Made by a program: the position numbers and the translations under genes
In this document: piece after piece, positions 1 through 64,000 of the stretch
Layout: the number at the start of each line of letters is the position of its first letter
Numbering within the stretch: the stretch's first letter is position 1
The notes under the pieces: generated by a model
Seen by the model: the letters and a program-made list of their open reading frames with translations, nothing else
What the model was told of the DNA's origin: nothing
Databases searched by the model: none
Assembly (NCBI GenBank): GCA_037576195.1
Contig: CM075104.1
Location: 21,592,211-21,656,210, forward strand
From: Phytoseiulus persimilis
Lineage: Eukaryota; Arthropoda; Arachnida; Mesostigmata; Phytoseiidae
Direction: 5' to 3'
DNA length: 64,000 nucleotides

Positions 1-3000
1 CCCCGTGAGCAATGCCCTCCCGACCCCAGTGAAGGTTTGACAGCTCTCAGCTTAATGGCAAGAGAGTTCTGGCCCCCTCTTGATCTGACAGATCTTCAGA
101 TTCCGAGCGGAAAATGTTTCTGTGAGCTTTTGCTCTCGGTTTGTGATCTTCGAGGCATTCAATGTAAGTTGAAGTCTGAATGGTCGACACCAGAGTCAAT
201 GAGAGCGGATTCTGAAAGAGCTGATACTCATTCTTCGGGTCGGCTGCTGGGCAACGCATTCCATCAGCAATCGTACAAAAAGGCTCGAACGAGCATATGT
301 GATCGATCGAAGGTAATGTTTCCCAATCGTGTTATGGTATAACTTCCTCCAGGATGCATCTGTCGCGTATTCAAAGAAGAATCAATCCCAAAGATCGAGC
401 CGAATTCTTGAACCCACCTTTTTCATGTGAATGATTCCCTCATGTTTTAGCTTGCAACGAGCTCGGAGACGCATGAAGAGGCGTTAGTCGCGCCAGGGGC
501 CCCAGCGAGTCTCCGGTTCCCGCTAAACGCCGAGAGGGAGACCCAGCCAATGACTCCGCTTCAAAAGTGAAACGACTCTTACGTCGCCATTATGCAGGAC
601 CAAACTGAAGCGAAACATTAGTATTCAACGTCACTCATAACAGCAGCAGACTCTGTTTCGAGGTCGACAAGAGGGTCTTTGTCTGTACACTTCTCCGAAC
701 AGATGTTTGCCGAGAGCTTCCCCGAGGAGGGTTCCTGCTGTGTGGGATCGCGCTTCTCACGTCTTCATCATTCTTCCCGCGTGTCGGCTTGGTTTTGTCA
801 AGTTTGCCATCAACGGTGTTGTTGATGTTCGGCGCATTTTATAACCCCCCCCCCCCCCTCCCTTCCTTCTTAGTGTATCGAGAGTCATGACCAAAACGTA
901 CACAGAGGAAGCTCGGGCTCCGCGTTCCAAAGCCACTATCCAAAGAACGCGCCTTTATTACTTCAAAAACCGCCCTTAGCACGAAACGCAGTTGGCGATA
1001 GTACTATCTGCTGCAGACCGCGCTCTCGTAGCTACATTCTGAGGACTTACAAACCATGCACATAGGAGCTAATTCGAGAACTCCACTGGGAGTCTTTCAA
1101 TGAGCGGTACGCCGCGCGCAAACACAGCTCAGAGTTAAATCCATCGACTGCGCGTTTCTACTGCATGAATAGCCCTATTCGGTCCGCGTGCCACATCAAT
1201 GGCGACGCGGGGCATCGGACGAACCTCGTTGCGTGCGGAATTTGGCTCGGACTGCGTAGTCTTTTAGGTAAGATTACCCGCAGTCAAAGATCAACCTCAA
1301 CCACTGTGCCACACGGCTCCCAAACCCATGAATCGGACTTCTCCAGAATGGGATTTCGCATCGATCACACTCTGTGCCTGCCTCGCGCGTCAGAGCCCTC
1401 GACCGAGATCCGAACTGAAGTTTCAGCGGAATACTTGGCGAGCTCCCGTGAAACCTCGTGGTGAAAACACGGAACAGCTCTCGCTGCGAACTCGCCAAGG
1501 CAGCGGCACCTCCCCTCGGCGGTGCCGGAATCGTCAGTCACCGACATCTCGTGGCTGCACTCCGCAGTACCGCTGTTCGTCCTCTATTTTCTGGGTGGGG
1601 GGCAATGCTCCTGTGGAATGGTGAATAGAGCTGGCCAAGCAAGTTCATGCAAAGCAAGCTGTGACGATGCGAAACAAAGACGCAATACCCATCAAAAAGT
1701 CGTTATCCTAATCTTCTCGAGAAGTCAAGGTCGGCTACCTAATCATTCATGGGTTTATCACTCCAATTTCATACTTTGTGGAAACGTGTAACGCCGACTG
1801 TAACCGCGGTCGTTTCCCACACATAAAATGGAGCACGGAACGGAAATTACGCTGCGACGCCTGCTCGCGCTTTTCATCAAACTCCTACCGAACGTTGAGA
1901 TTCTCGCAACGCAGCGCTCGGCGGATACGGCTCTAACTTCCGCGTCTTATCAAGGAGCTCGATTCGAATTTGATTTCCACAAGTGGATGCATGTTTTGCA
2001 TCGCACAAGCGCGAACATTTGGGCTTTTCCCGAAATTGGGGAAAAGTTACGAGAGGAACAGGAAGCTTCATTCATCCAGCGAAATCTGGGAGAGGTTCGT
2101 TGTCAATTCAGGAACATAATAATTCGAGCTCGTCTCTGATCAGTTTCACTAATTTCTTGGGAATGCTCAGATACCGCTCCGCCTCGGAAAGGTGCCCCTG
2201 GACTGAGAAGTCAAGCTTTCACGGTTTGCGAATACAACTCTCTTTATTCGTTCGCCTTGCTAGAAGACCGGTTCTAGGTTCTCCTGCGCTTCTCCACTTT
2301 TCCTTGTGTCTCTTGCAGTCTTCACTGATTCTCCGATCGCAGTGATTACAACCGCACGCAGATCTGAAGGCAATCCTTGAGGATCGATGTTGAAGTTGAC
2401 TGACTGCGTACTTCATTGTCGCAGGGAGAGGGGGTGCTGACCTGGGAGCCTTGGACGACGTTGATTCTAGACTACCTGCCGTGGTCAAGAGGGCTAGCTC
2501 TTGCATAACTTGGGCGAACGCTCTAGAAATAACCAACCAACAAGGCAACAAAAAAGCGAACTCAGTCCCGCTCAAACTCAAAAGACTGCTCGTTCCGGTG
2601 GCGCCGGCGGCGGCAACGATGGCGGCTTTTGCTGGTCCGGCTTCCGTTCCCGATTCGGTTTCATTGAGGGTAGATGTGTGCAATCTACGTTGGGCCGTTC
2701 CGATTTTAACCGTACATCCGGGGGAACGGTAGTGCTGGGTAAACGGGAGAAGCCCAGGACAAATCGCCGACACCACGGACGTAATCATCCCTGCAAAAGA
2801 ATGAAATACTCTGATTAGGCCGCGTGAAACTGGCTGAGGTGACTTTCATCGATCCGGGTCGAGAGGCTCTTCTGAGGACACTGCCAAAATCGAGGCAGGA
2901 CTCGGCGTCAGGGCACGGAAATCTCGTTCTTTGAGCAACCAATCCGGTTCTTGGCCGCATGGACCGACGAGCATAATCGTCATCCTCTGCGATTCCTCAA

Positions 3001-3165
3001 AGGAGGTAATTGGGACCCGTGAAAATGGTGTCAGTGGTCATTCACTACCGGTGGCCCAAATGTGCTAAGGTGAATGACAGCTTGCATCTAAAAGTTGTTC
3101 ATCGAAACGAGGCTAAGGACAAGCCGGGAGATCTGCCAGTAGAGGACAACGTGTTAGGGTTCGAC
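1..3165. other. No supported gene
   Basis: Short open frames occur on both strands, but none has a recognisable domain or consistent flanking splice sites. A run of 14 C lies at 845-858. Nothing else is supported. Confidence 0.5.
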
Positions 3166-3520
3166 TTACTGTGAATCTGGTGCGGCTTCAGCTCTGGGGT
3201 CTCGATCTGCCCTGTGAAATGAAGAAGAGGTCAGGAAACGATGAATATGCACAGAGCGGACTTCTTTTTAGCCAAAACGTTCAATTGCGACCATTGCATG
3301 GCCTCAGTTCCGAACGAAACATCAAAAAATGTAGAACTTACACAGATCGTTTGTTGGCGAAGAGCATGTAACCGCATTTGCAGACTCCTGCATTGAAACG
3401 GAAACCAGTTTTCTTGCAGAAAGCATCGCAATCCATGCGTTTGATACCTTCTGCGTTGACTTGCGCCACGACGACGAAGAGAGCCAAGAAAATAGCCAGG
3501 GTTTTGACGAAGGGATTCAT
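3166..3520 (-). CDS. Two-exon secreted four-cysteine peptide, defensin-like
   Basis: Exon 1 is 3342-3520 and exon 2 is 3166-3211. The intron (3212-3341) has a GTAAGT donor and an acceptor behind a pyrimidine tract ending TTCACAG. The splice keeps a GTG codon intact and gives 74 residues, whereas reading through exon 1 alone stops at once. Residues 1-23 form a clear signal peptide (MNPFVKTLAIFLALFVVVAQ then VNA). The mature part holds four cysteines spaced C-x3-C-x10-C-x-C (core CDAFCKKTGF, then GVCKCGY). In arthropod defensins (CS-alpha-beta fold) C-x3-C and C-x-C are the second/third and fifth/sixth cysteines, so the first and fourth would be missing here. Exon 2 encodes a polar tail ending APDSQ. 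An ATAAAAG TATA-like site lies at 3704-3710. The gene model is well supported; an antimicrobial role is inference, and an unrelated short secreted peptide is possible. Confidence 0.72.
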
Positions 3521-6500
3521 GATTGAAGCACTCGTGAGGTTGAACGAAAGCGGAACGACGAATTGTCCCCCGGAAGGAAGTGTAGACAGATGGATAGATC
3601 AATGGAGCGAGTACCGTTGATGAACTGACCGAAGGGATCGGATGGATGTTCAGTACCTGAGACAATTAGAGGGAAGATGGATCTCGCCAGCCCGCCATGC
3701 CCGCTTTTATTGCGGATCCACTCCACCGTGGAGGCGGCGCCACGCATGCGCGACCGGATCGAGACGTAAGATGGGCACGCCCGCTCCATGACTTGATCAT
3801 CCTCAGGGAATGTCAAAGCGGCCTGGAAGCAGGTGTGAGGGTGTCTTTGACATTCGTCGCAGAGGTCAACATGCAGCGGCCGAGCGAGCAAGCAGAACTC
3901 GTTTAACCAAGCAGACAAGATGGAATTAACTCGGTCAGCCTCTCATAACGTTCTGCCGACGGCAGCTACGAACGCGGTTATTTCTTCAGCGGAAACGTTC
4001 CCCGATGCGGTAGCGGACGTCGCAGCTGGCCGGCCAGCGACGGGACGGCAGGAAGGAAGGCCGACGGGACGGCCAGTCTTGAGCAGGCGGGCGGGCGGGA
4101 GCTCGTAGCTAAGATCAGATATCATTTCGTCAGCTGTTAACATGAAACCAACGACCGCTATCGGCGCAGTTGGGCATCATTACAATCAGTAACGGCAGCA
4201 CCAAATCGGCAGAGGCGGCAGCAGCCTCGCATTTGTAGTACGAGAGCGCTTTGAACGTGGCGTCAGTAGCAAGCGCCGACTCATCGTAGTGTCCATCCGC
4301 AGCCAGCTATCCACCCCCTCGTTCGAGCTGAGCACACATTATTTCGGCTTGGAGTCAGTCCTTCCTTCCGTTCGAGATTCTTCTATCTGCGCTGTATCCC
4401 CACGGATGAGTTCGAAAACCCAGCTGACGTAACGGCGGTGCGAACCCGTGAGAGATCACTGGAGCTGCTGAAGAGGCTTTCGAAACCGTTCTGGAATGTT
4501 ATCGGCACGCTGTAGACGTCTTCGAGGGCCTCCAGGAGAGCTTCGAGGTAATACTAGGACGGACTTGATTCCGTCCATTGTGGCTCGCAAGTTAGCCACT
4601 CGGCTCATTTGGAATGTCATCGTCGAAACCTCGTCTAGGACGCCATAATGCTGCGAAACTGGATGGGCCGTGGGAACGGACCTGTCGTCGATACAAAGCT
4701 CATCGAGATTGTTTCTTATGACACTGTTTGACGCTGTGTTTGGTTTTGTCAGCGTAGTTCACGCTTTTCAAGACAATCCATGGATACCACGAGCACGAAA
4801 ACGCCAAGTTGGTCATCATCCGGACAATAGTCTCAATCAGGTTGTGAACTGATGTCGACGATGATGCGGTGGGAGCGCGCGCTTCGCCGTTGAGGAGGAG
4901 CTACCAGTCGGGCCAACAAGGGAGAGGCTATGTTGTGCTGCTGGTGAACTTTGCTCCGAGGGAGCCGCGGATCGTCAAACGCACTCGGAAGACGGTCATC
5001 TGTAAGCTGAGCTATATTGTTCCGTAATTCACGCACGAGTTGCCGAGACCAGCGCAAGATATGCTTGATGACACCGACCGACAACAAAGACCGCGCCTAT
5101 TTTTAGCGATGTGATCTTCAAGGTCAAGCTTGTGCGCAGTACTTCTCAACGTGGTTCTAACGATTGGGGACACGTTCGAACTAGTTCATTGGGTCGTTCG
5201 CATCTCCTGCAAGGAGATTTGGGGCCAATGTCTCAAGACTTTGCGCTCTCAGAGGTTCATCGGGCCTTTCGTCGCTGGCATCCATCTTTCACGCAGAGGA
5301 TCTCCACGAGAAGTTCCGATTTCGCAGAACCTTGGTCGGAGAAGTGATTGTTGCGGCAATTTTATTCACAAAACCACCATTGTTTCCCGTCGTGATGTGG
5401 TCACGATCGATTATTCGCTCTAGATTCGCTTTCCACCGAACTCGGGCAGCTTGGCGAACGGTCACGTGGGTTGCGGTCCTCGGGAAACCATCGAGTGACG
5501 GCATCAGCGCTATTGAGTTACCTCACTGCTTCTTCGTTGGACACTCATGCAGCGGGCGTGTCGGCGGGGAAACGGCTCCTGTAGCCCAAGAAACCGCTGG
5601 CGAATACCGCCGGTCGAGCACCTTACGAACCAGTATAAACCGAACACTATGAGCAAGAACAAGCCATCTATGAACGTGTCCAGTCCGCAAGAGAGGACTC
5701 AGGAGCTGAACGAGCGAGTGGGAAATTGTTGCGTTTGCAAGGGGAACTCTCGCGCAGGACAACAAAACATTGCTCGATAAGAATATCCGTAGTCGAGGAG
5801 GGACCTTCTCTCTACAACTCAAGGTCGCAAGCCGACAAGGCTCCCGGGGACACCCTGTTGTCGTACGTACGTGAGGTGGCAATAGCGAGACGACGAATGG
5901 CCGACCTCGTCGATTCTTTACTTCAACAGATGCGTGCCAATTCTCCACAGACGATCTCGATTCCTTATCGACTATTAATTTGAGTTTCAACTGCTGAGTG
6001 TTATAAATTCCGTTTGCAGCAGCTCCTCGCTCTATCCTGAATTGGGACGCAAGCCCGCGATCTGAGAACGATCGGCGCCCACACTTTGGGTTAGAGCAGA
6101 AACGTCAGAGCCGTCGGACGAAGCAACTGATCTGTTATTCCTCGTCGAACTCTTAGCGAGCGTATCCCGGCGATACCTTGAAATTAAATATCACGACTCG
6201 TTTAACCGGGTGTCTCGGGCTCCCTCCGGTGGCAATGCAAAACATCCGTCGCTCGTACGAGGATCGCAATCGAAACAAACCCATGCTGAGACGGCTTCCG
6301 TTACAATATCAACAGTTTTGGGATCTTCCACTCTAACAGATAGCGTTATCGTATTTCGCTTGATCCGAGTGGGTTATCAGAATTAGTCTCCCGCGAGACG
6401 CCGTTGAAGCGATTATTCAATCTCTCACGTGATCACATCCCGGAGTCGGTTACTGACAGCCGATTGGCCGAATCAGTCATGCGATTTTCGCTCGCGGAAT

Positions 6501-8219
6501 TGTATATTTACATCAGGCTACTCAGTCCTGCAGTGGTGATCTCGAAGACAGTGATTGCCGTCATATCCATGAGGGAACCAGCGGTAGTGTGGAGGAAAGG
6601 AAGCTTTCGACGAGGAGTCAGGCTCAGCCGCTCGGGATCTCTTCGGATTGGATTGCGGTTCGAACCGGGATGGAATCGCCGCCGCTCTAAGGAGTGATGA
6701 GAGAGAATATCCCACGACTGGGCGCTCGACGTTGGTTCGAACAAGAGTCGAGAGGAACGAGGAAGTTGCGGGGTTCACGGGGCAGTGGAGGAGGCGAGCA
6801 AGCGAGAATTGCTCAAGCGCAGTGAATGAACCAAATTCTATGAACTAGAAAAGAGGAAAATATAGGAGGCTCAGACGACACTTTTGGAGTGTCATCCATA
6901 TGTTGGAGCTCTCGAGAAATTCAATTTATTATACAGAAGTTCACATATTTCACATATATACCGTGAGCCTGCGTCACGGATATTTGCTGCTAGGTTGTTC
7001 GAGTATACAATTTCAGAAATTTATGGGAAGGGGGAAATGCAGTGATTCAAAAAGCGAGAATAGGTGGAAGGTGGTCATGTCGTTGATTCCGATTTTAGAT
7101 GTTGGGAGAGGTTGACCGATAGCTGGACGGGTGAGAACAAAGTTTCTCTGGCCGAAGCAAATACCCGAGCGAGAGGCGAGGGCGGAGAGGGAGCTTGTTG
7201 ATTCGATGTGAACTCCGTTGGTTGGGAGAGAAATTACAAAAACAATCACTCATGTGGGAACTTGTGACCGAGTTCGAATTCCTCAACATTGAACGGCATG
7301 TCGGAACTTCTGGAGCCATTTCAAGTGCATCCCACCGTCAAAATGGAAAACTTGTCGATTTCTCAGAAATCATGGACATTTCAGGGAGTGGAAAAAAACA
7401 CTCCCCGTCTATCCCCACCGTAGGATGTAATTGAGCTGAGCCCCAGGTCGTCCTCCTATCTTTGGCTCGAGGCCCATTTCGCGCTTCTTTGCGCAAACTG
7501 AGATACAGAGTTCTGACAGGCATATCAATCACAGGCTCCGCTCGAGATCCTTGATTGATGAGAATGAGAAAGATGCCTTGCCAACCAGATTATCTCTTCG
7601 ATGTAGAGACACAAATACTGTCACATACAGTCCCGTCAGAAGGTAAACGCTACGAAGTTCCTCCGAGTCAGCCATAAGCACTGAAGGCCTTTCCCCCGAA
7701 GACGTGAAAAACGTCCGATTGGGCTGGACGATGCTTTCGCCCAAACACACATTGCTGCTGAGCTCCGTGAAAGATCCCATGGACATTTTCGTGAGCCGGA
7801 AGTTCCCTCGATTGAATATGTTGACTGAATGAAGCCAAGCCTCCCAAGTTCGCTCTCAGTGCAAATGTCCGGGAAGCAGCCGAGGCGAATCGTACCCGAA
7901 GAGCTCCGCTCATTTTGGTGCGAATCCGCGGAGAGCAATGTCAGAACCGCTCCCCGAGCGCGATTTCGACCAGCTCATGCAGGCGGTTCACCCGTTACTT
8001 AACGCCACTCCGGACGCGTCCTCAGAGGGGTCTTCTAATCGTCCCAGATCCAGGATTCGAATCGGTCAGAACAAGATTATCGGAAATTCATGTTTATATT
8101 CCCTTCGACCCGGGCTTTTACTCTCCCCCTCAAAAAGAGTCGAAAATGCAAACACGCGATGAATGATCTCCTCCACCTGATTATTCTCTTGGGTTTCCGA
8201 GCGCGCGATCCTCGACAGG
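3521..8219. other. Intergenic, unassigned open frames
   Basis: Protein-like but unconfirmed stretches occur at 5640-5983 (+), 7195-7434 (+) and 7668-7913 (-). None could be joined into a consistent exon model and none matches a family I recognise. No repeats or RNA genes were recognised. Confidence 0.4.
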
Positions 8220-11200
8220 TTAAGATTCCTCCAACGAATGAACCAAACTCCTCATCGAGGTCCCACTGTGAGTCTTGTTTGGAGTAAAGCTCAGCTCGCA
8301 TCGACACCCGGTCTGGCCTGGCAGCGCCAGTCGTTGTAGGAGAGAAGAGAATATTTCCGCAACCTCAACTCCACATCTCGGCTTGATGGCGTCTGAGAGG
8401 CATGTAGAGTAACGTGTTGCGAGACTGAAAAAAAATCCATGAGATTTGAAACTCTCTCTACAGATATCTCTCCGTTCGCGTGAATAAAGCTGTCTGCTAT
8501 TGATCCTGTCTTACTGTGGTCACTTTCATAGTTTGTCGATGTGGCGCTCACAACTCACTCATTTTTGTTTGCACACTAGGAATTGCCCCGGCGAGAATGG
8601 ATTGGACTGGACGTCCCAATGTCATCAACGAGAACAATAGCGAGCAACAGACAATACAAGCCTTTGAGCGCAATAAGTGCTGCTGTACAGTGCGTTGGCA
8701 CACAGTGGTATTAATAAGTTCATCAAGTCGCGTGTTATTGAACAAATCTTGACGTTCCTTCGGTTCTGTGCGCCTGTTTCGAACTCCGATGATGCGTTGG
8801 CGATACATGCGCTTGTCCGAGAGCATCAACCGTGACATCAAAGGAGGAAATGGGATTCTCTCCATTGCCCATCCTCGCATCACGTAATCACTTACCAACA
8901 AACGAGGTCTCTCCGAGATTGTATTGGCTCTTTCGAAACAGCGTCGAGAGCCGAAACCAAATTCCTAGTGCAGTTGTTGTCAACATTCTCGAAGAGACAA
9001 CGTCCACCTTCGATGAAGAACTCCTGACGCTGGTGCGTCGCTTGGCAGAAACTCGCGTTCCGAGTGAACTCCGCTTCTTCCTGAGAAGAAGCACCTCGAA
9101 TGAATCCTCACACCCTTAACTCGATGACCGATCACGTCTGAGTCATGCTTTATTCCAACAGCGACTGTGAGGAACAGTCTCAAGTAATGACTCTTGGTGG
9201 GCAAGTTATTCTCTCACCTTGACGAGTTGAAGTATCTCATTCGTGGCCGTGTGACACATTGGAGCTCTGCCACGCAGACATCGGGGAACGTTGTGGAGTC
9301 TCGAGCAAAATGTGGCCATTTGTGGTCCCGTCCACCACGGAGATGAAGAGTTTGCCGTCGTCCACGGCAGAACTCCGAAAAAACATTCGTCGATTGATTC
9401 TCCCGTGCAGGTTGTGTACTCTGGAATTCGAGCGATTAATAAACGATGGAAATTCTTGGTTCCGGATGACCGAAGAGGACTGCCATCTTTTCTGACCTCG
9501 AATGCTTCCCCCACACCCCGTGCGAGCACTTCTTCCCTCATCCTTCAGACACTCACCGAGAGCCTCTTCGAGAATGTCGTCCGCTGGGGGCTTCTCGACT
9601 CCGCAAGTGTCGACAAGAATCTGCAAGAGCCGGCTGAGAATAGTTCCTTTCAAATCAGTGGGTCCTGTGGCTTGCATCCATCCCGAATCGACACAGGAAT
9701 CCTCGGCATATGCTGTCCCACAAATTTCTCGGATCGGGGCGGAGGAAAGCATCGAATTGAACTGTATGTAGCCCGAAGCCGCTTCAACACCGCACAGCGG
9801 CGTTACGGAATCCGCCAGGCAGATCCGGTACGCTCGATGGAGACTGCAAGTTTGTGGACGTCGATCAGCCCCTCCATGAATGTTTCCACTTGAAGTCTAC
9901 TCCGACGTTGATAAACCAGGATTACTGGCCGAAACGTATCATTTTTTCGTCCACGTTGCGAGTCGACGCAGCACAGAGTGTCTGACTACACAAGGCGCGG
10001 AGTTCTCGTCGGAGGGTACATTCGAGCGTTGCAGCCGAATTTCAGAGATAACGGAGATATCGTCCGGTACTTGCCAGCATGCTTTGCGAATTTTCTGTTC
10101 GTCTGTGGCGCTGACAAGCTTTTCCAGGGATCCGATGTAGTTTATCATGCACCCGTTGTCGAACTTCTCCCGAAGACAACTGGAGCTGTTGGCGAAATTC
10201 TCGCGTCTGGCGGCACCGTCAGTCGTCTGCGCACAAAGTCTCGAGGGTAAAACCACCTCATAACCTTTCTGGAAAATGAGAATTGCGGTTTTCATCCCAC
10301 CGATTCCGGAAGAAAGTCTCGCAGGGATAATGTCATCATTCCAGATTGGCGGAATCATGCTTAGGAAGCGGAGCAGTTGAGGGGTGGGGGAGGGGGGGGG
10401 GGGGGGGGGAGCAGAATAGATAGAGATGCAACTTCATGCAACACTCAGTTGGGATGCGATTGACTGCTTGAATGTGAGATTCTCTGGCAACAAGTAGGAT
10501 TCTTCGAGAGTCTAATAGTAAGCCGTAATCACCATGACTGCTCTGAGAAATCGTTGCGCTCCTTCTGGACAGTTCAGGGTCGCGTTTTTGACACACTGTG
10601 GGATCTGTGACACACGGTCACAGAGACCTTCGACCGCAGCAACGTCCTTCCAGAAGAAGGTACGGTCATCCTCAGCAGCGAAGAGAACGCTTCGGACACA
10701 CTTGTCGACCGCATTTTTGTCGCATCCATCTTCCGCTGATCCTGGGAATGGTCGAAACGCACACTGAGTTGATTTTCTGCCAATGTTCGCACAGCTTATT
10801 GATGCTCATCGTACACCATTTCTTTTTCGGTGACATCAGCGCTGTTTTCCAGAGTGAACGTGGCGCGATGCTCGATTCCGGGCTCGATCTGTGGCAATCC
10901 AAGTAGATTCTCTCCCCTTTCGCTGAGTACCCACAGCGAAGAGGGAAATGAGTAAAGAGGGGAGGGATCAGATGGGGAGATATTGCCGTCATTCTCAAAG
11001 TCGTAGTTTGTAGCCGACATTCGCAAGAATTATCGGCCTGGCGGTGTCGGTTGACACGGGCCGTGACGCAAAAGACGAGAGGTCACGACGGGCGCTTTCT
11101 CGCGTCAATCGAGACTCTACTGAGGAATACGGATGCGATTCTATTCGAAATTTCTTTCTTCCATGTAAATCACTAGTTTTCAGATAACCACGAACAACAA

Positions 11201-11464
11201 AGATCGCACACATCGGGTCTGACAAGATGAAAGCCAGGAAGGATCCCTTCGATCGATACGGGTCTATCTTCGAGAATTTCCATTCTCGCCTACAGGTCGT
11301 CGCGATCAGGAAGGGGCATCGATTTGAACTCAGAATCAGCTGTGGATACGGGGGGGACTCTCTAATACGCACGAAGCAGCAGACAACTCACCCGGAGCCG
11401 ATCCCCTGACTAGGGAAAGAGTACACAGGGACAGGAGACAGTGAGTCGACAAGAAGTGTCGCAT
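8220..11464 (-). CDS. Seven-exon secreted Cys-rich protein with duplicated three-exon module
   Basis: Exons in coding order are 11392-11464, 10533-10741, 10075-10268, 9557-9843, 9218-9420, 8896-9080 and 8220-8424. The joined frame is exactly 452 codons (451 residues) with intron phases 1,0,2,1,0,2. Exon 1 encodes a signal peptide (MRHFLSTHCLLSLCTLSLVR). Exons 2-4 form module copy 1 and exons 5-7 copy 2. Exon 2 and exon 5 share C-x3-5-[VI]D-x-C, x3-VL, then LC/FC, IPQC/VPRC and L-x-x-V. Exons 3 and 6 share SSC/GRC followed by DNGC/DNNC. Exons 4 and 7 share the pattern CLADSV/CLSDAI, P-x-CGVE. Exon 7 ends in the stop and looks like a shortened exon 4. Intron 3 is GC-AG (donor GCAAGT). The cysteine spacing recalls the arthropod 27-kDa haemolymph glycoprotein family (DUF1397), but that link is from memory and tentative. 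Exact phase agreement over six introns makes the structure strong. The protein is likely secreted; its function is unknown. Confidence 0.8.
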
Positions 11465-12733
11465 TGTGGAACGAGGATGTCTGCGATAATACATTCGCCG
11501 ACAACGGTGGAATACCACTGTGGTCACAGCTAAGAGAAAGAGCGAGGCGATGGGAGAGCACGAGATGACATGACTCGTGTCATGTAGAAAACTTCGAGAA
11601 CAAACAGTAACCTGACTCTCGCTGATCATTTTTGTCCACCTAGCCGTCTTAGCATGATTCGTCTTCCGCCTCAAATAATCGATTTCAGGAGCACAGGTTT
11701 GAGTTTGGCTCTTGTATTTCCACGGTTTTAATTGTCACCCGAACGCTCGGCGACGGACCGCCCGCCCACGACCAGTCGAAGCATGGTTCGAAGTCAAATA
11801 TCTCGTACGAGCCGCATATATGTTCGCAAACCCCTGGGGAGAGCTTCAGCTTTGACGACGGTATCCATAATAACTCGACGCCGGTAATGCTCGACCGGTT
11901 CAGCAAGGACCAAAGCGATCCGGCTACTTTTTACCGGCGTAAATCAGTTGAATGGTCGCCGCAAGTAACAGCACCGATGGAGTCCCGTGTCGTGATATTT
12001 CCCCGGATCTGAGCACGGCTCAGTGAGCTTCCTTCTGAAATAATTCGTTTGCCTGCTGCTTTGGCAGAGCTGATGAAAACACGGATCAGACTCAAGCCCA
12101 TGAAAAGAGCGAAGTAATATCTCCGGAGCTTCCGTGGCCGGTAATTGACCCCCGATGTCGCGCGAGTTCAGCGCCAGAGCCCTTTTCGATACCGCGCTCA
12201 GTCATCAATTCACGAGAGCCGGGGTTTATTGGGCACTGAAGCAACGCGTTTCTCCGGTGAGCCTCCGATTCAGAGATTCGCTCCTGTTGTAAGAAGTCTC
12301 CGACGTCAGGGACGTATGCATTAATCAGGATTGTATTGAACCAGCCGTCCAGTGAGAGCTGAAGACCTACAGCTGGAAGCGTCCATTTAGCCCGCTCGTA
12401 TCGTCCAAAGTCTCGCCGCGATAACGACGTCTGTTTCCTCGAGGAGTCTTCGAGACTGTCGCGTGCGCGTTCCTCGGAAATTGCTCCTGACGAGAGCTGA
12501 GCGAGCTTAGTTTCTGCGGTGAAACATCCACAGCAGACGGAACGAGGTTATTGAATGGCTTCGTGCAAACAACCGATCTTCTAGTGAGGAGCAGCGGGTT
12601 GAGGGAAATTCATGACTTCGGTTGAAACAATGAACAGAGCGATGAGACATGAGCTCTGCTCCTTTAGATTTGATATCACAGATGTTGAGGGAGAAAACAG
12701 CGTGGCGGGTGACTCCCCTGGACCTCGACCGTC
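11465..12733. other. No supported gene
   Basis: This is upstream of the secreted Cys-rich gene and presumably contains its promoter. I saw no clear TATA box next to the start codon and no other convincing feature. Confidence 0.45.
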
Positions 12734-13429
12734 TCAATAAGGTCGCCATGTGGAAGGAGCGGCGGCGTTCGCGGGGACGGGAGCGGCAGCCACAGTCTTC
12801 AGTGCGAGGGGGTAAGCGTTGTGTACGGCCGCTGCGGCAACCGAGGTAGCGATTCCGGGCACGTTGATGTTGAAAGAAGCTTGGAACCCAACGCCAGCTG
12901 CAACGTAGTCAACGCGGCGGGCCATTCCTCGGGCGTCAGAGATGGGCTAGGATTCTTGTTGTTGTGGGGGTCGGAGACTTCGTGTCGGGACTGCTCCGTT
13001 CCGTATTCATCAACTGACTCGTAACCGAACTCGTGAGGCTGGGGAGCAGAAGCGGTCCCAGCCTCGGTCATAACGGGGGCAGTAGCCTTTTTTTCCATAA
13101 TATGGCAGGTGGAGAAATCCCTTACCCGAGTATTGAGGTGTGGCCTCAAAACACCCCCCCCCCCCTATCGCGACCCAGGGTATGAGCCAGTAGCCTTGTG
13201 AGCCAAGAAAGATCCAGGAGCGTAGCGGGTGTCGACGGGGTCAGCGAGACCTACAGCGTTGTCAGCAACCATGGCCACAGAGACAACGACGATCTGAAAG
13301 AATGAATTTAGTCCTCCAAATAATGATCTGCCCAAGCGAATTATTTCCACCCTGGGACGCCAATCAGTGAAGGTTTCTCAGTGATATTCCGAACCGCTCA
13401 AACATCGTGCAGAGTACCTTTGCGAGCCT
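12734..13429 (-). pseudogene. Decayed RR cuticle protein gene
   Basis: The exon 1 remnant is 13418-13429 and reads AGG CTC GCA AAG where intact paralogues read ATG TTC GCC AAG, so the start codon is lost. The following GTACT donor and the acceptor before 13293 (CTTTCAG) are still visible. Exon 2 begins like the others (IVVVSVAM against VIVASAAV) but soon meets an in-frame TAG beside a C12 tract (13154-13165). The chitin-binding core is recognisable (FGYESVDEYG, QSRHEVSD, then RRVDYVA and GFQAS). It is broken by a net 4-bp loss after the HNNKN segment, so the two halves lie in different frames. Three independent lesions make function very unlikely. The parent was probably one of the cuticle genes in this window or a close relative. 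Confidence 0.85.
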
Positions 13430-14201
13430 TTTCACGGCTTATCACTTACTTCTGTCGGGCAGCGTTTTCGGATGCTTTTTTCGACGAAAAGCGAGAGCAA
13501 AATTCGACCACGCCCGATCTTGAGTACACGCGGGGTCAACGTTCATATTGTTGAGGACTGGTGGAGATTCGCGCTGAACTTGTTACCAATCGCCATGAAA
13601 CGGAAGCAGCGCTTTTCTTGAGAGTAAGTCCAGGTCCTGTCGTCGCCAACAGACGATCATATTTGGTGGAGAGAAAAGACTGCCTCGCCATCGTTCACGG
13701 GAGCTTCTGTTTCAGAGGAACACTCACCACTGACGATTTTTCAAGTGTTTCATTGGACGTGTCCAATACGAGTCATTCACCGCTTGGGGATCAATCTTAT
13801 TGGGAATTTCTGGGGATAACCTGCTAGGAGAGTGAGGAATAATTTCATTGGACGTAGCTACTTTCTTATCATAGCTTTCCAGTTATGAATATTGTGTGCG
13901 TTCAGAGGCCGTAAAAGCAGGAGGATTCGGGCGAGGTGGGATTTCTTAATAAGTTGATGAAGGATCTCGCATCCTTCGGTGGGCTCGGGAGATAGGTGTT
14001 CCGAACAGTCTGTCCGGTGATGAGTACCGCCGAAATGTGGTAGAAGGTTCCAAAAAGGGGAATTATGGCAACTCAGTTATTGGCTTAACGACTGTCCCTA
14101 GATGTTTAGCGAGGCTACCCCGATCTCCGACACACACTGAGGGATGATATAGGGACTGGGCGGTGGAATAACAAGTACACTGTACAAGCATCATGTATAG
14201 C
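13430..14201. other. Spacer up to retrotransposon insertion site
   Basis: No supported gene. The last five bases (ATAGC, 14197-14201) are the left copy of the retrotransposon's target-site duplication. Confidence 0.5.
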
Positions 14202-14506
14202 TGTTACGAATGCTTAAAGTGGCATCGTAGGTATCAATGATTTCTAATAAAGAGTCCCGGCTCCGAACCTCTTCTCGCTCGGCTCTCTCGCTGGGATGCC
14301 GTTGGGTTCCTCCTCTCCCGTCCGTGGAAGCCGACGGAGAGCCCGACGTGCATCTCAGACACACACAGTCAAACTGTCGAGACCATCGCGTCTCCCGCCC
14401 AGCCGACCGAGAAAGCAGGTTTGGAGTTGGCTCGCTACCTTCTCACACTCCGGCTTTTCCTTGTGTGTTCCAGTCTACCGTACCTGGTCCCTGCCGGTCG
14501 GTAACA
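14202..14506 (+). repeat. 5' LTR of BEL/Pao element
   Basis: This is a 305-bp direct repeat bounded by TGTTAC and GTAACA, nearly identical to 21469-21773. It holds AATAAA at 14246-14251. Confidence 0.95.
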
Positions 14507-14937
14507 TTGGTGTCAGACTGTAAGAGCCGCGCCCCGTCGCCGCTTCATCCTGCATCCCGATCAACGAATCGGCAAGTCACGACTCGTGCCCGCGTCCCAG
14601 CGGCGCAAAATCTTCGAAGTAATCCCAGCAGCAGGGCCATCCCGCACGATCCAGTGCGCGTCCCCTCCTCACAACGTCGACCCAGACGTATTCTTCGCCG
14701 GAAAGTTATCACACTCCGCGCTCCAACCCGGTCAACGTACCGCAACCATCTCGCGCGCGCCCCGCCGCGAGCTCAAAAGCTGAGTAGACTCATTTCGCAC
14801 CGGGATCTAAGCTCGATCAGGCCCCGCCACAACCCTGATCAATCGCCCGTGCCCAGCGACCGAACCTGGTCGATTTTTTTGTCTACAGCCGGAATTCTCC
14901 TAACGTCGTTCGCAACCCAGTCTAAGTCAAATCCGCA
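14507..14937 (+). promoter_or_regulatory. Retrotransposon leader with putative primer-binding site
   Basis: TTGGTGTCAGACTG directly abuts the 5' LTR, where a tRNA primer-binding site is expected. The priming tRNA was not identified. The rest is an untranslated leader up to the gag start codon; an open frame crossing it from the LTR is probably incidental. Confidence 0.5.
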
Positions 14938-17900
14938 ATGGATGACAAAGGGGACAGCGATAAAGGTGACGAAACATTCACGGCAGCCATTGCCGAAAGC
15001 TCAGAAAGTAACCAGATCTTTCTTGAGAGGCAAACGCTGACCCTTAGGCGCAGCCGATTTACAAGAATCGCCTCCAGCGCCGAAGTTCTTGACGAGCAGA
15101 CGGAACATTCCCTCGCACAGCTCAAAATCGCACAACGCTTGGCACATTCGCTCGACAAAGCGTTTGCGGAATTGACCGAAGCGTTCACCCGTCTCACTGC
15201 GTCCCCGGCCATCATGGCCGACAGGAAGAAGATCCAGGCAGAATTTGCCAAACACGAGCAGTACTCCGAGAAAATGGACACAGTCGCGGAGAGCCTGCAA
15301 AGAAGAATCGACGAGCTGAAGGAGTTCCTCGGCATTCAGTCGACTCCAGGTAACACCCTCCAGCAGGAGACCTCACAAAATCAGTTCCAGATGGACCCCG
15401 AGACCCAACTCGACGAGCAGTGTCTTCAGAACGCCGCGGAGGAACCCAGCCCGACCTACTCCGAGGCCACTCAACAATACAGCGGACCCGGAGCAGACTC
15501 CTATATAGACATCGCCCCAGGTTCGAGCCCCGGAGTGCCAGCCACGTCCAGTCCCAATCCCGAGGTACCACAACAGGCGTTCCCACAACCAATCTACGTG
15601 GCACGCGACCCTGCGGCCTCCGTCCCCAGGTTCAACGGCGACCCGGTGCGCTGGGACGAGTTTTGGCACCTTTTCCAGTACTACGTCGACTCCAAACCAT
15701 TGGAAGTGACGGAGAAGTGCCGAATCCTCAAGAACGCACTCGTCGGTAAAGCGGCAAGACCAGTTTACCACCTCAAAATTTGTGCCGAAAACTACGAGTT
15801 GATGAAGGAAATCGCGCAGAAAGAGTTCCAGGACAACACCCAAGCCCGACGGACCCACGTGAGGAAGATCCACGACCTGTGCCGATCAAAGGACCTTCAC
15901 AGAGACGATAAGTTGCTCGATTTCGTTACCTCCCTCAAGCAGCACATGCAATCTCTGGTAATGTTAGGATTCGATTACGCATCGCTTACGGCGACCTTAT
16001 CACCCACCGTTCTCGAGGCGCTCCCCAGGAGCTACGTCAAAAAATTCAACGCCGCCTGGTGTGAGCAGCTCGCGCGGGGAGATCACTGCGAATTAGAACT
16101 GTTGATGAATTTTCTAGAACGCGAGGCCGACCTGATCAAGAAATGTGAAAGGTTAGGCAGAAACTACGAGGGTCAAAGCCATCAGCAAAACCGTAGAGGT
16201 CAGAATTCAAAAAACGGCCACAATTCGCGTCCAGACGAACAGAAACCGGAATACAATCAGAGATCGCAGTACTCTTTCGCCGGCGCCGTCGGATCGGTTG
16301 ACCACTCCTGCATTTTTTGCGCAAAAGATCATGCCAGCTCAAAGTGTTCAAAGAGAATGTCAAACGAGGAGAGACGACGAACGGCGGAATCGAAAAACGC
16401 GTGCTTGAGGTGTCTTCGACGCAATCACTCAGCCCAAAAATGCCGAGCGCGCGTCCCCAATTGCTCAGTCTGCAACGGCAGGCATTCGAGCTTAGTGTGC
16501 TCCCGGCAAAGAGAGCAACGGCCCGCGGATGAAGTGGTGGTGGCGTCCCCCTGCCTCCCGCTGCCCTCCGGAGACGCCGCGAAGAGCGCCTTCCTCCAGA
16601 CGGGCTATGTGTGGGTCAGCGCGGGCAAAAACCGCAAAACCATCTGCAGAGCCATCCTCGATCCGGGTAGCCAAGTTTCCATAGTCTCGGACAGGATAGT
16701 ACAATTGCTGAGGTTGAGCCCGGTAGAGCAAAGACTCACCAGTTTCCACGGAGTAGCCGGAAGTGTGTCGGACGGCCAAAAACTAAGCTTAGTCGAATTC
16801 AAAATCAGGAGTCGGTTCTCTCGCGCCGCGATTTCAGCGCGTTGCCTCGCAGTACCCAAGGTGATCGAGGGCATCCTGCCCAGGGCCGTACTGAGCGAGC
16901 CAATGCCGGAGCTGGCGGACGAGAGACTCGACTCATTCCCAGATGAGATAGACCTTCTCCTCGGCGCCGACGTACTTCCATACGTCTACCGCGGCACATA
17001 CAAAAAAATGGGCAGTCTCTTGGCGCAGCCAACCATCTTCGGATGGTTCCTATGGGGTAGCGACGGTCTGAATCAATTCGGCAACTCGGTTGTCACGTCG
17101 TTGGGTGTCATCAAGTCAGTGCGCGAAAGCAGTCAGTCATCGAGCCTAACGAACAAGCCAAAAGACAGCGCGGAATCATTGGAGTTTCTATGGGAGAACG
17201 AGCTGCTCGGAATCGAGCGGGCGGAATCCGACGACGACGCGGCATCAGCGGAAAAAATGGACAGCTTCTTTAGACAAACGGTGAAACGCACCGAAGCAGG
17301 CCGCTACATCGTGTCACTCCCTTTCAAGGCCAACTTGAACACGCTGGGAGACAACCAGAAACTAGCGTACTCCAGATTAATTCAATTCATTAAACAAGCA
17401 ACCAAGTCCCCTAAGCTTCTAGCGGCGGTCGACGCCGAGATCAAAAAATATATCGACGCAGGCTACGCCCAGATCGCGCCACCCAGGCAACCAGGCGAGC
17501 AAGCGCATTACCTCCCAATCCTCGCAGTCGCCAAAAAAGCATTCGCAGACTCGCCAGAATTCAAGGTGCGAGTCGTCAAAGACGGCGGCTCGAGAAGCAT
17601 GGACGAGGCGTCACTCAACGACTGCATGGAGCAAGGGCCTTCCCTCCTTCCCTGCATCATCAAGGTGTTGACCAATTTCAGGAGAAAACCTATTGTGCTC
17701 AACACAGACATCAAAGCTGCGTTTATGCAGTTTCTCGTCACAAAGCCACATCGCACGTACATGCGATTCTACTGGCCTCTGGGCATCGCGGAAAATCCGA
17801 ACGCTCCAATCAAAGAGTTTTGGTCCACAGTTCTGGATTTCGGAATCGTTGCAGCTCCTTGGCTATCCTGTGCAGGCATCCGATACCATCTCGACAGCGA

Positions 17901-20565
17901 GATCGCCAGCCAGCCAGAGCACGCCCCGGTCTTAGCGGAAGTCAGAGACTCTGTTTACAGGGACGACGTTTCAGTCGGAAGTGACAGCGTCGCTGAAGCA
18001 AAAAAAACCGTCGCGCTGCTAGTCGACACGTTCAAGCGAGGACACTTTCCGCTAGCCAAATGGGCAACGAATAACGAAGAAGTAGCAGATTTCATAGCAA
18101 AATTCACCAACACGCCTAGAGCGGATGTGATGTGCGGCCTAACCGACATCAAGTTTCTCGGCGTTCCTTGGGATCAAGTGACAGACCGGCTCCACATTCA
18201 ACCGGACGCGGTCAAAGACGCCCTGGTGTCGGGTCCACCTACCAAAAGAAAGTTGCTGAAAGGCCTCAGCGCGCTGTTCGATCCACTAGGGATCATAGCT
18301 CCAATAGCTATTAATTTCAAAATTCTCTGTCAGGCAGCATGGCAAGCAAAGCTCGGTTGGGACACAGTGTGGACCGGAGAGTTAGTAGAGCGGTACGCGT
18401 CGGCGGCAGCGAACCTCGACTTTGTGAAGAACATTCGAGTCGAACGCTGTCTATGCAACAGCAGATCTCCCAATACAATCCGAGAACTTCACATATTCGC
18501 CGACGCTTCATTGGCGGCCTACGCGTGCTGTGCGTACCTACGCGAGTACGCGGAAGGCAACCCCAAATCGGTCTCAGTCCGTTTCCTTTTCGCCAAAGCC
18601 AGGGTGGCACCCCTGAAAGACAAGCACACAATACACCGCCTCGAGTTAATCGCAGCGGTCCTGAGCGCGAAAATCGCTAGGAAACTCATCGACATCATCC
18701 CAGAGAAGCTACATCGCGTACACTATTACTCCGACAACTCCGCGACTCTGCATTGGATTCGAGATCCAAAACCGGATCGCTGGAAAACATTTGTCGCGAA
18801 TAGAGTCAAACAAATCAGAGAGCTTTCAGACCCCCAGGATTGGTTCTACGTGAGAACAGCCGAAAACCCCGCTGATCTCGCGTCGCGCGGATCAGCTCTC
18901 GACAAGGAAAATTTACAACAGTTCTGGCTCAGGGGCCCACCTTGGCTGGAAGCTCTCGAGCAACCGGAGACGCATGATCTAAACAAATCCGACCTGAACG
19001 ACTGCGCAGCTGAACGTAAGGTGGATTCGATCATGTCGTTGGTTGTAAAAACATCTTTCAGGCCTCTCTTCTGGAAGGATTTGTCTTCATGGACCAAAGC
19101 ACTCAGAGTCACCGCGTACGTACTCCGGTTCCCAGACGCAGCCAGAGGTCGTAAACACCATTCGACAACAGCAATCAGCGCGGACGAACTGAAGACAGCC
19201 GAATCACAACTTCTCAAGAATATACAAAGTTGTCACTTCCAGTCAGAGCTCGCAAATCAAGGCGAGAAGATCCCGAGAGCAAGCCCGCTCCACCAGCTCC
19301 GGCTGTTCGTCGCTGAAGACGGATTCCTCCGCTGCCGCTCAAGGATGGAGAAGTCGCCAAGCATGAGCTTCGACGAAAAATTCCCAATCCTCCTGCCGCA
19401 CGACGAGCATCTGGTCGCTTTGCTGGTACACCACATCCACGCCTCTGAGTGCCTTCACACGGGCGGGATCGCCAACGTGCTGCACCACCTCCGGGCAAGG
19501 TTCTTTGTGCTACGCGCAAGGGCCTTGTGCCGCTCGGTCGTGCACAGCTGCAAGACATGCGTAAGATACAACGCTCGGCCGGCATCCCTCCCAGTACCAC
19601 CTCTCCCATCCTTCCGCGTGGAGGAATCAGCACCTTTCACGGCCACCGGCATAGACTTCCTCGGACCGATTTGGATCAAGAGGAACGAAGAGAAGGTGAA
19701 ATCATACGTATTGCTCTTCACATGCGCGGTCACTCGAGCGATCCGGCTCGAGCTTGTGGCAGATATGTCTGCCGAGGAGTTTCTCCTGGCACTACGCCGT
19801 TTTTTGAGCCGCAACCCAGCGCTCCAGAGGTTAATTTCAGATAACGCAAGAACCTTCAAACGGGCCGAAAGGGAGCTCGATCTTCTGTTCAAGCACGCCC
19901 GTCAGGCGGAAGTTGGCGATTTCCTGGCCCGAAGGAAGATAACATGGCAGTACGGCACGGAGAAGGCAGCCTGGTCGAACGGATTCTTTGAGCGTTGCGT
20001 GCAAATGGTTAAGCGACCATTGAGGAAAGTCCTTGGCACCCTAGCGCTTCGGTTCCGGGAATCGGAGACAGTCTTGACCGAGATTGAGAAGGTCGTCAAC
20101 GACAGGCCTATTTCGGCAATCATCTCGGACGCGAACGAACCCAGAGCCCTCTCCCCAGCAAACCTTCTGTACGGTTACAATTCACAGGCAGGACTACCGG
20201 ACTCGAAGCAAATCATCAAAGAAGCAGAGGCTGCGACGGCGATCGTCTTCTCCGAGAGGTGGCGTCGGCAGCAAGCCACGCTCCGCGGATTCTGGAAAAC
20301 ATTTCACGTCGAGTACCTCCAACATCTGCGATCCAACCACTTCGCCACCCCGGCGCGCGATCGCCCACTCAGAGCCGGCGACGTGTGCCTCCTGCACTCA
20401 GCCGACTCCTCCAGAGCCTACTGGCCGCTTTGCGTGGTGGAGTCCCTTCACGGCGGGGAGGGAACCGATCGTCGCCATCGATCGTGTTGGATCCGCACGG
20501 CCGAGGGCAAGCGCTTGCGCCGTCCCATTCAGTTGCTGTACCCGCTAGAAGTGCGCAACTACTAA
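14938..20565 (+). CDS. BEL/Pao gag-pol polyprotein
   Basis: This is a single 1875-residue frame. A gag-like DUF1759-type region lies at about residues 230-355 (VPRFNGDPVRWDEFW). Two zinc knuckles start near residue 489 (CLRCLRRNHSAQKC, then CSVCNGRHSSLVC). An aspartic protease of the DUF1758 type lies near 572 (AILDPGSQ). Reverse transcriptase lies at about 920-1010, with NTDIKAAF and the catalytic box YRDD, where YVDD is more usual for Pao elements. RNase H starts near 1185 (IFADASLAAYACC, later YYSDNSATLHWI). Integrase has an HHCC finger near 1500 ending SCKTC. Its acidic triad sits in GIDFLGP, ISDNAR and NGFFERC; 49 residues separate the last two, a long gap of the kind seen in Pao integrases. 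The frame has no stop or frameshift, so the element may encode active enzymes. The start codon was chosen because the leader before it shows no homology. Confidence 0.93.
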   Translation: MDDKGDSDKGDETFTAAIAESSESNQIFLERQTLTLRRSRFTRIASSAEVLDEQTEHSLAQLKIAQRLAHSLDKAFAELTEAFTRLTASPAIMADRKKIQAEFAKHEQYSEKMDTVAESLQRRIDELKEFLGIQSTPGNTLQQETSQNQFQMDPETQLDEQCLQNAAEEPSPTYSEATQQYSGPGADSYIDIAPGSSPGVPATSSPNPEVPQQAFPQPIYVARDPAASVPRFNGDPVRWDEFWHLFQYYVDSKPLEVTEKCRILKNALVGKAARPVYHLKICAENYELMKEIAQKEFQDNTQARRTHVRKIHDLCRSKDLHRDDKLLDFVTSLKQHMQSLVMLGFDYASLTATLSPTVLEALPRSYVKKFNAAWCEQLARGDHCELELLMNFLEREADLIKKCERLGRNYEGQSHQQNRRGQNSKNGHNSRPDEQKPEYNQRSQYSFAGAVGSVDHSCIFCAKDHASSKCSKRMSNEERRRTAESKNACLRCLRRNHSAQKCRARVPNCSVCNGRHSSLVCSRQREQRPADEVVVASPCLPLPSGDAAKSAFLQTGYVWVSAGKNRKTICRAILDPGSQVSIVSDRIVQLLRLSPVEQRLTSFHGVAGSVSDGQKLSLVEFKIRSRFSRAAISARCLAVPKVIEGILPRAVLSEPMPELADERLDSFPDEIDLLLGADVLPYVYRGTYKKMGSLLAQPTIFGWFLWGSDGLNQFGNSVVTSLGVIKSVRESSQSSSLTNKPKDSAESLEFLWENELLGIERAESDDDAASAEKMDSFFRQTVKRTEAGRYIVSLPFKANLNTLGDNQKLAYSRLIQFIKQATKSPKLLAAVDAEIKKYIDAGYAQIAPPRQPGEQAHYLPILAVAKKAFADSPEFKVRVVKDGGSRSMDEASLNDCMEQGPSLLPCIIKVLTNFRRKPIVLNTDIKAAFMQFLVTKPHRTYMRFYWPLGIAENPNAPIKEFWSTVLDFGIVAAPWLSCAGIRYHLDSEIASQPEHAPVLAEVRDSVYRDDVSVGSDSVAEAKKTVALLVDTFKRGHFPLAKWATNNEEVADFIAKFTNTPRADVMCGLTDIKFLGVPWDQVTDRLHIQPDAVKDALVSGPPTKRKLLKGLSALFDPLGIIAPIAINFKILCQAAWQAKLGWDTVWTGELVERYASAAANLDFVKNIRVERCLCNSRSPNTIRELHIFADASLAAYACCAYLREYAEGNPKSVSVRFLFAKARVAPLKDKHTIHRLELIAAVLSAKIARKLIDIIPEKLHRVHYYSDNSATLHWIRDPKPDRWKTFVANRVKQIRELSDPQDWFYVRTAENPADLASRGSALDKENLQQFWLRGPPWLEALEQPETHDLNKSDLNDCAAERKVDSIMSLVVKTSFRPLFWKDLSSWTKALRVTAYVLRFPDAARGRKHHSTTAISADELKTAESQLLKNIQSCHFQSELANQGEKIPRASPLHQLRLFVAEDGFLRCRSRMEKSPSMSFDEKFPILLPHDEHLVALLVHHIHASECLHTGGIANVLHHLRARFFVLRARALCRSVVHSCKTCVRYNARPASLPVPPLPSFRVEESAPFTATGIDFLGPIWIKRNEEKVKSYVLLFTCAVTRAIRLELVADMSAEEFLLALRRFLSRNPALQRLISDNARTFKRAERELDLLFKHARQAEVGDFLARRKITWQYGTEKAAWSNGFFERCVQMVKRPLRKVLGTLALRFRESETVLTEIEKVVNDRPISAIISDANEPRALSPANLLYGYNSQAGLPDSKQIIKEAEAATAIVFSERWRRQQATLRGFWKTFHVEYLQHLRSNHFATPARDRPLRAGDVCLLHSADSSRAYWPLCVVESLHGGEGTDRRHRSCWIRTAEGKRLRRPIQLLYPLEVRNY

Positions 20566-21468
20566 TCATATTTTTCGATATTTAGTCGGCCCTCCGGGAC
20601 GGGCAGTGCCGCGTCGCCATCATCGGGCCTAGGTATACCTAAGATAAATAAAAAAAATAAATGAGGCCCGCACCTCAGGCCTGACGGAGGTCGGTGTCAA
20701 ACCGACCGACCGTCAGCCGCAGGGCGGCCTCAAAACCGGCCAGCCATATTTCAGGCTGGGCGGATCGTCGGCTGGGCCGACTCAAGGCGAGGTATTTGGC
20801 CCGCTCCTCAGCGGCGAGCGTCAGCCAAGCTGACCCTGCGAGCGCACGGGCCTCCTCCGCCGAGAGCCCGGCCACCTCCGGGTTGTGAACCCGCAGCCAC
20901 AGCAGAAGCACCCCCGTGGGGGAACTGGCGAAAGATCGACTGCGTCGAGTGGAGCGGTCCATCGCGTAATGAAAAATAATCGTCGTACCCTTTCGATCCC
21001 TAGAGTTCAGGCGGGAGAAAGAGTGCAGATATTCAGGTCACTTCGGCACATCCGGCTCACATCGAATGCGTTCGATCGGGCGTTGGCGTTCCGGATTCGT
21101 TCTCGACTCTCGGGAGCTGAAGCTAAAGTCGCGTCGTCTCTTCTCGTGAAATGCGCTCGTCCATAGGTAGGCTGCAGGGAGGTAACCGGAAAAGAGCTTC
21201 TTTCAGTGCTTGGTGGAACGCACCGCTCCCCGGACGCCCGGTTCCCGGCTGACGTCCTCACCACGGACACGCCGCCCCCTCCCCCGTGCCGGAACGGAAA
21301 AGCGTTTGCGACGCGCCGAGTCCCCGACGGTCGCGCAGAGTCCGCACCATCCGCATGTTCCCGCCATTGCACGAGCCCATTATTATGTACTCCGAGGTAG
21401 CGATCTGCGATCGCTCTCACCCCCCTCGGCCCTGGTTGTCATTTCGAGCGTACACGCTCCCGGGGGAA
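20566..21468. other. Retrotransposon region between pol and 3' LTR
   Basis: About 900 bp without plus-strand coding signal. AATAAA motifs on the plus strand lie near 20645 and 20656. An antisense ORF occupies 20675-20962. The region ends with the polypurine tract at about 21462-21468. Confidence 0.6.
20675..20962 (-). CDS. Antisense ORF inside retrotransposon, HMG-box-like
   Basis: A 95-codon ATG-to-TGA frame lies on the strand opposite gag-pol. Residues about 14-65 follow a single HMG-box pattern: helix 1 with hydrophobic and basic residues (PTGVLLLWLRVHNPEV), helix 2 starting at LSAEEARALAG with the conserved tryptophan in SAWLTL, and helix 3 starting EERAKYLAL then basic SRPSRR. The layout P..FL.F.R...P.LS..E....A..W..LS.EE...Y is that of HMG boxes, including the short boxes of insect sperm chromatin proteins (comparison from memory). 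The N-terminus is basic and serine-rich (MDRSTRRSRSF). About 30 residues after the box are unassigned. I see no promoter or intron for it. It is either a captured host gene or an element-encoded accessory protein; chance similarity in GC-rich DNA is the main alternative. Confidence 0.5.
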   Translation of the reverse strand: MDRSTRRSRSFASSPTGVLLLWLRVHNPEVAGLSAEEARALAGSAWLTLAAEERAKYLALSRPSRRSAQPEIWLAGFEAALRLTVGRFDTDLRQA

Positions 21469-21773
21469 TGTTACGAATGCTTAAAGTGGCATCGTAGGTA
21501 TCAATGATTTCTAATAAAGAGTCCCGGCTCCGAACCTCTTCTCGCTCGGCTCTCTCGCTGGGATGCCGTTGGGTTCCTCCTCTCCCGTCCGTGGAAGCCG
21601 ACGGAGAGCCCGACGTGCATCTCAGACACACACAGTCGAACTGTCGAGACCATCGCGTCTCCCGCCCAGCCGACCGAGAAAGCAGGTTTGGAGTTGGCTC
21701 GCTACCTTCTCACACTCCGGCTTTTCCTTGTGTGTTCTAGTCTACCGTACCTGGTCCCTGCCGGTCGGTAACA
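21469..21773 (+). repeat. 3' LTR of BEL/Pao element
   Basis: 305 bp, matching the 5' LTR except at two sites. It carries AATAAA at 21513-21518 as the likely polyadenylation signal. Confidence 0.95.
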
Positions 21774-23978
21774 ATAGCTCTTCACGAGACACTCGTTCGT
21801 GGTTTGGCTTGCTTCGCCTCCGTATCCGACTCCATAGCAGCCTTCAATCGGATCTTACCCACGTAGCGTCTAGAGAAACCTTGATTGGAACGAGCGGTAC
21901 CGAATCAGAATAAATCGAGCGAACATCGCCATCTGATTCTCCGGAAGTCTGCGGAGTCCGTTGCATTCGAGACGGGCTCGCCGAGAATTTTTTCGAGCTG
22001 ATCGCATGATTGACGGTTACCTGCAACCGCGAAGTTTCGGAGTTAAACACAGCAGTGGAAATAGAAACGCGATTCCAACTCATGAGCTGGTCTCTGAGCT
22101 CGGATTTACCCTTTCTACCTGCCCGTGGGCGCGTACACTCAGGGATCATCCAGTTACGTCTCGTGGATTCATTGGAGGCCGGATATACACGGGGGAACTT
22201 TCACGCCGCTCAGCATCGGTTGGTCCTTCCTCGGAAAATATCTCTAACATCTGTATCCATCTCATACTGTGTGCTTAGACCAAACAGCTGTGTCGCGAAT
22301 CGATTCGCCATCAGGGGTCGAAAATCCTTACCCAAGGTTCTCTTGGGTTCCCCGAGCTATGATTCCTTCCTCTGTCCTCATTGGAACTGGTGTTGTCAAC
22401 GTTCCGGCTCAAGAACCGCCCTTGGTATTCGAAAATGAACGCAGGGGTTATGCTGGCGTGTCACCCCTTTAGTTCCTATTCGACATGCGCGTTGCTCGTC
22501 TCGCATGCCGCGCGAGACTGACAATGAGATGAGTACGAAATTCTAACGGGACCAGATCGGTAGGGATGATTCCTACCAGTAAGCGACGAATATCATCATC
22601 ACCTTCCATTCTCCCGTTATCGGTCCTGCCAATACGGCAACTAAGGAGATCGCGATTATCCACGCCCGATTCCTCGGTTCTAATCTGATTCTCACCCGCG
22701 ATTACTCCATCTACTTCCTTGGACTTCACTTCCCCATTCCAGTCCCGAAACTATCCCTCGAACGACTCCGACGTCGAGGTACAGTAGTAGGTTCGTCGTC
22801 TTGCTATGCAGGACAGCGGAACAGGCCAAGAAGCAGCAGTTCGGAAGGAAAAGCTCCATACCGCAAGCTCAATCAGTTGGCTTCCATCCTTTGATAGACA
22901 CCGCCAGGAGCAAACCTCGTGGGTCCTAAATGGCAGGTGGACCGTTCTTCCGAGGAACTCGGTATTTCTGCAGATTCCCAGAGTTCAGGGAAGCCAGGAG
23001 TTGCATCCAGATAGGATGATGGAACGCCTCGAAGCGGAACCCCGTCATTGGTTGTTTCTGTAGCCTCATGATCGCAGGTATGGAAAGACGGAAACATTAG
23101 GAAATCCAACCGCACGGTTCCTCGACCAGACCGCGTCAACGAAGCAGACGCTCCTTCCGAGCTCCAAACCGCTGATTCAGCTCAGGATCAGGAAATAAGT
23201 CAGCATGAACAGGCCCGATTGGCCAATTTTAGCGCATGAACAGTTATCCGGCATAGCCACCGTCATACCATATGTAAAGAGGTCTTCAGACCGATTGCAA
23301 ATCCAAGCCTTTCACGGTCATCGGACGCAGCCACTCCCGGGGCAAGCCCTATGGTGGAGCGGTTCCAAAAAAGAATGAAACCCTGAGTTTCTATTTGAAA
23401 GAATGTGGCATGGGTACAACTGTTATTCTCGCTCTCAAACATTGCTCGCAAATGACGAACAGGAAACTCATATCGCTTCGGCGAGGTAAGAATTATGGTG
23501 GGCTGTGGCTTGTTGGCAGATCAAGTGGCTGTATTGACAAGATCGCCGCCGGCGGTATCCGCATTAGATGACTAAACGCCCCAGAGCTATCCGCGGAAAT
23601 TATGTTCTTCTGTGATTGTTCAGTACAGTATTTTGACTTGCTGGTGGGAAGGGCCTAGAAAATCAGGAAAGGGATTTTCAAGGATTGATCTGGATCTCTC
23701 AACGGCACTGCAACGCAACTGAGCTTCTAGGTCACACGAACATCAACGGCTGTCCATCGAAAGTATCGCTTCGTCTCTTGACACCGGAATCCTTTGAGAT
23801 CGGAGAGAGCTTTTCCAGCTTCAAGCAGGATCGAGCTACGGATAGCATCGGATACGCCGAAGGAATCATGATTGAAGCTCTGCGCATCGGAAGAATGCCG
23901 TTCTATTGCACGTCCGATGTTTCCCAGCGAGCCATTCAAGCACACGGTTCTGGCTAGAGACTTCTCCTAACGCAATAA
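21774..23978. other. No supported gene
   Basis: Short open frames only, without domains or coherent splice sites. ATAGC at 21774-21778 is the right target duplication of the retrotransposon. Confidence 0.45.
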
Positions 23979-23984
23979 TTTATT
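23979..23984 (-). terminator. Polyadenylation signal of cuticle gene
   Basis: AATAAA on the minus strand, about 110 bp past the stop codon at 24093. Confidence 0.6.
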
Positions 23985-24092
23985 CAGAGGTTGAGAATAT
24001 ACAGTGGAAAATCATCAACAGAAGGCATCGCAAGCAGGCGATATCACAGTGGTTCAGTTTGAAAAATAAGTCCCCCTATTCAATCTCTCAAA

Positions 24093-25117
24093 TCAATAGT
24101 GGTGTCCGTAGGCGAGAGGAGCCTTGGCGAGGACGGGCGCAGCAGCGTAAGAAGCGATGGGAGCAGCAGCTACGGCCTTGACAGCGAGTGGAGCAGCAGC
24201 TACGGCCTTAACAGCGAGGGGAGCAGCGTTGTAAACAGCGGCAGCAGGGGCAGATGAAGCGGTTCCAGGCTCGTTGGTGTGAACGGAAGCACGGAAACCA
24301 GCGGCATCAGCGACGTAGTCGACGCGGCGCGAGATTCCGCGAGCATCAGTGAAAGAGTAGGATCCCTTCTTGTTGTTGTAAGCGTCAGAGACCTCGTGGC
24401 GGGACTGCTTGGTTCCGTACTCATCAACGGAGTCGTAACCGAATTGGTAGGGCTGAGGAGCGTAAGCTACAGCGGCCTTGGCGACAACGGGAGCAGCGGC
24501 GTATTTCGCAACGGGAGCGGCAGCGGCGTAGGCGAGAGGGGCAGCATGAGCGATGGGAGCGGCATGAGCGTGGCTGAGAGCAGGAGCAGCATGAGCGTAT
24601 CCGAGAGCGGGAGCAGCATGAGCGTAGCTAGGAGCGGCATGAGCGTAGCTAGGAGCGGCATGAGCGTAGCCGAGAGCGGGAGCGGCGACCTTGGCGATGG
24701 GGGCGGCATGAGCGTAGCTCAGGGGAGCTGCATGGGCCACGTGAGCGGTGTGTGCGATGGGGGCCGCATGGGCGTAGCTGATGGTCGGAGCGGCATGAGC
24801 GTATTTGAGAGCGGGAGCGGCATGAGCGTATTTGAGAGCGGGAGCAGCATGCGCATAACCGAGAGCCGGAGCGGCGTGCGCGTATCCGAGAGCAGGGGCG
24901 GCGTGAGCGTACCCGAGAGCGGGAGCCGCGTGAGCGATTGCTCCGTAAGCGGGAGCGGCGATAGCTCCGGCATGAGCGGCGGCAACAGCCGCGGAGGCAA
25001 CGATAACCTGGAGAGAGAAATTATCAGTTAACATCCATCGGACCCATGGAGAAACAGCACAGGAGAGGACTGCATTGTAACCTCCAGAGCAGAGGTCGAC
25101 AGTACCTTAGAGAACAT
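24093..25117 (-). CDS. RR-type cuticle protein, Ala/Pro-rich, 308 aa
   Basis: Exon 1 (25106-25117) encodes MFSK. A 98-bp phase-0 intron (25008-25105, GTACTG to CTCCAG) follows, then exon 2 (24093-25007). The short first exon matches three other cuticle genes here and completes the signal peptide (MFSKVIVASAAVAAAHAGAI). Residues about 30-185 are low-complexity repeats built on GYAHAAPAL, SYAHAAP and KYAHAAPAL. Residues about 190-253 are a Rebers-Riddiford chitin-binding domain (PF00379) with YQFGYDSVDEYG, GSYSFTDARG and VDYVADAAGF. The C-terminus is AAPVLAKAPLAYGHHY. The domain binds chitin and the protein is expected to be a structural component of the exoskeleton. The repeat composition differs from the 43.5 and 47.1 kb paralogues, so this is an older copy. 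Family assignment is secure; stage or tissue of expression cannot be told. Confidence 0.95.
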
Positions 25118-25170
25118 GTTCAATGATACTGTTGAACGGCTTCTTCTGTTGAGGAGAGCTTCGATTCGCC

Positions 25171-25186
25171 GGCCTTATATTCGGCC
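25171..25186 (-). promoter_or_regulatory. TATA box in inverted repeat, cuticle gene
   Basis: GGCC arms flank an 8-bp TATA core (minus strand GAATATAA). It lies about 55-70 bp upstream of the start codon at 25117. Confidence 0.7.
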
Positions 25187-28009
25187 AGAAGGAAGGGCAG
25201 AAGTTTAGCCCCACCCGGCATCCGCTACCCCTCGGGCGGTCACCGAAGGCAACAGTCCAAATTCAAATCAGGCCATCCGTACATCTAATTCGGGTGTGGA
25301 TTTGGTAGCATGTCTGCCATTCGAAGAGCAAGTTGCGCACTCGATTGTACGGAGCTCGGGTTCCTGGGCACTTGAGGTCTGGGTCTTCTATGCCTCGAAT
25401 CCTCATCTGGTCTGGCTCCTGCTTGCCAGTTGAAAGGACGAGAGCGGACACTTGAAGCCAATCAAGACGATGTACCCACTTGCTCCGTGTGGACTGCAGC
25501 CAGAAAGACTCCCAACGATACTGCAACTTCGCAAGCAGGAGGCTGTTCCTGATCGAATCTAATCGTTCATCAGACAGAATGCAGATATACTTCCTGAAAA
25601 AGGCAGGAGTGCCCTCAAATCCAATACTTCGATCGGGGAAACCCTGGAAGTTCTCCATCGTTCTCTCACAGACACGAGGAGGGCCCACGAGGGATGATGA
25701 CTCCAATTTCGAAGTTTCCCTTCGCCATCTTTGCCTATGCATTCAGTTGAGTTCCAGGCTTGAAACCCTGTTTACTGGACGTCATGTACCCGTACCGCCT
25801 CCGGGACTCGGCGTGTTTGACATGGCGGTCATGCCATGCAGGCTCACCGACCCATTCGCCCGCGATTCTTTCTCTGCGTTATCACAGCTCTTCGCTGTTT
25901 GCCAGTTCTTGTGTGTAGGTTCGCAAAATTCGATTACGTTGGCGAGGCTCTCTGTCGCTCGACTCTCAGAGCCCTTTGAATTTTGATAGCAGCCGAGAAG
26001 CGTGTAGGAGTTTGCAGTAAACAGATTGGAAGATATTCCATTGACAGTGTTCTTAACACAGTTCTCAACGACTCAATTCCGTATATGTGTCCAATTCCGG
26101 AGCGCCTCGGGGCACACAGAAAATAACAATCACAGAAAGGATCGTTTTGTGAATGCTGACCAGTCTCTCGTTCTCCATGCAAGGAGGGGAATCCTCGTTA
26201 TGACACAAATGGGACTGTCAACGTCGGCATGGTCACCGGGGCAACAAAAGTTCTCCGAAGCGCGAATAAATCCCGCGTGTGATGGTAGCCAACGGCATGA
26301 AACTGGATTCCGACGAGGAGCGTAGAACATCGAGCTCGTCTGTAAACCAATGAAGAGCCTAAAGAAGCCACTGAAGAGGCATCGCTCGCAAGCCAGGTGT
26401 CCCGTGCTGTCGCAAGTGAGTCATGAGGAGGCCTAGGAAGGGAAGAGCGGGGGGCGGTAGCAACTGCTCCCAGGATCGAGTGCGATGCTCCTTCTGAGAA
26501 TCGTAGTTCGAATCGCTGAGTAGCGAACGATTGTGGATCCTGAACTCCTCTGGGCTTCAAGGCAGGACTCCACGGGGATCGGAGGCACTGTCCGGAACAA
26601 AGCGGGCAGATCATTTCAGATTTCGTGTTGCTCAATAAAAATACAGACGTACACGCAGACACGGTTGAGGAATCGAATGTTCCGATAAGCGACAAAGCTC
26701 TCATATGCCGATTGCTTTGCCCGGTCCGGATCGAAGCCGACGAAAAGTTCTGGGGACCCATGGACAACGTTCAAAATTCGCGATGATTATTTCTTCTGGC
26801 ACCTTGTGAGAGCTGACATCTGTTTCGGAGAGCTCGACGGATCAAATTCGACGATTCTAGGTAATCTACGAAGTTGTACGGAATATCTCGCTATGTATAT
26901 GTGCCTCACGGCATCGGTCCGTGGAGCCGAACAGCATCACGGATTCCAGTATTCCCACACCTGAAAGCCCCATGGAAACGCAGATTGCTCCGTCCCTCGG
27001 GGTCGGTGGACTCGAATCAGGAATCTCAACAGTGTAGCGTTGGCCAACGAACTTTATCAGTTCCTCGCGATACCGACTCCCCCTCCGAGGAGAGTGACGT
27101 TCACCAAGTTTGGAAACTCCCTGTACCGAATGTGAGAGGACTGTGTGAAAGGATTCATAGACGACTGGCTCTTCGACGCGAGAGGAGTGGGTGAGGGCGA
27201 CAGTCGGGCGTCTGACAGTCGGCCATCTGAGAGCCGGGCAAGTGATACCTGACCGTGGCTCCACGGCAGCGAATAGTGCGGTCTCCTTCCGGGATTCTAA
27301 AGGTGGGAAGAAGGCCGCTAGGACGGAGGACGGATGCTCACTATACTTCCGGGGATCTTTCGAGAGCTAGATTGGATGGCTTGTATAGATGAGAAGCACG
27401 ATGATGAATGAGATGATGCAGCTCACGAGGAAAGTCAAGCAGGAAACATCTTCTTGGTATCGGTCTTGGTATCGATGATACCAGCGAGGGACTTGCATAA
27501 AACGTGGAATGACGATTGAGAGGCACCGATCTGTTCATGATCACAGCAGCGATATTCTCATGAGTTTGACCCATTGGATCGCGAGGAAGTTTGCTTCTCG
27601 TGGTTAGGACCCTGTAGAAGTGACTTTACCCTCTGTGAATTGAAATTGTTGTAAATTGAAGCGATTCAGAACATCCTCTAATTACCATTGTGATTATGCC
27701 ATGGTCTCTTTGGGGTAGCCGAAGACGACAGTAGGAAAAAACTGTACACGGGGAGAGATGAAGCGCGGGAAGTGTGAGAGACGCCGTGGAGATCGAAGAG
27801 AGTTACTCGGGCCTGGAGTTCGAAACTTCTTCAGTCTTGGCGGCGGAGAGAGCCCAATTGTGGGCGACGGGCTCCAAGATCGTTGATGGTGATGGGAGTA
27901 CGGGATATAGCGAGCTAGATCCGTATCCGAGCTGCTCGAATTGAGGAGGGTAGACAATCGAATCCTTGATGGAGGATTGTGTCTATCTTGCTCTTCCGAT
28001 GGAAGGTAT
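25187..28009. other. Mostly unassigned; one exon candidate
   Basis: A 114-bp stretch at 25480-25593 (minus) has a strong acceptor (TTTTTCAG), a GTGGGT donor and an open frame (RNSLLLAKLQYRWESF), but I could not link it to other exons. The remaining open frames are not convincing. Confidence 0.35.
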
Positions 28010-28271
28010 CCATGTTTCTCGCCACGGAGGCTGCAGCGACGTGAGGAAGAGGAGCAGCACTTGCGTATCCGCACGGGTCAGAAGCAGCAAGAGGGATCGG
28101 GAAGATAGCCGGAGCGGCGAGACCATACAAAGAAACGGCAGCAGCGGCAAGACCGTATGAACGAATAGCGGGAGCGGCGAGTCCGTACGAAGGAATGGCC
28201 GGAGCGGCGATAAAGTCAGAGTTGCCGGTTGGCATTGTTGTCGCCGAAAGCCGTTTCAGAAACGATGATAT
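28010..28271 (-). pseudogene. Truncated cuticle gene fragment
   Basis: The region starts at an acceptor (TTGCAG) with IIVSETAF where intact genes have VIVASAAV. A frameshift follows, then Ala/Pro repeats with GLAAPAI and GYASAAPLPHVAAA. These resemble the 39.2 kb gene (GYGLAAP, GYASGAPLAYAAAAP). No Rebers-Riddiford domain and no clear exon 1 were found. The fragment is 5'-biased, as left by a partial duplication. Confidence 0.65.
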
Positions 28272-31200
28272 CTGCAACAGTTTCAGCCACACACGATAGA
28301 TAAGAACGCCGGCGGCCTCTGACTGGGCCGATGAACGTTGACTCGTCATCATGAGATTCGTCAGCTTTTTCAATCAGCCTGGTCTGGTCGTAAAATTCAG
28401 GACCGGAACAAGAGTTATATCGGGTGCGAGCTCGGTTGAATATACATGATTCGACCTGTTGAGGGGCTCCGCAAATGTTGGGGAGACTCGTTAGCCGCTT
28501 CGAGATCACTCGCAATCCAGCGTGAGACTCACAGCTGGCCAGCGCTGTAGCGGAAGCGTCGTGATGATGGTCAGACAGAAGAAGCTGTTGCAACATAGCC
28601 TCATAACGGAATACGCGAATTGTTTCTGACAAGCCCGTTCGAATTTGTGGTAATCATGGCTGGATACCTGTTATAGACGGCACATGTTCTCGGGAAACGA
28701 GCGGTTTCCTGGGAACCCTTTTCCTCGGGTTACATCCATCCATTCGGCTCCTCGACTTTCGGTCCGTCAACCGACATTCACTAGTCTGGGACAGTCTGAG
28801 AATCCAGAGACCAACAAATGCAAAGATCGGATGATGGGCTCCCTGTGACCGCATGCTGAGTTTCCTATCTCATCTGGATGATTTTGAATGTCGCCCGCCG
28901 CTTGAAAGATTGAAGAAGGAAGGGAGTACCCCAAACTCGACGCGGCCATCTGGTGCGGCTCGTTGGATCAGAGAACCTGAAGATGAAGCTGCGCTTGAGA
29001 TGATTTTAGTTTCTAAGTGTGTTTCGGTGAATCTGACTCCAGCTAGGGCCGTGAACAAACCCGCCCTCTGATCAGGATGAACGATTCCTTCCAGGAGGAG
29101 GCGTCGATTTATCATATCACCTCAAAGCAGCACACTGACTTTCAAAGTACCACGACGGACGCTGCTTCACATATCGTACTTCCAACATATCTGCGGGGAA
29201 ACGTCCCCGAGCTCCCATATCGGGCTCACTATGGACGCACTAGGTTTTGGAGCTCGGGTGAAAAAGCTGCGAATACGCTATCCGACGTCGACGGATATGG
29301 CTTCTCAGTGAGTCAAACTCTGACGTCATTTCATGCTCAGTTGGTGAGGATGAGTATCAGCACGCACTCACTCGAACATAAAGGTACTGACTTTTGAGCC
29401 GCGTAAGAGGTTTCCATAGAGCGACGGAGAGCCCTGATAGGCTCTAGTTTACAACTCGGTCCGAGCACTGTAGGTTGATATGCTCGCTTTTTTCCGCCCC
29501 AGGTCCACCTCGACGTATCCCGCTTCAAAGCGGGAGCCACTGGCGAGTTCTCACCGGGATTTTCGACGAAAGCCTGCCCGACTAAGCTGTCGTTCCCTGA
29601 TTTCGGGATTGTTTTCTCTCACAAGGCTTGGGAGACTGTAGGATCCTTCCCTGTCGATGTTTTCCTCGCAATATTTCAGGGGCGGGATCACGTCATCCTG
29701 TCGATGACAGGGGAAGGTGCCCTCCCACGTTCAGAGTTCCCCCCTGCCTTCCATTAGATCTTTGGTGATCGGTTGCCATAGGAACCTCTTGTGAAAGAGC
29801 GTTACCGTTTATCGGATTCAACACCCCAGCCGCAAAATCGCAAGTAACCTCTCCAAGATTCCTCCCTCGAGTACTGCCTAACCCCTTTGCCGCTTGAAGT
29901 TTCTCACTCGCGTCAAGTCACTCAGATACAAAATTAAAATGGAGGCCGCTGAGGGATGAATACGATGCTTTCATATACTGAGCGACAGCTCGTCTTCGAA
30001 TGGGAGACGAGACGAATCAAGACTGATCGCATACTTGCTGGATTCTAGGAGCGCGTCGGAGAGAATCGACATGGCTCACCTGTGGGAAACCTGATAGGAC
30101 AAGGAACGCTAGAACTCATCACAAGCGACGATAATCAAACTCTTGTTTGAGAAGGAAACAGCAGAGGAGGAACACCATGGCCCGCGCATATCGGATATAC
30201 TAGCAACCGACAGGACATTGCGCCGGGGATAGCCAACGAGCCCAATAACGATTTGTCCCATCTACGAGAGGCCCGAATAGTATCCTGGAATGGAGGGGAA
30301 TGTAAAAAAAACACAAATCTGAGGATTCACAATCAGTGGACTTCTCTCTCCAGAGGATTCAGTTGTTTGCTGGGATCCGCTTACAAGGGACAGGGTGCCG
30401 AAACAACCCTCAATCCGATTCAGGTCCCGAATCCATATTCGATGGGAGGTCATATTTATGGACGTCTTCTTGAACTTTGGCCACGACTAAGTTATCAACG
30501 CCGGTTGTCTCAGGGGACCCGACATGAAGAGTTCTTCTTAATCAGACACTCCTCTCACTTACTGGGTTCGAGAAATAAGGGTTAGCATCAGGAATCAGGA
30601 CAGCATCCAGGTAGCTTGGGGTTGACGTCGAGGGGCCCGTCGCATATTAATTTCGGTGAATCGAATATGAGACCCGGAAGACAACTGATATCCACGGGCT
30701 CTCATTTCACGCAGCGTGTGAACATGGAGCACCCCGTCTGATGATCACAGCCCGTATAATGACAGCAGCGTATTTTTTCCGATTCGGGACCTCGATCTTG
30801 TGCGGTATTCCCCTGGCATCGTCGTAGGCCACCGATTGGTCGTTGGAAAACGCCTTTGGGGGGGGGGGGATTTGGTTCGGTTATCGAAGATGCGGGTCCA
30901 CTCCTCTCTAAGGCTACTGCCGCCGTGAGATATTTTGTCTTCCCCGACCGCACTCGAGTCGGTTGCTTTCCCAAAAACTGTTCGTCAGGTGAACGACGAG
31001 ATATTCAATTTCAGTAGTTCTTGGCAATTCAGCGAGGGTGTATCATAGCAATGGGCAAGGGCGCATTTAGATAGCTGATTCGTAAAGAAGAATTCCGGGT
31101 GCGAAAGCAATGTTTGCGACAGCCTCTGGTCCCAGCCAGATCTGGGAAACGGTTGATTCGGAGGCAACGAGTCCCCCAACTCGATGTTTCCCCGGTGACG

Positions 31201-33671
31201 ACTCAGCTGATTTCAAGCTATGTAGCGATCGCTTTGAAGTTCGCGGGAGGGAGAACAACCCCGAAATGAGCAGGTCGAACACGCATCGATATCGTTCAAG
31301 CCGTCAATTCATCAAAATTGAATCGGTTAGCTGAGCGCTTGTTTTCACCTCGGGCTCCATTTCTGCGAATCCACCGCCTACGTCACGGAGGTTGTTACTG
31401 AATCGGTCAAATTGCGAACGTCCTCGCTGATATCAGCGTAATGGTTCACGAGCCTACCAAGATCCTTGCACGAGGGTCATGCAGTCACTGTGGATTTTTA
31501 GAAAGATGTAATTCATACATCCCCTCACCTGGACTGGCTGATCGAGAAATCGACTATCTTCGCTCGGGCTCGGTTCTCAGTCGAGCCGCTAACACTTGGG
31601 TATTGCTATCGATCGGTCCCAACAGCTAGTCCCTGACGAACTTAGTTGGAGTGAAGAGCTGAGCTTCGTTCCAGGCTCTGCCGTTGAAAATACTGCACGC
31701 CAAACTCGCAGCAGTGCGAAAGCACTGCCTGTGCAGAATTCTTGATCGATCGCGAAGCACTCTGGAAGACGCATCTTCTAGTTACTAACCAAAGTCGGTT
31801 ATCAGTAGACCTATTTTCCCATATAACGGAAAATAGTACTTTCGTTGTAACGGAGAATCGATTCGGGAAAATGAATGGAAGACTTGCCATTTGTCCATAC
31901 TCTTTAGTACTTCTGAAGAACCGGCACCAGGGGCACCAAGAAACGAGGAACCATGGTCATCTCGCGCGGCTGTAGGGTGTTTGGATCCGGAGAGCGAATA
32001 TCCGTTCTCGGTCGCCGGGAAACAGAGAATACTCGGGAATTTCCAGCAAGAAGCTTCGTGTGATCGTTTCCACGCTCCGAGCGAGACGCTTTGCTCGACC
32101 TCTCTCTACGCGACGCGTCGCTGAATTTCTCGGACACTTCAAGCAGGACGCGAGCCGATTCACCCAATCCCTTTCAGGCTGCAAGTTAAATTACCATGAG
32201 GAGCCTCGCCGGTTTCTCTGACGCAACAAGCTTGACGCGTCTCAAGATGATTCGCTCGATCTCTTCATGGTGGACGATTCGTGATCCGTGCACTCCCTTC
32301 GACCATATGAGGTGGATCCAATTGGAACTTACATGAATATGTTCAGTCAAACATCTCTGTCAACATACATATATGTTCCTGTAAAGACCGCCTCTTCATA
32401 TTCTCGTGCCTGCAAATTCCACTCTCTCCTTCTCGATTGTGAGGTTATTGTGGAGTTCTAGAGTTCTGTTCCCATAGCGTCAGCAAATGCAGCACAAATA
32501 CGAGCATGATCATGAGCGCGTCCGGTAAGGCCTTATCAAATAGCCCGAGACCCGGTTCGCACTCCCAAAGTTTCATGGAAATACATGATTTGTCGTAGAA
32601 ATCCCCCAGATATCCACCAGCACCTTCGAGGGAATCTTTGAGCGACAGCATCAGCGAGATCGGAGTTCACACTTCACACACACACACACAGTACAGCCGC
32701 GTGAGATCACCGTAGTCTATTGTCTCCTGGTTCTCCTGGAACTGGTCCTTGAGAAGTACTGCAGAGTCAAACAGATTGGAAGTCTTCCATGTATTTTCCC
32801 GAATTAATTTTCCGTTGGTACGGGGATTCATTTTTCATTATAGCTACGTACCATGGCTTCCACCACAAAATCTGTACAAAAGAGGACTTTTACGTAGAAC
32901 GCAATGATGAACTAGGTCATTGGTCTCCTGCTCAATGGTCTCATTCATTTGATCTCGCATCCAGAGCTGCTGCTGAGTGAACCGTCGCAGAGCACGTGGA
33001 AACTTTGCTCCATCAGACTGGGAACGGAGTTCGAAGTGCAGAAATCATCCACTAGCATTCGGAGTCCCGATGAATTAATGGTTGGATCCCGTTAAGATGC
33101 TGATGCGAGCAGAATTCCGAGGATGGGGACCAGAGTCTGTGTATAACGCCTGTTCTCGCCTTCCTTGGTGTTTTCCAGCCTATGAGGCTCCTTGCCTGCA
33201 GTGAGCGTCTGAGTCTGCGCTGTCGATGTCGAAATAGGGGATTAGTTCACGAAAATCTCCTCTCATCAAACACCAACGTGACATTGCAGGGAGCAGCGAG
33301 AGCTGCGAGGACGAACTTCTCATAGTGAGAGCGCTGATCTCATCTCGAAGTGAAGATCCTGAATTGAGCTCTCGAACTTTTTCAAGCGTATCACTATACT
33401 CGAATTCCTGCCCTGGGAAGTCTATCCGTCTACGGGACGAAGCGATGCAATGGGTGCGCGCGGCCTGCGTCGTGCCAGACCTCGAAAACGACCTGGCGGA
33501 GAATGCTGTCTGAGTCGGCAAGCTCTCTTTTCCCTCTACAAGATGCCTCTCCTATCATTGACAATGGAGAAATTTCCAGGAGAGCTATGGATTGCTGAAA
33601 ACAGCTCCGATCTCTGAGGGTTGCTCTAATTTTTTGACCGCCACCGTATCTCTGATCTCTCTCCGGGGTGA
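28272..33671. other. No supported gene
   Basis: About 5.4 kb with only short unrecognised open frames. It contains a G12 tract (30858-30869) and a CA repeat near 32680. Confidence 0.4.
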
Positions 33672-36600
33672 TCAACGATGATACAGATTCTTGGAGATCT
33701 TAGAGATGAGAGGATTGACAGTAGAAATGTAGATGTTTTCGAGGATTTCGAAGATGCTCATAAAAGCCATTCCGACGAACGATCCCATGAAGCCTCCAAC
33801 TTCGTTCAGCATCATGGACCACTGCAAATCACGGGGAAGACTGAGAATTCTCTGGGGATCCCATTTCCTCCTTCGCAGGTGCCCGTTGATTGATGGAAGG
33901 ATCATGGCATGCTTTTAATTATAAGGGGATACAGACCGTGTACCTCGGGATGGCTCTGATCGTATCTTCCATGGTCTCCTTGAAATAGACGAACACTTCG
34001 GCGAATCTTGGGAATAGGCGAAAACTTTTTCAGCGAAACAGACACTCACGCACACAAGGGGTATCGCACGCTAGAAGAAGCCTTCGTTACCTCCCACGTG
34101 GGTTCAGGATATCCATGCTTGATTTCATGCGTCGAGTATCTCCTTTCTGGAGTCGTTAACCGCAATTAGTTCAGCGTTCGAGATTGTGATGGAAGATTCG
34201 GATACGGCCTCATATAACTTTCGCTCGTGCTCATCGGAATTGAATGAAATGACTATTTACCACCGAGCTCAGAATAGAAGCATATGATACTATTTTCGAG
34301 TACATAACGTCTCTGGAATGGGAAGATATATTGAGCATCTGAATCCTCGGACATGATTAAGGAAACTTCGGCGGTGGTTTCAACCCAGTGGTTCTCAAAG
34401 TGGCCGATATCCGGTTTACAGAGGTGATGCCGGGGTGGATTTGAGCATACATCTTGGCGTCCATGAGGTGGATCAAGGGTCGACGGTCGACCCCATAAAC
34501 TTCAACGAAGTCGCCTAGGGGGTCGATGGGTCAGTCGAGTTTGAGAACCACTGATTTAACCTTGAGGTCTCATCATAGAATTTGTAGCAACGCACCTGCA
34601 TCTTTTCGGGCATGAGCACTTGAACGTCTTCCGGTACTTCTTCGCTGTAGCTATCGGATTTTGTGTGAACTCCTTCTTGCACGTGAAATTATACTCCCCT
34701 GTGGGAAGGCAGGGTAACCATTCATGAGGGAGATTTGTAAAATTCACACAATGCGAGTCAGAGCATATTGGGAGGACGATGCCCGATCATAGATGACCCA
34801 GGGGTATTTCTTACAATTCAAACAAGAGCGCAAACGAAAGTGCCAATGATAGCAGCCTTACAATAAATCCGCTCTGAACAGAGAAGAGCATACTCCAAGT
34901 TTCCGGTCCGAGCCCGGCATCCACAGACCTCAACCAAGTTGACAGCACGGCAGATGTACTCGCAAGACTGGAGGAATGAACGAAAAGCGTTCAAGTGGAG
35001 CAAAAAAAAAACACGGTGGAGCGAATCGTTCCCTTCTTTGATTGTAATATCTCACCGCCACGGAGTAGGCCTTGCCGTTGATTGCTTTTTCCACGAAGGC
35101 GTTGGCCCTTATTACGGCATCGGGCCATGAGGTATCATTCTGGCACTGAGTATCGTACGGGGCTTCCATGAGTGAGGCTGTTTTCTTTGGGAAGAAGAAG
35201 AGTCTCAGCTGAAAGAACTCTTCTCGCTTTTCTCTACTCAGTTGATTGAACTCGAGTGTCCTTTCATTCAGCAATGCGTTCCAAGTAGGCGCTGTGAGGT
35301 TCACTGTTCAGTCAACGTGGCGGTCGTAAATTCAAGCATGTTTCCAGCACACAGTGGCGCGTCAACCGTATCATGTATGATACATACATGACTCACAATC
35401 AATGATAGTCGCGGCAATCATTGACCTCGCTCTCGGTGGCTTATAGTCATGTAACAGTAACCCCTATTGATAGTTAGGCTGGATGGTCGGAGTCGTAGTT
35501 AAGTCAGGTGGTTTACTTTCGAAATTCACAAGTCTAGATAATCGGGATTTTCTCTATTTCTCATGAGTGAATTCCAGGATCAAGAAGGTTGAGCAAGATG
35601 GAGCACGAGTGTATTTGTCATGGAAATGAGAGAAGTCATCGCATCAGTTGTCTGCTGCCCGACCCGCGAATGTCAAGCTCAAACTATGACCAGGGCGAAG
35701 GACGAATCATCAGGGTTCTCACCCTTTGCAGAGCCACATAAGTCGCTCGGTTGGTTGGCACCAAGATTCCATCTCTTGACGCATCAGCTTCATCCGTCGG
35801 CCTATGAACCATAAGGAAGAAGCCTTCTTCCAGCAAGAAAGGCAGGTATTCTTCGGTGTGAGCATCCAAAACCAAGTAAAGGCCGTCTGATGGATGATCG
35901 TCCTGCTTCATCTCAAGGAAATCCGCCCTGCTTGACTCGTTGAACGTGTCGTTTGATGAATAAACTCTCCTGTCGAACAAAGTGTAGCAGAGCCCGTATT
36001 CGGAATTCACTGTCCCCTTGACTGTTATGAGTTCCGAGCTGAAATGCGAGAAAGTCAGGTTTACGAGATCCTCATGTCCTTTCGACCCGATCGAGGCAGG
36101 TAGAAGTCTGAGAGGAACCAACCTGCGACAGTCTTTTCCCCCTAAAAAACACTTTAGTATGCTCGACTCCCAAGGAATCGTATGTCTGGAAATCGCTCTA
36201 AAAATATCTTCACGGCTCACGGTCGTGATATTTCCATTCATTCTCAGCACGCCATGCGAGAGCTTCGTGAAAACATCTTGCCTGCTCTGAAAAATAAAGA
36301 AGTTTTGTAGTTCTTGGAAATCAGGGAGTGCTGTAGTTCGAGAAAATCAGCGGGTTCCGAAATGTGGAATTTTACAGCCAGTCTCAAGAGTGGGCCAAAG
36401 CATTATAGTGCCTCGCCACGCATAAGGACAACATTATACGTGGATATTATCTTCAGCATGGAGCAGACCTGGTCGTCGTTGCATAGCGACTGTCTGATAT
36501 CAACAGGGAATTCCGTATCACCGCAAAATGTGCTTTTACGGAGGTAGTTCAGATTGCACACTGTCACAGCAGGGACCGTGCAGCGCCGAACCTCTTTCAG

Positions 36601-37204
36601 CCCGATTGAGCTCGCTGTTGCGAACCTTAAAATGATTCATTCACATACTTGAAAGAGAGCTCACTAAATCGTCGACTCGAAGCTGAACGGCTTCGGGAGT
36701 TTGCGCCCATGAGGTGTCATACTTGCGGTATTTCGTGAGAACGTTGTGGGCAAAGAAGCCTGTGCATCCTAACAGGAACACGTATGATGTGAGCCAGATT
36801 CCAAACCTGAACCAGTTGTGTCGCGTATCGATGACGCGATCGAGGCCTGCGGCGGGGAATACTCAAAATATCGTAGTAACATATTCGTTTGAACAAAACC
36901 CAACAGCCGAGGCTCAGATTCGTATTCGTGAAGCTGAGCCGGATTAGCAGAATAGAAGGATCAGTAATATCCGTGTGGAAGTGGAACCGATTAGCTCCTT
37001 CCTTCGGTGAGAAACGTAATACAAATCACAGTTCTATTTCGTACCTGTTGTACCTTCGGCGAACATGTTACGCAAGCGACTAATTGCATCCTCGTTGCGC
37101 TCCGGAGCGACCAGGTTTGCTGCGATCCTGAACTTTGCTAGAAGTTTCCGCCCTCGGTTCCGCTGGTAGCTGGATTCCCTCCCGCAATGCTCCAGGGTCT
37201 TCAT
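33672..37204 (-). CDS. Degenerin/ENaC-family ion channel subunit, nine exons
   Basis: Exons in coding order: 37045-37204, 36649-36846, 36440-36593, 35723-36281, 35056-35184, 34862-34967, 34596-34698, 33937-34006, 33672-33821. The join is 543 codons (542 residues), every intron phase agrees, and an in-frame TGA lies just before the start codon. Residues 49-55 (FAEGTTG) lead into TM1 (about 64-85, WFRFGIWLTSYVFLLGCTGF). The family motif PAVTVCN is at 127-133. The cysteine-rich extracellular loop follows (GLYLVLDAHTEEYLP, APYDTQC, SCEYICRAVNLVEVCGC, CSCPKRC). A short VYFKET strand precedes TM2 at about 499-522 (NEVGGFMGSFVGMAFMSIFE). Such channels are trimeric, amiloride-sensitive Na+ channels used in mechanosensation, taste or ligand gating. 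Oddities: the usual G-x-S pore triplet reads GMA, the segment between CSCPKRC and VYFK is shorter than in relatives, and intron 2 is only 55 bp. Least sure are the starts of exons 3 and 5 and a possible missed exon in intron 7. Confidence 0.88.
34386..34553. mobile_element. hAT-type MITE in channel intron 7
   Basis: A 168-bp element with terminal inverted repeats CAGTGGTTCTCAAA and TTTGAGAACCACTG, the typical hAT end sequence. The flanking 8-mers TTTCAACC and ATTTAACC match at six of eight positions, as an aged 8-bp target duplication would. No coding capacity. Confidence 0.75.
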
Positions 37205-39085
37205 TTTTCACAGGTTTCCGGGGCGAAACTTCCAGCTCAATGGAAACAAATGGGAAAAAACTCGCCAGATCGCGGGAGGATCGCGAAGGACTTTCCTGAG
37301 CGGACCTATATGCAGATGCCCGGAGCTCGCGTGAAGCATCCAGCTCGGATAAAATGGTTGGAGGAACGGGGACTTGTGTATCCTACCACAGCTCCCCCTC
37401 GACTGTCAGAGGGAATCACTCGCAGACCGGATCCCTGAACCGCGATATTGAACGACCCGCGAGGAATTTCGGGCCAGGAGTTCGTTCTCTGATGCAAATT
37501 TCGCGCAGAAGATCAACATTGATCACACAAATACAAATGTACAATGGATTCGTGTCGTGCGCAGCGTTTTGGCCGACCGAGGTGCCCATTTCGCGTGTCT
37601 CAGTTCAAGGTTGCGGTTCGTCTGAAATAGTGTGAGTGAGTTGTTCCAAATCGATCGTGAAAGTATTCGACGATGGCGTGAGTGAGAGATTCTCGAGAGT
37701 GAGTCTCATCTGACCCAGGCTGATTTACTGTTTGTCAGCAGAACAGCTAAATATCTTATGCGTCGCCGACTTGCTGATTCATCTAGATTCGTCGCTTCTC
37801 TTTGCAGGGGTCCGTGAACGTGTATCTGCGCGGCTGGACTCATCGAAGTATGTACCGCCGAATACTTCAGCATCCTCTGTTCTCCCGAAGTAGCGTAGCT
37901 CTGCAGACTCACATCAGTCCAGAGAGTCATAAAAAGTCCTGGCGCGCCTGAAATTCCGCTGACTCTCGCCGGAAAATGGTCTTCCAGTCTGGCCAGCCAG
38001 GCTAGCCGAACGGAGGCATTGCGGATTAGGTGACATCCTATTATGGAGCTTGGTTCAACCATCGAAGTCCACTAATAATGACGGAGTGGCGGTCCTAAAC
38101 ATAACTGTTTGCGCTGCTCTCATATCAGAAATTCCGGAACAAGATCATAGTTCATCGGAGACATCACTGCGTTTCCGTCGCCGGATGTACCATTTTGTGG
38201 TTGCGGGTTGCCTCATCTCCACCCCCGGGTCCGGCAGTGGTGAGCAATCCTATAGCGATGACGAAGTAGTAGGTCGCAAATGCGGTTCACAACATATTGA
38301 TCCATGAGCACGACCACACTGAGACGATTGATTCCCCGCCAGCGTGACTGATCTCCCACAATGATCAGGATTTTAAGTCTCTGCGTTTTCGAAGTGTTCG
38401 ATTTGCATTTCGTCGATTTCCCTTGTGGCTGGCGGTGGAGCTCGGAGATCAAATATGGGGATTTCCCAAACAGCTGGTAGGAATTTCGGCGGAAACAGGT
38501 AGCCGGAAGTTATGTCGAGATAACTGCAGTTTCGTTGCCGGAAGGCTCGTCAGAAAGTCGTCTCTACGGTGGAGAGTCAGAATCTTGCGGAGGAGTAAAT
38601 ACGATCTCCTTCCGTGCAGTACGGAAACCACAGTATGGTGAGTTCTCCGATTCTTGTGGTTTCAGCTCGGAAGTCATCAACAATCTTGCTTCCTCGATGC
38701 AGCATGCTCCACTGAGGTCCAAGAGACGTTTGCCGCAATTATGCGGCTTCGCCTGAAAAGGATTCTTGAAGGAATCCATCACATACATAAGCCTCCCTGT
38801 TGTCTACAACAAGCGCTGTTCGAAAAGCTCTCCTCATGAGGAGAGTTCACGCCACTTTGCCGCCATGGAACCAAATCCGTCGATCGCGTGGTGTTACGTC
38901 GCGATACGCGCCTTGGCTATGATGCGGCTCCCGAAAACAAGATCAGGTTGAGCTTCGAGACTCGGGTCAGTCTCTGTTCAGAAGAGCACGGATATACAAT
39001 AACCCTGGATACTCCCGGTGCTTGAGGCGAATGGAGTGATCGATCAGCGATTGTTCTGGAGCGGAAAGCGTCGCTCATCAATGTA
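37205..39085. other. No supported gene
   Basis: Upstream of the channel gene. Some open frames at 38423-38788 look protein-like on both strands, but no consistent exon model emerged. Confidence 0.4.
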
Positions 39086-39091
39086 TTTATT
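39086..39091 (-). terminator. Polyadenylation signal of cuticle gene
   Basis: AATAAA on the minus strand, about 115 bp past the stop codon at 39205. Confidence 0.6.
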
Positions 39092-39204
39092 CTAAGATTG
39101 AAAATATACATGAAGCATGGATAGAAGATACGAGGAAAAGTCGATCAAGCATCACGGGAGATGAATGCTCACAGCTGATAATCATCCCCAGTCAGAATAA
39201 TTGC

Positions 39205-39917
39205 TTAGTAGTAGCTTCCGTAGGCACCAAGGGGAGCCTTGGCGAGGACGGGAGCGGCGGCGTAGGCAGCAACGGGGGCGGCAGCCACAGCCTTGACGGC
39301 GACCGGGGCAGCGTTGTAAACGGCGGCAGCGGCAATAGAGGGAGCGGTTCCAGGCTCGTTGGTATTGATGGAAGCCCGGAAGCCAGCGCCATCGGCAACA
39401 TAATCGACGCGGCGAGCGATTCCGCGAGCGTCAGAGAACGAGTAGGATCCCTTCTTGTTGTTGTAGGCGTCGGAGACCTCGTGACGGGACTGTTTGGTTC
39501 CGTACTCATCTACGGTGTCGTAGCCGAACTGGTAAGGCTGAGGAGGGTACGCGATAGCAGCCTTGGCTACCAAGGGAGCGGCGGCGTACTTGGTGACGGG
39601 GGCGGCGGCAGCGTAAGCGAGAGGAGCTCCGCTGGCGTATCCGGAGAGCGCTGGGGTGGCGAAACCGTATCCGGAAACAGTGGGGGCGGCGAGACCGTAT
39701 CCAGAGAGAGCTGGGGAAGCGATTCCGTAAGCAGGAGCGGCGATAGCTCCGGCGTGGACGGCGGCGACGGCGGCAGACGCGACGATTACCTGTGAATCAA
39801 CACAGTTATAATCCTCAGGGGGATGTTCCGTACCAAAGACGGTCAGCGTTAGTTTAGAGTATGGGGAGCAGTTGTTCGACAACTGTGTGGAAGCTTCAGG
39901 AGTACCTTGGCGAACAT
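39205..39917 (-). CDS. RR-type cuticle protein, short form, 198 aa
   Basis: Exon 1 (39906-39917) encodes MFAK. A 116-bp phase-0 intron (39790-39905, GTACT to TTCACAG) follows, then exon 2 (39205-39789). The N-terminus is a signal peptide (VIVASAAVAAVHAGAI). Residues about 30-85 have GYGLAAP-type repeats rather than the YAHAAPAL repeats of its neighbours. The Rebers-Riddiford chitin-binding domain is at about 89-152 (PYQFGYDTVDEYG, GSYSFSDARG, VDYVADGAGF). The tail ends LGAYGSYY. It is the shortest intact paralogue and the closest relative of the 28 kb fragment. The expected role is a structural cuticle component bound to chitin fibres. Confidence 0.95.
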
Positions 39918-39965
39918 TTCTATTGGTTCGTTGAATTAGTTGTGTTGTCAAGCCCTGTAGCATGC

Positions 39966-39980
39966 CCGTTTTTATATCGG
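39966..39980 (-). promoter_or_regulatory. TATA box of short cuticle gene
   Basis: ATATAAA core (minus strand) at about 39971-39977, flanked by CCG and CGG triplets. It lies about 50 bp upstream of the start codon at 39917. Confidence 0.6.
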
Positions 39981-40554
39981 ATCAGAGAGGACAGCAATAC
40001 AGGCCACACCCGAATGCCAGTGACGCCCCTCGCATTTGTCAACATCGTCATTGGAACTTTGATCGAAGCAATCGGAGAGTGTCGTTTCTGGTTGACATTC
40101 TACGGAAAACTGTCGTAGAATTGTCGGAGCTCGGGTTATGGGTCGAATAAGTTCTGGCTGATTCGATTGCGATGTCTTCTCCTCGCTTAGCCGAGTTGTT
40201 CATCCACTACTGGATTATCCTCTTCTAGCTTGGAGGTTGCGAAAGCGATTGTTGGGCGAGAAATGCAGACTAGCTGACATCCTTCAGTTTCGAAGCCCTC
40301 CAGGTTCGGAGGGGTCGATTTCTGCGCCGCATCAAATGAGCAGCATTTCAAACACGGAACACTCCGTCGTAAGTTGACATGTCACAGAGTTCGGGCAAAA
40401 GCCGATGATTTCAAAGCACTCGGGGAAAACTAGGCATGCGTAGCTGATAACTATGCTCCTGCCGTAACAACCCTGCGGTGGTTATTGGTTCTGAAAGCAT
40501 GCAGCTGCACGGCTTCCCCGCCCTCGAATGGAATTCGGCTCCGCATTTCAAGTA
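39981..40554. other. Intergenic
   Basis: No supported gene. It ends with the TA dinucleotide that flanks the inverted-repeat element. Confidence 0.45.
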
Positions 40555-41148
40555 GGGTTAAAGTACCAGTTATGGGCCACTTACCAGTTTTGGGCCACTC
40601 ACTAGTTATGGGCCAAATATTGACCAGTAATGGTCCATCGCCGGATATCGAAGTACTGCTCCAACCGGAGGCTTTTCGTGGGGAGGAAGCGCCTCTCCTT
40701 CGTGACGAGGTGAATCGTGGAACGATCTGATGATTTCCTCCCTCCTATCTTCCTCAATCAGAGTGATTACCTCCACTTTGAAAAAAGTGGTCAGGTCGAC
40801 GCCGTAATCACCTCTTTAGGTTACGGGACGTATGGCCAGATTCGACCCGGGAATAACCTCCAGAGACTTCAATGAGGAGTGCGGCCAAACTGACAGACGA
40901 AGCGGATTATATGTAGCGAGGACTAATTCGAAGTCACAGACGGTTTGCTGATGAGGACCGGAGCTCTCCTTTTAAGTCCCCACACGTTCCCGTTGACTCT
41001 GCAGTAGACAAGAGATGCTTCCCTTGTGGAAGAGTTCACCGCCCTCGAGGCCCATAACTGGTCAGTGGGTGGCTCATAACTGGTAGGTGGCCCAAAAGTG
41101 GTAGGTGGCCCAAAACTCGTAAGTGGCCCATAACTGGTACTTTTACCC
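40555..41148. mobile_element. Non-autonomous TIR DNA element, 594 bp
   Basis: The ends are inverted: GGGTTAAAGTACCAGTTATG on the left and the complement of GGGTAAAAGTACCAGTTATG on the right. TA on both sides (40553-40554, 41149-41150) may be the target duplication. Each end carries several diverged copies of a 14-16 bp motif around CCAGTTATGGGCCAC, three on the left and about six on the right. The interior has no coding frame but contains GTGATTAC and GTAATCAC as an inverted pair, and a CCACTTT hairpin. The superfamily is not assigned. Confidence 0.75.
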
Positions 41149-42299
41149 TATATCTCGGGTTGTGGTCCTGGTCGGGCAGCACCATGCAGATCCGCACCGC
41201 TAGTGTGTACTTGGCTCATCCTATGGGAAAACAAGCGAATCATATGCTGGTGATACCGCTTTCTTCCGAAACTGTTCTGTTGGAACTTGTGATACCTAGG
41301 GAATACGGTCTTTCGACCCATAGTAAGAAGAAGAGAACGGAGTGGTCTTCTCAGAATCTTTTGATATTGGGAGAGTTCGCTGACTGTAACGATCGTTTGG
41401 TCACCGTGGCATGTTTGCGCAAGTTTCCCGCTCTCCAAAACGCAGATGGTTTTGACTGGAATTCGACTCAGACTTGCTTGAGCAATCAAAAGAATCCCGA
41501 AGTTCAGCTCGCATTCCTACGTACAACCCGTTGATTCGCATTTTTCAGATGACGGAATTTCTTTTTCGGACAAGTCCAACACCCCGACGTGGTTCAGCCT
41601 GAGATGAACGATCTGTGATTCACTGCTTGGAGGGACTCGAACCCAATGATCCCAACTGCATCGACTGATCTAGATATCACTCTGATTGGTCGCTTGCTTC
41701 TAAATCGCGGTGACATTAATTGCACTCGGTGGTGGCGAAAAAATGTTGTGATGGGAAGACTGTACTTGGATGACGCATTGGTTCTTCTTATGGTCGAAAT
41801 TATTATAAATGACTGTCATAAAATCATCAACGAACAAATAGATCATGGAAGCGTTCAGCAGATCGGTGCTGAAGGCCGGCACTTATGACAGTTCACAAGA
41901 TGTTCATCGTTACCACCGCAAAGCCGTTTGCAAGATGCGAATCCTTATCGAGAGTTGGATCCAATCGTTCCCTCGAGGGAACATTACTAGACGGACAGGG
42001 GGAATGTTCAACATTGACTTCCGAGTTCCTCAATCTCAAGTCACCAAGACCCGCTGTTGGAGTCTGAGACCAACTGAGTGAATCCTCATGGACGGTGTAA
42101 GCGATGGCGGTGTGTGAAACGCTCGGTGCTCGGCATATGAATTAATCGCGGCCTGCGATTCTGTGAGGGAATATGGCAGCAATTCTCTGCGAACTGCCTC
42201 GAGCCATGGGCTGCGGAAAGCACCGAGAAGTCCACTTCCGCGATCATGGCGCCGCGAGTGATTAAAATTGAGTCTCCAAAAGGATGGCGCGTTCTCGTA
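41149..42299. other. Intergenic with a small inverted repeat
   Basis: ACTGTCATAA at 41812-41821 and its exact complement at 41883-41892 enclose a 61-bp loop. No supported gene. Confidence 0.4.
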
Positions 42300-43381
42300 C
42301 TAAGTGGCGCGCTGATTTGTGTTTCAGAGGGGTTCCGCAGTGAAAACAGTTGCTAAATGGCGTTAAGATTCCAGACGAGAGCACTTCTGGAACAAGACAT
42401 AATGACGTGGCCTCGAGTAGAGGCATCAGAGAAGGCATCTGGTCTTCGAGAGTCGGTGAAGAAAGTCGTCTTACAGAAATAACAGAAATTGATCCAAAGT
42501 ATATTGATCTCATTTAATCAGACCTGATAAGGGAATTATCGCCACACCTCCAGGACCGTAACGCCAGGGCCTGCGATCCATGCGCTGCCGAAACTTCAAT
42601 AGATTCATCGCGAGTTCTCCCTGTCTTCAATCAGTGAATTAAGTCATACAGCCCGGAAGTTTAGGTGAGTTTTCGGGATTGTATAATCAATCGCCCGAGA
42701 TTGATCCATGTCAATGAGGGTATAATCTCGAGAAAGACACCTGGAATTCGAGGCCTCATTCATCAGCAACCTTAGGAAGTACGTGGAGAGCCGTGAGCGC
42801 AGCGATAGGATTCGATGCTCCGTGGTTCCCCCCTCCAGAAAAGTCAGGCTACAACAGGCTATCAGTGCCCTCCCAAATACTTCTGAAACAGTTTCTTCAG
42901 GATTTTCTGGGTACTCTCGAATCCTCCTCAAATGAGGAAACAAAGACTGTCTCGCGTTCGACCAGCGAAGTGCGTTGCTAGGTCGACAATGTAGAGAGAC
43001 ACGCTGCTGAATCTAGGAAGCTGCTACGGAGGCTCTCGCGGAACCCTCGAATCAACCAGTCGGCAACCCTCAGAAGGGAGACGATGGCATGGGGCCGAAA
43101 ACAGGATATTCTCAGATGTGCATCAACAAGGTATAATTATCAGCAGTCTGAAGATCTTGAATCGAGGTCAAAGGAAAGGAACGCTTCCATTCTGGCAAGC
43201 CGACAGACTCTCAGCCGGTCGTTTTCCTACTCGAAGCACCCTAACGAAATTCCTTCCCACTCTTCTACGGATCATCCGCATTCCTCTCCGTACGGGCCGG
43301 GGAACACTCGCTTCTAGAGAGGCGCGACTTTCGCGATTGAGATGGCGTAGCAACAATCGAATATCCGACGAAACTGTTTAA

Positions 43382-43387
43382 TTTATT
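43382..43387 (-). terminator. Polyadenylation signal of cuticle gene, copy A
   Basis: AATAAA on the minus strand, about 140 bp past the stop at 43524. Confidence 0.55.
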
Positions 43388-43523
43388 CGAAATAATTTAA
43401 TATAGATGTTGGAATGTACATCTTGTGGGAAAGTCAAAGACAACAGAAGTATCACAGAAGATGGAGTTCAGGAAAGAATTGTTCGTCCTCTAGTAGACCT
43501 AGTGATGTTGAGGGAGCTTGAGC

Positions 43524-44448
43524 TTAATAGTGGTGACCGTAGGCGAGAGGAGCCTTGGCGAGGAGCGGAGCAGCGGCGTAGGCGGCGACAGGAGCGGCAG
43601 CAACGGCCTTCACGGCTACAGGGGCGGCGTTGTAGACAGCGGCAGCGGGAGCGGAAGGAGCGGTTCCGGGCTCGTTGGTGTGGACAGACGCACGGAATCC
43701 GGCGGCATCGGCAACGTAGTCGACGCGACGAGCGATTCCACGGGCATCAGAGAAAGAGTATGAGCCCTTCTTGTTGTTGTAGGCGTCCGAGACTTCGTGG
43801 CGGGACTGCTTGGTTCCGTACTCATCAACGGAGTCGTAACCGAATTGGTACGGCTGGGGAGCGTAGGCGATGGCAGCCTTGGCAACTAGGGGAGCAGCAG
43901 CGATCTTGGCAACAGGGGCAGCAGCAGCGTATGCGAGCGGGGCAGCGTGGGCGTATTTCAGAGCGGGGGCAGCATGTGCGTAGCTCAGAGCCGGGGCAGC
44001 ATGTGCGTAGCTCAGAGCCGGGGCAGCATGTGCGTAGCTCAGAGCCGGGGCAGCATGTGCGTAGCTCAGAGCAGGGGCAGCATGCGCGTAGCTCAGAGCG
44101 GGGGCAGCGTGGGCGTATTTCAGAGCAGGGGCAGCATGGGCGTAGCTCAGAGCGGGGGCAGCATGGGCGTAGCTCAGAGCAGGGGCAGCATGGGCGTAGC
44201 TCAGAGCAGGGGCAGCGTGAGCGTATCTCAGAGCGGGGGCAGCATGAGCGTATCCGGCATAGGCGGGAGCGGCAATGGCGCCGGCATGTGCAGCAGCAAC
44301 AGCCACGGAGGCAACAACGACCTGGAAAGAGTCACAATTGTAATCCTTTGGTATTCTGGAGCACAGTCAACACCAACCGAGGGAATTAGAGTGAAAATCA
44401 CAGTCCTCCTGAGAGCATTCAAAACGTCGACGCTACCTTAGCGAACAT
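43524..44448 (-). CDS. RR-type cuticle protein with YAHAAPAL repeats, copy A, 269 aa
   Basis: Exon 1 (44437-44448) encodes MFAK. A 115-bp phase-0 intron (44322-44436, GTAGCG to TTTCCAG) follows, then exon 2 (43524-44321). The signal peptide (VVVASVAVAAAHAGAI) precedes twelve tandem nine-residue repeats of the form YAHAAPALS or YAHAAPALK. The Rebers-Riddiford chitin-binding domain is at about 161-224 (PYQFGYDSVDEYG, GSYSFSDARG, VDYVADAAGF). The end is KAPLAYGHHY. The tyrosine- and alanine-rich repeat region is typical of sclerotised cuticle proteins, where tyrosines may be cross-linked (family knowledge). It differs from copy B at 47.1 kb mainly by one repeat unit. The promoter has a TATA box inside a perfect inverted repeat. 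Confidence 0.96.
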
Positions 44449-44494
44449 ATCGAATGATTTGGTGAACTACTTCTGTTGAGAAACACTCGAAGCT

Positions 44495-44514
44495 TTCGCC
44501 TTATATTTGGCGAA
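44495..44514 (-). promoter_or_regulatory. TATA box in perfect inverted repeat, copy A
   Basis: TTCGCC and GGCGAA arms (6 bp, exact) enclose an 8-bp TATA core (minus strand AAATATAA). It lies about 50 bp upstream of the start codon. Downstream, CTCAACAGAAG is shared with the 24 and 47 kb genes near the expected transcription start. Confidence 0.75.
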
Positions 44515-46964
44515 AAGGGAGGGCAAATTTTTAGCCACACCCGAGCGTCCAGAACACCCGCGGCCGTGATCGAAGGCAGCAATTGGGACCCAGGCCTAGA
44601 TTTCCGACTGATTTCATCTGAAAAGTGTGGTCTCACTGCTCGTGAAACTCTTCCGTCCGATCTTGTATCCGTTGTGAGGATACGTAATTGAACTAAAAGA
44701 CCTTGTACTGGCTATGAAAACATTATCAGAATCATCCCTAGACCCTCTGTGAGTTGTTGTGATTCATCTTGCTCCAGTTCGAATGAAGCAAATGGACCCC
44801 ATTGCCTAGGAATCAGTCGAGACTTCGATCGAATTCCCCATATTCTGATCGACCGATCCGAACCATTCAGAAGAAGAGCGCCACGCTCCATAATCGAGGT
44901 GTCATAACGTTTTTGGTCGCTCGGAGAGGACTCGCTTTCGAAACACCTCCTTAGGGCCCTCTGCTACGAAACGAAAAAGAGAGTGTTCCAAGTGGTCGAT
45001 GAAGGATGAAGAAATCTGGCTACTCCAAGGATGACTTGACTCAAAAACCGAAATCGGATTACCAAAAAATTCCCCTCAGCTCAGCTTCGTGAGCTATCGT
45101 GAAAGTTGCTTCAAGCACTCTAACAGTGTAGCGAGAAAAAAGACGTGACTTTCCAGAATCCCACCCCGGAGCCATGAGTCCAGTTCGACCAACTGTTCAA
45201 GCGACATCAATGTTTCGTCTGGCCGCGGGATCACCCGATGATGACGATTCGAGAGTCAATCTTGACTGAAGAAATACGAGCGGGCATTCTCTGGGCGATG
45301 AGCTGAACCGAGGATGCAAGGAATCAAAATACTCGTGAGTGAGGCTAGCGGCACGCGGTATGATATGCCCAAGAAAGGGGACCGATCCAGCCGGATCGGC
45401 ACAAGATCTAACGACCCTTGTTCTCCTCATCGTGGAAGCAGTCTGGAACGTATCTGTGAGTGGAGCCATTTCCGTCGACCTGATAGCGCTCAATTCCCAG
45501 GAAAAGGTGGTCAGTCCAGGCTGCGAGCCTGGCCTGCTGATTATTGTAAGTTTGAGGAGCGGAATCGGGAGTTCGCAGTGAAAATAGCTGTCAACTAACT
45601 GTAGGATTCCGGACAAGATCACTTCTGGCACAAGACATTTTGACGTAACCACAATGGGAGGCATCAGGAGAGGCACCGCTACTCCCGGAAGGGCCGGTAA
45701 AGACGATCGTCTGACAGTAGTAACGGATATTGATCCGAACCACGTGGACAATGAGGCCCGATAAGGATATTATAGCCCCACCTCCAATACCGCAAAGCTT
45801 GTGCCTGCAATCCATGCGCTGCCGTAACTTCAATCGATTCGTCGCGAACTCTCCTTGTCTTCAATCAATACCTCGTGTCATTAGCAACATTAGTGAGCTC
45901 GTTGAAAACGGTGGGCGCACCGATGGGGTTCGATACGGTGCGTTCGTAACTCGGATATTCGGCGCGTGCAGCACGGTTGACCGGCTACCCTTAAAGACGA
46001 TACACGAACTGCGATGGAGAAATCAGACTTCCTGCGCATCAGTTCCTTTTCCAGGTGTCATCCGATCCCGGTCTTTCTTCCTTAACACCCATTCAATGCT
46101 CCCATAGCGCCCGACAGTGGAGAAGTTTTAGAGATCAACGTGCGAGAATTCTCACACGATCCACTGAGTCAAGTGGGGAATCGCAGTCTGCTTCTCAAAC
46201 TATCAGACATATTGGTACACGCTGAGCATTGATCCATTGCCTGCAGGGTCGATACCAGATAAACGGATTCGACTCGCTTGTATTTCTTTAGCTCGCGCAC
46301 TTGATTCACTTATTTGAACTAACCTACAGTACTATCCTTACCGACAATTATCGTATATCGAGGGAGGAAGACTAGCCATCAGGTCAAATCAAGATCACCT
46401 GGATCGGAAACGAAGTTGTTTTGAACGAACAGGCATGAACCAATGAGCCTAACATTTCCGATGCGTTCCAGCCCCCAGTGAGGTCAGGCTGCCTGCACTT
46501 CCTAATGCCTTGGAGACAATTCCTCAGGGACTTCCTGGGGACTCTCGAATACTCTTCGAACTTGGAGCCAATGGCTGCCTTGCGTTCGACCATGAGAGTG
46601 CGTAAATTGACCCGGCCTAAGAGAAAGACGCCATTGAATTTGGCAAGCTGCTACGTAGGCTGGCGCGTCACCCTCGAATCAACCTCTCGGCAGTCTTCAG
46701 CAGGAGACAGATGGCACGAAGCCGAGAGAGTCGCGCATAGCAGAAACGCCGCCCCTCTCCAGGTGTGCATCACCAAAGAACGATTATCAACATACGAAAG
46801 GTTTCCTTCTCCTTAGAGCACCTTTACGAAATTCCATTTCACTCTTCTACGGACCATTCACATTGCTCTCCCTCTCTGGCTTAAAAACGTTCGCTTTTGG
46901 AGAGAAGCGACCTTCGCGATTCAGATGGCGGAGCAATAATCAAATATCTTACGAAATGGTTTCA

Positions 46965-46970
46965 TTTATT
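46965..46970 (-). terminator. Polyadenylation signal of cuticle gene, copy B
   Basis: AATAAA on the minus strand, about 150 bp past the stop at 47117, in sequence shared with copy A. Confidence 0.55.
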
Positions 46971-47116
46971 TGAAATAATTTAACATAGATGTTGGAATGT
47001 ACATCTTGTGGAAAAGTCGGAGACATAGGATGAAAACAGAAGTATCACAGGAGATGAAGTTCAGGAGAGAATTGTTCGTCCATCAGTGGACGCTTTGATG
47101 TTGAGGGAGCTTGAGC

Positions 47117-48014
47117 TCAATAGTGGTGACCGTAGGCGACGGGAGCCTTGGCGAGGAGGGGAGCAGCGGCGTAAGCGGCAACGGGAGCGGCAGCAACGGC
47201 CTTCACGGCGACAGGGGCGGCGTTATAGACCGCGGCAGCAGGAGCGGAGGGAGCGGTTCCGGGTTCGTTGGTGTGGACAGACGCGCGGAATCCGGCGGCA
47301 TCGGCAACGTAGTCGACGCGACGAGCGATTCCACGGGCATCAGAGAATGAGTAAGAGCCCTTCTTGTTGTTGTAGGCGTCCGAGACCTCGTGGCGGGACT
47401 GCTTGGTTCCGTACTCATCAACGGAGTCGTAACCGAACTGGTACGGCTGGGGAGCGTAGGCGATGGCAGCCTTGGCAACCAAGGGAGCAGCAGCGATCTT
47501 GGCAACAGGGGCAGCAGCAGCGTAGGCGAGCGGGGCAGCATGAGCGTAGCTCAGAGCGGGGGCAGCATGAGCGTAGCTAAGAGCGGGGGCAGCATGAGCG
47601 TAGCTCAGAGCAGGGGCAGCATGTGCGTAGCTCAGAGCGGGAGCAGCATGAGCGTACTTCAGAGCGGGGGCAGCATGTGCGTAGCTCAGAGCAGGGGCAG
47701 CATGTGCGTAGCTCAGAGCGGGAGCAGCATGAGCGTACTTCAGAGCGGGGGCAGCATGAGCGTATCCGAGGGCCGGGGCAGCATGAGCGTATCCGAGGGC
47801 CGGGGCAGCATGAGCGTATCCGGCATAGGCGGGAGCGGCGATGGCTCCGGCATGAGCAGCGGCAACAGCCACGGAGGCAACAACGACCTGGAAAGAGTCA
47901 CAATTGTAATCCTTTGGTATTCTGGAGCACAGTCAACACCAATCGAGGGAATTAGAGTGAAAATCACAGTCCTCCTGAGAGCATTCAAAACGTCGACGCT
48001 ACCTTAGCGAACAT
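47117..48014 (-). CDS. RR-type cuticle protein with YAHAAPAL repeats, copy B, 260 aa
   Basis: Exon 1 (48003-48014) encodes MFAK. A 115-bp intron (47888-48002) follows that differs from copy A at one base that I found. Exon 2 is 47117-47887. Signal peptide, Rebers-Riddiford domain (about 152-215) and the C-terminal GHHY match copy A almost exactly. It has eleven nine-residue repeats instead of twelve, which accounts for the nine-residue length difference. The order of the G, K and S variants differs between copies, so repeats have been shuffled since duplication. Promoter and signals are shared, so the two genes are probably expressed together. Both are expected to be structural chitin-binding cuticle proteins. 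Confidence 0.96.
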
Positions 48015-48060
48015 ATCGAATGATTTGGTGAACTACTTCTGTTGAGAAACACTCGAAGCT

Positions 48061-48080
48061 TTCGCCTTATATTTGGCGAA
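48061..48080 (-). promoter_or_regulatory. TATA box in perfect inverted repeat, copy B
   Basis: Same 20 bp as in copy A: TTCGCC, 8-bp TATA core, GGCGAA. It lies about 50 bp upstream of the start codon at 48014. Confidence 0.75.
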
Positions 48081-48830
48081 AAGGGAGGGCAAATTTTTGG
48101 CCACACCCGAGCGTCCAGAACACCCGGGGCCGTGATCGAAGGCAACAATCGTGTCCCAGGCCTACAAGTCCGGCTGATTCCAACTGAAAAGTGTGGTCTC
48201 ACTGCCTGTGGAATGTCTCGATCGACTGATCCGAACCACTCAAAACAGAGAGCGTCCTGCGCCATAATCGAGATGTTATGACTCTCCGAAATCGCAATCT
48301 TTGAGACGAGAAACTTGGCGACACATGTTTCGTCGCTCCAATATAACTTCCGTTTTATTCGACTTCTGGGGGCCCTCTGACACGTAAAAGAGGGAAAAAT
48401 AAGAGAAGTTCTCGATTGAAAATGAAGGAATCTAGCTGCTCTATGAACGACTTCACTCAAACCTGAAATCGGAGCGGCAAGAACTTAACTTTCCCTCAGC
48501 TTAGCTTCATGAGTCATCGTAACAGTTACGCTCAAGCACTCTGATAGCGAAGTGACAAAAACTGTCTTCGGAAGGATTGACGTAACTTCCCAGAATCCCG
48601 CCCCTGAGCCATGAGCCAAGTTCGACGAACTGTCCAGCTGGCATCAAGTTTTCTTTTGACCGTGGGATCACCCGGTAAACGATTCGAGAATGCCCAAGAA
48701 CGGAGATTGATTTAGCCCGACCGGCAGAAGATGTATTGACCCTTGTTCTTGTCAACGTTGTAGCAGTCCGGAACGGATCCGGGAGTGAGCGATTTCCGTC
48801 GACCCCATCTGGCTCAGTTTCCACCATGTG

Positions 48831-50454
48831 GTGGTCATTGGCTCCGCAATCAAAGCCGTGCAGACAATGTCAGTATGCGCGTATGACATACCAAGAGGCG
48901 TGGCAACCCGGCTCCCACTTCCTACGTTTGCTTTGAGCCGTTTTCTGGGGATTTCGGCTCTTCGCCGACCTTGATTCTGCCCTGGGGCAAAAACACTCCG
49001 ACCAAACTCGGAGACATCTGGCCGCGGTTCGCCGCCGGCGGGATCGCCACCTTGTTAATTGCTTCTTAATTTATCGCGGCCGCACAAAAAACTCCACTTG
49101 ATATACAGCGTGGAAACGCCACGATTTGAGGTCAGTCGCCGATTCTCGATATCTGGTGAATTTTTGCCCAGTATTAAATGCCCATCGTTCGATTCTGTGA
49201 AGTAGGCGATGTTTCGCAAGGGAGCCGCGCTATCGTCGTAGGCGCACTATCTGGGAGCCGGGAAATTTATTGCATGCCGGAGAGCTCCCTCTCCATGAAA
49301 TCGGAGCGCCAGTGCGAATCACTTTTCAGTGGGAAAGAACCTAGCGATTGAACTGCGCGGCGTCACTCAACTGTACGCTCTCGTTCCGAGGATTCGTCCA
49401 TGATTTTCAAATCAGCTTGAACAAGGAAAGTCGTAAAGGTTTCTGATGAGCGAGAGATTCCGAATGATTCATGAATTCTCCGTCAAGGCTCGGATCGTCT
49501 TTCCATCCGGTGTGTACGGAGTGAAAAATGTGGTGCTTTCGGGACTCTTGAGGTTTCCTGATCGTCGTGCTCATTAACGAGCTAATCAGCCGGCGATACG
49601 TTTGCATCAAGGTCTGTGTCGAGCGATTGGCCGAGAAAAATCGTTCAACATCGGTTCACAACGGCGCGCGTTGTCCAGCCCGCACGCTTGTCATCCATCA
49701 ATTCGTCGATAAGGAGTCGAATTAATTGAAACTGGAGTGTGCGGTCTGCGGTCGACACAAGGTTTACAACAGAGCAGACAAAGCCGCGGACCCCATCTCT
49801 GTCAGAAGGAGACGGCGGATGATTTCAGTCGGAAGGTGCGAGATATGAATACAAGATCGCCATGCTCAGATCCCGGGATGATGGCATGGATGCTTTGGCT
49901 GTGTCGTAGATTTGCTCGCAGGTATTCAGCCTTGATTTAGACAAAAGAGGAGTCGTCGTGCTTCTCGAGTGGTCCCGCCTACACAAAAAGTTAAGTCGAC
50001 ATCACCAACTTCACCGGTGGCTTCTCCCTGTGTCCATCCGTCAGTCAGTCAGCCGGCTAGTCGGTTGGTCCGTCGGTCGTTCTGTCTGTCCAGCGATCCA
50101 TCCGTCCATCTATTCGCCCGTTTGTCTCCGTCCGTGGACAGAAGCTGCCCGAACAGTGGCATCACTGCTGGTTACGCGGTGTTCATCTCTACGCCTGGCT
50201 GATTCTCTTGTCCATCCCCTTGCCTCCAGTGCAGAGTCGCCTACGAGCATCGCCAGAGCTCACCAGGCGCCCGGAGGGTTAGCATCACTGCCAGAGTGTG
50301 AGACAGAGTGATGTATGAGTGACAGACCGCTGACCGGCGTCATGTTTTTGTTCGCATAGAGGCTCGAAGATATTGTGCAGTTTTTTTTCCACCGGGACTT
50401 GCGTCGCCGAGACGCTCCATTCCGCGAGAAGATCGCCCATGTGAAAGAGAGACA
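48831..50454. other. No supported gene
   Basis: No recognisable domain, repeat or RNA gene. A degenerate GTCNGTC-type simple repeat lies near 50040-50150. Confidence 0.4.
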
Positions 50455-50553
50455 ATGAAGCTGCATCTCTGTGATAAGTTGTGCCGATATTTATGTTTCA
50501 TTTTCGTCTTGGAGACGTTCACCACCTCCTCGGGCCAACAGACGGAAGTTTAC
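50455..50553 (+). CDS. Candidate signal-peptide exon
   Basis: The ATG opens a 33-codon segment with a hydrophobic core (CRYLCFIFVLETFTTSSG) and ends in frame (phase 0) at TTTAC followed by a GTGAGTATG donor. This looks like the first coding exon of a secreted or membrane protein on the plus strand. The next exon is not certain; 54661-54739 starts in a compatible phase. No family is recognised. Chance is possible. Confidence 0.35.
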
Positions 50554-53500
50554 GTGAGTATGAATCTTTCAACGAAGAGCAAATGTCCCATGGGGACGGG
50601 ATGGGAACCACTTCCGAAGGAGAGCCGAACGGTTCTTCCTTCGGGGTCGAGCCGGAGTTGCAGATTGGACGCCCGAAATCTCTGCGACCCACGTCGCAAT
50701 TTCTGTGAGAGCGATTTTCCGATGTCACGGGCCTTCCCTGATGCGGCTCACGGAAGGAGTTGGCCAAGCTTTTCGCGACCCGTTTTTTTCGGTCAGTGTT
50801 GTTAATAGGCAGGGGGCAACCTTGATCTGACTACATCGATAACGGCTCTCTGGGATGATTTGTGGACTTTATCGCGGATTGGCCGCCAGAAGTTCTCCGA
50901 CGAAATTCAAGAGCCCAGTAAGCTAGGGGCGGCTCCGCAAGGCCCTTAGGACGAAAAAAAGTGCTCGCGCCCTTCGAACGCATAACTGCCTCGTCTGTCT
51001 ACGGCTACGAATAATTACTACTAGCATGTAGAAAAGCGCCACCAGGACCGGTGGCAGCAGCCACTGCCGTAACGGCGGAACAAATTGAAACGTTTTTATA
51101 TTTCTACGGTCGTTTTTCCCAACCTCGGCTCCAATACTGGTGGCTATTAATGATGAATGAGCGTTACGCCTCTTCAAAACAGGAACACGGGCTTGATTCG
51201 CTTCCCCCTACCGCCACCGAAAGTGACATAGTCTGGCTCATACAACGCCACAGGTCTTTCCAGCGTGGGAAACTCGTGAAAACTCGGATCTCACGTCCGA
51301 GGATCCGAGAGACAGAGCGAGAATTCGAAATCTCGTCCGGACTGGTCGCCTGGTAGTCCTCTCCGGTGCTTTGTCTTCCGTGCGACCCCGGCTCGAGCCC
51401 GGAGGTGTTTTGAAGCGCCATCAACCTGTCACTCGCGAGTGCTACACTCGATACTCTGCTTCGATCGACTATGCTCGCACAGAACACAAATGAGCTGGCC
51501 AACAGAGCATCCAGCGTTTCCCTCGGAGCAGGTGTTTTATAAATCGATTCCATCTGAGAACGGTCTATGGAAAGATTGCGTGTCTTCAGCCGCGTGTGCA
51601 ACCGAGTTCGCTCCGAGGATGCCATTGTTTCTCCCGCGATTTCATGCTTCTTGAAAGCCACAATCACGATCACTTTTTTTGTTCCCGTGGACAAGACGGA
51701 GGAATGAGCCTTCCCTTTTACTCATTTCCATATTACTCAACGATCAAGGTCGAAGCTGAAACTCTTCTGTGCAACTGACTTCTTGGTACCTCCCGGCTAA
51801 TGAACGCGTCAAGTACTTTTGATGACGGCACGGTTTGAATGCTGAATTGACACTTCTTCCTAATTAATCAGACTCCGAATCTTTGTCTCGGCGGAACAAC
51901 ACGAGGTCTCCTGAAAAGATGTCCTGCGAATCACATTTCTCGGAGCTGAGAGCGTTGGGGCAACCAGGGTTTCGAGCTTGAATCAAACCTCCATTAGAAT
52001 CTTTCATGAACCGCAGCCAAAACAGATTAAGTCAACTCAGCTGGACACAATTAAAACCAGAATTCTGAGCTGCAGTCAACGAGCGAGGACTTGGCGCGGA
52101 GCACAAAAGAGTTCGCTGCATGCAATGCTGGAGAGGAAAACAGCGGCGACGTCTCCAAGGTGACTCTCGTCGACCGCATGCTCATGTGGCGGCGATGACG
52201 ACGCACCAACGCATCCAAGCGAAGAGCTGAGTGAGGTGGAAGAGCGGGAAACAAAGACTCAGACCACGAAGCCTCTGGAATGGTTCCTCTGGCGCGCCTC
52301 ACCCACGTCCGGCCGGATATCCAGAATTCATTGATTACAATTACGTTAATCTATCTGATCGACCTCGCTCCGATCGATCACGTCGAGCGATTACGGGTCT
52401 TCGCGAACAAGAATAACGTAGAACGAAAGAGAAGCGACCATCCATTGTGACTATTCAGCCTTCGAAAATCAACTCCACATAGAACGCAGTGAGTTCTGTC
52501 ACCATTCGCTGACTCTCGATGGGGAGACCCTGGAGAATGATTACGAAAGCCGCTAGAGAAGGGTGTTTGTGAAGGATTCGCCGTCCCCAGCAACTCATCG
52601 GTCGCTACTGAGTGCGTTCAGTTCTTCAACGGTGAGAGATTCAAGGTCGAAAAGGTCTCCTAAGCTCCGTCGCTCCCCCTCTTATTGCCTCGTTGCTGAG
52701 CAGAGTCACGATCTGGCACAAAGAGAACATTTGCGTCGAGGCACCGAAAATCATCGGGGCAGATCACTCTGTATTACACCCGTAAGAGGAACGCCATGAG
52801 CCTGTATCAGAAAGCCATGGATCTTACTTTACGTACGTCTATAATTACTCAATTTCCAATGCCGGCCCGCCGGTCCGACGGTTCTGAGCGCGGTGACAAG
52901 TGAACACTGTATTGAGCAATTCGGTGAAAAATATTTCTGCCAGTAATTGGTGAGCGCGTGGGTTTCGACGAGCGAAAACAGATTGATATGAGGCGCACAG
53001 TATGTGCGATATCATTTTTCAAAACTGGACTTGTCAATGTCAAGATTGCCATCGACGCGAGTTGATTGAAAATCTATCGGTTTTTCAAGAGTCTTCGCTC
53101 CGATAATTGGAATCTACTCTGACCAACGGCAAGTTGACTCTTTACTCGTAGCGGTGTATCGACGGAGCGCTAGATATTGCCACTGTTCCGGAGGGAACCT
53201 TCGTCCCGTGGATTCGAGCTCTCGATTCTTCTCGAGTCCGCGGATCATAGAACTATCTTAACTCGTACTTGGTCCATATCTCCTCCAGTGCGAAGATAGC
53301 CATATCTCATTTCCACAGCACTGAATTGAGTTCGGACGACCTCGGCTCGCAATGGAAAAGGTCGCTCCAGAAGGAATATAGAAATGAAGAGCGAGACAAA
53401 AAGAGCAAATTAACCGAAGATGAACCAAAGGCGAGGCCGACTTGAGAAAGGAGAGCATTCAAACGAAAGCGCCCTGTTTCATCATCTCTTGGAAGCGTTG

Positions 53501-54660
53501 AGGTCACAGACTGTGGGCGTAGACGCGCAGCAACAACAACAATTGTATACTTCGTCTGCGCGGAACGAACTTTTATCTCTGAACTTCAGACTTCGGCGAC
53601 CAGCTGAGCGCTTTGCATATTCAAAGTGACAGTTCGTTCGCAGTCAGCCGCCATTGAGTACTAACGAAAGGCAGCATCAGCACTAACGAAAACCATGCAC
53701 AACCCAGATCCCGTGACTTCCAAAACTTCTGCGCAGTCCGTCATACGTCCCCTCAGAGCACTCGCCTTAATTGGATATCCCTCTCTCTCTCTTTCTCTGT
53801 CTCTCTGGTTGTGGCTCCCTTCGGAATTATTCCGCACACCGCGAGACGGAGTTGAATCTTCCGGGACGAGTCTCCCTCCCGGCGGCGGGTGACAACGTCG
53901 GCGACAAAGAGATCGCCGGAGCGTATCTGCTGGCGTGAATCCTTCTACATTCCGCGAAGAGCTTCTGCATTGAGAGAGGTCGAGGAACTCTGGAACAAAA
54001 CATCGCACAAGGATGGTATGATGACTTTCAAAATCAGACGGCTTGAGCACACATCTCGATCCGGTCAAGTTTTATTTTTCCGGCTGCTCCGGGTCGACGG
54101 TAATAATCATTGCATAATGACAAGTCCCATTCAGAGCGAGCGCTTTCCACTCGACTCAACGATGCCCAATCAACCTTGGCTTTGAGATGAGAAGGGTCTG
54201 GCTGTCCGATCGACCGACCGAACGAACGACTCACTGACTAACCGACCGATCGGCGGGCGGGGGGACGGACTGAATGACTGCGTCACTTGTACATTGTAAT
54301 CTATAACGGCGGATTATTATGCAGCCATATCGATACCATGGCAAGATTGTGCCGCAGAAGAATAAATCGTTAGATGCAATCGCAGGCCCGAAAAGCTTAT
54401 ATGTTACGCGTATTTCTCTTTTGGTTTTCGTGGAAGTTCCTGCTCGCTGGTGTCGTTTCGTTGAAACGATACTCCGCCCTGAACTTTCGTCAGATACGGC
54501 AGAGGATCTTTGGGAAACATAATGAATTCGATAACAGTCTCCAAAAACACCATCCGGCATACTTCATTTCGGGTTCTAGTCCAGTTCCGAGCAAAAGATG
54601 CCCGCTTGAGCGAACAGAATCCAGTAATATTGACATCCTTGGTTTCGTTTGTCTTTTCAG
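50554..54660. other. Unassigned, possible intron
   Basis: If 50455 and 54661 belong to one gene, this is its intron. A TCTC microsatellite lies near 53780. No other feature is supported. Confidence 0.3.
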
Positions 54661-54739
54661 ACGGATTACAGTCGGAGCCTTGTGTTTCCGTCCCCCATCG
54701 TTGATAACACGACACGTGCCGCGCTACAGTCTGGCTTCG
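54661..54739 (+). CDS. Candidate internal exon
   Basis: A 79-bp segment has a pyrimidine-rich acceptor (GTCTTTTCAG) and a GTAAGT donor. In phase 0 it reads TDYSRSLVFPSPIVDNTTRA and further. It may continue the signal-peptide exon at 50455. I found no convincing next exon and recognise no family. Confidence 0.35.
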
Positions 54740-57700
54740 GTAAGTCGAAAATTCGTTATAACGGAATCAGTTCGACGCTGAGAGGTGTTATCAAACATAT
54801 TCATGATAGTACAAGCCCTGCTATCTCTAATATGGACGAACAATAGAGCATGGTCCATTTGGTCGAGCAGAAGGGTATGCCCGTCTATTTTACAAGCGTA
54901 TCGCATGGTGCCCGTATATTTCTCTTCATTCGGCCGCGAGCAACCTGATTTCCTGCAGGCTGGACCGAGAAGAATCGTTCATACCGAGCGAGCCATTCGT
55001 AAAACATGGCTCAAGCTGAGCTGCTTCAGAGCGTTATCGGCTAGGAGGCTCGATCCAAGGAGGAACGGAGTCGCGGGGCGAGCTCAAACCGAACACTGGG
55101 GGTCGCCAACCAGGGGAAACTCCGAGGTTCCAGCCTCCCGTCGAATGGTTTCCTACGCTTCCTCAAAAGAATGGCCGCTCTGAAGAAGGCTCCCTCGCCG
55201 AGTTTTCTAATGTGCTCTCGTATCTCTCATAATATTGTGACGAAATGGAGCTTGAAGTGCACCGGGGACAGGGTCCTGCGAGCGTGGCGATCTCGCGGAT
55301 GGATCTCGCGGACCCTATGAAGTTAGATGGAGAACTCTTAAGAATGACGCAAGGTTTACGAAACGATCAATTTGGCACCTCGTGCGAGTTATGCCACGTG
55401 GACGTTACGATCATTCGATCACAGCCGATGATCAATGAAAAACAGGTATCCGAGAGTGGACGAATGATTGTGTGAACGGAAGAGTGAATGAGTGAAAAGT
55501 CAATGGAACGATAAATGATCGGATAGGACTACCGCCCGGTAATGGTATCTGCGGGTCTACCATAGGGGAACACATGTCGATAGATTTGGGCGTTTCTGAA
55601 TTTCCGCATTGGCCTGCCTCGAGGCAAGGTCGCCCTCAGCCACACGAAGTCCACTTGAAGAACTTCTGTTTTAATTTTGACGACACAACCGTGATATCGG
55701 CTGCAATCGAGTGCGCTTCCGATAGCGATGCGATATCTTCCCCATGAGAGCCTGCGGGCGGACCGAAGATTACTCTCCGGAAAAGGAATTTACGCTGCGA
55801 GAATGTCAGGAAGTTTCGCGGAGGAAATTATTGAGTTCGGTTGCGGCTCAGGCTAGCGAGTCACCGCCGTGTTTCCAAACAGATGCTTCAACAGTTCAAT
55901 GGATGCTGAATCCGTCTGTTTTTCGGGTGGAACCAGCGGCGAGCAGGGCGGCTTCATCCTGTTGAAGATGACGATCGGTGATCGATGATTGACACCAATT
56001 AAAGAAGTGGTTCATTCTCTTCCAAGTTTTCTTGACCGACAACTGAACCGATTGCTCCGATCGCAAGGTCGCGTGCTTCTCACAGAACAAAGCTAATTGT
56101 TACTCGCCATTGTTTGCTGAAAGATAGCAAAACTTTATGCAATCGGACGAACCTCTTGAGCAATTTGCCTCCGCATTGTAACTGTTCGATTCTGTCGACT
56201 GAATTGTGACGGTGTTGCCCTCCCGATCGTTACGGGCAAGTTTATCGTTCGCATTTTCGGTGAAACCTTAATTCTTCATCATGCGAGCATTTATGCCCAG
56301 GATCGCCGAGTCGTGCTGTGAATTTTCGGTTCTCCAAGCTCTTGACAAGAGGGAAATTTCCGTAATATGCGGTGAAAACAATGGTGGAATTTCTGACGGA
56401 AACGTCCTTCCAGATTCTGTTCTGGCATCTTCCTGCTCTGCGTGACATTTCGGCAGCGGGGCGCGCTGGACTTCAGAGAGAGATTCTTGAGGACTGATTG
56501 TGCTGCGAGCAATCTGATTATCATGATCGGGCGGCCTCCACCGAGTCGCTTTTTCCGGCTCCTTCATCCGGTGAAGCCCGGCAAGAGCTTGGTGAATCTG
56601 TTGCTTCTCGGCCCCTGGCTTCCAAAATAGATCCTGACGATGTGTTCCGGTCTCAATTCGAGTTTGAGAGCGATCCCCGAACTACGGTCCGAGCTTAATC
56701 CCCAGCGCGATCGAGCGCACCGCGCGTCAAATCTTCTCGAGCCCGTCCAAGCTGCTCACCCTTTAACGCTCAAAATACCCACCTATTCCAACAGTGAATG
56801 GCGTTTTCGAAGCTGTCGTCCAGGAGCAAAGATCAAAGTCTCGCTAATCTCCGCCAAAAATGAGTCTGTCGCGCCTACTAAAGTGATGCGGATGCCGGTT
56901 CCACTGTCGCTCGCTCTGTAGTTCGTCTCTGTGGAGAACGATGGTTCCGGGATATCCACCAGGAACTGAATTATCATATTTTGTTTATGTTCCTCTACCA
57001 GCTTCACACATATGTCCGAATTATATCGCAACAAAGGAGCACGCAGTATTCGTTGGAAACCACGGCGTCATCTCGCCCGAATCAGATAGAATTCATATGA
57101 AATCGACACGCAACCCTGTCGTGTAGAACGTATTCCCACCAGATTTCGCTCAGGCCGGCGAGCTTCAGCGTCAGACTTTCAATCGATTCATCCAAACAAC
57201 AACAGAGCCACGAGGCTGACGCCGATATCAGTTGCCGCTCGTCACATGCAGCTTCTCCGTTTCCTTCCATTCCCGTATCTTCGTTGCTGGGTCGGACTCA
57301 CCGCTCTCGCGCCCAGGATTCGGGAACCACGGCTCCAGTGATTTCAAGTTGCAAAACAAGATCTTCATCAGAGATCCGCTGTTCGATTGTCAAACATCTC
57401 GAAAAGCGTCTTCGACCGTACAGTTTTCTAGTCATGCCAAGCTCCTTGTTCTTTTCTACCCTGTGGCGGCTCTATGAGCTTCGCATGTGGCATGCCACCG
57501 AGCACATAATAACTGCCCACTGTTGGGAGCCTTTTGTCAAACTAGTATCAAACTATAGTTTGTCGTTTCATATTCTTGGGCCCGGCACCTCATTCCTCTG
57601 ATGTGCGTTTGTTGAATCTTCTGAGCGGAAGTACCGTTCCATCAAACCGAACTGCCCAGTTTAAATCCGTTAGACACACTTTCCCCGAATGATTTGTTCA

Positions 57701-60700
57701 AATTTACCCCTGGTCACATAGCAGGTATTCTGTTGGCCATGGAAATTCCTTGGTTTGTTCATTAGACCCTCTTATGCTACCTGTTGAATGAAAGAGCCTC
57801 TGGATTGAGTCAGATCGAGATCATCATACAATACCTCAGGAGATTCAACGACCCCACATCGCTGGACTCTTGGCCAAAGGTACGCCGGCGCCGATCAGCA
57901 CTTCAACACACCGAAGCTTCCCGCAAGTTGAGAGATCGCTGAGAAAAGTTGAGAAAGCCACATAGATTTCGATCTCCAAGATTAAGCTCTGTATCGGCCG
58001 CAGTCGGAACGTGCCGTGCCGTTGCTTCCATTCTCGGCGATTCCGCTCAACACGGCTGCGGGCAAGGCGGAAAGAGTCGATCGAGGCAATGCAGCCTTCT
58101 GACCGTAGAAGCGAGAAATTCGGAGGGTTGGGCGTGGTAATCCTTCCTTCGTACACTTCCATGAGCGCCCACTAATGGTTCACGCGTTGCAAAAAGCCCG
58201 GTCAGCTCGGTTGACAATCACAAAACTCCACGACGGAGTCAGCGATACCGGGCAGCTGGTCCTTTTTTGCTTCGTTCGACGACGAACTCAAACTTCCTTC
58301 TGTCCAAGGTCGTCCCCGTGGATCAGAAAAAAGAGCTTCATCGCGCGAAAGTCGTCTCCTGAGCAGTCACTTCGAACTCCCTACGAAACTCTTCAGGCTC
58401 TAAATTCGCCCTCGACCCACCACTTGTCTTCGCGTGTTGTCAGTACGAATGATTCACTCGTTCTGCTGAATGTGCGAATCGCCCGTTTCCCTGTGACGGT
58501 AGTCGCTTTGATCGTAATTCGATTTGGGCCATTTTCAAGTCTGGCGTTAAAAAGTGGAGCTAAATGGGATACACGTAACAGCGTGGCGCCGCGGAGCGCA
58601 GAGAAAGAACAGCTCTGAACGGAGCATGTCCACCGAGCGAGCGTCTGCAGTTTTTCTGACCATTGGAATGCAGCTGTTGAGCGATTATCATTATTATTAT
58701 TTCGCCGTTCAACAGGCTACCAAGTATAGGGGGTGGTGTCGACAGGCGACCAATCGTCCGGCTAGCTGGTTTGTTAGCCATCTGATCGTTTGATGGTCGC
58801 CATGGGACGCGTCAAGGCTACACTGAAATTGGAAAAAAAAATCTATTTCAGCGGGTCCCCGATAGCCTTAATGCCAGCTGGTATTCGGTTGCTACGGCGG
58901 CGTGAACATGTTCATACTATGGATGAATCGAAAGCGTTGCTGCACGGTGCTCAACACGTTGGACTGGAAGCACATTTACTCGAATTCAATTCTCATATAT
59001 CGTTTCCACAATATGCCGGCTGGTAGAATCTTTCACTGTTCAACAATGCAGCTGATGACTGATAGTTTACCGACGGGATGGGCTGACGATCTACACGGCT
59101 CGAGGCGAACGTGCGGACTCACGTTGCCACATCGAGTGCCGGCACCACAGTATTTACGGGAAAAGCGAAGCGAACACACGGCCGACTCGCTCACCCTGGG
59201 AACGGTTTCCATGGTTCCCATTCTTGTCGGTAATGTATCGATACGAGCTCAGAGAGGTCTTCCAGAGTGTTCGTGAGACTGGATTCACGTGTCCCAGGCC
59301 GGAAACGCATCCCCTGAAGCTCCCGGCGAACTCGCCGGATCCTGACGCTGATGATTGAGCTCGATGATGAGAAACAAAATCCGCAGAATCGTCGAATTGC
59401 AAAGTTGGCATCGAGCGAGATTCGGCAATAGATCAAACTCTGGTTGCCGACTTTTTCCGCTTCCCTCCATCGAGCCTCCCTGACTCAGACGCAGTCAGCA
59501 GAGAACAACAACAACCATAACCTAACGGGCTTCCTTACTGCCCTGGCCAGTGACTCGTTGCGGGTGACGGATCGAGAATCCCGCAACTGGCGAAGCATTC
59601 CATGGCTAGAGTCCTCGATGGAGGGAGGACTTCCCTCTGCCGTATGATCAAGAATCGAGGATATATCGATGAGTGTCTGCCTGAGGATCGTACGGATGAG
59701 TTCTCGCGTTATCGGATTCCTGAGGTCATCAGCGAGCTTTGCCATTACGCTCTGCCATAGTCGTGCATTGTGCCTGCATTACTCGTCATATCTGGAGGCT
59801 TGGCTCGATTTTTTCATTTCAGGTTGGATGACCTTCTCGTAGAATGCTCGATGGCGACAAGAACTATACACTCCGCATCCTGTACCCCGCAGCGGCGCTC
59901 TGGTCCAGTCCGTTTTTTATCCGCTCTTCATAAGAACGTATGCATTGTGTTACAGCAATGCGCGCCGTTCATCGGCGAAGCCTTCAGGCACAAAGAATAG
60001 AAAATAACACGCACGTTACAGTCTTTATCCGCGCCTCAGCCCAGCCAGACAGCTTCGTTACTTGCTTGCATTGTTGAAGTCGTTTCTAACAGAAATTCCT
60101 TTTCGATCCATAGTCAAGTGGAAAAGGTTGTCGAATGAGTCTCTTACTAACGATCAGTACACTCACAGATCACGTGTTCGAAGATCCAGAATTTTCATAT
60201 TTCGATCTATTTGCACCCTGCCGCCCAAGATCCTGCGGGATTCAATTGATCTGACGTTCCATGTTCGAGCGGGCGAACGACTCGTCTTTCACAGGTGTGG
60301 TTTATTTCTAATGGTCTCGATGCCTCGGACTACTCAGACAAATCATTGGACTTGTCAGCGGGGACGAGGCTCTATTTTCTCAACTTCCATCGTGGACTCA
60401 ATGTTTCTGCGACAACCTCGAAGCAACCGAATGTTTGACGCAGTTGATTCTAGCTCGATGATCCGGTGATTTAAGTGCTCGGAAGGATCCGAATGGAGCG
60501 AGGTGTTTGCCGCTACGTTGGTGGACAGCTATGATCTCGCACGGATGACACCACGGCTTTCGGCGACGATTTGCAGCAGATTTTTCGGCAGGAGCCGTGG
60601 CTACACGTCCTGATTTCCGCGCCTGCTCACAGAACATCGCCGAATGGAAATCGTCCCCGAACTGTCCACACGAACGCGCCCGGAGCTCGCATCTGCGGTT

Positions 60701-62740
60701 TCTGTGGAGCGTTGGGCGTTTCGGGTTGCGATTCCGCGAGGTCCATGGAACAGCTTTCATTAGAACGGCCTCTAGAGAAGAGTATTGGAACGAATGCTGT
60801 CGGGCTCAAGTCCGATTTGTGAGATTGGCCGGCTGATCCGTTGCCGTCCCTGCTTCAGGTCCTGTAATTGAGGTGTACCTACCGATGTGACCGCCTGCTC
60901 TGGCTGCTTTCGCACCAATGCCATCCCAGCCGTGTGACACTGCGCCGAGCCGGTTGATCGACGTGTTTTCGGTGGGAGTTCTCTGGCAAGCGCATTAAGG
61001 GTCGACCGGAGCGAAATGAACGGTTTTTTTTTGCCATAGCGACGGGGCATACGTTTCGATGGAAACCCGCTCCTTCGTCCGCCTCCTGTCCGTTGAACGC
61101 CGCCGTAGCCAAGGATCAGAAGTGAGTGAATGTCGACGATGCCGAGTGAACAACGGACTAATTCATTTTTTTTTTTAAATCGCAACGAACGGCCCCGCGT
61201 TTAACGGGAAACGTCTCGCGGGACCGGCTTCCCACTCACCCTCCGCACACACATATCGGCGTTTGATCTTCGACCAGCAATGAACCAAAAACGCTTTCGG
61301 AGAAAAAGACGTCGACACGCGATGGTCAAGTACGGTCGGCGAGCTGCGGTGGCCGGCGTCAGATGGAGGCACAGTCCAGCAGAAGAACAAGGAACGAGAG
61401 TTCTACGCGCAGACAGAATCAGCATGAATTCCAACAAAGCTTGCGTAACCGCTCATCCAGCCTCCCTGCTTGTCAGGTTGTTGGTCTGGGTGCGTGATTC
61501 GCGCGCCAGCTCCGTGATTGTGTGTCTACATTCTTTGCATCCACTCCGACACAGAACTGATCCGGAGCAATATCGGAGCAACCATGGGCTGTTGTGTCGA
61601 ACGAAGCAACTATTCTGTCACCTCGTGGGAATAGATCAGCGTAAAATGACGCTTCCAGGATTCGTTCCTCTACCGGATAAACAATTTGCGCACATGCATC
61701 TTCAGCTCGTTTTCCAAACTCGTTCTTTTCTGGCGACACGACAGCTTCTGGGTGCGTGATCATGACCCGCGCGGAAGAGCTCGGCGGAAACGAACGAACG
61801 AACTCCTCAGAGCCTGGTGTGCGAACGATCCATGTGTCATATCCGCATTCCTTGAAACGAGCCATCCTCCCATGCAAGTGTAAACGAATACTCTGACCCT
61901 TATGTTCTAAGATATCCAACGGAGAGGTTCTCACATACTCCGAAATTATCATGATGGAGGGGGGGACGGTCATGCGTCTCTCGAGAAGGAGCGCTATCAG
62001 CATGTTCGACGATTCTAGATTCCGAATAGTAAATTGCACGATGTTGAGACGTTGAAACTGTGCGTGGCGAAGAATTTGCGATCGTAACAGAGGAACGCTT
62101 CGATTCGGGGAACCGCGTGCGGCTGATTTCGTATCGGAATTCGAACAGGCTTCGATCAGGGAGAACGTGGTTAAAGCATCGCATTTTATTCACAAAGAAA
62201 ACGTTGAATGATACGTTCTCACAAGGAAAAATACGTTCCAGCTGTAAACATATCCAAAAGGATAAACATCTCAGGTGGAAAAGTACTGTTCTAACGTTCG
62301 TAAATTCGTCTCGCTGACCTATCACAACCTTTGGTTTATCATCAATTATCACATTGTGGCTGTGAGTAGAAAACTCTTCAGCCACTCCCGCCTAAGTGAA
62401 AAATTGGCGGGTTTTTGCGGGATGCGACCTCGAGTGCGCAGTAAAATCGCTTGAGAGTTCGGTGGGTCACGTAGGTAAAAACTTCCTTCCTCCGGAACTC
62501 TCCTTCAGTACGCTGGTGTCGTTCACGTAACACACTCGCAACCCATTGCCTACTATACAAATGAGTCATGGTATACACAGCGTTCACCCGATCCATATAC
62601 AAATACTCATCCGTTCTGCTATTCCGGTCCTCCAGCGCCCCGCGAGGCGTTAGAATTGATCCGCCGGCACCGAATCGTGATTTGCAACACGCGCGAACAA
62701 AAATCAGACTATCGCGGACGAAACGCTGTCTCCTGAGCGA
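54740..62740. other. Unassigned, isolated exon candidates
   Basis: Weak candidates: 61060-61122 (+), an ATG frame ending at a GTGAGT donor, and a minus-strand open frame of about 220 codons ending at 61473. Neither could be tied to a family or a full gene. Confidence 0.3.
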
Positions 62741-62902
62741 TCACTGTTCTTCTGTTCGGATCTTTTTCGGCTTCGCGCGAGGACTTTCAAGATACCAGTC
62801 CGATTGAACGTGACCCCGAGCTGCCATCAGAAAGACGAAAATGGCTGTGCACACAAAAAAGCCACCTTGCAGCGCGGCCATGCCCACTTGCGAGAGATCC
62901 AT
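62741..62902 (-). CDS. Small ORF or first exon with membrane segment
   Basis: A 53-residue frame starts MDLSQVGMAALQGG and has a hydrophobic stretch (FFVCTAIFVFLMAA) followed by a polar, basic tail. It looks like a signal-anchor N-terminus. A GTATCT donor lies within it, so it may be only the first exon of a longer membrane protein. No family is recognised. Confidence 0.35.
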   Translation of the reverse strand: MDLSQVGMAALQGGFFVCTAIFVFLMAARGHVQSDWYLESPRAKPKKIRTEEQ

Positions 62903-64000
62903 TTTCGTCGTCGGATGTTCTCTCGAATCTTTACAAAGCCGTCCGTGAGGAAACAAGTTCAGACACGTTCACTGTTCCGCGACGCCCGATCGCTCGCCGG
63001 CTGATGATGGTACAGCTCTCCAAGAGTCGCAAGCTTTCGCATAGGTTCACCGGAGACGGTATCTCATTTGAAGCTGCCAAACAACACTCCAGCGGTTCCT
63101 GGTGGGTTTTTCGCTGATACGGTCAAGCTGCTCTCGAGCCGGCGATTCGAGCTGTGCGGCTGAAGAGGATTGGAGCGACGATGCTAGCAGCCGAGACTGT
63201 TTGCTTGCTTCTCTGGTCGACGACGGCTACGCTCGGTAGCTATGGGCGTTCTGGTGGCTAGCTGGCTGCCCGGCGGTAACGTTGGTCTGTGCCCGCAATG
63301 GCTCAACGACAGAGAGTGACAGACTCTACTCTCAACAGAGGTCACCAGCTGTTCGGTAAGGAGGACGACGCGCCTTGAGCGCAGACGAGCATGTTGCCGA
63401 TTTCTGCCGTCGCCTCTGGTCAATGCGGCGGCAGCGAAAACAAACAGTGATAACTGCGGCAGGGAACGTGACGTCTCCATTGCTTCTAAGACGGATGCGC
63501 GGTCGTTGTGCATGGACGATGTGAGCGTTGGCTTCATTCACGAGCACGCTCGGGTCTCTCCCGACATGTTAGACATGACTTGTCAAGCTGCTCTCAGAAT
63601 GAGGGATCGCATCGAGTCTCTCAGGATTCCCGAGCGAGCAGCGGCAGAGCTCGAAGAGGAACAACTTCTCGCGGAATGCTAGCGCACAGAAGAGTTATTG
63701 AAATGGATGCGGGTCGTTCACAGAGAATTTTACGAGAACAGCTTCGAGCATAACAAGGGGATTAACGAGAAAATCAGATAATATTCGTTTTATATGGCGG
63801 TCGTTTACGACCATGATCCACGTGAAATGACGGACTAACCCTGAAATCCAACTACCGAATGGGAAGCGCGGCACATTCTGCACATTGTATCAGCTCGGCG
63901 CTTTGTCACTTCCGCCTGTTTAGTCCTGAGAGGCCGAATTCAAAGGATCTCATTCATTCCATCGGTTAGTCGCCCGCTCATTCGCCCACCCGACACTCAC
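62903..64000. other. Unassigned
   Basis: A 56-residue plus-strand frame at 63511-63681 (MDDVSVGFIHEHARVSP, acidic end ELEEEQLLAEC) reads like protein, but no other evidence supports it. Confidence 0.3.

What the first reader, a model, noticed from the sequence alone, without database searches (positions are those of the whole stretch)
20675..20962. BEL/Pao element carries an antisense HMG-box-like ORF before its 3' LTR
The 95-codon frame opposite gag-pol has the helix pattern, single tryptophan and basic residues of a compact HMG box. HMG boxes of this size occur in sperm chromatin proteins. An element-borne DNA-bending protein could aid chromatin targeting or regulate antisense transcription. 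I know of no described BEL/Pao element with this gene.
Basis: partly seen in the sequence, partly recalled or inferred. Interest (0 to 1): 0.75.

Follow-up and report, generated by a model that had tools for sequence, protein, structure and literature searches.

The report
Antisense gene cassettes in BEL retrotransposons
The small backward-running reading frame in this mobile element is a real, conserved gene; related elements in the same genome carry very different versions of it in nearly identical backbones, but it is at best a distant cousin of the DNA-bending HMG box.

Summary
The 95-codon antisense ORF is exactly where stated, between the gag-pol stop and the 3' LTR of a young BEL/Pao element. 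Its length is no better than chance (515 of 1000 shuffles), but it is protein-coding: between two groups of sibling copies dN/dS is 0.32 in this frame and 0.64-1.83 in the other five. Six other antisense types (B-G) lie at the same place in related BEL lineages of this genome, with dN/dS mostly below 0.5. Two elements with near-identical pol (dS 0.009) and LTR carry types with aORF dS 1.26: the gene is exchanged like a cassette. Some copies lack it. HMG similarity is weak. It is seen for types A-D in profile comparison (P about 3e-4, 0 of 400 shuffles) and in top PDB hits of A. It is absent from Pfam, from PDB hits of B-D alone, and from E-G. Most likely it is an antisense-transcribed, arginine-rich regulator with type specificity; expression and function are untested.

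The parts
14202..14506 (+). 5' LTR (TGTTACG...GGTAACA), preceded by target duplication ATAGC (14197-14201)
   Evidence: 305 bp, 2 differences to 3' LTR
14938..20565 (+). single gag-pol frame of 1875 codons, BEL/Pao type
   Evidence: DUF1759, Peptidase_A17 (Pao), DUF5641; below their cut-offs Asp protease, RVT_1, H2C2; searched in five pieces
20566..20674 (.). spacer between the gag-pol stop and the stop of the antisense gene; A/T-rich run with sense-strand AATAAA at 20647 and 20656
20675..20962 (-). antisense accessory gene (type A), 95 codons, TGA at 20677-20675; helices predicted at residues 15-26, 35-48, 51-59, 70-94
20963..21468 (-). region upstream of the antisense gene up to the 3' LTR; candidate place of an antisense promoter or leader (inferred)
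   Evidence: sibling matches mostly 80-99% identical, 70-72% in two
21469..21773 (+). 3' LTR, followed by target duplication ATAGC (21774-21778)

Best explanation
Shown by sequence: the ORF is a protein-coding accessory gene of BEL/Pao elements, on the strand opposite to gag-pol, between pol and the 3' LTR. It is one of at least seven related or position-equivalent types (A-G) in this genome, with the codon signature of purifying selection in each. Among near-identical element backbones the types B, C and D have been exchanged as cassettes, while pol on one side and the pre-LTR region and LTR on the other stay alike. Inferred: the gene is read from a promoter in or next to the 3' LTR as a separate antisense mRNA. 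The small, arginine-rich helical protein acts in the nucleus as a regulator of the element or of a host factor. The cassette exchange reflects type specificity: an element that changes type escapes repression or competition by resident copies, or a host restriction factor. My probabilities: protein-coding antisense gene family 0.95; cassette exchange real 0.9; type-specific regulator as described 0.35.
For: Frame-specific constraint: type A dN/dS 0.32 against 0.64-1.83 in five control frames. C1-C2 gives dN 0.20, dS 2.44; C2-C3 gives 14 synonymous against 3 nonsynonymous changes; B1-B2 ratio 0.21. E, F and G pairs have dN/dS 0.06-0.17 (from; no control frames were run for these). Integrase of six element pairs gives 0.12-0.24. 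Position: 30 of 37 matches to type D and 17 of 31 to type E lie antisense within 2.5 kb 3' of a listed integrase match, 0 in sense; the rest had no listed integrase nearby. Exchange: L059 and L061 have pol dS 0.009 and aORF dS 1.26, and are 99-100% identical again from about +600 through the LTR. In 36 of 40 element pairs compared the types differ; there the cassette is 53-57% identical (69-70% for C1 against C2) while the backbone is 91-100%. Kinship of types: A with E-G P 6.4e-4, 0 of 200 shuffles; A-D with E-G P 1.7e-4, 0 of 200; A with B-D P 0.0034, 1 of 200, and with an earlier alignment P 0.016, 4 of 400.
Against: No transcript or protein was seen; no RNA data could be used. No AATAAA or ATTAAA lies on the antisense strand between 18501 and 21780, so the antisense mRNA's end is unclear. 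Some elements lack the gene: L054-L056, L076 and L078 compared with L075, and 4 of 13 places with the type A flank have no ORF match, so it is not needed by every copy, at least if helped in trans. B-D proteins are only weakly basic or neutral (pI 7.0-9.8), which does not favour nucleic-acid binding. The upstream region stays much alike in exchanged types, so a type-specific operator, if any, would have to lie inside the cassette or elsewhere. B-D against E-G gives no signal directly (P 0.15, 31 of 200 shuffles); only A links them. Exchange could reflect an arms race or drift rather than regulation.
Confidence: 0.4

Rival explanations
1. The protein is a true, shortened HMG box that bends DNA and helps the element enter or choose chromatin.
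For: PDB phmmer: LEF1 first, E 0.15, and SOX-30 third, E 0.86; profile of A: LEF1 first, 0.13; profile A-D: the only hit is a UBF box, E 1, although an HMG query finds only 59 sequences among 177,635. hhalign A and B-D against host HMG boxes P 3e-4 each, 0 of 400 column shuffles each. Host HMG model: 5 of 5000 shuffles reach the window protein's score. Foldseek: Abf2p first, UBF box 4 with the best query TM (0.41), all E above 1.
Against: No Pfam HMG hit at E 10. Unrelated proteins rank second. Profile of B-D alone: all three PDB hits are not HMG boxes. E, F, G and E-G against HMG P 0.08-0.36. Model pLDDT 72, pTM 0.54, third helix stops at 59, fourth helix 70-94. At most 1 lysine in each of the 12 proteins counted. 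Another frame of the window scores slightly higher on the host HMG model. L013 is reached by 46 of 5000 shuffles.
Confidence: 0.25
2. The protein blocks a host silencing or restriction factor, and the types differ because the host target evolves (arms race).
For: Cassettes much older than the backbones that carry them fit diversifying pressure on one accessory gene; small accessory proteins of retroelements often do this (recalled).
Against: Within types selection is mostly purifying; no test for positive selection between types was run, and dS is near saturation.
Confidence: 0.25
3. The antisense RNA, not the protein, is what matters; the frame is incidental.
For: Antisense RNAs of retroelements can trigger small-RNA silencing (PMC7264820, passages read).
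Against: Changes fall mainly on third codon positions of this frame in types A, B, C, E, F and G, which an RNA role does not explain.
Confidence: 0.04
4. Chance open frame in G+C-rich DNA.
For: Length is ordinary for this DNA.
Against: dN/dS in seven types and equal position in many elements.
Confidence: 0.02

Closest known systems
Antisense additional ORFs between pol and 3' LTR of plant LTR elements (Grande gene23, RIRE2, Retand TRP28, PvRetro13)
   Same: Same place and strand; conserved within families; nuclear or DNA-binding role suspected for some (PMC7264820: passages and section 7; PMC11963269: passages)
   Different: Other element groups and kingdom; no TRP28 or SMC domain here (Pfam); exchange of unlike types in one backbone did not appear in the passages I read
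HBZ of HTLV-1 and APH-2 of HTLV-2
   Same: Regulator read antisense in the 3' part of a retroelement (PMC8622228, passages read)
   Different: HBZ is a bZIP protein and a retroviral gene; no sequence kinship was tested
HMG-box domain (PF00505; LEF1, SOX, UBF, Abf2)
   Same: In type A the helix pattern P..G....W...W...E+..Y; weak profile match
   Different: No Pfam match; fourth helix; arginine, not lysine; not shared by types E-G
ORF3 genes of bdelloid rotifer LTR elements (DEDDy, GDSL, CC, TM types)
   Same: Different accessory ORFs shared between retroelement types (PMC5408684, abstract start and passages)
   Different: In what I read the ORF3s belong to retrovirus-like lineages; not described there as antisense BEL/Pao genes
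Immunity-region exchange of lambdoid phages (recalled)
   Same: Near-identical backbones with unlike regulator cassettes
   Different: Analogy only; no regulator function is shown here

Membership tests
BEL/Pao element (carrier) | Pao-type peptidase, gag DUF1759, DUF5641 in one frame | tested here: met
   Peptidase_A17 6.6e-42, DUF1759 9e-15, DUF5641 1.8e-12
BEL/Pao element (carrier) | LTR pair and short target duplication | tested here: met
   305-bp LTRs, ATAGC on both sides
HMG box | match to PF00505 or a related Pfam model above cut-off | tested here: not met
   no HMG model at E 10
HMG box | sequence profile kinship with known HMG boxes | tested here: inconclusive
   types A-D P about 3e-4, 0 of 400 shuffles; E-G no signal. 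PDB: for, 67 and 68 against
HMG box | L-shaped three-helix fold | tested here: inconclusive
   single-sequence model, four helices, Foldseek E above 1
HMG box | minor-groove DNA binding and bending | not testable with these tools
   bench assay needed
Antisense accessory ORF between pol and 3' LTR | position and strand | tested here: met
Antisense accessory ORF between pol and 3' LTR | present in most copies of the family and under purifying selection | tested here: met
   type A: ORF match at 9 of 13 places with the flank; absent from L054-L056, L076, L078
Antisense accessory ORF between pol and 3' LTR | antisense transcript | not testable with these tools
   no RNA data
Insect sperm protamine-like (MST-HMG) proteins | PF06382 match | tested here: not met
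   no Pfam hit; nothing in this genome, but nothing rang in the controls either

The most novel reading that the evidence does not exclude
BEL/Pao elements carry an antisense 'type' gene that works like an immunity region. Each type encodes a specific nuclear repressor or competitor, and active backbones spread anew by exchanging the type cassette, so that unlike types coexist in one genome while backbones stay almost identical.
Probability: 0.25. Interest if true: 0.9.

Novelty: new variant of a known kind. Interest (0 to 1): 0.7.

Why it matters
As I know the field, animal LTR retrotransposons are mostly described as gag-pol with or without env. A conserved antisense gene across several BEL lineages, exchanged between near-identical elements, would be a regulatory or counter-defence layer that standard annotation misses. 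It also gives a natural set of matched elements that differ almost only in this gene, so self-limitation and specificity among retrotransposons become testable.

Tried and rejected
Chance frame: length is ordinary, but codon evidence rejects it. Pfam for types A-G: only one weak unrelated hit (DUF6257, one member of 9, E 0.077). PHROGs for 9 members of types A-D: three weak unnamed hits. Protamine-like model: none in this genome and none in the controls. IMG/VR scans with B-D and E-G profiles: 92 and 71 pattern matches, none confirmed, so no outside relatives were found there. A literature search for the host gave nothing; the host was left unnamed. A possible second antisense exon (137-codon frame 21007-21420) was looked at by eye only: it seems to shift frame in siblings and was not pursued.

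The L065-L072 pol comparison seems to hold a shifted frame (295 nonsynonymous changes) and was not used. L064, L071 and L074 were left out of the table, and four or more same-type pairs were not printed there. In one search, 3985 of the 5000 shuffles had a score; the counts are given as of 5000. The integrase list used is the listed rows, which was cut off. The match lists of the type B search (40 matches) were not position-checked. Six-frame controls were run for types A-D only.

Full report
What is there. The window holds a young BEL/Pao element: LTRs 14202-14506 and 21469-21773 (305 bp, 2 differences), target duplication ATAGC, one gag-pol frame of 1875 codons ending at 20565. Pfam names DUF1759, Peptidase_A17 (Pao) and DUF5641 and, below their cut-offs, aspartyl protease, reverse transcriptase and H2C2. 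The antisense frame 20675-20962 lies between the gag-pol stop and the 3' LTR; it does not overlap gag-pol.

Is it a gene? Length alone says nothing: 515 of 1000 dinucleotide shuffles of the 903-nt region hold an ATG frame of at least 95 codons. The genome has nine copies of the ORF: eight matches and one split copy, plus one chance hit, of 11 matches. The stretch between ORF and LTR matches 13 places, 4 of them without an ORF match. Between the two groups (five against three copies; the split copy left out) the claimed frame has dN 0.119, dS 0.374, ratio 0.32, with changes by codon position 156/151/323; the other five frames give 0.64-1.83. Single pairs between the groups give 0.22-0.33 for the 12 without L016 and 0.44-0.50 for the 3 with it (its N-terminus is an insert). 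Within the smaller group the ratios are 0.40-0.75 on few changes. Two of eight copies hold one stop each. Integrase of three type A pairs gives 0.12-0.20.

A wider family. Of the 30 best integrase matches (of 151 matches) I looked 3' of pol in all 30. Several carry a longer antisense frame at the same place, ending about 60 to 120 bases after the pol stop. Types B, C and D (133-172 codons among the 11 counted) share SPLGxF...LRxAxRxVWD...R...ARRxxTxN in most and, in intact copies, a C-terminus (G/E)(T/S)QTxAxxMGL. Types E, F and G, in more distant lineages, share (S/T)PxGxL...R...GCP. A search with type D gave 37 matches at E up to 1: 30 antisense within 2.5 kb 3' of a listed integrase match, none in sense, 7 without a listed integrase. 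A search with type E gave 31: 17, 0 and 14. Profile comparison ties A to B-D (P 0.0034, 1 of 200 shuffles; with an earlier alignment P 0.016, 4 of 400) and A to E-G (P 6.4e-4, 0 of 200); B-D against E-G directly gives nothing (P 0.15, 31 of 200). Common descent of all seven is therefore likely but rests partly on position. Codon evidence: C1-C2 dN 0.20, dS 2.44; B1-B2 ratio 0.21; D1-D3 0.27; E 0.17, F 0.07-0.17, G 0.06 (ratios from the dN and dS, no control frames). Exceptions: B2-B3, near-identical copies with 3.5 synonymous and 13.5 nonsynonymous changes, ratio 1.5, and D1-D2, 0.44. The sense frame that shares the third positions also scores low, but holds stops in all pairs tabulated.

Cassette exchange. 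L059 (type C) and L061 (type D) differ by 5 changes in 440 pol codons (dS 0.009) and are 99-100% identical again from about +600 through the LTR, yet their antisense genes have dS 1.26. The switch points lie in the last 50 or so bases of pol and at about +555 to +600, just beyond the start codon of the antisense gene. Of 40 pairs printed among ten elements (three others of the group left out), 36 join unlike types. Their cassettes are 53-57% identical (69-70% for C1 against C2) while backbones are 91-100%, pre-LTR regions 77-99% and LTRs 87-100%. The 4 like-type pairs have cassettes at 87-99% (L063 counted as C1 because its cassette is 98% like L066's). L061's LTR pair is identical over 294 bp, so the exchange concerns recently mobile elements. 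Some elements lack the gene: L054-L056 have a short 3' region; L076 and L078 lack about 900 bp present in L075 with flanks mostly 93-100% identical, and L078 keeps the last 27 codons, which speaks for loss. In the integrase tree types A and B-D each form one group, with L054 just outside A.

Is it an HMG box? For: PDB phmmer ranks LEF1 first (E 0.15) and SOX-30 third. The profile of A ranks LEF1 first (0.13), and the profile of A-D gives only UBF (E 1). HMG boxes are rare in that set (59 found with one HMG query, of 177,635). Against host HMG boxes (22 domains), hhalign gives P 3e-4 for A and 3.1e-4 for B-D, 0 of 400 column shuffles each. On the host HMG model 5 of 5000 shuffles reach the window protein's score, 0 L016's, 5 L015's and 46 L013's. 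Foldseek: 38 matches, none at E 0.001, Abf2p first, UBF box 4 with query TM 0.41. Against: no Pfam HMG hit; B-D alone finds no HMG box in the PDB; E-G find none and do not match host HMG boxes. The single-sequence model (pLDDT 72, pTM 0.54) has four helices with a break after residue 59. The proteins are arginine-rich and lysine-poor, and B-D only weakly basic or neutral (pI 7.0-9.8). One other window frame of 532 scores slightly better on the host model. I put a true HMG fold at about one in four.

How it may work. Shown: coding, conserved, antisense, exchanged. Inferred: an antisense promoter in or before the 3' LTR; a small nuclear regulator; specificity behind the exchange. The pre-LTR region changes little while the product changes, so promoter and leader may stay. 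No antisense AATAAA or ATTAAA is seen between 18501 and 21780. No RNA was examined.

What is known. Antisense ORFs between pol and the 3' LTR are described for plant LTR elements, function unknown, some products nuclear (PMC7264820: passages and section 7). Retand elements carry the TRP28 domain there, predicted to bind DNA (PMC11963269: passages). HBZ is the retroviral example (PMC8622228: passages). Bdelloid LTR elements carry varied ORF3s (PMC5408684: passages). PMC8220671 (passages) mentions antisense ORFs only in general. The listings of eight searches of the open-access library showed no BEL/Pao antisense gene and no such cassette exchange; other listed papers were not opened and subscription papers are mostly not held, so this is not proof of absence. 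I rate it a new variant of a known kind.

Noticed in passing
L028, L035, L041, L042, L045 (G000:C2 48.71-48.86 Mb): Five short HMG-box frames of similar type (AYFLWM..NR.RIK.ENP / YxVWxxxNRxRI) lie within about 150 kb: a possible local cluster of small HMG-box genes of the host.
   Followed up: no
L059, L061, L065, L066, L072 C-termini of the antisense genes: Types B-D end in a conserved (G/E)(T/S)QT motif that resembles a dynein light chain (LC8) binding motif as I recall it; type A lacks it.
   Followed up: no
L088-L090, L095: Type F antisense genes hold AEEAARLEQER repeats of varying number, as in a coiled coil.
   Followed up: no
L016: The type A core sits without its N-terminus inside a 450-codon frame of tandem repeats (SESPLQSWEVMLRL), next to an inserted stretch.
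   Followed up: partly
20647, 20656, 21513: Sense-strand AATAAA twice just before the antisense gene as well as in the 3' LTR; early polyadenylation of the sense RNA is conceivable.
   Followed up: no
53251-53442 (+): A window frame scores slightly better than the antisense ORF on the host HMG model (best domain 7.1 against 6.5 bits); not examined.
   Followed up: no
G000:C1:43093679-43094413: A type A element piece where integrase and the pre-LTR stretch match almost next to each other (11 bases apart), as if the antisense gene had been cut out.
   Followed up: no
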